Assembly (NCBI GenBank): GCA_001821615.1
Contig: MHMS01000004.1
Coordinates: forward strand, 1,401 to 37,595
DNA: 36,195 nucleotides
Origin: Candidatus Niyogibacteria bacterium RIFCSPLOWO2_12_FULL_41_13
GTDB taxonomy: Bacteria; Patescibacteriota; Minisyncoccia; 2-12-FULL-41-13
Direction: 5' to 3'
How positions within the stretch are numbered: the first letter of the stretch is position 1; each line of letters starts with the position of its first letter. The position numbers were made by a program, and so were the translations under genes. A model generated the notes under the pieces. The model was given only the letters and a program-made list of their open reading frames with translations. It was not told where the DNA came from and searched no databases. Positions 1 through 36,195 of this stretch are shown piece by piece.

Positions 1-110
1 AGTTTTTTTTGATTGACGGCGTTTTTCAAAACTTTGATAATCGCGCCTTGTCCGACAACTTCGTCAAAATTTTTCGGCCGATATTTGCGATAGAGAACAA
101 ACGGCTCCAT
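1..110 (-). CDS. dnaX: DNA polymerase III gamma/tau subunit, N-terminal fragment (runs off window)
   Basis: Reverse strand from the ATG at 110: MEPFVLYRKYRPKNFDEVVGQGAIIKVLKNAVNQKK, the typical DnaX start (ARKYRPxxFxxVVGQ). Not in the ORF track because truncated. Confidence 0.85.
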   Translation of the reverse strand, partial: MEPFVLYRKYRPKNFDEVVGQGAIIKVLKNAVNQKK

Positions 111-111
111 A

Positions 112-837
112 TTACTTTTTAAACGCTTTTACGATTTGCTCCATTTCTCCTTTCATTATTTTTTCAATATTTGACCAGGATTTTTTGAGGCGATGGTCGG
201 TGATTCTGTCCTGCAAAAAATTATAAGTTCTTATTTTTTCGGCTCTTTCCTGCGCGCCCATCTGCTCTTTCCGCAAAGCGCCTGTTTTTGCTTTTTGCTC
301 TTCTTCTCTTTGCCGAATCAATTTCGCCTTTAAAATTTCAAGAGCGATTTCGCGATTTTGCTGTTGATTGCGTTCGCTTTGGGACGAGACGACTATGCCG
401 GTCGGCTTATGCAAAATCCGAACCGCTGTTTCCACTTTATTGACATTCTGCCCTCCGGGGCCCCCGGCTCTAAAAAAATTTATCTCCAAATCATCCGGCT
501 TGATTTCCATTTTTTCTTCCGGATATTCTCCCAAAACCGCGATTGAAACGGTGGAAGTGTGAATCCTGCCTGATTTTTCTGTTTTCGGAATCCGCTGAAC
601 GCGATGAACCCCGCCTTCATGCGACAAAGCGCCGTATGATTCTTCCTTTTTTATTCTGAAAACAACCTCTTTAAAACCGCCGACATCTCCCCGCTTTTGG
701 CTCAAAATGGAAACCGGCCAATTTTGCTTGTTGGCGTATCTGATATACATATCGGCCAAATCGCCGACAAAAAGACTGGCTTCTTCTCCGCCGGCGCCGG
801 CCCGTATTTCAACAATAATTGATTTGGGCGCGGTCAT
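112..837 (-). CDS. prfA: Peptide chain release factor 1, short form lacking the N-terminal domain
   Basis: [30 protein letters not shown] (PxT-type stop-codon recognition) and catalytic [10 protein letters not shown] motif; 241 aa. Confidence 0.88.
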
Positions 838-1052
838 TATTTTTTCTTTTTCGCCTGCCTTGCCCTGAATTTCTCCACCCGGCCGGCCGTGTCAATGAAC
901 TTCCCTTTGCCGGTGTAAAAAGGATGGCAATTTGAACAAATCTCAACTTCAGTTTTTTCCTTTGTTGAGCCGGTTTTACGGCTCGCTCCGCAAGCGCATT
1001 TTATTTCCGCTTCGCTGAAATATTTCGGATGAATGTCTTTTTTCATGGTCAA
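837..1052 (-). CDS. rpmE: 50S ribosomal protein L31 (zinc-ribbon type)
   Basis: [20 protein letters not shown]...[26 protein letters not shown]31 signature. Confidence 0.95.
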
Positions 1053-1102
1053 ATAATATCAAATTGTTGTATTTTTCGCAACTTTATGCTAATTTAAAAC
1101 TT

Positions 1103-1513
1103 ATGAATATCGCTAAATTTTCTCCCGTGGACATTGAAGAACGCAAAAAATGGGATTTTCGGCCGGGAGACAAAATAAAAGTTTGGTATAAAATCAAAGA
1201 GGGCGACAAAACAAGAAGCCAGGTTCTGGACGGAATCGTTATCGCCCGCAAACACAATTTTGAACCGGGCGCGACTTTTACAATCAGGAAAATTCGCGAA
1301 GGAGTGGGGGTGGAACATATTTTCCCGATTTACTCGCCGAACATAGAAAAACTTGAAATTACTCAAAAAGGCAAAGCGCGCCGAGCGAAATTATATTACA
1401 TCCGCGAAAAAGCCGCCAAAGAAATTAAGAAGAGAATGAAGCAAATAAAAATGGAAAAGGCGGAAATTCCGGCGGAAATTCCCGAAGAACAAAAAGAGGT
1501 CAAAAAGGAATAA
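1103..1513 (+). CDS. rplS: 50S ribosomal protein L19
   Basis: FRPGDKIKVWYKIKEGDKTRSQVLDGIVIARK...TFTIRKIREGVGVEHIFPIYSPNIEKLEI; ATG at 1103 preferred over 1064. Confidence 0.93.
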   Translation: MNIAKFSPVDIEERKKWDFRPGDKIKVWYKIKEGDKTRSQVLDGIVIARKHNFEPGATFTIRKIREGVGVEHIFPIYSPNIEKLEITQKGKARRAKLYYIREKAAKEIKKRMKQIKMEKAEIPAEIPEEQKEVKKE

Positions 1514-1514
1514 C

Positions 1515-1597
1515 GCGCGGGTGCTGTAACGGTAGCCAGGCTGGCTTGAGGTGCCAGTGTCCGCAAGGACGTGGAGGTTCAAGTCCTCTCCCGCGCA
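1515..1597 (+). tRNA. tRNA-Leu (anticodon GAG)
   Basis: Acceptor GCGCGGG/CCCGCGC; anticodon arm CTGGC-TTGAGGT-GCCAG; long variable arm TGTCCGCAAGGACGT; T-arm GGTTCAAGTCC. Confidence 0.93.
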
Positions 1598-1678
1598 TAA
1601 ATTCCGCCGCGCCGCCCAAAACAATAAAAGAAAAAAATTTTAATCCCGAGGTCGAGTTTATAACTAATCAATAAAATT

Positions 1679-1987
1679 ATGATTGAACAATTCAAGGGAG
1701 AAAAGGGCCCTGCTCCAGAAAATTTAGAAAACCAAAAACACCGAGAGTTGCAAGAAGCCATGGACGAGGAAAATCGAATAATGACAGAAATTGAAAAAGT
1801 CTTTGCTAATACGCCGGATAAAGTAGAAGCCGAAAAAATCATACTCGAAAACTGGGCTCCTTTAATGGACGAGGCAATGAAGAAATCTGGCGAAGCCCAA
1901 AAAGCATGGTCTGACGCAATGCGTGAAGCCTACGAGCGCGAAAAAAAAGAACTGGATGATATGGAAAAAGATTTAAATAAGGGGTAG
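1679..1987 (+). CDS. Hypothetical highly charged helical protein (102 aa)
   Basis: Open frame with coding-like composition; Glu/Lys-rich, coiled-coil-like; no family recognised. Confidence 0.55.
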   Translation: MIEQFKGEKGPAPENLENQKHRELQEAMDEENRIMTEIEKVFANTPDKVEAEKIILENWAPLMDEAMKKSGEAQKAWSDAMREAYEREKKELDDMEKDLNKG

Positions 1988-1993
1988 TTTGCC

Positions 1994-2020
1994 AACTATG
2001 GAGGTTCAACCTCCATAGTT
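1994..2020. repeat. Perfect palindrome AACTATGGAGGTT-c-AACCTCCATAGTT
   Basis: 13-bp perfect arms; the same core recurs at 3013-3041 and degenerate at 3102-3130. Confidence 0.9.
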
Positions 2021-2217
2021 CAGGGCGAATCCAAAACCCCAGAAAAATAGTTTGCCCTGCCGAGTCCGCATTAGTTCTTCTTCTCGAAAAAGGTTCGCGC
2101 AAAGTGTATAATTACAGCATAAACTCCGCCGTGCCGCTCAAAACAAAAAAATTTTTAATCATTAAATTCATAAGATTTGAGACAAGAAACAGCAGAGAAG
2201 CTGATTTTTTGTTGGGT

Positions 2218-2246
2218 TTGACTTCTGGCCCATAGTATGTTATTCT
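2218..2246 (+). promoter_or_regulatory. Sigma70-like promoter of the 2310 gene
   Basis: TTGACT (2218-2223), 17-nt spacer, TATTCT (2241-2246). Confidence 0.65.
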
Positions 2247-2309
2247 TAACGACATTAAGCTAGAGTGGCTTAATTTGCACATTCCCAACAACAGAAAGGA
2301 GCGAAAGCG

Positions 2310-2924
2310 ATGAAAGAGAAACGAGCACCAGGCAACACGACCAAGCAGGTGGAGAAGAACCCGATGGGTTTCTTCGCCGACGCGACGGTCCAGGGCGGAA
2401 GCGAAGCGATTCTTTGTCAGGAGGCGCAGGGTCAGCGTTCGTTCGTCAAAAGCGACACTCTCCCGACGGACATTCGCCACAGCGATTATGACGCGAAGGC
2501 GATCCTCGAGGCCGCGGGCGTGAAGTTCCTCGGCGTCGTGGAAGGCGACGACATGTTTCAGTACGTCGAGTTACCGCAGGGCTGGAAGAGGGTGGAGACC
2601 GATCACTCCATGTGGTCGAAGCTCGTGGACGACAAGGGTCGCGAGCGTGCCTGCATCTTCTACAAGGCGGCGTTCTATGATCGTAGCGCCCACATGTTGC
2701 TTTTCTGTCGGTACGGCGTGTCGTTCAATTACGACGGTTTTGACAAGGAGAGCGTCGCTGTCGCGAACGTCATGGACGACGACAAGGTGATTCACACCAC
2801 CGAGCCGATTCCCGCCAACGGCAAGAAGCGCTACGACATGAAAGACAGGGCGAACAAGGTCGCCGTCGAGTGGCTCGACGCGAACCACCCCGACTGGCGG
2901 AACCCCGGTGCCTACTGGGACTAG
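2310..2924 (+). CDS. Hypothetical protein, GC-rich foreign-looking gene
   Basis: 204-aa ORF with RBS AAAGGAG, own promoter and terminator; GC-rich codon usage unlike its neighbours. Confidence 0.75.
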   Translation: MKEKRAPGNTTKQVEKNPMGFFADATVQGGSEAILCQEAQGQRSFVKSDTLPTDIRHSDYDAKAILEAAGVKFLGVVEGDDMFQYVELPQGWKRVETDHSMWSKLVDDKGRERACIFYKAAFYDRSAHMLLFCRYGVSFNYDGFDKESVAVANVMDDDKVIHTTEPIPANGKKRYDMKDRANKVAVEWLDANHPDWRNPGAYWD

Positions 2925-2956
2925 CTCCAACTCGAAGTGAACCGAGTATGTTCACA

Positions 2957-3005
2957 CCAGGGCCCCTCGCGGAATTCAATTCTGCTTGGGGCTCTATCTT
3001 TTTCT
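2957..3005 (+). terminator. Rho-independent terminator of the 2310 gene
   Basis: AGGGCCCC...GGGGCTCT stem (one G-U pair) with inner GGAATT/AATTCT, followed by a T-rich tract. Confidence 0.7.
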
Positions 3006-3012
3006 AAAACCA

Positions 3013-3041
3013 TTGCCAACTATGGAGGTTCAACCTCCATA
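3013..3041. repeat. Second copy of the palindromic core TTGCCAACTATGGAGGTTCAACCTCCATA
   Basis: Same 29-nt string as at 1989-2017; direct repeat flanking the 2310 module. Confidence 0.85.
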
Positions 3042-3101
3042 CACTCCATACAAACCTCCTTACAAAATTTTTCGCCGCCAAATCAATTAAGAACTGCTCT
3101 T

Positions 3102-3130
3102 TAACTATGGGGGTTGAACTTCCGTAGTTA
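3102..3130. repeat. Degenerate third copy of the palindrome (TAACTATGGGGGTTGAACTTCCGTAGTTA)
   Basis: Imperfect inverted repeat related to 1994-2020, just before the trpS stop. Confidence 0.7.
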
Positions 3131-3140
3131 TTTGCGGGGC

Positions 3141-4124
3141 TTACAATAATCCGACTTTTTCTTTGACTTGGTCCATTGTTTGACGCGCGACAACTTCGGC
3201 TTTTTTCGCGCCTTTTGACAAAATTTTAAGGACTTTGTCTTCGTCTGCCGCGATTTTTTCGCGTTTTTCTTGAATCGGTTTCAACGCTTTAATAACGACT
3301 TCCGCCAAGTCTTTTTTAAAATCAGCGTAATTCGCGCTTTTGAATTTTTCCACGGCATCCGGAATTGGGATTCCTGAAAATTCTGAATAAATCAAAATTA
3401 AATTTGAAATCGCCGGCCTTTTTTCAAAATCGTAAACGATATTTTTATATGAATCGGTAACGGCTGACTGAATTTTCCGCCTGATAATTTGCGGCGAATC
3501 GGACAAATAAAGGCATCCCTTGGGCAAGGTTTTTGACATTTTTTTCGTCGGGTCGTCCAAGCTCATCACGCGCGGAATCTTTGCTAAAATTCCTCTCGGC
3601 TCTTTGAAAATCTTGCCGAATCTCTTGTTAAAAGTTCGGACTATCGTTCTCGTTAATTCCAAATGCTGAAGCTGGTCCTCTCCGGCCGGCACAAATTCTC
3701 CCTTGTATAAAAGAATATCGGCGGCCATTAAAACCGGATAATCAAACAAGCCGACGTTAGGCGTCTCCCCGCCGCTGATTTTTTCTTTGTATTCAACCAT
3801 TCGCTCCAATTCGCCGACTGAAGTTATAGTGTTAAAAATCCAAGCGAGATTCGCGTGTTCGGGAACGGCCGACTGAAGAAAAAATGTTGATTTTTCGGAG
3901 TCAATGCCGGCGGCAAGAATGTCAACCGCCATATTGAGAATTTCCCGTTTTTTTTCTTCGGGTTTGTATTTTACGGTAAGAGAATGATAATCGGCGATAA
4001 AATAAAAACAATCGTATTTCCCGGAATTCTGCAATTCCGCCGCCTGCTTTAACATTCCCAGATAATTTCCGATATGAAGCTCTCCGGTCGGTTTTAGTCC
4101 GCTTACGATAACTAGTTTGGACAT
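3141..4124 (-). CDS. trpS: Tryptophanyl-tRNA synthetase
   Basis: SGLKPTGELHIGNYLGML (HIGH) and KMSKT (KMSKS-type) motifs; 327 aa. Confidence 0.96.
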   Translation of the reverse strand: MSKLVIVSGLKPTGELHIGNYLGMLKQAAELQNSGKYDCFYFIADYHSLTVKYKPEEKKREILNMAVDILAAGIDSEKSTFFLQSAVPEHANLAWIFNTITSVGELERMVEYKEKISGGETPNVGLFDYPVLMAADILLYKGEFVPAGEDQLQHLELTRTIVRTFNKRFGKIFKEPRGILAKIPRVMSLDDPTKKMSKTLPKGCLYLSDSPQIIRRKIQSAVTDSYKNIVYDFEKRPAISNLILIYSEFSGIPIPDAVEKFKSANYADFKKDLAEVVIKALKPIQEKREKIAADEDKVLKILSKGAKKAEVVARQTMDQVKEKVGLL

Positions 4125-4179
4125 ATTTTTTTCGTTAAGTTTTATGCTTTGCGTTTTGCGTTTTTAGTTTTAAGTTTTC

Positions 4180-4986
4180 TTATACCTCAATAATCACCGG
4201 CAGAACCATTGGCCGGCGCTGGGTTTTGCGGAAAAGAAAACTGCTGATTCGCTCTCTTAGCACATCTTTAACCCAGCTCCAATTAACCGGGTGCATTTTT
4301 GAAGTGGTTTCTTCCACCACCCTCCTGATTAATTTTCTTGTTTCAAAAAGAAGCTCTTTTGATTCGCGAAGATACACGAATCCGCGCGAGATAATGTCGG
4401 GGGACATTCTTACTTTGCCCGTCGCGCCGTCAACAACGGCGATGATCACGAATATGCCGTCAGCCGACAAAACCTGGCGGTCTCTTAAAACCACTTCTCG
4501 CACATCGCCCACGCCAAGTCCGTCAACCATCACATAGTTCGCCGGCACCCGTTCTTCAACAAGCAGAGCGGAATCTTTTTTTAAGAGAACAACGCGGCCG
4601 TTATCGCTTACAATCGTCTGTTCCGGCTTAAGTCCCAATGCCTCCTGCGCGTGCTGGGCGTTTCTCCATCTCATAAAATAATAACCGTGGATGGGAATGA
4701 AAAATTTCGGTTTGACAAAACGCATTACGGTTTTCAACTCTTCAATCGGAGCGTGTCCGCTTGAATGGATATCCATCATTTTGTAGTGATAAATAATCGC
4801 CCCCTGGCGGGCAATCTCGTCTCGCAGGGATTGAACCGCTCTTTCGTTTCCCGGAATCACCGAAGCCGATAAAATCACCGTATCGCCTTTCTTTATTTGG
4901 ATATGGCGGTGTTCTCCGCTTGCGATGCGCGCCAGACTCGCTTCCGGCTCCCCCTGGGCTCCGGTGCAAATAATCAAAATTTTATC
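4180..4986 (-). pseudogene. Partial duplicate of the RNase J 3' part (C-terminal 265 aa identical to the full gene)
   Basis: Sequence matches 5436-6242; homology stops abruptly after CAAAATTTTATC at 4986. Confidence 0.95.
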
Positions 4987-5009
4987 AAAGAGATAAAATT
5001 TCCGCGATA

Positions 5010-5038
5010 TTGACTTCTTTTCAGAAATACGCTATTTT
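5010..5038 (+). promoter_or_regulatory. Sigma70-like promoter of the 5087 gene
   Basis: TTGACT (5010-5015), 17-nt spacer, TATTTT (5033-5038). Confidence 0.6.
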
Positions 5039-5086
5039 AAAAAAGACCTTAAATTTGCGACAGTCCAAAAAGGAAAGGAGAGGGAT

Positions 5087-5380
5087 ATGCCAACAAAAAA
5101 CCCCAAGCAAGAAAGATTACTGGATCCAGATGTAATTGCCGAATTTCCCTATAAATTCTGCAAAGCGCTTCTCGAGAAGCTTAAGGAGTTAAAAAGAACT
5201 AATAGGATTTTTGTGGGGGAAGAAAATAGTCAATGTCCAACTACTACCACTATTGCTGATTTAGTAATAAGACATCTGACTAATAAACTGCTATACCCTC
5301 TTGATTATAAGAGTTCTTATAACATAGATGGGTTGATTAAGACAGCAGAAGAGTTTCTTGCTATTTTTGAAAAAAAATAA
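5087..5380 (+). CDS. Hypothetical protein (97 aa) inside the RNase J duplication
   Basis: RBS GGAAAGGAG, ATG, own promoter and terminator; oriented against rnj. Confidence 0.75.
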   Translation: MPTKNPKQERLLDPDVIAEFPYKFCKALLEKLKELKRTNRIFVGEENSQCPTTTTIADLVIRHLTNKLLYPLDYKSSYNIDGLIKTAEEFLAIFEKK

Positions 5381-5393
5381 CAAGGAATAACCC

Positions 5394-5436
5394 GGCTACA
5401 AGCGCTTTTAAAGGCTTGTAGCTTTTTATTTTTTTT
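5394..5436 (+). terminator. Rho-independent terminator of the 5087 gene
   Basis: CTACAAGC-gcttttaaag-GCTTGTAG followed by CTTTTTATTTTTTTT. Confidence 0.85.
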
Positions 5437-7154
5437 CAAACTTCAATAATCACCGGCAGAACCATTGGCCGGCGCTGGGTTTTGCGGAAAAGAAAACTGC
5501 TGATTCGCTCTCTTAACACGTCTTTAACCCAGCTCCAATTGACCGGGTGCATTTTTGAAGTGGTTTCTTCCACCACCCTCCTGATTAATTTTCTTGTTTC
5601 AAAAAGAAGCTCTTTTGATTCGCGAAGATACACGAATCCGCGCGAGATAATGTCGGGGGACATTCTTACTTTGCCCGTCGCGCCGTCAACAACGGCGATG
5701 ATCACGAATATGCCGTCAGCCGACAAAACCTGGCGGTCTCTTAAAACCACTTCTCGCACATCGCCCACGCCAAGTCCGTCAACCATCACATAGTTCGCCG
5801 GCACCCGTTCTTCAACAAGCAGAGCGGAATCTTTTTTTAAGAGAACAACGCGGCCGTTATCGCTTACAATCGTCTGTTCCGGCTTAAGTCCCAATGCCTC
5901 CTGCGCGTGCTGGGCGTTTCTCCATCTCATAAAATAATAACCGTGGATGGGAATGAAAAATTTCGGTTTGACAAAACGCATTACGGTTTTCAACTCTTCA
6001 ATCGGAGCGTGTCCGCTTGAATGGATATCCATCATTTTGTAGTGATAAATAATCGCCCCCTGGCGGGCAATCTCGTCTCGCAGGGATTGAACCGCTCTTT
6101 CGTTTCCCGGAATCACCGAAGCCGATAAAATCACCGTATCGCCTTTCTTTATTTGGATATGGCGGTGTTCTCCGCTTGCGATGCGCGCCAGACTCGCTTC
6201 CGGCTCCCCCTGGGCTCCGGTGCAAATAATCAAAATTTTATCGTCCGGATATTTGCCTATTTCTTCAAGAGGAATAAATGTTTCTTTTTCAAATTTCATA
6301 AAGCCGAGTTTTCTCGCAATCTGAATATTGTCCTTCATTGACCTGCCGCTGACGGCGACATTTTTCCCGAGCCGCTCGGCGATTTTAATAATTTCATTCA
6401 AGCGGTCAAGAAGAGAGGCGAATGTTCCGACGACAATCCGCCCTTTCGCCGCCTTAAAAATTCTTTCAAGCTCTTTCTCAACCACTCTTTCCGAAAGCGA
6501 CCACCCTTCTTCTTCGGCGCCGGTTGAATCAAGCAAAAGCGCGTTGATGCCTTGTTTGCCGATTTTTTCCCAGATATCAAGGTCTTTTGGTTTGCCCTCT
6601 AAATCATAATCAAATTTAAACTCGCCGGGATGTACTATTTTGCCCGCGGGCGTTTCCAAAACCAAGCCCACTCCTTCGGGTATGTTGTGGGTGACTGGAA
6701 AAAAATGGGCGGTGAAATTTTCCGAAAGCTTGCGGGTTTCTCCGGGCTTTATAATCTCAAAATTAAGTTTTGCCGAGTGGGGAAATTCTTCCTGCCGTCT
6801 TGCGATTATTTCTTTCGTGATTGAAGTGGCGTAAACGGGAGGATTTCCTATTTTTTCCATTATGTACGGAATGGCGCCGATGTGGTCATAGTGGCCATGG
6901 GTGATGACAAGCGCTCTGACATTTTGTTTTTTGCCTTCAAGATAAGAAATATTTGGGATTATGAAATCAATTCCCGGAGTTGTTTCTTCGGGAAACTGGA
7001 ATCCGGCGTCAATCGCGATTATTTCATTCTTATATTCAAAAATCATCATGTTTCTGCCGATTTCTTCCAAGCCGCCAAGAGCGATGAACCTGACCGCTTC
7101 GTCTTCTTTATGGATGATTTTTCTTTCTATTTTTATCGGTTTTTGCTTAATCAT
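5436..7154 (-). CDS. rnj: Ribonuclease J (metallo-beta-lactamase / beta-CASP)
   Basis: ALGGLEEIGRNM, THGHYDHIGAIPY, ICTGAQGEPEASLARIA, SSGHAPIEELK, IPIHGYYF; 572 aa. Confidence 0.95.
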   Translation of the reverse strand: MIKQKPIKIERKIIHKEDEAVRFIALGGLEEIGRNMMIFEYKNEIIAIDAGFQFPEETTPGIDFIIPNISYLEGKKQNVRALVITHGHYDHIGAIPYIMEKIGNPPVYATSITKEIIARRQEEFPHSAKLNFEIIKPGETRKLSENFTAHFFPVTHNIPEGVGLVLETPAGKIVHPGEFKFDYDLEGKPKDLDIWEKIGKQGINALLLDSTGAEEEGWSLSERVVEKELERIFKAAKGRIVVGTFASLLDRLNEIIKIAERLGKNVAVSGRSMKDNIQIARKLGFMKFEKETFIPLEEIGKYPDDKILIICTGAQGEPEASLARIASGEHRHIQIKKGDTVILSASVIPGNERAVQSLRDEIARQGAIIYHYKMMDIHSSGHAPIEELKTVMRFVKPKFFIPIHGYYFMRWRNAQHAQEALGLKPEQTIVSDNGRVVLLKKDSALLVEERVPANYVMVDGLGVGDVREVVLRDRQVLSADGIFVIIAVVDGATGKVRMSPDIISRGFVYLRESKELLFETRKLIRRVVEETTSKMHPVNWSWVKDVLRERISSFLFRKTQRRPMVLPVIIEV

Positions 7155-7182
7155 AATTTAAATTTTTTTTAATTTTATTTTA

Positions 7183-7266
7183 TGCCGCGGGCGGGATTTG
7201 AACCCACACATCCTTTCGGATATACGGTTCTGAACCGTATGCGTCTGCCAATTTCGCCACCGCGGC
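7183..7266 (-). tRNA. tRNA-Leu (anticodon CAG)
   Basis: Reverse strand GCCGCGG...CCGCGGC acceptor; anticodon arm TACGG-TTCAGAA-CCGTA; long variable arm; GGGTTCAAATCCC T-arm. Confidence 0.93.
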
Positions 7267-7283
7267 GTTTACGGGCCAACCAA

Positions 7284-8993
7284 CTAATTGAATATCTTTA
7301 AAATTTTTTGCGTTTCGGCGTACCATTTTTCAATGTTTGAAAACCGTTCGGCCGGAATGGCGATTTTTTCCGCGTCAAAATTTTTTATTTTTTCCGGTAA
7401 AACATAAATATAATCGGGGGAATAAAGGAAAACCGCCGGAATGTCGTTTTTAATTTCTTTTTCAAATTCCAGAAGATATTGCTTTCTTTTTTCAGAATCG
7501 CGCTCTTCTCTTATTTTTTCAAGCAAATCGTCGGCTTTGGCGTTGGCGTAAAGAGCGATATTCAATCCCGGGTCAAACCTTTGGGACGAATGCCAGAAAG
7601 GAAACAGGTCCGGCTCTCTGCCGATGAATTCGCCGAATAAAAGCGTTTCATAATTTCTCGTTCGGATGACATTTTGGCTTAAATTGCCGGCGGTGAAAAT
7701 TTTAATTTCAACTTTCGCGCCGAGCAACGACCAAACTTCTTTCAAAATCTCGGCCGCCTTGATTAAATCTTCGCATTCGCAGGTTGAAATTGAAAAATTC
7801 AGGGCGATTGATTCTTTTTTTCCCATTTTCTTTTCTAAAATTCCGGTTTTCTCGTTCAACTTAAATCCATCTTTCGCCAAAATATCTTTGGCTTTTTCTA
7901 TTCTCTTTTCCGGTTTAATGCCGTCGGATAAATCAAAAAAACCGTCAAGAAAAGGGCCATTGGCGGCTTTCCCGTATCCGGACAAAACTTCATTAACGAT
8001 TCGTTCCTTGTCCAGAGCCGTTTCCAGAGCCAACCTTACTTCTTTTTCAATAAAAATCCTTGCTTTGTTCTGATTAAAAAAAAGCGTGAAAATTCTTGGA
8101 AGAGCGATGGTTTTTATCTCATTTTTCTTAATTGCGGTTTTATTGATATTGAACGGGCTGACGCCGCCAAAACTTTCTATTTCTTTGTTTGAAAACGCTT
8201 TTAAAAGTTCCGATTCGGACGGATAGATTTTAAAAATCAAATTTTTCAAACGGGGGCTCTCTGGCTGGTATTTTTTGTTGCGTTCCAAATAATAAGCGAG
8301 GATTATGCCGGAATCGTCTTTGGCGACTTTTTCAATTTTATAAGGTCCGGCCCCGATGGGCTTTAAATTTAAATTAGCGAGCCGCCATTGGGAAATCGGG
8401 ATTTTTTCCCAGATGCGCTTTGGCAAAATTCCCAAAGTCGCATTCTCAATAAACGGCTGGTACGGCCTGTTTAAAATGAATTTAACGGCATTGATACCGA
8501 TTGCCTCTGCTTCCACGCCTTCCCAGTTGGGTTTTAGGGAACTCTTAAGCTCGGGATTTTTCAAACTATTGACGGTGAAAACAACATCTTCGTTTGTAAG
8601 GGGCTTCCCGTTATGCCACTTTAAATCTTCTTTAAGATAAAAAACATATTCAAGTCCGTTCTCGGATATATTATAATCCTTTGCCAAGTCAAATTTCAAC
8701 CCGCCCTTGCCGTCCGAACGCATCAATCCCGAGTAAATAAGAGCGGCGAGACTCTGGTCTAAGTCGGAACTCGCAAGTATCGGATTTATAAGATTCGGGG
8801 CGCCAACCGCTCCTTCTTTCAATGTTCCGCCGACAATCGGTTTTTCCACGGAAAACCTGTTGTTTAAAATCCAGATTAACGCTATTAAAGAAATTGTCAA
8901 AATAATCCCGGCAAAAGAAAAAACAATCTTTTCTAAAGGAGAAAATAATCCAAAAATCAATTTTATTTCTTTTAGTTCGGGAAACTTGCTCAA
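7284..8993 (-). CDS. ABC transporter substrate-binding protein, family 5 (peptide-binding type)
   Basis: N-terminal TM; GGTLKEGAVGAPNLINPILASSDLDQSLAALIYSGL, LKEDLKWHNGKPLTNEDVVFTV, GAGPYKI. Confidence 0.85.
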   Translation of the reverse strand: MSKFPELKEIKLIFGLFSPLEKIVFSFAGIILTISLIALIWILNNRFSVEKPIVGGTLKEGAVGAPNLINPILASSDLDQSLAALIYSGLMRSDGKGGLKFDLAKDYNISENGLEYVFYLKEDLKWHNGKPLTNEDVVFTVNSLKNPELKSSLKPNWEGVEAEAIGINAVKFILNRPYQPFIENATLGILPKRIWEKIPISQWRLANLNLKPIGAGPYKIEKVAKDDSGIILAYYLERNKKYQPESPRLKNLIFKIYPSESELLKAFSNKEIESFGGVSPFNINKTAIKKNEIKTIALPRIFTLFFNQNKARIFIEKEVRLALETALDKERIVNEVLSGYGKAANGPFLDGFFDLSDGIKPEKRIEKAKDILAKDGFKLNEKTGILEKKMGKKESIALNFSISTCECEDLIKAAEILKEVWSLLGAKVEIKIFTAGNLSQNVIRTRNYETLLFGEFIGREPDLFPFWHSSQRFDPGLNIALYANAKADDLLEKIREERDSEKRKQYLLEFEKEIKNDIPAVFLYSPDYIYVLPEKIKNFDAEKIAIPAERFSNIEKWYAETQKILKIFN

Positions 8994-9031
8994 ATTTATG
9001 GTTTAATTTTATAGCGCGGGTTCGCTTATTA

Positions 9032-9173
9032 CCCAGTAAGACTAAATCGAATATTTCTTGCTAAATCCGCAAGTTGACATCCGATTATTATTGTATTTAA
9101 TTTTAATCTTGTAATAAAACATGTTTATACCACGCAAGAAACTGGATTTAGCATTCGATTTTGTCTTACTGGG
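9032..9173. mobile_element. MITE-like element copy 1 (142 bp), TIR CCCAGTAAGAC, TSD ATTA
   Basis: Imperfect TIRs CCCAGTAAGACTAAATCGAAT / CCCAGTAAGACAAAATCGAAT; flanked by ATTA on both sides. Confidence 0.88.
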
Positions 9174-9174
9174 A

Positions 9175-9414
9175 TTAGCTGATGAAGGTAAAAAAAGCCA
9201 AAATAAAAAACAGGATTCCGAGGATTATCGCGCCGTTGAACAAAATTTTTTCAATCCCGCGGCGCGACCTGTAAAATTCGCTCCCTCCTCCGAGAGCTTC
9301 GCCCAACCCGCTTCCCCGGCGCTGAAGCAAAATAAAAGCGATTAAAAGGGCGGAAACTCCGATTTGGAAATAAGGAAAGAGAGATTTTACCGATTCCATA
9401 TTAAAAGATAGCAA
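9175..9414 (-). CDS. secG: Preprotein translocase subunit SecG
   Basis: Two TM segments with LLQRRGSGLGEALGGGSEFYRSRRG signature. Confidence 0.85.
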   Translation of the reverse strand: MLSFNMESVKSLFPYFQIGVSALLIAFILLQRRGSGLGEALGGGSEFYRSRRGIEKILFNGAIILGILFFILAFFTFIS

Positions 9415-9435
9415 ATCTGATATAATAAATCAACG

Positions 9436-10059
9436 ATGCAAAGCGCCGCGACTTCAATTTTACTCCTTAATATCCTTATTAACGCGATGCTTTGGGGCTA
9501 TTTGATTTTCGGCCTTTATAATCTTTATCAAAAAAAAATTCTGCTGGCTTTCTGGGGTTTTCTCGCGAGCGGCGGAATGAGCGTTCCTTATTTGTTTTTC
9601 AACGCAAACAACATCAACGCGGCTTTTGATTTGGACAAAACGCGGCTTTTTATTGAAACATTGCTTTTCACGTGCCTTTTTTTGCAGACCGCCAATTACA
9701 CCTATAATATGGTTTATTTGAAAAAGCCGGTTTTTTGGACAAGCTGGCCAACTCACCTTTTAATTTCTTTTTTTATAGTGGTCATTTCTTTCGCGACTCT
9801 TATCGCGTTTTTTGACGGCAACGCTTTGTCTGCAAAAACCCAGCATTATTTCATTTTACCCGCTTTTTTCATTTTCCTTCTCGCAAGCTCCGTCTGGTCG
9901 CTTCAGCAAATAATAAGAGTCAGGGAGTTTAACGAGCATCATCTTACTGATTTTCAGGATGCCGTTATGGATTCAATTTCCGACATCTTGGGCGGCAGCG
10001 CCGCCGTTCTCTTTTTGGTTTATTACAGTGGTTTTGTCGTTTCCTTTATTGTAAAATAG
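9436..10059 (+). CDS. Hypothetical multi-pass membrane protein
   Basis: 207 aa, several hydrophobic TM segments; family not recognised. Confidence 0.7.
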   Translation: MQSAATSILLLNILINAMLWGYLIFGLYNLYQKKILLAFWGFLASGGMSVPYLFFNANNINAAFDLDKTRLFIETLLFTCLFLQTANYTYNMVYLKKPVFWTSWPTHLLISFFIVVISFATLIAFFDGNALSAKTQHYFILPAFFIFLLASSVWSLQQIIRVREFNEHHLTDFQDAVMDSISDILGGSAAVLFLVYYSGFVVSFIVK

Positions 10060-10131
10060 AGGAATTGGCTCGCGAAGGCGAGGGCAAGTCCCGAAGCCTG
10101 AGCGATTGCCAAACGCTCATATAAATTTAGC

Positions 10132-10677
10132 ATGAAAAGAATTTCAAAAAGATACAAAACAAGCGAAAAACTTTCGCCCTCTTATTATCACAAGCAAAAA
10201 ATTTCGCGCTGGGAATTTGAAGAATACGGGCCGGGCAAAAACGAAATAATTTTTTGCCCCAAAGGAGACGCCGTTTATTACCATAAATCTTGGCACCACG
10301 CGTTTGAAAATTACAAACACGCGAAAGAAACCAAAGAAGCGCGATTCGCTCTTTGTCCTTTCCACCAAATGGAAAACAGCTGCGTCTGGGAAGGAGAAGT
10401 AAGGATAAACGGCCTAAAAAAAGAAAAAATCGCGGAGGTTTTGTCTTTGGCGAAAAATTTCTCCCACCGCGCTTATCTCAAAGACCCGATGCACAGAATA
10501 ATAAAAATCCGGCAGGATAAAAATTCGCTTTCTATTTTTACTTCCGAAAACCAGCTTTCCGAACGGCTCGCGAAAAAAATTCATGAAACTTTCAAAAATT
10601 TGTTTTCAAAACCGATTCTTCACCGCGCCAAAGGGGGCGACCCGTTTCTGGTTATAATAGAGACCAAAAAAATTTAA
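10132..10677 (+). CDS. Hypothetical Cys/His-containing protein (possible zinc binding)
   Basis: FCPKGDAVYYHKSWHH ... CPFHQMENSCVWEG; family assignment uncertain. Confidence 0.6.
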   Translation: MKRISKRYKTSEKLSPSYYHKQKISRWEFEEYGPGKNEIIFCPKGDAVYYHKSWHHAFENYKHAKETKEARFALCPFHQMENSCVWEGEVRINGLKKEKIAEVLSLAKNFSHRAYLKDPMHRIIKIRQDKNSLSIFTSENQLSERLAKKIHETFKNLFSKPILHRAKGGDPFLVIIETKKI

Positions 10678-10693
10678 ATTTCGGTTTTTATGA

Positions 10694-10770
10694 ACCCCGT
10701 TAGAAGCTTAAAATCTATCAGCTATCATTATGATTTCCAAAGAGAACCATCTTAAAGCTTCTAACGGGGT
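10694..10770. repeat. 16-bp inverted repeat ACCCCGTTAGAAGCTT / AAGCTTCTAACGGGGT around the start codon at 10730
   Basis: Perfect arms 10694-10709 and 10755-10770; right arm lies inside the CDS. Confidence 0.85.
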
Positions 10771-12019
10771 GAAAATCGTCGCCGATTTCCACATTCATTC
10801 AAAATATTCTCGGGCGACTTCGCCGGATATGAACCTTGAAAATCTGAATATCTGGGCGAAGAAAAAAGGAATCAATGTTATGGGAACCGGGGACTTCACC
10901 CATCCTCTCTGGTTCAAAGAAATTCAAGAAAAATTGGAGCCGGCCGAGCCGGGATTGTTTGTTTTAAAAAACGACAAACAGGGAACGCGGTTTATTTTAA
11001 CGGTTGAAATTTCAAGCATCTACTCAAAAAACGGCAAGGTTAGGAGAATCCATAATTTGGTTTTTCTTCCTTCCTTTGAATCAGCCGAGAAATTCAACAA
11101 CCGGCTTTCTTTGAAAGGAAATTTAAAAGCCGACGGCCGGCCGATTCTCGGCCTTGACGCAAAAGAACTTTTGAAAATCGCGCTGAACGCCGACGAAAAA
11201 TCTTTTTTCGTGCCCGCGCACGCCTGGACGCCCTGGTTCTCAATATTCGGCTCAATGTCGGGATTTGATTCAATTGAGGAATGTTTTGACGAATTGTCGC
11301 CGAATATCCGCGCGATTGAAACGGGTTTGAGTTCCTCTCCGGAAATGAACTGGCGGCTTTCAAAATTGGACAAAATCGCGCTGATTTCAAACTCTGACAG
11401 CCATTCTCCGCAAAGAATCGGCCGGGAAGCCAATGTTTTTAATTGCGACCCCGACTACTTTTCAATTATTGAGGCGATTAAATCAAAAAATCCCGAGAAA
11501 TTTTTATACACAATAGAATTTTTTCCCGAAGAAGGAAAATATCATTTTGACGGACATCGAAATTGTAATATAAGATTTTCGCCAGAAGAAACAAAAAAAC
11601 ACAATGGCATTTGTCCTGTGTGCGGAAAACCAGTAACAGCGGGAGTGATGAATAGAATTAACAAATTAGCTGATCCAGAAAGACCCGATGGATTTCAATT
11701 GGAAAACGCCGCCATTCCCTGTAAAAAAACCGTTCCTCTTGATGAAATAATCGCCGATACTTTGGGTGTGGGAGCGAAATCAAAACGAGTTATGAAAGAA
11801 TACGACCTTTTGATTGAAAAAATCGGCGGAGAAATCAATATATTGATTGACGAACCAATTGAAAAAATTTCCGAAATCGCGGGGCCAAGAATCGCCGAGG
11901 CGATTTCGCGAGTCCGCCAAGGCAAACTTGTTATTCAGCCGGGCTATGACGGCGAATACGGCAAAATCAAGATTTTCCGGGAAAACGAGGAAATTGAAAC
12001 GCAAAAAAGTTTGTTTTAA
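10730..12019 (+). CDS. PHP-domain protein, endonuclease Q-like (YqxK / UvrD-associated PHP family)
   Basis: VADFHIHSKYSRATS, GTGDFTHP, VPAHAWTPWFSIFGSMSGFDS, NSDSHSP, zinc-site C...H..GICPVCGKPVTAGVMNRI. Confidence 0.82.
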   Translation: MISKENHLKASNGVKIVADFHIHSKYSRATSPDMNLENLNIWAKKKGINVMGTGDFTHPLWFKEIQEKLEPAEPGLFVLKNDKQGTRFILTVEISSIYSKNGKVRRIHNLVFLPSFESAEKFNNRLSLKGNLKADGRPILGLDAKELLKIALNADEKSFFVPAHAWTPWFSIFGSMSGFDSIEECFDELSPNIRAIETGLSSSPEMNWRLSKLDKIALISNSDSHSPQRIGREANVFNCDPDYFSIIEAIKSKNPEKFLYTIEFFPEEGKYHFDGHRNCNIRFSPEETKKHNGICPVCGKPVTAGVMNRINKLADPERPDGFQLENAAIPCKKTVPLDEIIADTLGVGAKSKRVMKEYDLLIEKIGGEINILIDEPIEKISEIAGPRIAEAISRVRQGKLVIQPGYDGEYGKIKIFRENEEIETQKSLF

Positions 12020-12023
12020 AAAA

Positions 12024-12052
12024 TTGACAAAAAAATATAAATTTGCTAAGCT
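12024..12052 (+). promoter_or_regulatory. Sigma70-like promoter of the 12098 small ORF
   Basis: TTGACA (12024-12029), 17-nt spacer, TAAGCT (12047-12052). Confidence 0.5.
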
Positions 12053-12097
12053 AAAAGTGGAAAAATTTTCTTTACTTTTTTAGACAGGAGGAAGATC

Positions 12098-12229
12098 GTG
12101 ATAATAAGAAGAGTTTTTCTAAAAATCGCGGCACCTATTATTGTCCTAATACTTATTATCATCACCGCCATACTGTATCCATTTTTTTCGCTCCTTGATA
12201 TTATACAACCTCGCCATTGCAAGTCCTGA
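12098..12229 (+). CDS. Small membrane protein (43 aa, GTG start)
   Basis: Strong RBS CAGGAGGAAGATC-GTG; VIIRRVFLKIAAPIIVLILIIITAILYPFFSLLDIIQPRHCKS*; terminator follows. Absent from the ORF track. Confidence 0.6.
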   Translation: MIIRRVFLKIAAPIIVLILIIITAILYPFFSLLDIIQPRHCKS

Positions 12230-12252
12230 GCCGATTTTTCCGGCTCTTTTTT
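12228..12252 (+). terminator. Rho-independent terminator GAGCCG-atttttc-CGGCTC-TTTTTT
   Basis: 6-bp stem plus T-run, between convergent genes. Confidence 0.7.
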
Positions 12253-12823
12253 ATTTTATTGGCAAAAGATAAGGAAGTCCTGAAAAACCAAAAGTCGCCC
12301 GAAGGGCTTCCACAATCGCAAACATGCCAACCATCGCGAATAAAGCGATAATGCCCCAGACAATGTGCTTTTTGCCGGATTTTATTTTATCTTCATCGCC
12401 GGACCCGGAAGCAAATACAAATTCAACCATTCCCCAAAGAAAAACCACAGTGCCTAAAATAAACATCAGGCCGATTAAGGGCGAAATAATAAAAGAGTGC
12501 GCTTTCTCTATAATTCTGAAAAATTCGCCTCGCGGCGAATCAGCGGGATAAACAATTGTTCCTCCCCCGCTCGCCCACCAAGGCAAACCGCCTAATCCAA
12601 AAGTTGAAATTAACACTCTGACAATTCCCCAAACCGCCACCATTGAGAAAAGTCCGATTATTCCCCAAACAATGTAAGTTTTGAAAGTTTTTCTTTTTTC
12701 TTCGTCGTCAGCGGCAAAAACATAATTAATCGCTCCCCAAAGAAAAACAATGGTTGCCAATCCCATTAAAATCGGGATGATTCCGGAAAGTATGGCTCGC
12801 AAAGTCCCGGTTATTATATCCAT
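12251..12823 (-). CDS. T4SS-pilin-like small membrane protein, two fused repeats
   Basis: Repeats of ATIVFLWGAINYVFAADDEEKRKTFKTYIVWGIIGLFSMVAVWGIVRVLISTFG and a second related unit. Confidence 0.75.
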   Translation of the reverse strand: MDIITGTLRAILSGIIPILMGLATIVFLWGAINYVFAADDEEKRKTFKTYIVWGIIGLFSMVAVWGIVRVLISTFGLGGLPWWASGGGTIVYPADSPRGEFFRIIEKAHSFIISPLIGLMFILGTVVFLWGMVEFVFASGSGDEDKIKSGKKHIVWGIIALFAMVGMFAIVEALRATFGFSGLPYLLPIK

Positions 12824-12841
12824 TTGATTTTTATATTCGCA

Positions 12842-13159
12842 TTATGGTCGGGTAAAAAAATCCTGAATAATAAAAATAATACTCTTAACTGAGAGCATAA
12901 TGAACATTCCGATAAGTCCCCAAACGAGGTTTTTTTTCCCGGCTCCAATCCCCTCTTCGTCTCCGCTTCCGCTCGCTTTTATAAAATTCACCGCTCCCCA
13001 AAGAAAAACCAAAGTCGCCAAAACAAGCAAAAACAAGATTATGGGATTAATAATAAGGGCGATTATATTGTTAATAAGCCCGTAAAAATCATTCTGGGCA
13101 AAAACCGGCCGCGTCAAACCAAATAACAAAACGGCCGGCAAAAAATAAAGAAAACGCAT
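12842..13159 (-). CDS. T4SS-pilin-like small membrane protein
   Basis: Start at MRFLYFLPAVLLFGLTRPVFA (signal-peptide-like); ATLVFLWGAVNFIKASGSGDEEGIGAGKKNLVWGLIGMFIML. Confidence 0.75.
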   Translation of the reverse strand: MRFLYFLPAVLLFGLTRPVFAQNDFYGLINNIIALIINPIILFLLVLATLVFLWGAVNFIKASGSGDEEGIGAGKKNLVWGLIGMFIMLSVKSIIFIIQDFFTRP

Positions 13160-13184
13160 ATTTTTTTTTAAACGCCTTAAGGGG

Positions 13185-13523
13185 TTAAAACGCGCCGGGC
13201 GAAATCGGAATACCCTGTCCTCCCACGCCAAAAGTCACGACCAAAACCCTGACCAATCCCCAAACCGCGACCATCGCAAACAAACCGATTAAACCCCAAA
13301 TCATATACCATTTGGCGTCAGCTCTTTTTTCTTCGTCCGCTCCGGATGTAACATAACTGATTACGCCGTAAAGAAACACAATAGTCGCAAGTGTCATCAA
13401 AATCGGAATAATTTGGTTAAAAATCGCCTGAAAAATAGTTAAAATACTGAAAACAGTCTGGCCTGCGGCAATCATAGGCAGAAAAAGAGCGGAAATCACG
13501 AATAAATCTTTGAAATGTTTCAT
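13185..13523 (-). CDS. T4SS-pilin-like small membrane protein
   Basis: LMTLATIVFLYGVISYVTSGADEEKRADAKWYMIWGLIGLFAMVAVWGLVRVLVVTFG. Confidence 0.75.
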   Translation of the reverse strand: MKHFKDLFVISALFLPMIAAGQTVFSILTIFQAIFNQIIPILMTLATIVFLYGVISYVTSGADEEKRADAKWYMIWGLIGLFAMVAVWGLVRVLVVTFGVGGQGIPISPGAF

Positions 13524-13583
13524 TATTCTTATTTTTTTATTTTACTAAATTTAAAATAATCGACCTATTAATTAATTTTTATA

Positions 13584-13937
13584 TTACAATTTTTCAACTA
13601 AATCAACAATCGCTGTCGCTAAAACCTTAGAACCAAGCAGAACAGCCGCGCCAATCATCGTCCAGTAAAAAGTGGTTTTGGCTGTTTCCAGTTTTTTCTC
13701 GTCTCCTCCGGCGGTCACAAACATAAATCCGGCGTAAATAATAAAAATTCCAACCAAGGGAACGCCTGCTTTTATTATTATATCAGCCAAACCTTGGACT
13801 AATTTGGCAAAAGTCTTGGCTTCTATGGGATTTTCAAGCTCGGTGGCGCCAATAGCCGCGTCAACAACCGTTCCTCCTGTTATTATAATAATAGAGATTA
13901 TGATTGCAAAAAACAAGATTTTGGGTATAGACTTCAT
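13584..13937 (-). CDS. T4SS-pilin / TrbC-VirB2-like small membrane protein
   Basis: GVPLVGIFIIYAGFMFVTAGGDEKKLETAKTTFYWTMIGAAVLLGSKVLATAI. Confidence 0.72.
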   Translation of the reverse strand: MKSIPKILFFAIIISIIIITGGTVVDAAIGATELENPIEAKTFAKLVQGLADIIIKAGVPLVGIFIIYAGFMFVTAGGDEKKLETAKTTFYWTMIGAAVLLGSKVLATAIVDLVEKL

Positions 13938-14084
13938 AAGATTAGCGATTAGCCGTTAGCTTATAGCTTTTAGGGCTATTTTAACATTTTTAATCAAAAC
14001 CTACAAGCTAATCAGCGATTAGCTTTTAGCGATTAGCTTTTAGGCAATTCCTAACAGCTAACAGCTATAAGCTAAAAGCTATTT

Positions 14085-14522
14085 TTATTGACATCCGGGA
14101 AATTTCTCCCAAGCCCATTTTATATCGTTTGCGCCCTTGAAGTCCGGATTAGCGATACTCTGAATAATAGTATTAACAATCAGCCAGGCGGCAAAAGCGA
14201 TGAAAATTCCGATAACAGTTGACCAAAGCACTGATTTTCCTTTTTCAAGCTGACTTTCCGAGCCGCCGGCAAACAAAATCATAATTCCTCCGGCCAAAAA
14301 TCCCAAAATAGCCAAAGGCAGAAGAAGACTCTTTAAAATAAAATGAATAATATTGCTGATAAGCTGGAATAAATGGCAAAGAGTGCAAGGATTTTCACCT
14401 GGCCCGCCGCAAGGCACTAAGCCAGCGGCGTAGGTAAAAAAAGGAAACAGAGAAATTAATAAAATTAAAAAAATAAGCGGAATGTATTTGCCATTTGCGA
14501 TTTGCGATTTGCGATTTATCAT
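14085..14522 (-). CDS. T4SS-pilin-like small membrane protein with Cys-rich segment
   Basis: CGGPGENPCTLCHLFQLISNIIHFILKSLLLPLAILGFLAGGIMILFAGGSESQLEKGKSVLWSTVIGIFIAFAAWLIVNTII. Confidence 0.72.
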   Translation of the reverse strand: MINRKSQIANGKYIPLIFLILLISLFPFFTYAAGLVPCGGPGENPCTLCHLFQLISNIIHFILKSLLLPLAILGFLAGGIMILFAGGSESQLEKGKSVLWSTVIGIFIAFAAWLIVNTIIQSIANPDFKGANDIKWAWEKFPGCQ

Positions 14523-15817
14523 AAATTCGGCTGGATGAACGGCCCCAATAATGATTTTAATTTTTCTCCGGCGTCGCGAACAAGCTCTTCAATTCCTTTT
14601 TTTTCCGAAGCCGCGCCCTCATTCATATCTTTGAATATAAGATATGTTTTTTCGGGTTCCGGGTCAATCCAAACGCGGCTTATCAGGGCCGATTGCCTGA
14701 ATATCTCCATCGTCGGATCGGAAACCGGAAAAGCGAGAAGACTGTTTAAAACAGAGGGAGTAAAAAATTCTTCCTGAAGAGATTTTTGGGCTTCAGGGCT
14801 TATCAAATAATTAATGAGATTAAAATCAAATTTTTTATCAACGCTTAATTTTGAAACAGCGAGAGCTTCAATTTTGGCGTAAGTTATTTTAGTTTTGGCG
14901 CCGCGAACTTGAGGAACGAGCGCGGCGTCAAAATTCAAGTAGGGGTTTTTTTCTTTGAACTCGCGGTATTCGGAAGCAAAACCGAAATACATCGCCAGCT
15001 TCCCCTGCAAGAAAAACTCTTTATCCAGGGGAAGATTTTTTGCCCAGCTGAAAGTTTTTTTTCTTGAATCCCTGAATTGGTTGAAAAAACGGACGGCTGA
15101 TTCGGCGCTCTCCAACTTGACTTCAAGAGTTTCGCGCTTAACAATCGGACTTCCGCCCTGCAAAATCAAAAGCGAAATAATGTCTTTGGCGCGCAAAACA
15201 TTGCTAAATTCTCCGAGAGCCGAACCCGATTGCAAAATATTTTTGTTGGAATCGATTTTTGTAAGCGCCTGGCTATAAGTTAAAAACTCGTCCCAAGTTT
15301 GAGGAGGACGCGAGAACCCGTCGTTTCCGAACAAATCCCGATTCCAATAAAGAACCACCGGGTCTATAAAAAGAGGGAAGCCCAAAATGCCGCTTTTTGA
15401 AAGAAAAATCTCCCCCGCCCCCAAAAAAGAATCTTTGAATTTTCTTAAATTAAACGCTTCAAAAGGAATTTCAAAAATTTTATCCTTGAATTTTAAAATC
15501 CTTTCTTGATTTAAAGCGAAAATATCCGGGCCGGAATTGCTCGCCAAACCGTCAATAATTTCGGAGTAATAACTCTGGTTCTCTTTCTCCTCGTAAATGA
15601 GCTTTAAACCGGAGTTCATCCGCCGGTATCCCTCAAGCGCGAAATCCATTTTTGCCCGAGGATAAGGCGCCCAGAATTTAATTTCGCTTCCTTTGCCGGA
15701 TTTTTGATTTAATCCTGGTCCGGCTCCGGAAAAAATTAAAACCGCGGCAATGGTCGCTAAAATAAAAATCGGAATTAAAATCAGCTGAACTTTGTTCATA
15801 AAAAAATTAAAAATCAA
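14519..15817 (-). CDS. Extracellular solute-binding protein (family 1, sugar-type)
   Basis: Signal anchor; EIKFWAPYPRAKMDFALEGYRRMNSGLKLIYEE...GPDIFALNQ...LYWNRDLFGNDGFSRPPQTWDEFL. Confidence 0.82.
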   Translation of the reverse strand: MIFNFFMNKVQLILIPIFILATIAAVLIFSGAGPGLNQKSGKGSEIKFWAPYPRAKMDFALEGYRRMNSGLKLIYEEKENQSYYSEIIDGLASNSGPDIFALNQERILKFKDKIFEIPFEAFNLRKFKDSFLGAGEIFLSKSGILGFPLFIDPVVLYWNRDLFGNDGFSRPPQTWDEFLTYSQALTKIDSNKNILQSGSALGEFSNVLRAKDIISLLILQGGSPIVKRETLEVKLESAESAVRFFNQFRDSRKKTFSWAKNLPLDKEFFLQGKLAMYFGFASEYREFKEKNPYLNFDAALVPQVRGAKTKITYAKIEALAVSKLSVDKKFDFNLINYLISPEAQKSLQEEFFTPSVLNSLLAFPVSDPTMEIFRQSALISRVWIDPEPEKTYLIFKDMNEGAASEKKGIEELVRDAGEKLKSLLGPFIQPNL

Positions 15818-15896
15818 ATATCAAAAATATAGATTAAAAATTTTGAATTTTAAATTTTGATTTGCCATTTTGCATTTTGATTTTTAATTTTTGATT

Positions 15897-16421
15897 TTAT
15901 TTCCTGAACACCAGCCCATAATGGTATTCCCCGGCGTAAACTTCTTTGTCCAATTTGAATCCGTTTTCCAAAAACAGATTTCTCGTTTCTTCCGAAGAAA
16001 GACGATGCTCCGCCGGAGGGCCGATTTTAGGCGCGTTTTTTTCCCATTCCGCCACCGCGACTTTGCCATTCGGTTTTAAAATCCGCCGCGCTTCGTCAAG
16101 CAGATTTTTTTTGTTTTCAATCTGAAACAAAACGCTTGAGATTAAAATAAAATCAATTGAATCTTCTTTAAGCCGGGTTGAATTGGCTTTTTCAAGGTCT
16201 GCCCAAACCGTTTCAATATTCAACAAATGATTCAGCCGCGATTTTGAACGGACCATTTCAAGCATATTTTTCTGAATGTCAACGGCGTAAACTTTGCCTC
16301 CCTCGCCGGCTTTTTTCGCCAGAGCAATCGCGTAAAATCCCGCGCCTGAACCGAAATCCGCGATTTTCATCCCCGGCTCAATATCCAAAGAATCAATTAT
16401 CTGGGTGGGGTCTATGAACAT
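15897..16421 (-). CDS. Class I SAM-dependent methyltransferase
   Basis: GMKIADFGSGAGFYAIALAKKAGEGGKVYAVDIQKNML; LLDEARRILKPNGKVAVAEW. Confidence 0.88.
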   Translation of the reverse strand: MFIDPTQIIDSLDIEPGMKIADFGSGAGFYAIALAKKAGEGGKVYAVDIQKNMLEMVRSKSRLNHLLNIETVWADLEKANSTRLKEDSIDFILISSVLFQIENKKNLLDEARRILKPNGKVAVAEWEKNAPKIGPPAEHRLSSEETRNLFLENGFKLDKEVYAGEYHYGLVFRK

Positions 16422-16428
16422 AAAAATT

Positions 16429-19400
16429 TTATATAATCGTTACCGCCGCGATCCGATCCCCTTCTTCAATTCTCATCACTCTGACGCCTTGAGCGGTCCG
16501 CGAAAGCGTTGAAACGTCTTGCAAGGCGAATCGTATAACCAGTCCTTTTTTTGTAATGGCCAACACTTCTTCTTTTTCCGGTTCAATGAGCCTTAGACTT
16601 ACCAACGAGCCTGTTTTGGGCGTTATTTTAATCGTCTTGACGCCCACACCTCCTCTTTTCTGAAGGCGATACTGCTTTAGGGAAACCTGTTTTCCCAATC
16701 CTTTTTCGCTCAAAAGGAAAACCTTGATTTCCTTTTCCCGCTCTTTCGGGTCAAACGCGCCGGCTCCCACGATTTCGTCGCTACTCCTTAATTTCATCGC
16801 CCTGACTCCTGTCGCGCCTCTTCCCATCAGCCTAACTTCCGATTCTTTGAACCTGACGGACATTCCCTGTTTTGTGGCCAGAATCAATTCATTTCCTTTT
16901 TTAGCGCTCAAGGCAAACCTTAGACTGTCTCCTTTTAACAATTTAATGGCGATTAGCCCGGACTTTCTAACCTCCTCAAAATCGCTTGACTTTGCTTTCT
17001 TTATTATACCCTTCGCGGTAATGAGAATCAAAGACAAGTCTTGCGTCTCTTTTGATTTGGAAAGAGCGATAATCGCCGCCACTTTCTCGCCGGAAGAAAG
17101 CGAGAGAAAGTTAACAATCGGTTTTCCTTTGCCTGTTTTTTTTCCTTCAGGAATTTCGTGCATTTTCAGTTTGTAAACCTTTCCGGCGTTCGTAAAAAAC
17201 AAAAGGTCGTCGTGGCTTGAACCGGCGAGAATATGCTCAATAATGTCTTCTGATTTCAATTCAAGTCCGGACGAACCCCGGCCTCCGCGTTTTTGGGCGC
17301 GGTATTCTTCGGGCGAGACGCGTTTTGCGTAGCCGTCCTGGGTTAAAATCAAAATTGATTCTTCCTCCGGGATTAAATCTTCGGGAAGCATGGCTTTCGG
17401 GCTGTAATCCACTATCTTTGTTTTTCTTTCGTCGCCAAACTTGTTTCTTGCTTCAACGAGTTCTTTTTTGATGACTGCCAAAATTTTTTTCGCGTCTTTC
17501 AGAAGCTCTTTTAATTCTTTGATGAGTTTTAATTTTTCCTCAAACTCGTTCTGGATTTTTTTGCGCTCCAGTCCGGCAAGCGTTTGAAGTTGCATGGCTA
17601 AAATAGCGTCCGATTGGACCGGGGTCAATCTGAATTTTTTTATCAAATTTTCTTTCGCTTCTTCTCTTGATTCGGACTGCTTTATGGTTTTAATGACAGC
17701 GTCAATGTTATCCAGCGCTTTTTTAAGGCCTTCTAAAATATGGGCTCTTTCCTCGGCTTTTTTGAGTTCGTATCTTGTTCTTCGTTCAACCACTTCCCGG
17801 CGAAAAACGATGAAATGTTCCAAAATTTGCTTAAGCGAAAGGACCTGCGGCTGAATCCCTCCGACGAGCGCGAGCATGTTAAAATGAAAAGTTCGCTCTA
17901 AATCGGTGTGAGCGTAAAAATAATTCAAAACTTTCTGCGGCTGGGCGTCGCTTTTGAGCTCAATGACGACGCGCACGCCTTCTTTGCCCGATTCGTCGCG
18001 GATGTCCCGGATCCCTTCTATTTTTTTGTCTTTGACAAGCTCTGCCATTTTCTTAATCAAATCCGCCTTCGCCACCTGAAAAGGAATGGAGGAAACGACA
18101 ATTTGATAATGGTCTTTTTTTGTTTCGCTGATTTCCGCTTCGCCTCGGGTTAGCACTCCGCCCCGGCCGGTCAAATAAGCCCGGCTGATGTCTTCCTTGT
18201 TAAAAATCAATCCGCCGGTTGGAAAATCAGGGCCTTGAATGTATTTAAGCAAATCCTTTTCCGACGAATCAGGATGGTCAATAAGGCGCGCGAGAGCGTC
18301 AATCACCTCTCTTAAATTATGAGGCGGAATGTTCGTGGCCATTCCGACCGCGATTCCCAAAGAACCATTCAGCAGTAATTGGGGAATTCGGGCGGGCAAA
18401 ACCTTTGGCTCTTCCCGCGTTGAGTCGTAATTCGGCGCGAAGTCAACCGTGTCTTTGTCTATGTCTTCAAGCAAGGCCGAACTTAACGGAGCCAGTTTCG
18501 CCTCTGAATATCTTTGAGCCGCGGGAGGATCTCCGTCAATCGAATTATGCGCGAAGACGCCAGCCGCTAATGCAAAGTTGTGAGTTCGTTGAATAGTAAT
18601 ATCGTAAACATCCGCCCGTTCTTTAAGTCGGCGAACCAACACAACTTTATGATTTTTTTGAATCATTTCCCGAATAGATTCTGATTGCCCGAAGAAATAC
18701 TTTTTCAAACCGGTTTCCCATGTAATAGCGCAGCCATAAGGATATACTTCTTTTCTCGCTCGTTCATAATATTCTTTTGTTATCGGTTTTTTATGGTCAA
18801 AAAGCTGGCGGCAAATTTTGATAAATTTTACTAATCCAGTTTTGTTAGTAAAATGATTTTTGTTTCCCTTAATAATATTTTGACGCATTCGCTTTTCATA
18901 TACAGGATCTTGCCAGAGTCGTTTAAGCGTTGCGGTGGCTTGCTTGCTTAATTCAATTCTTCTTTCCGGATGCGCCGCGATGTAGGCCTTGTTAACTTCG
19001 CTTAAAAATTGCCGCATTCGTTCCCGATAATTATTGTTTTGCCAATTCTGTTTATTTCGTTTAGAAAGACGGACGGCATATTGCGCTCGATTTTCTGGTT
19101 TATCCCAAAATGCTCTTCTGCCTTCAGAAAGTTTTTTCCTATATTCAGCGTCGTTTTGATGTTTTTCGGACATTAATTCATAGTGCGTTTTCCAATGTTC
19201 TTTCCAGTGTAGACGCTGAATATTAGTAGGGTTGTTATTTAGTTTGTTGAAATCCAGATGATGACGTATTCTGCCGCGTTTACGGCTATAAACCATTTGG
19301 CTAAGATTATATTCATCGGCCAAATGATGCGCAAAGCTCCAGCAATTATTGCTCGGTTGATATATTTCTTCATAACCAATTAGGTTCTTATCAGCGCCAC

Positions 19401-20064
19401 TATATGGTCGAGTATAAATAGGCATAAGAGAATTTCCTGGTTTAAGAAATTGCGCTTCCTGATAAGCGCCATCGCGCAACATAAAAGGGTGATTGGGAGT
19501 GCAACGTATTTTTTCGTTATTGTCTAATGTTATTTCAACTAATTCGGCATTTTTTATTGTCAATCGGGGGTGTTGAATTTCTGCAATTTCAATTTCATTT
19601 TTCTCATTAATTGTAAAAGTAAAATTTCTCTTGCCTTCGCGGTATTCTTTAATAAGTTCTTCAAAAGAAAGATTGCGATTGTCGGCTAAGTGAATTTTAG
19701 TTTCTTTTGTAAAACAGCCGAAATTTCCTTGGCCTTCAACCAAGGGATGGCGAAACGACCAGTCTTGAGCCATTCTTACCATTGCTTCGTAAATCGGGGC
19801 GTCGCCGTGAGGATGATATTTCGCCATCACCTCGCCGACAACCGCGGCTGATTTTCTGAACCTTGCCCCCGGAGTCAAACCCATTTCGTTCATCGCGTGC
19901 AAAATCCGGCGCTGAACCGGCTTTAATCCGTCCCGCAAATCCGGCAAAGCCCGCGAAACTATTACGCTCATCGCGTAATCAAGATAAGATTCCTCCATCT
20001 CGGTTTTGATGTCTCTCAAAATAATTTTGCCGTTAAATTGTTTATTGTTTTTTTCTTCAGCCAT
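16429..20064 (-). CDS. gyrA: DNA gyrase subunit A with in-frame intein
   Basis: [48 protein letters not shown]-terminal beta-pinwheel repeats; GQGNFG interrupted before [12 protein letters not shown]. Confidence 0.97.
18544..19716 (-). other. Intein (391 aa) within GyrA, with HNH-type homing endonuclase region
   Basis: Starts [21 protein letters not shown] after GQGNFG; TPNHPFM block B; ends [22 protein letters not shown] followed by Ser; HNH-like [18 protein letters not shown] plus NUMOD3-like repeats. Confidence 0.95.
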
Positions 20065-20077
20065 AAAAATCCAAAAT

Positions 20078-20716
20078 TCAAATCTGCGGTTTTAAAACTC
20101 TCAATTCAAATCCTTGTTTTTCTTTTAACTCTTTGCTTTTAATTGCGATTTTTTCTTCTTCTTGAATTTTTCCCTTGTTGAATTCTTTCAAAAATTCTTC
20201 AAAATGCGCCCGGTGTTTTTTCGTAAGATGCCAGTGCGCCGGAATAACGAGCTTTGGTTCAAGTTCGCTGATTATTTTGAGCGCCTTTTCAGCCGGAGAA
20301 AATTCCGGGTCTATCGGCAAAAAAAGAATATCAATCAACCCGATTTTTTCCCTTAAATCAGGGCTTATCTCACCCTCGCCGAAATCCCCAAAATGACAAA
20401 GCTTGATATCTTCCAATTCAACCAAATAAACGGTGTTTAATCCATTTTTCTTTCCTTTTGAAGAATCGTGAAAAGTTTCCATACCTTTCGCGAAAACTCC
20501 TTTAAATTCATATTCTCCGGGTCCTTCAATAACAAAACTCTCCTTGCTGAAATTTTCTTTGCCGTTGTGATTCGCGTGCTCGTGGCTTATGAACGCGATA
20601 TCGGCGTTAAATCTCGGCGGCTTGAATTCCGATTCTTTTGAAGGCGGGTCAAAAACAAGGGTCAAATCTTTTGATTGGATTTTAAAACAAGAAACACCGT
20701 GATAGGTGATAAGCAT
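20078..20716 (-). CDS. Metallo-beta-lactamase fold hydrolase (UPF0173-like)
   Basis: [48 protein letters not shown]. Confidence 0.82.
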
Positions 20717-20717
20717 A

Positions 20718-20859
20718 CCCAGTAAGACTAAATCGAATATTTCTTGCTAAATCCGCAAGTGAATATCCGACTATTATTACGCTTAATTTTAATTTTGTAA
20801 TAAAACATGTTTATATCACGCAAGAAACTGGATTTAGCATTCGATTTTGTCTTACTGGG
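20718..20859. mobile_element. MITE-like element copy 2 (142 bp), TSD CATA
   Basis: Near-identical to copy 1; CATA on both sides; abuts the start codon of the 20716 gene. Confidence 0.88.
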
Positions 20860-20909
20860 CATAATAAGAAAAATATAACATATTTTTCTTGAAATTTCTA
20901 ATTTCTAAA

Positions 20910-20986
20910 CTATCCTCTCGCCGCCACCGCGCCGATGACAATTTTCGCTCCGGCTTTTTTGAGCGCAACCGCCCGCAAAACGTTGG
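20910..20986 (-). pseudogene. comF 3'-end remnant/duplicate (…ALKKAGAKIVIGAVAARG*)
   Basis: Reverse strand encodes the identical last 18 residues of ComF with synonymous differences and TAG instead of TAA. Confidence 0.85.
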
Positions 20987-20989
20987 AAA

Positions 20990-21030
20990 TAAAAAGCCAG
21001 AAAACCTAAAATTCAGATCTTCTGGCTTAA
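20990..21030 (-). terminator. Rho-independent terminator of the 21034-21585 gene
   Basis: Reverse strand AGCCAGAA...TTCTGGCT followed by TTTTATT. Confidence 0.8.
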
Positions 21031-21033
21031 ATA

Positions 21034-21585
21034 CTACTTATTATTGTCTATAATAGACCTTGCCTCTTGAAGAACTTTTTGTTTGTCTGCCTCAAGTTCT
21101 TTTTCAGCCGCATCAATAAATGCTTTTGCGGCAACAAAAAGCATTGCCCTTCCAAAACCAGCCACAATCTTAGAACCTAGATCTAGAGTGCTCTCTTCAA
21201 AAAGTTTTAACCATTCATCTCTTACCTCGCCTTCAGTCGTTTTTATCAAGTATTCTCTGAGCCCTCCTTCATTGTTCTTTTCTAAAAAATCGAGAGCTGC
21301 TTCAAAATTAGTCCGCGAAACTTTGGGGAATTTTTTGCCATTACCCCGGTACAAAACCCCTAATAAAATAACCGAACTTCGGAAAAAACAACCTAAGGCT
21401 TTCTTAAATTCTTCGCTTTCTTCCGGTCCTGACAGATCAGCGGTGCCTTGCATCCAACCACCCAAAGTATTGTAGAAATCAGGAGCGCTCTCCAATGCTT
21501 TTAAAAACTCATCTATTAAATCCGAGCGATTACCCATAACTGCAAGTAGTGTGTATCGAAGATTTTCGCGATTTATCCTTATCAT
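21034..21585 (-). CDS. Hypothetical helical protein (183 aa) inserted at the comF 3' end
   Basis: RBS AAGGAGGAAGA, own promoter and terminator; no family recognised. Confidence 0.75.
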   Translation of the reverse strand: MIRINRENLRYTLLAVMGNRSDLIDEFLKALESAPDFYNTLGGWMQGTADLSGPEESEEFKKALGCFFRSSVILLGVLYRGNGKKFPKVSRTNFEAALDFLEKNNEGGLREYLIKTTEGEVRDEWLKLFEESTLDLGSKIVAGFGRAMLFVAAKAFIDAAEKELEADKQKVLQEARSIIDNNK

Positions 21586-21657
21586 TCTTCCTCCTTCCTT
21601 TCTCTTGGAAATGGAAAAATCAGACTTTTAAATAAAGATTCACTTTTATCTATTTTT

Positions 21658-21686
21658 ATTCTATAGCAATTTGACAAGGAAGTCAA
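21658..21686 (-). promoter_or_regulatory. Sigma70-like promoter of the 21585 gene
   Basis: Reverse strand TTGACT (21686-21681), 17-nt spacer, TAGAAT (21663-21658). Confidence 0.65.
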
Positions 21687-21706
21687 CAGCAAAATAAGCA
21701 ATCAAA

Positions 21707-22405
21707 TTACCCTCTCGCCGCCACCGCTCCGATGACAATTTTCGCTCCGGCTTTTTTAAGCGCGCTCGCCGCCTCGCTCATCGTCGCGCCGGTTGTCAAA
21801 ACATCGTCAATCAAAACAATTCTCGCTTCTTTTAAAACAGGGTCGGGAGCTACTTCAAAAGAGCCTCTGATGTTTTCAAATCTTTGTTTTCTGGAACTCG
21901 TTCTCGCCTGGGGCGGCGTGTCTTTGATTTTTTTTAAAAGGCCGGTTTTGAGCGCAACTCCCAATTTTTCCGCGGTTGCCTCTGCCAGCAATTCCGCCTG
22001 ATTAAAACCCCTTGAGCGCTCTCTTGCGGGATGCAAGGGTATGGGAGAAAAAATTATTCCTGATTTCCAATCCGGAATCTCGCTCTTGATTCTTTCAGCC
22101 AAAATTCCGGACAAATCAAAAGCCACCTCTTTGATTCCGTTATATTTTAAAAATTTAATCGCCTTAAACAACGACTTGTTTTTACTGCTTCCGATGGCGA
22201 TTAGACCGTCCAAACCGCCGCTACAAAGACCTTGAAGGCTTTGACGCGGAGGTAAGTCCAATTCAAGATTTTTCAAACAGGAACGGCAAAAATACGCCCC
22301 GTTTTTTCCGCAAGAAAAGCAATTTTTGGGATAAACAAGATTTAAAATCGCAGAAATTGTCCTTTTGACTATATCCACAGTTGATAGGTATGCCCAGTAA
22401 GACAA
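21707..22405 (-). CDS. comF: ComF family phosphoribosyltransferase-like protein
   Basis: CFSCGKNGAYFCRSCL zinc motif; PIPLHPARERSRGFNQAELLA; VLIDDVLTTGATMSEAASALKKAGA. First codons (MSYWAY) fall in a MITE end; a GTG start near VDIVKR is an alternative. Confidence 0.93.
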   Translation of the reverse strand: MSYWAYLSTVDIVKRTISAILNLVYPKNCFSCGKNGAYFCRSCLKNLELDLPPRQSLQGLCSGGLDGLIAIGSSKNKSLFKAIKFLKYNGIKEVAFDLSGILAERIKSEIPDWKSGIIFSPIPLHPARERSRGFNQAELLAEATAEKLGVALKTGLLKKIKDTPPQARTSSRKQRFENIRGSFEVAPDPVLKEARIVLIDDVLTTGATMSEAASALKKAGAKIVIGAVAARG

Positions 22406-22531
22406 AATCGAATGCTAAATCTATTTTCTTGCCGAGCATAAATATGTATTATTACCAAATTATATTTAAGCGTAATGGTCGGATGCTTATTTTGGGATTT
22501 AGCAAGAAATATTCGATTTAGTCTTACTGGG
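22393..22531. mobile_element. MITE-like element copy 3 (139 bp, inverted relative to copies 1-2), TSD TATG
   Basis: CCCAGTAAGACAAAATCGAAT ... ATTCGATTTAGTCTTACTGGG; TATG on both sides. Confidence 0.88.
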
Positions 22532-22535
22532 TATG

Positions 22536-22672
22536 CCCAGTAAGACAATATCAAAGGTTCACCCCGCCGTCTCTACAAACATATTATGAACAATCAGCTT
22601 TATTTAAGCCATTATTCATTAACAAGCCCTATTGCGGATGAACGCAGGCAGATTTGATATTGTCTTACTGGG
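22536..22672. mobile_element. MITE-like element copy 4 (137 bp, second subfamily), TSD TATG
   Basis: 20-bp perfect TIRs CCCAGTAAGACAATATCAAA / TTTGATATTGTCTTACTGGG; unrelated interior; TATG both sides. Confidence 0.86.
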
Positions 22673-22712
22673 TATGCTATAATAAATCTTAGATATATTT
22701 TATAATAAATGA

Positions 22713-23849
22713 ATGGCTGATATTTCTTTTTTTGAAAATTTGGCTTTGAAAAGCAAATTGGGGTTTTTGAGGGGCGAAAGCCAAAGGATTATAGGGCTTG
22801 ACATCGGAAGCGCCTCTGTAAAATTGGTTCAATTGAAAAAAGAAAAAGAAAGAGGGATTTTGGAAACCTACGGCGAATTAAGCATAGGCCCCTATCTCAA
22901 AAAAGAAACCGGGCAGATAGTTTCCTTAACGGAAGACGAATTAGTTCTGATAATTAAGGACCTTTTAAAAGAATCCGGCGCCAAAACCAACGAAATAATC
23001 GTTTCCGTTCCTCTTAAATCAAGTTTTATCACCACGATTGATTTTCCCTTAATGTCGGACGCCGAATTAAAAGAAGCCGTGTCGTTTGAAGCAAGGCGGC
23101 ATATCCCTATTTCTTTAAGCGAAGTGGAAATTGACTGGTGGGCGATGCCCAAGGCCCTTGAAACAAAAAAAAGAGTGGAAGAAGAGGGACTTTTTGAAAA
23201 AAAAGAAAAAGTAAAAGTTCTTCTGGTCGCAATTCACAAAGAAGTCATTGAAAGATTCAGGGCTATCGCTTCAAAAGCCGGGCTTCACATTAAAGGTTTT
23301 GAAATTGAAGTTTTCAGTCTGGCTCGCGCGTCAATTATGCAGGAATTAAGCCCGATTCTTTTGATTGACTTCGGCGCTTCTTCAACGAAAATGGCGATAG
23401 TAGATTATGGAGTAATCCGCGAAACTCTTCAATTTCAAAGAGGTTCGCAAGAAATAACGCTCGCCCTTTCCCATTCTTTAAATATAGATTTTCCGAGAGC
23501 GGAAAAAATCAAAAAAGAAGTGGGGCTGTCTTTAAAACCGGAACATCAAGAAACGGCAAGTGTCATCAGACCCATTTTAGACCACATCCTTGCCGAAGCC
23601 GAAAGAATAATAATTGATTACCGAAGGCGGGAAGAAAGATCAATCAGCCATATCGCGCTCTCGGGAGGAGGCGCGTCGTTAAAAGGACTTGCCGACCTTG
23701 TCATCAACAATCTGGGCATTGAAGCAAGACTGGCAAATCCTTTTAAAAAAACAGCTTATCCTTTGTTCCTGGAACCGGTTTTAAAAGATATTGGCCCCAG
23801 TTTAGCGATTGCCACGGGATTGGCTTTAAGAGGACTTAAAGAAGAGTAA
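22713..23849 (+). CDS. pilM: Type IV pilus assembly protein PilM
   Basis: IIGLDIGSASVKLVQLKK; FEARRHIPIS; LLIDFGASSTKMAIV; IALSGGGASLKGL. Confidence 0.94.
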   Translation: MADISFFENLALKSKLGFLRGESQRIIGLDIGSASVKLVQLKKEKERGILETYGELSIGPYLKKETGQIVSLTEDELVLIIKDLLKESGAKTNEIIVSVPLKSSFITTIDFPLMSDAELKEAVSFEARRHIPISLSEVEIDWWAMPKALETKKRVEEEGLFEKKEKVKVLLVAIHKEVIERFRAIASKAGLHIKGFEIEVFSLARASIMQELSPILLIDFGASSTKMAIVDYGVIRETLQFQRGSQEITLALSHSLNIDFPRAEKIKKEVGLSLKPEHQETASVIRPILDHILAEAERIIIDYRRREERSISHIALSGGGASLKGLADLVINNLGIEARLANPFKKTAYPLFLEPVLKDIGPSLAIATGLALRGLKEE

Positions 23850-23944
23850 GGTAAAAATGACCAATAACCAAAATTTAGACATTAGACATTTAGGAATTAG
23901 ACATTGATTAGAAATTAGACATTAGAAATTAAGAATTTATAGAT

Positions 23945-24490
23945 ATGGCCGGTTTATCATTCATTCCAAAAAAAGAACCGCAGTTTGAACAGCGCTCCGA
24001 GCAAAAATTCGGATTACTTGGCTCTTTCGCTCTTGTTGTTTTTTTAGTTTCGCTTTTAATTCTCGCCGCGCTCTACTTTTACGAACGAGGCCTTAAAACG
24101 AACGCAAGCAAGATGACGCGGGAGATAGAAAAGCAAAAAGAAGAATTTGACCCTGCTCTCGTCAATGAATTAATCTCTGTTTCAAAAAATATTGAGGCGG
24201 CGAAAGCCATCGTCGGGGAACACCGAGTCGTCTCTCCGATTTTCACCCTTCTTGAAGAAAACACGCTTCCTCAAGTATATTTTCAAAAATTCAGCAAAAA
24301 TAAAAATTCGGTCTCGCTTGAAGGAGAAACTCAAAATTATCTGGAAATCGTAAAACAAGTCCTGATTTTCAAAACCAATCCTTTGGTTCAAGAAATCGCG
24401 TTCAGCAAACTGGCTAAGGGAGGCAAAGACAAAATCAGCTTTGCCTTGGAAATCATATTAAAACCGGAAATTTTGTCTCTTAAACCATGA
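23945..24490 (+). CDS. pilN: PilN-like pilus assembly protein
   Basis: Position after pilM, single N-terminal TM with periplasmic helical region. Confidence 0.7.
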   Translation: MAGLSFIPKKEPQFEQRSEQKFGLLGSFALVVFLVSLLILAALYFYERGLKTNASKMTREIEKQKEEFDPALVNELISVSKNIEAAKAIVGEHRVVSPIFTLLEENTLPQVYFQKFSKNKNSVSLEGETQNYLEIVKQVLIFKTNPLVQEIAFSKLAKGGKDKISFALEIILKPEILSLKP

Positions 24491-25035
24491 CAAAAAATAT
24501 TATCGTTGTTTTTTTAATGCTGGCGGCGTTTTTTATATTCTGGTCGGGTTCAAGGCCGCTGTATGAAAAAATCAGAGTTGTTAAAAACGAGGAAACAGAC
24601 TTAAAGAATTTCCTTCAAAAAATCCAGGAAATAAGGGTTTTAAGAGACGACCTTCTTACAAGCTATAACGCGATTTCAAACGAAGATTTAAAACGGCTCA
24701 AAAAAATCATCCCTTTTTCTCCGGAAAAAGAAATTTTAATCGCCCAATTTGAAAATCTCGCAACCAGCCAAAATCTCAACCTTAAAAGCGTTGAAATCGC
24801 CGAACCGGCAAAAAATAAAAACGCGGAGGAACAGCAAAACAAATTAAAAACTTACGAATCCGTCAATGTATCGCTGGTTTTAAACGGCGGCTATAAAGAT
24901 TTTCTGAATTTTATCAAAGCCCTTGAAGAAAATTTGAGGATTATTGATTTTGAAACGATTAATTTCGGAGCGGGCGACAAAAATATTTACGATTTTTCAA
25001 TAAAGGCGGAAACTTATTTCCTGAAAAAACAATAA
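24487..25035 (+). CDS. pilO: PilO-like pilus assembly protein
   Basis: Position, N-terminal TM, YKDFLNFIKALEENLRIIDFETINF. Confidence 0.72.
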   Translation: MTKNIIVVFLMLAAFFIFWSGSRPLYEKIRVVKNEETDLKNFLQKIQEIRVLRDDLLTSYNAISNEDLKRLKKIIPFSPEKEILIAQFENLATSQNLNLKSVEIAEPAKNKNAEEQQNKLKTYESVNVSLVLNGGYKDFLNFIKALEENLRIIDFETINFGAGDKNIYDFSIKAETYFLKKQ

Positions 25036-25036
25036 A

Positions 25037-25345
25037 ATGAAAAAGGAAAATATTTTAATCATTGTTTTGGTTGGAGCGATTTTAATCACCACTTTTGTTT
25101 GGTTTCGTTATTTCCAAAACCAAAGCAAACCGGCAATAATTGCCACAATGCAAAACGAAGAGGAGAATAAAGCGATTTTTCCGGCCGGCAAAGAATTTAT
25201 CGCGCTTCTGAAAACGCTGGAAACAATCAAACTGGACGCCGATTTTTTAAACGACCCGATTTATAAAAAATTGCGCGATTTGACGCCGGAAATTATTCTT
25301 CCGGAAACAAAAGGAAGAAATAATCCGTTTGCTCCGTACCAATAA
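25037..25345 (+). CDS. Small membrane-anchored pilus operon protein (PilP-like position)
   Basis: N-terminal TM; C-terminal GRNNPFAPY. Confidence 0.55.
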   Translation: MKKENILIIVLVGAILITTFVWFRYFQNQSKPAIIATMQNEEENKAIFPAGKEFIALLKTLETIKLDADFLNDPIYKKLRDLTPEIILPETKGRNNPFAPYQ

Positions 25346-25486
25346 ATTTCTAATTCCTAATTTCTAATGTCTAATAAAATCCCAAATTTAAAAATAACCA
25401 ATGACCAGAAACTAAATATTTAGACATTTGAAGCATTGGGTATTGATTAGAAATTAGATTAATTAGAAATTAGAAATTTTGACTAC

Positions 25487-27196
25487 ATGGATAAATTTTT
25501 TGAACTTTTAATTGAAAGAGGGCTCGTAAAACGAGAGATTCTTCAAAATCTTAAAAAACAATCCGAGGAATCGGAAACGCCGATTGAAGAATTATTAATC
25601 AACCAGGGATTGGCCGAAGAAGATTTGATTAAAATAAAATCAGAGGCCTCGGGCGTGCCGGCGAAATTTTTAAAGGGCGAAAAAGTTCTTTTTGAAGTTT
25701 TAAAAACCGTTCCCGAAGAGTCGGCGCGCTATTACAAATTCGTTCCGCTTGAAATAACCGAAGAAGGGACTCTGGAAATAGGAATGATCAATCCCGCCGA
25801 TTTAAAGGCGCAGGAAGCCGTCCAATTTATCGCCTCAAAACTTAATCTTCCGTTCAAAATTTATTTGATTGCTCCCTCTGATTTCAAAGAAGTGATGGAA
25901 GAATACAAGGCGATCGGAGCCGAAGTCACGCAAGCGCTTGGAGAGCTTGAACAAGCTCTTCAGGAAAAAACGCCGTTAAAACCGATAAAAACCCTTGAAG
26001 AAGAAACCATAGTTGAAGAAGCACCTATCATTAAAATAGTGGCGGTTGTTTTAAAACACGCCATTGACGGCCGGGCTTCCGACATTCATATTGAACCGAT
26101 AAGAGAAAAATTAAAAATAAGATTCAGGGTTGACGGGGTTTTGTATAATACCCTGCTTCTTCCGATAAAAACGCACGAAGGCATTATCACCAGAATCAAA
26201 ATCCTGACCAATATGCAGCTTGACGAAAAAAGAAAACCGCAGGACGGGAGATTTTCAACGAAAATTTCCGGCCGCGACATTGATTTTAGAGTCTCCACAT
26301 TCCCGACTTATTTTGGCGAGAAAGTGGTAATCAGAATTCTTGACCCGCAAAAAGAAATTCTTGACCTTGAAAAACTGGGATTGCAAAACAATAATCTGGA
26401 AGTCGTCAAAAAAAATCTTAAAAAACCGTGGGGGCTCATCTTAATCTCCGGACCGACGGGTTCGGGCAAAACCACCACGCTTTACGCGATGCTCCAGATG
26501 CTGGACAGAGAAAAATACAATATAGTAAGTCTGGAAGACCCGATTGAATATAATGTGGAAGGAGTCAACCAATCGCAAGTCAGGCCGGAAATTGATTATG
26601 ATTTCGCAAGCGGACTAAGGTCAATTTTGCGCCAGGACCCGGATATAATTATGGTGGGGGAAATCAGAGACAACGAAACGGCAAAACTCGCCATTCATGC
26701 GGCTCTGACCGGACATCTTGTTTTTTCAACGCTCCACACCAACAATGCTGTTGGTGCGATTCCGCGGCTCATTGATATGGGCGTTGACCCTTATTTAATC
26801 CCGCCGACTCTGATTATGGTAATGGCTCAGCGGCTTGCGAGAACTTTATGCGAAGACTCAAAAAAAGAGCTTGAAGTCAAAGGAGAAATCAAGAAAAAAC
26901 TTGAAGAAGAAACGAAAGAAATGCCCGAAGCCATAAAAAAGAAATTCGCGCTCCCCCTAAAAATTTACCAAGCGCTGCCGAGCCCAACCTGCCCGAAGGG
27001 CACGCGGGGCAGAATCGGAGTTTTTGAAGTTCTAGAAATGACCCCGGCTATTGAAAAATTAATCTTAACCAAACCGACGGAAAAAGATATAATGGAAGAG
27101 GCGCGAAAACAGGGAATGATTACGATGAGGGAAGACGGCATCTTGAAAATCATCAAAGGCAAAATCGGCATGGAAGAACTCTGGGAAATAATATGA
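25487..27196 (+). CDS. pilB: Type IV pilus assembly ATPase PilB
   Basis: ISGPTGSGKTTTLYAML Walker A; EDPIEYNVEGVNQSQV; LRSILRQDPDIIMVGEIRD; GRIGVFEVLEM. Confidence 0.95.
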   Translation: MDKFFELLIERGLVKREILQNLKKQSEESETPIEELLINQGLAEEDLIKIKSEASGVPAKFLKGEKVLFEVLKTVPEESARYYKFVPLEITEEGTLEIGMINPADLKAQEAVQFIASKLNLPFKIYLIAPSDFKEVMEEYKAIGAEVTQALGELEQALQEKTPLKPIKTLEEETIVEEAPIIKIVAVVLKHAIDGRASDIHIEPIREKLKIRFRVDGVLYNTLLLPIKTHEGIITRIKILTNMQLDEKRKPQDGRFSTKISGRDIDFRVSTFPTYFGEKVVIRILDPQKEILDLEKLGLQNNNLEVVKKNLKKPWGLILISGPTGSGKTTTLYAMLQMLDREKYNIVSLEDPIEYNVEGVNQSQVRPEIDYDFASGLRSILRQDPDIIMVGEIRDNETAKLAIHAALTGHLVFSTLHTNNAVGAIPRLIDMGVDPYLIPPTLIMVMAQRLARTLCEDSKKELEVKGEIKKKLEEETKEMPEAIKKKFALPLKIYQALPSPTCPKGTRGRIGVFEVLEMTPAIEKLILTKPTEKDIMEEARKQGMITMREDGILKIIKGKIGMEELWEII

Positions 27197-27579
27197 ACGA
27201 TGATAAAATAAAAAAAAGAATATTAATCACCGACGACGATGAATTCTTGCTTGAAATGTACGCCCTAAAATTCAGAGAACAAGGGTTTGAGACAGAGACC
27301 GCCAAAAACGGAGAAGAAGCGCTCAAAAAAGCGGAAGAAAAGAAAAACTTTGATTTGATTTTACTGGATATTGTTATGCCTTCGCCCGACGGATTTGAGA
27401 TTCTGGCAACCATCAAACAAAAGGGCTTGTTTCCGAACGCGAAGATAATCGCCCTGACCAATCTCGGCCAAAAAGAAGACATAGACAAGGGAAAACAACT
27501 GGGTTTTGACGATTATATAATTAAAGCGCGCCATACGCCAAGCGAAGTAGTCGCCAAAGTTAAAAATATTTTAAAATGA
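27193..27579 (+). CDS. Response regulator receiver-domain protein
   Basis: ILITDDDEFLLEMYALKFREQGFE; LILLDIVMPSPDGFE; IALTNLG. Confidence 0.92.
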   Translation: MNDDKIKKRILITDDDEFLLEMYALKFREQGFETETAKNGEEALKKAEEKKNFDLILLDIVMPSPDGFEILATIKQKGLFPNAKIIALTNLGQKEDIDKGKQLGFDDYIIKARHTPSEVVAKVKNILK

Positions 27580-28649
27580 TTAAAGACCACCAGCAGGAAT
27601 TAAAAAACTTAATGCAGACTGTCGCGAAAGAAGGAGCTTCAGACCTTCATTTTGCCGTTTCGCGCAATCCCTTTGTCAGAATAGCCGGAGAATTAATGCC
27701 GCTCGTCAAAGAGCCGATTTTAACGCCGGAAGACATTGAAAATTTCGCCAAGCTGATTTTAGGAGAGAAAAAATTTGAAAAACTGGCAAATGAGAAAGAA
27801 ATTGATTTTTCTTACGCATTTGAAGACAAGTTAAGATTCAGGGGGAATATTTTTTATCAGCAAGGATTTTTGGGTATTGCTTTAAGGGTCATTCCCGCCA
27901 AAATTCCTTCGTTAAAAGAACTTAATCTTCCCGAGGTTCTCGCTGAATTTTGCGGAAAAAAACAGGGGTTTTTTCTTGTCGTGGGACCGACTGGCCACGG
28001 AAAATCAACCACGCTCGCAAGCATGATTGAAGTTATAAATCGCTCTCGCCGAGAACATATCGTCACGATTGAAGACCCGATTGAGTACATTTTTACTTCC
28101 GACAAATCAATCATCAATCAGCGTCAAGCGGGAGAAGACACGCAAGACTTTCATCGAGCGCTCCGATCAATGTTTCGCGAAGACGTGAATGTCGTTATGA
28201 TCGGCGAAATGAGAGACCACGAAACAATGGCAACGGCCGTAACCGCGGCTGAAACCGGGCACCTCGTTCTTTCTTCCCTGCATACCAACAACGCCAGCCA
28301 AACCATTGACCGAATCATTGATTCCTTTCCCCCTTCCCAGCAAGACCAGATACGAAACCAGTTGTCCGGAACCCTGCTTGGAGTTTTTTCCCAAAGATTG
28401 GTGCCAAGAGCGAGTGGCGGAAGAATTCCGGCCTACGAACTTCTGATCGCCAACAACGCCGTGCGAAACCTCATCAGAGAAAACAAGACTTTTGAAATTG
28501 ATATGGTCATAGAAACCGGCTCTAACGCGGGAATGGTGGCTTTAAATCAGTCGCTTTCCGACCTCGTTAAAAAAGGGGAAATCTCTTTTGAAGACGCGCT
28601 TCACTACTCTCTGGACCAAAGAGGACTTACAAGCTTAATGGAACGGTAG
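27576..28649 (+). CDS. pilT: Twitching motility ATPase PilT
   Basis: VVGPTGHGKSTTLASMI; EDPIEYIF; ALRSMFREDVNVVMIGEMRDHETMATAVTAAETGHLV. Confidence 0.95.
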   Translation: MIKDHQQELKNLMQTVAKEGASDLHFAVSRNPFVRIAGELMPLVKEPILTPEDIENFAKLILGEKKFEKLANEKEIDFSYAFEDKLRFRGNIFYQQGFLGIALRVIPAKIPSLKELNLPEVLAEFCGKKQGFFLVVGPTGHGKSTTLASMIEVINRSRREHIVTIEDPIEYIFTSDKSIINQRQAGEDTQDFHRALRSMFREDVNVVMIGEMRDHETMATAVTAAETGHLVLSSLHTNNASQTIDRIIDSFPPSQQDQIRNQLSGTLLGVFSQRLVPRASGGRIPAYELLIANNAVRNLIRENKTFEIDMVIETGSNAGMVALNQSLSDLVKKGEISFEDALHYSLDQRGLTSLMER

Positions 28650-28658
28650 TCATATAAA

Positions 28659-29867
28659 ATGTTATTTTTCTATCAGGCAAAAACAAAAGAAGGAGAAGAA
28701 AAAAAAGGCGCGATTGAAGCGCCGAGTTCCGAGCTCGCGCTTCTAGCCCTCCAGAGACGCGATCTCATAATAATTTCTTTGCTGGCTTCCGGAGAAAAAA
28801 AGGGACTTTTGCGGGAATTCTCTTTTTTCGGAAAAATAGCGCACCGGGATATCGTCATTCTTTCGCGCCAACTCGCCATTCTCTTTGAAACAAAGGTGCC
28901 CGTCATCACATCGTTTGAAATCCTGATTAACGAAACTTCAAACAAAAATCTGAAAAAAAATCTCCAAGAAATATTGGAAGACATCCAGGGAGGGCTTCCG
29001 ATATCCCAGGCAATGAGAAGACACCCCGAGGTTTTTTCCGACTTTTACACCAATATGATTAAGGTTGGCGAAGAGGCCGGCAAATTGGACGAAATTTTCA
29101 CCTACTTGGCCGATTATCTGGAAAGAAACTATGAACTTACGAGCAAGGCGAAAAACGCTCTCATCTATCCGGCTTTTGTTTTCGGCGCTTTTATCATTGT
29201 AATGATTGTGATGCTCGCCGTGGTCATTCCAAAAATCGCGGATATCATCAAAGAAACCGGGCAACCGATACCTTTATACACCAAAATAGTCATTGGGTTT
29301 TCGGATTTTACAAAAAGCTTTGGGATATTTTTTCTTATCATCGTCGGATTGGGACTCGCTCTTTTTTGGTGGTACTATCTAAAGACGGAAAAGGGCCGGC
29401 TTTTGGTGGCGAGAATCCAAATTTCCATTCCGATTTTCGGCGAACTTTTCAGAAAAATTTATTTGGCGCGACTTTCGGATAATTTGCAAACGCTCCTTAA
29501 AGGAGGAATCTCAATGGTAAAATCTCTTGAAATCACTTCGGCAACCATAGGAAGTCCGATTTACAGCCAAATCGTCAAAGAAAGCATGGAAATGGTAAAA
29601 GCGGGAAGCTCTCTTTCCGGCGCCTTTTCCCAATACCAAGATATCTCCTCCCTTTTCGTCCAAATGATAAAAGTCGGGGAAGAAACCGGCCGGCTGGATA
29701 AAATTTTAAACTCAATTTCGCGCTTTTATCAAAAAGAGGTTGATAATACCATAGACAATATAGTCGGACTTATTGAACCGATTGTAATTGTTGTTTTGGG
29801 TTTGGCCGTTGGCATAATGGTCGCCTCGGTTCTGATTCCGATTTATAATATAACAGCCGCTATATGA
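28659..29867 (+). CDS. pilC: Type IV pilus inner-membrane platform protein PilC
   Basis: Duplicated GspF domain: LARQLAILFETKVPV; MIKVGEEAGKLDEIF; MIKVGEETGRLDKIL. Confidence 0.94.
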   Translation: MLFFYQAKTKEGEEKKGAIEAPSSELALLALQRRDLIIISLLASGEKKGLLREFSFFGKIAHRDIVILSRQLAILFETKVPVITSFEILINETSNKNLKKNLQEILEDIQGGLPISQAMRRHPEVFSDFYTNMIKVGEEAGKLDEIFTYLADYLERNYELTSKAKNALIYPAFVFGAFIIVMIVMLAVVIPKIADIIKETGQPIPLYTKIVIGFSDFTKSFGIFFLIIVGLGLALFWWYYLKTEKGRLLVARIQISIPIFGELFRKIYLARLSDNLQTLLKGGISMVKSLEITSATIGSPIYSQIVKESMEMVKAGSSLSGAFSQYQDISSLFVQMIKVGEETGRLDKILNSISRFYQKEVDNTIDNIVGLIEPIVIVVLGLAVGIMVASVLIPIYNITAAI

Positions 29868-30331
29868 AAAAAGGTTTCACTTTGATTGAGCTTTTGGTGG
29901 TGGTCGCCATTGTCGGATTGGTGGCTTCCGTTGTTTTAGCTTCATTGAGTTCCGCCCGCAAAAGATCAAGAGACGCGAGAAGAATAGACGACATTAAACA
30001 AATACGAACAGCCCTTGAATTGTATTTCAGCGTTAATAGTTCTTATCCAACCGCTTTGAGCGCTTTGGTTCCCGAACAAATTCCCGTGATTCCCGCAGAT
30101 CCTCTCGGCAATACCGGAGCCCTCTGCAGAACTGCCGCTGGTTACTGTTATGCTTATTCTCCGCTCGCCAATCCGACCTATTACCATATCGGAGCCCAGC
30201 TTGAAGAAACAACGAATCCGGCGTTCAATTCCGACAAAGATTGCAGTTCCGCCGGAACCGGTTGTCCGGCCGGGGTCGCCTATATCAACGGGTTTGACGG
30301 AACGGACCCAATCTACGATATTATTCCCTAA
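29864..30331 (+). CDS. Type IV pilin (prepilin)
   Basis: MKKGFTLIELLVVVAIVGLVASVVLASLSSARKRSRDARR. Confidence 0.94.
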   Translation: MKKGFTLIELLVVVAIVGLVASVVLASLSSARKRSRDARRIDDIKQIRTALELYFSVNSSYPTALSALVPEQIPVIPADPLGNTGALCRTAAGYCYAYSPLANPTYYHIGAQLEETTNPAFNSDKDCSSAGTGCPAGVAYINGFDGTDPIYDIIP

Positions 30332-30448
30332 CGCTTAAATGTGGATAAACGCGCTTGACAGACATAATCTATCCTGAGTAAAATTTATAATTAATCTTAT
30401 CAATTTAAGAAAGGTCGAAATTTCAAAAAAAACAAAATTTAAATCATA

Positions 30449-30943
30449 ATGAATTTTTTACGCAAATTCGGCAAAAACAAAGGTTTTACCTTAATTGAAC
30501 TTTTGGTGGTAATCGCCATCATCGGAATTTTGGCGTCTGTTGTGCTCGCCTCGTTAAATTCCGCCCGCAAAAAATCAAGAGATGCGAGAAGAATAGCCGA
30601 CGTCAAACAACTGCAATTAGCGCTTGAATTGTATTTTGACGCGAACAGCGCCTACCCAGCCACTTTGAGTCTTTTGGCTTCAGGCGGACAGATTCCCGTG
30701 GTTCCTCAAGATCCATTGGGTCCCCTCAGCACCGGCGCTTGCCGACCTGATTACTGCTACGCCGTTTCCGGCGCGACTTATTATCATATCGGAGCTCGGC
30801 TTGAAGAAACATCAAATCTGGCGTTCAATTCCGATAAAGATTGCAGTTCCACTGGAATCACTTGTCCGGCCGGGGTCGCCTACACCAACGGATTTGACGG
30901 AACAACGGACGCAACAAATGCCGTCTACGACCTTGTGCCCTAA
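30449..30943 (+). CDS. Type IV pilin (prepilin), paralogue of the preceding gene
   Basis: KGFTLIELLVVIAIIGILASVVLASLNSARKKSRDARR; conserved C-terminal DKDCSSxGxxCPAGVAYxNGFDGT. Confidence 0.94.
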   Translation: MNFLRKFGKNKGFTLIELLVVIAIIGILASVVLASLNSARKKSRDARRIADVKQLQLALELYFDANSAYPATLSLLASGGQIPVVPQDPLGPLSTGACRPDYCYAVSGATYYHIGARLEETSNLAFNSDKDCSSTGITCPAGVAYTNGFDGTTDATNAVYDLVP

Positions 30944-30990
30944 CGCTTGGAAAGGTTTTTCTTGTTTTGGATTAATTCCAACTCCGCATT

Positions 30991-31022
30991 TTCGAGCCGC
31001 CCCAAGGGGGCGGCTCGAAGTG
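30991..31022 (+). terminator. GC-rich hairpin after the pilin gene
   Basis: TTCGAGCCGCCC-caag-GGGCGGCTCGAA, 12-bp perfect stem. Confidence 0.65.
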
Positions 31023-31092
31023 TTTATTGCTAAAATTCAGCGACTTGGAACGACTTGGAAACCCCATTTCCAAGTTGGTTTCCGAAATTAAT

Positions 31093-31824
31093 ATGGAAGA
31101 AATCATAGTTTTTATTTTCGGTTTAATCTTGGGCAGTTTTGCGAATTTAATTATTTTTCGGCTCCATACCGGAGAAAAAATTTTATTCGCAAGGTCTAAA
31201 TGTTTAAATTGCCGAAAAACGCTAAAATGGTTTGAACTGATTCCGGTCGCCTCTTTTATTTTTCAAAAAGGAAGATGCCGAAATTGCGAAACTCGCCTGT
31301 CTCTTCAATATCCGGCAGTTGAATTGCTGTCGGGCTTGCTGTTTCTTTTTATCTGGCTTAAGTTTCTAACCTACTCTCCTGAATTTTTCTTCTCGCTTGC
31401 GTTTTGGTTTTTTCTTTTACTCGCGTCAATTTACGATTTAAAACATCAAATTTTGCCCGAAGAATTTATTTTATCCGCGTTGATTCTGGCGATAAGCGCG
31501 AAATTTTTCTTTTTTAAAGACATTTTTTTTCCGTCTTTTGCCACCGGTTTTGCTATTTTTGCTTTTTTCGTCTTGCTTTGGTTTATAACAAAAAAACAGG
31601 GCATTGGCTTTGGAGACGCGAAAATGGCTTTGGCGCTCGGCATTTTTTTGGGCTTTCCAAAAGCCGTTTTCGGGCTGATTTTTTCTTTTTGGCTCGGAGC
31701 TTTGGTTGGAATTTATCTCATCCTCTTTAAAAAAGCGGGAATGAAAACTCCGATTCCTTTCGGTCCCTTCTTGTTTCTTGGAAACTTTATCGCCTTTATC
31801 TTGAATTTACCCGTCGTTTTTTGA
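31093..31824 (+). CDS. pilD: Prepilin peptidase (PilD-like)
   Basis: GLILGSFANLIIFRL; CLNCRKTLKWFELIPVASFIFQKGRCRNC; GFGDAKMALALGIFLG. Start MEEIIV at 31093 preferred. Confidence 0.93.
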   Translation: MEEIIVFIFGLILGSFANLIIFRLHTGEKILFARSKCLNCRKTLKWFELIPVASFIFQKGRCRNCETRLSLQYPAVELLSGLLFLFIWLKFLTYSPEFFFSLAFWFFLLLASIYDLKHQILPEEFILSALILAISAKFFFFKDIFFPSFATGFAIFAFFVLLWFITKKQGIGFGDAKMALALGIFLGFPKAVFGLIFSFWLGALVGIYLILFKKAGMKTPIPFGPFLFLGNFIAFILNLPVVF

Positions 31825-31895
31825 TTTTTGGTGTTTGTTGGACGAAATCCGAACTTTTTTTGACGAAAATCCGGACTGCGAATTTTGAACGCTCC

Positions 31896-32032
31896 GCCCC
31901 GCCGCCAGCCGCCGAGTACGGCGGTCTGTTCGGCGGAGTTTATCCCGCACCGAGCTTCGCTCTGGTGCGGGGCGCTGACGCGCGGGCGGCGGAACGAATA
32001 TGCGGTATGGCATTTTCACGCCGGCGGGATTT
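31896..32032. repeat. GC-rich structured inverted repeat, copy A (137 bp)
   Basis: Nearly identical to the reverse complement of 34748-34884; contains GCCGCC/GGCGG and CCCGCACC/GGTGCGGG hairpins. Confidence 0.95.
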
Positions 32033-32047
32033 GTGGTAAAATAAGTT

Positions 32048-32917
32048 ATGCTTATGTTTCAAAATTTTATTCAAGATTTAAGCCCTTGGCTGTTAAATCA
32101 CGGCGCAAAAATCGCCGCAATTATAATCGCAAGCTATCTCATTCGCAAATTCGCAAGGATTTTCGTTGAAAGAATCGTGAGAAAAATTATTGTTTCCGAT
32201 CATTTTCTTACCAAAGAAGCGGAGAAAAAACGCGAGGATACTTTAATCGGGATTATCAGCGGCTCCATCAGTATAGTTGTTTTATTGATGGCCGCTTTAA
32301 TGATTTTACAGGAACTGGGTATTGCCATCGGTCCGCTTTTGGCGGCGGCCGGGATTGCCGGTCTGGCGTTTGGTTTCGGAGGCCAATATTTGATTCGCGA
32401 TGTCATCTCGGGCCTTTTTATTATTCTGGAAAATCAGTATCGGGTAGGAGATGTGGTTTGTTTTGACGGAACTTGCGGACTAGTTGAGGATATCAGCTTA
32501 CGGATGACTTCTTTGAGGGACTTGGACGGCACGGTACATCATGTGCCGCACGGCGAGATTAAAAAAGTTTCCAATCTTTCAAAACATTACGCAAGGGTAA
32601 ATCTCAATATCGGTATTTCATACAGCTCAAACTTGGAACATGTTATCTCTGTGGTTAACGAAGTTGGACGGGAATTGGCGGAAGATGCCGAGTGGAAAGA
32701 ACATATTTTGAAACCGCCGCAATTTCTGCGGGTGGACGATTTTGCGGACTCGGCGATTATCATAAAAATTCTTGGCGAAACAAAACCGCTTAAGCAGTGG
32801 GACGTTGCCGGAGAACTTCGTAAGCGACTTAAAATTGCCTTTGACAAAGAAGGCATAGAGATTCCGTTCCCGCAAAGAGTTATACATAACGCAAAAAATG
32901 AAGAACAGAAGGTCTAA
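32048..32917 (+). CDS. MscS-type mechanosensitive ion channel
   Basis: AAAGIAGLAFGFGGQYLIRDVISGLFIILENQYRVGDVV; LRMTSLRDLDGTVHHVPHGEIKKVSN; ends EIPFPQR. Confidence 0.94.
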   Translation: MLMFQNFIQDLSPWLLNHGAKIAAIIIASYLIRKFARIFVERIVRKIIVSDHFLTKEAEKKREDTLIGIISGSISIVVLLMAALMILQELGIAIGPLLAAAGIAGLAFGFGGQYLIRDVISGLFIILENQYRVGDVVCFDGTCGLVEDISLRMTSLRDLDGTVHHVPHGEIKKVSNLSKHYARVNLNIGISYSSNLEHVISVVNEVGRELAEDAEWKEHILKPPQFLRVDDFADSAIIIKILGETKPLKQWDVAGELRKRLKIAFDKEGIEIPFPQRVIHNAKNEEQKV

Positions 32918-33188
32918 TAAAAAAAGATATTGGTCAGATAAGGTGACAAAACAAAGTAATGCTTTGGATTTAGAATCAGGCGTGTTTACCTGGAAAAACT
33001 CTCGGAAAATCGCTTTATCGCTCAAACGCTCGGCCGAGGCAAGTTTACGGAGAAAATCTAAGCCCCTTCGGTCAGCTATGTCTATGCTTAATTTTTATAT
33101 TAATCGAGCTGGAAAAAACTTATCCACTGCTCAAAAACGCATTTTAGAACAAACTAAAATTGAACTCCGTAAGGTTTTTAATAAGTAA
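32898..33188 (+). CDS. DUF3175-like protein
   Basis: RYWSDKVTKQSNALDLESGVFTWKNSRKIALSLKRSAEAS...PLRSAMSMLNFYINRAGKNLS. Confidence 0.82.
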   Translation: MKNRRSNKKRYWSDKVTKQSNALDLESGVFTWKNSRKIALSLKRSAEASLRRKSKPLRSAMSMLNFYINRAGKNLSTAQKRILEQTKIELRKVFNK

Positions 33189-33202
33189 TCGTCATTTATA
33201 AT

Positions 33203-34468
33203 ATGCCGCAAACAATTCTTAAAAAAGTCATTCTCACAAAACAAATACGCCGGGCAGACTTTTTGAAATTCATGTCGGCTCGGAAAAAAAGAGATTTATT
33301 GCGACAGTCCTCTTATCTCGTTGGCAAGAGAGTAGTGCATATCAATGCCGTCGCCGACGGCGGGGGTGTCGCGGAAATACTCGCAAGCCTCATTCCATAC
33401 CTGCGCTCTTTGAGTGTTGAAAGCGACTGGTATTTTATCAATCCCGACGTCGGCAAAAGATTTTTTGAGATAACCAATAAGATTCATAACGCCCTGCAGG
33501 GCGCGCCGGTAAAAATCAGCGGTCGAGAATGGGCTGAATATAAAGAGATAAGCAGACGTATCGCCGAGGAACTGGAAAAAATTGATTGCGACATCTTGGC
33601 TATAAACGATTCCCAACTTCTTTTGGCAGGGCATCTCGCGCATCTTACTAAACACAAAATATATTTCAGTCACATTGATACATCCTCGGTTTTTAAACCG
33701 GTTTGGAAAAAGCTTTTTCCGGCCATTCTGTCCTATCACCGAGTCGTTTTCAGCAATCGCGATTTTGTAAACGGCAGTTTGCCCGATAGCAAAGTAAAAA
33801 TTTTTACGCCGGCGATTGATCCGCTGGCTCCTAAGCAAAAAATTATTCCCCCAAAAGAGACTCGCTTGTATTTAAAAAAACAAGGCGGCATCCCCGCGCA
33901 TTGTCCTCTCATCGCGCAGATCTCGCGTTTTGATATCTGGAAAACTCCGATGGGGATCATTCAGGCTTTTCGCATAGTTCAAAATACGTATCCCAATGCG
34001 CAGCTAGTTTTGGTCGGTTTTAATACTGCCAAGGATAATCCCGCGGCTAAGATCGTTTATAAGGATATTGCGGCTGTTGCCGGAAAATCCCGCGACATCT
34101 TTTTGTTTTTTAACCCCAAAGGTAAAAATGTTTTGGAGTTTACCGTTATGGCGCAAAATGGGGCTGACATCATTGTTCAAAATTCCATCAAGGAAGGATT
34201 TGGTTTGGTGGTAACGGAGGCAATGTGGAAACGACAAGCGGTAATCGGCGGCCCGGCTTTAGGGATAAGAAAACAAATTCGCAACGGCAAAAACGGCTTT
34301 ATTGTAAAATCTCCAGAGGAAATGGCTCAAAAAATTATTTTCCTTTTGTCTCACCCAGTGGAAAGAAAACGGATGGGAAATGCGGCGAGAAAAACCGTTT
34401 TTGGGAGTTTTTTATTCCCACGATTGGTTTTAGATCATCTTAAGCTGTATCAGTCTTGTTTAAAATAA
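33203..34468 (+). CDS. GT4 glycosyltransferase, trehalose synthase (TreT)-like
   Basis: VVHINAVADGGGVAEILASLIPYLRSL; FFEITNKIHNALQG; ISRFDIWKTPMGIIQAF; SIKEGFGLVVTEAMWKRQAVIGG. Confidence 0.87.
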   Translation: MPQTILKKVILTKQIRRADFLKFMSARKKRDLLRQSSYLVGKRVVHINAVADGGGVAEILASLIPYLRSLSVESDWYFINPDVGKRFFEITNKIHNALQGAPVKISGREWAEYKEISRRIAEELEKIDCDILAINDSQLLLAGHLAHLTKHKIYFSHIDTSSVFKPVWKKLFPAILSYHRVVFSNRDFVNGSLPDSKVKIFTPAIDPLAPKQKIIPPKETRLYLKKQGGIPAHCPLIAQISRFDIWKTPMGIIQAFRIVQNTYPNAQLVLVGFNTAKDNPAAKIVYKDIAAVAGKSRDIFLFFNPKGKNVLEFTVMAQNGADIIVQNSIKEGFGLVVTEAMWKRQAVIGGPALGIRKQIRNGKNGFIVKSPEEMAQKIIFLLSHPVERKRMGNAARKTVFGSFLFPRLVLDHLKLYQSCLK

Positions 34469-34547
34469 AGTTGTGCGATACCGTATAAAAGTTGTGACGA
34501 TAGTCGTAAGTCGCGGCGCAATAAATTTATAATGTCCGAAATAAATT

Positions 34548-34703
34548 ATGATTTACAAATGTCCAAAATGCGGCCAGACGTCGGAACAGGCGGGCAACTG
34601 TCCAAATTGTAATGTTCCGATGAATGAAGAAACTGCTCCCGCAAACGGAGGAGCCGCGCCTGAGACTTCTCAGCCGCAAGAATCTCAAGGTTCAAAAGAA
34701 TAA
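34548..34703 (+). CDS. Small zinc-ribbon protein (51 aa)
   Basis: MIYKCPKCGQTSEQAGNCPNCNVPMNEETAPANGGAAPETSQPQESQGSKE; two CPxC motifs. Not in the ORF track. Confidence 0.75.
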   Translation: MIYKCPKCGQTSEQAGNCPNCNVPMNEETAPANGGAAPETSQPQESQGSKE

Positions 34704-34713
34704 AAACGATAAA

Positions 34714-34745
34714 AAACAAACCCCGGTTAACCGGGGTTTGTTTTT
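34714..34745. terminator. Perfect palindromic terminator ACAAACCCCGGTTAACCGGGGTTTGTTTTT
   Basis: 13-bp palindromic arms plus T-run. Confidence 0.85.
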
Positions 34746-34747
34746 CT

Positions 34748-34884
34748 AAATCCCGCCGGCGTGAAAATGCCATACCGCATATTCGTTCCGCCGCCCGCAC
34801 GTCAGCGCCCCGCACCAGAGCGAAGATCGGTGCGGGATAAACTCCGCCGAACAGACCGCCGTACTCGGCGGCTGGCGGCGGGGC
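34748..34884. repeat. GC-rich structured inverted repeat, copy B (137 bp)
   Basis: Reverse complement of copy A with about two substitutions. Confidence 0.95.
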
Positions 34885-35081
34885 TTCGCTTCGGCTCGGG
34901 CGAGGCGGAATTCCCCCCACACCCCCCTTCCGCCTCGCCCTCGCTTGGGCTGGCGAAATTTTTTGCGGCGGGCTTTTCTTTCTTTTCCTTGTCCCACCCT
35001 CCCGACGCGGAAAAGATTAAGGAACTCCCTAAAATTTGTTTGCTTATTTTTGAAGTTTGCGGTATCATTATATTAAACAAG

Positions 35082-35111
35082 TTGATATACACTTACTATA
35101 AGTAGTATATT
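35082..35111 (+). promoter_or_regulatory. Promoter and candidate controller operator for the R-M genes
   Basis: TTGATA (35082-35087), 18-nt spacer, TATATT (35106-35111); ACTTA-cta-TAAGT palindrome (35091-35103) between them. Confidence 0.5.
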
Positions 35112-35138
35112 ATAATAGTTTATCAAAGTCAAAACAAT

Positions 35139-35339
35139 ATGGCAAATTCAGTTAGTGAAAATATCCGCAAACTTCGGATCAAAAAGGGAATATCCCAAGA
35201 TCGCCTCTCAAAAGACGCTGATTTAGCGTTGAATACGGTTGTGAAAATAGAAACTGGGGAAAGCCCAAATCCTACTGTGGATACATTAGAAAAAATAGCC
35301 AAAGCCCTCGATGTGGCAGTGGCGGAATTGTTTAAATAA
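35139..35339 (+). CDS. XRE-family HTH regulator (R-M controller-like)
   Basis: IRKLRIKKGISQDRLSKDADLALNTVVKIETGESPNPTVDTLEKIAKALDVAVAELF; located directly before an REase. Confidence 0.92.
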   Translation: MANSVSENIRKLRIKKGISQDRLSKDADLALNTVVKIETGESPNPTVDTLEKIAKALDVAVAELFK

Positions 35340-35343
35340 AATT

Positions 35344-36150
35344 ATGAAAAATTTAACTGAAAAGAAAACAATACAAGCGTTAGTTCATACGGCGGTAGAA
35401 TCTTACGCCGAGGGCTTTAAGGCCCGCCACGAGGCGGAAGTTGATAATCCCGAGGGAATTATCAATATGAAAGTCCACAATGTTTTTATCGAAGCACTTG
35501 GAAAAGATGTTCAATATTACGCCGCACTTGTTCGTTCATTGGATAGCTCACTTGGAAATATGCTCGAGGGATTAGCGATCAACCTCGCAAAACTTTCTTT
35601 TGAAGTAAAGAAAAATGTTGAAGGGCCTTTGAGCGTCGGACAAACAAGAGCAATCGCTGTGCTTTTGGAAAAATATAAACGCCACGAGAAACGCCCCAGT
35701 ACTAACGATTATGAAATTTTGCGAGGCGAAAATAAAAACAAGGCGATTATAAAACGGCACGATAGCGATTATTATTTGATAGACAAAGATTCTGGAAGTC
35801 ATTATTTAATTGAGTTAAAAATTGGCGGCGACTTGGATAATAAAAAAGCCCGCTCGGAAAAAGAGGCGATTTTGGAACAATACGCGATACTTTCAAACAC
35901 CTTGCCAAAATTGGAAAAATTGAAAATTTATTTTGCTACCGCTTATAACCGATTTGGTGAAAATAAACCTTGGCGACAAGAGCGCGTCCGCCAATTTTTT
36001 GCCGATGATGAATTATTGATCGGAAAAGATTTTTGGAATTTTATTTGTCAGTCGGACAAAGGTTATGAAATGGTGTTAGAAGCATATCGCGGGAGCGCGC
36101 ACCTCATCAAAAACGCGCTGGACTCTATTAAAAAAACTTATTTGGGCTAA
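35344..36150 (+). CDS. Type II restriction endonuclease, TdeIII-like
   Basis: HYLIELKIGGDLDNKKARSEKEAILEQYAILSN (PD-(D/E)xK-like core) resembles TdeIII-family enzymes. Confidence 0.78.
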   Translation: MKNLTEKKTIQALVHTAVESYAEGFKARHEAEVDNPEGIINMKVHNVFIEALGKDVQYYAALVRSLDSSLGNMLEGLAINLAKLSFEVKKNVEGPLSVGQTRAIAVLLEKYKRHEKRPSTNDYEILRGENKNKAIIKRHDSDYYLIDKDSGSHYLIELKIGGDLDNKKARSEKEAILEQYAILSNTLPKLEKLKIYFATAYNRFGENKPWRQERVRQFFADDELLIGKDFWNFICQSDKGYEMVLEAYRGSAHLIKNALDSIKKTYLG

Positions 36151-36158
36151 ATCAATTT

Positions 36159-36195
36159 ATGGATAAAAAATATCAAATACACCTCGCGGATAGTT
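36159..36195 (+). CDS. 5' end of a downstream gene, probably the cognate DNA methyltransferase (runs off window)
   Basis: MDKKYQIHLADS...; inferred mostly from R-M context. Confidence 0.4.
   Translation, partial: MDKKYQIHLADS

Follow-up and report, generated by a model that had tools for sequence, protein, structure and literature searches.

In this study, the 3′ end of the RNase J gene (rnj) of Candidatus Niyogibacteria bacterium RIFCSPLOWO2_12_FULL_41_13 was found twice, on either side of a short block carrying a single small gene, orf97. The intact rnj ends in the tip of a different allele, the orphan tail adjoins the native neighbor of rnj, and the same arrangement recurs at other genes of this genome. 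The reading that we prefer, with a probability of roughly 0.6, is that a relative's rnj tail and the gene downstream of it were imported by one-sided homologous recombination, most likely via natural transformation. Patescibacteria are mostly uncultured bacteria with very small genomes, whose gene gain is poorly known. Orphan tails beside inserts are fossils of single gain events, recording the gene gained, the adjoining allele and the recency of the event, and they can be counted across thousands of genomes.

Structure of the rnj locus

The window (the whole stretch of 36,195 nt that was analysed, on contig C4) contains the two rnj tails as a direct repeat of 807 nt with an offset of 1256, and no other copy exists in the genome (Table 1). 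The copies differ at six positions (4181, 4183, 4186, 4260, 4264, and 4285). All six differences are silent, including the exchange of stop codons (TAA/TGA), and all lie at most 106 nt from the stop; the remaining 701 nt (4286-4986) contain no mismatch. The initial annotation had reported a duplication at this place, with silent differences clustered at the stop-proximal end and about 700 bp of identity beyond them, and every part of that description was borne out. With an even spread of differences, all six would fall within the stop-proximal 106 of 807 nt with a probability of ~5e-6; the probability that six random changes in the tail would all be silent is ~1e-4, given a silent fraction of 0.219. 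Since silent changes occur near the stop only and 701 nt are identical, the long stretches look copied from the resident rnj, the tip alone being foreign.

Gene order in relatives identifies the native end. There the genes run sbp, rnj, trpS; in most of 69 relatives' rnj loci trpS comes after rnj, often no more than ~100 bp away, and in L053, L054, and L080 the gap is 3-11 bp. This adjacency indicates that copy A, beside trpS, is the resident end; what arrived from outside is orf97 together with the tip of the intact gene. At the level of gene order, neither a second rnj tail nor an orf97 insert was seen between rnj and trpS in the relatives. The genomes compared all lie outside the family of the studied genome, and among them neither a donor carrying rnj and orf97 together nor a sister with an empty site came to light. 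Of the named genomes, a Candidatus Wolfebacteria genome has the closest RNase J, with 71% protein identity. The rnj-trpS spacer holds different small ORFs in several relatives (L059, L067, L069, and L078), which suggests that it is a variable slot.

Table 1. Features of the rnj and comF loci (positions in the window)
Feature	Position	Strand	Basis or remark
trpS, native downstream neighbor of rnj	3141..4124	-	ORF list and relatives' synteny
rnj tail copy A, orphan, native, 5′-truncated	4180..4986	-	adjoins trpS as in relatives
Perfect 10-bp inverted repeat AAATTTTATC-AAAGA-GATAAAATTT across junction 4986/4987	4977..5001
Inserted block, 449 bp, 34% GC, between the rnj tail copies	4987..5435	+
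Sigma-70-like promoter match TTGACT-17-TATTTT	5010..5038	+	weak evidence, not above chance
orf97, 97-aa protein; sporadic small family in Paceibacteria	5087..5380	+ (opposite to rnj)
Bidirectional terminator-like hairpin common to orf97 and the incoming rnj tip	5366..5440
rnj tail copy B, in the intact gene; stop-proximal part (at least 5436-5541) from the incoming allele	5436..6242	-
Intact rnj (RNase J, 572 aa)	5436..7154	-	Pfam
Orphan comF tail, 60 nt	20907..20966	-
183-aa gene inserted downstream of comF	21034..21585	-
comF-like gene, second case in the window; tail 21704-21763	21707..22405	-

The block was initially said to carry its own promoter, ribosome-binding site, ORF, and terminator. 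The ORF, an RBS-like site (AAGGAAAGGAGAGG) accompanying it, and the terminator-like hairpin were recovered; the promoter match was no better than chance, with 2 sigma-70-like matches against 1.9 expected. The terminator-like hairpin is strong on both strands (z -5.5 and -4.8). Its outer arm reaches into rnj and covers the first bases at the stop end, so that orf97 looks like an old convergent partner of the incoming rnj tip. The hairpin at 4977-5001 spans the opposite junction; 0.14% of window positions have such a hairpin within 3 nt. The block, in which orf97 is the sole ORF, contains no transposase or integrase gene and no terminal inverted repeats, in agreement with the earlier view that transposition was not involved.

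Among 384 genomes of the class, orf97 has two distant homologs (83 and 132 aa, located between unrelated genes), and pairwise BLAST E values within the family are 4e-10, 2e-9, and 1e-3. The flanks of the homologs in G124 and G090 showed no duplication within the 1.5 kb examined. Searches of phage and plasmid collections and IMG/VR viral contigs gave no match, and nothing above cut-off or credible was obtained from Pfam, NCBIfam, PHROGs, PADLOC, or PDB sequences. The single-sequence AlphaFold model (pLDDT 52) was too poor for a structure search, and any function ascribed to orf97 would be conjectural.

Recurrence of duplicated gene tails

The genome (G000) comprises 562 kb in 26 contigs, of which 369 kb (~66%) with 344 ORFs were scanned for similar structures. 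Eight other Paceibacteria genomes (100 kb each) and 40 rnj loci, together ~1.1 Mb with 997 ORFs, served as controls. Raw hits were classified by hand, leaving out MITE pairs, repeats within long repetitive genes, AT-rich spacers, and tandem pilin-like and transporter paralogs. Gene tails duplicated around inserts were found for 6 of the 344 ORFs, compared with 2 of the 997 in the controls (Fisher p 0.005). The tails belong to rnj, comF, a D-2-hydroxyacid dehydrogenase gene, comM, a Trp/Tyr permease-family gene, and uvrB, and the topology is common to them: a gene body with a variant tail, the inserted gene, an orphan tail, and then the old neighbor. The duplications other than that of rnj measure 34-131 bp, some being 80-84% alike. 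At about four more inserts, the duplicated flank is intergenic or 5′-flank sequence, about 50 to 131 bp long. The rnj duplication had been taken for a single event; it is now one of about ten insertions of this type within the sampled portion of the genome, which alters its meaning.

The comF case lies in the same window. Its tail copies differ at four positions, all silent, with stop codons TAA and TAG, and no relative of the 183-aa gene between them was found in 218 genomes. The dehydrogenase tails differ by one silent and one replacement change; the comM and permease tails show several replacements, many of them conservative. Judged from these substitutions, the copies differ as orthologous alleles do. 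The orphan dehydrogenase tail keeps its own stop, which overlaps that of the convergent neighbor, and is thus the resident end. The cargo in this genome includes an MNT-HepT fusion, a ParE toxin, a NucS-like nuclease, an amino-acid-kinase-family gene, and others without assigned function.

Cases were also found in other genomes. In G014, from another family, the tail of a V-type ATP synthase D gene is duplicated around an AbiEii insert, and the two tails are identical in protein sequence, their differences being silent. In G049, an MNT-HepT homolog is flanked by a 94-bp duplication, and the same segment is duplicated separately, over 66 bp, around an adjoining RelE-like pair (L219 1-1700); these side-by-side toxin-antitoxin inserts are two successive insertions of the same kind. 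Most other MNT-HepT homologs showed no flanking duplication within the 1.5 kb examined. The repeats in L062 and G014 had been considered as possible tRNA pairs, a reading that was dropped as neither site contains a tRNA; the pair in G014 is a genuine duplication of a gene tail. Taken together, these cases point to a recurring route of single-gene gain, often with toxin-antitoxin-like cargo, that leaves the neighboring gene unbroken. That accessory and toxin-antitoxin genes travel with a neighbor's 3′ end by a mobility route dedicated to, or strongly favored in, Patescibacteria is a tentative idea that we consider rather improbable. If it holds, the incoming 3′ end repairs the target and leaves the orphan tail, so that gene gain and its donors could be read from single genomes.

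Some other elements were noted in the window and genome. The sampled contigs contain 18 full-length copies of a MITE-like family (137-143 bp), four of them in the window (9032-9173, 20718-20859, 22393-22531, and 22536-22672). The family has the terminal inverted repeats CCCAGTAAGAC...GTCTTACTGGG, nearly all copies show a target duplication of 4 bp, and none occurs in the sampled control genomes. The palindrome GAGGTTNAACCTC occurs in intergenic hairpins at 11 sites of the genome, far above chance, two of them in the window (e.g., near 3020-3050), and one insert (C25 52775-53608) has it at its ends; it is possibly a terminator or REP-like element. A 204-aa gene (2310-2924) without a Pfam match has 59% GC in surroundings of 42% GC, and just 2 of 141 other genomes contain relatives of it; it looks like another recent single-gene gain.

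Proposed route of insertion and alternative explanations

In the proposed course of events, the cell would have taken up, most likely by natural transformation, DNA of a related strain in which the convergent orf97 follows rnj. Homologous recombination with the resident rnj would have placed the incoming 3′ tip at the end of the intact gene. The opposite end of the piece, which lacked homology, may then have been joined illegitimately to a second resident rnj template, 807 bp upstream of the stop; this template could have been a sister copy or a displaced strand. The outcome would be a duplicated resident tail, orphaned beside trpS, and no broken gene. One-sided import covers the foreign tip, the resident orphan tail, and the 701-nt identity without further assumptions. 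Also supported are the initial proposals that the insert was captured by homology, that the tip of the intact gene comes from a related but non-identical allele, and that an intact rnj was regenerated. Both comEC and dprA are present in the genome. Experiments have established transformation in a cultured Patescibacterium: Saccharibacteria can be transformed with linear DNA, and this requires comEC (PMC10633639). Three points speak against one-sided import: no donor and no empty-site sister was found among the genomes compared, classical homology-facilitated illegitimate recombination usually deletes rather than duplicates (PMC3240628), and most E. coli duplications of such size arose from recircularised fragments by a single crossover (PMC3240628).

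The main rival is accordingly a Campbell-type event, in which a circularised piece with the rnj tail and orf97 was integrated by one crossover in the tail. It gives exactly the topology of the product, and a single crossover readily makes such duplications in E. coli, where 56 of 60 such clones carried them and the 14 sequenced measured 109-950 bp (PMC3240628); also in its favor, the shorter duplications of our genome differ along their whole length. The single crossover initially suggested, taken in its plain form over the whole 807 nt, does not match the rnj locus: a donor with 6 differences in 106 nt should show ~40 in the 701 nt, and none is seen. Later homogenisation by conversion is therefore needed, and this conversion would have to be one-sided, leaving no difference up to 4986 yet sparing the tip. 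We regard this as a real but clearly less probable account than one-sided import. Selection would favor either product, as no gene is lost. Much less probable is that the rnj tail was first duplicated in tandem within the genome, with orf97 inserted independently and the copies drifting afterwards. Tandem duplications are known to arise without flanking repeats (PMC3784515); however, the clustered and all-silent differences, the stop swaps, and the recurrence at comF are unlike drift in a dead copy, and no relative was seen with the duplication but without orf97.

It is unlikely, though less so than the tandem duplication, that strain variants with and without orf97 were wrongly joined by the assembler. 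N gaps occur in the assembly, one of them within a 142-bp repeat. At 701 nt, the exact rnj repeat is by far the longest sampled, the next being 115 nt, and short reads normally would not bridge it; the bridged rnj repeat thus needs read-level confirmation. Overlaps at contig ends did not reveal the assembler. Against an artefact, neither rnj junction contains an N, and both junctions together imply a block with an rnj tail on each side. The same class appears, too, in the independent assemblies G014 and G049, and the other duplications, of 34-131 nt and in some cases only 80-84% alike, are spannable by single reads, so these shorter cases are free of the assembly weakness of the rnj repeat.

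Comparison with known systems

Integration of a satellite at a gene's 3′ end, with an integrase supplied in trans and a replacement tail carried by the element, finds its model in e14 in icd of E. coli, where the topology is the same: the gene receives from the incoming DNA another 3′ end, changed mostly at silent positions, and the old tail lies beyond the insert (PMC2973815). Whereas e14 is a 15-kb prophage with an integrase, the rnj block is 449 bp and has none. No insert carries a recombinase gene of this kind, the tails, at unrelated genes and of 34 to 807 nt, share no common att core, and the 701-nt identity would not be expected; we therefore give site-specific integration very little credence. 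The merodiploids made by transformation in pneumococcus are similar in that unequal interchromatid integration of transforming DNA yields tandem duplications, but these span 100-900 kb and are driven by dispersed repeats; one repeat-less case of 3.3 kb is closer (PMC3784515).

Homology-facilitated illegitimate recombination and duplication-forming single crossovers have one homologous end and one illegitimate end, the latter with or without microhomology of 3-10 bp, and give duplications of 109-950 bp (PMC3240628); the rnj case resembles them in its homologous end, its presumed illegitimate end, and the size of its duplication. The homologous end is seen here in the incoming rnj tip, which is 94% identical over 106 nt. 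Those were laboratory events whose strict product is usually a deletion, whereas the present ones are natural and recurrent; as resident DNA was duplicated instead of deleted, the rnj case works like homology-facilitated illegitimate recombination without being a member of it.

The insertion with long target duplication of Helicobacter pylori (Nobusato et al. 2000, as described in PMC1643837 and PMC3031569) is also comparable. In both, a gene lies between long direct target duplications of variable length without a transposase, and the cargo is of a selfish or defence type; the duplications of tens to hundreds of bp known there compare with 807 bp and 34-131 bp here. Our cases differ in their host, Patescibacteria, in carrying single small or toxin-antitoxin-like genes instead of restriction-modification systems, and in duplications of up to 807 bp that are often at gene 3′ ends and whose copies are different alleles. 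Restriction-modification cargo is a tendency of that literature and not a strict criterion; orf97 matched no database family above cut-off, and the other cargo is toxin-antitoxin-like. The abundance of orphan tails and their toxin-antitoxin-like cargo extend a mechanism known mainly from Helicobacter restriction genes.
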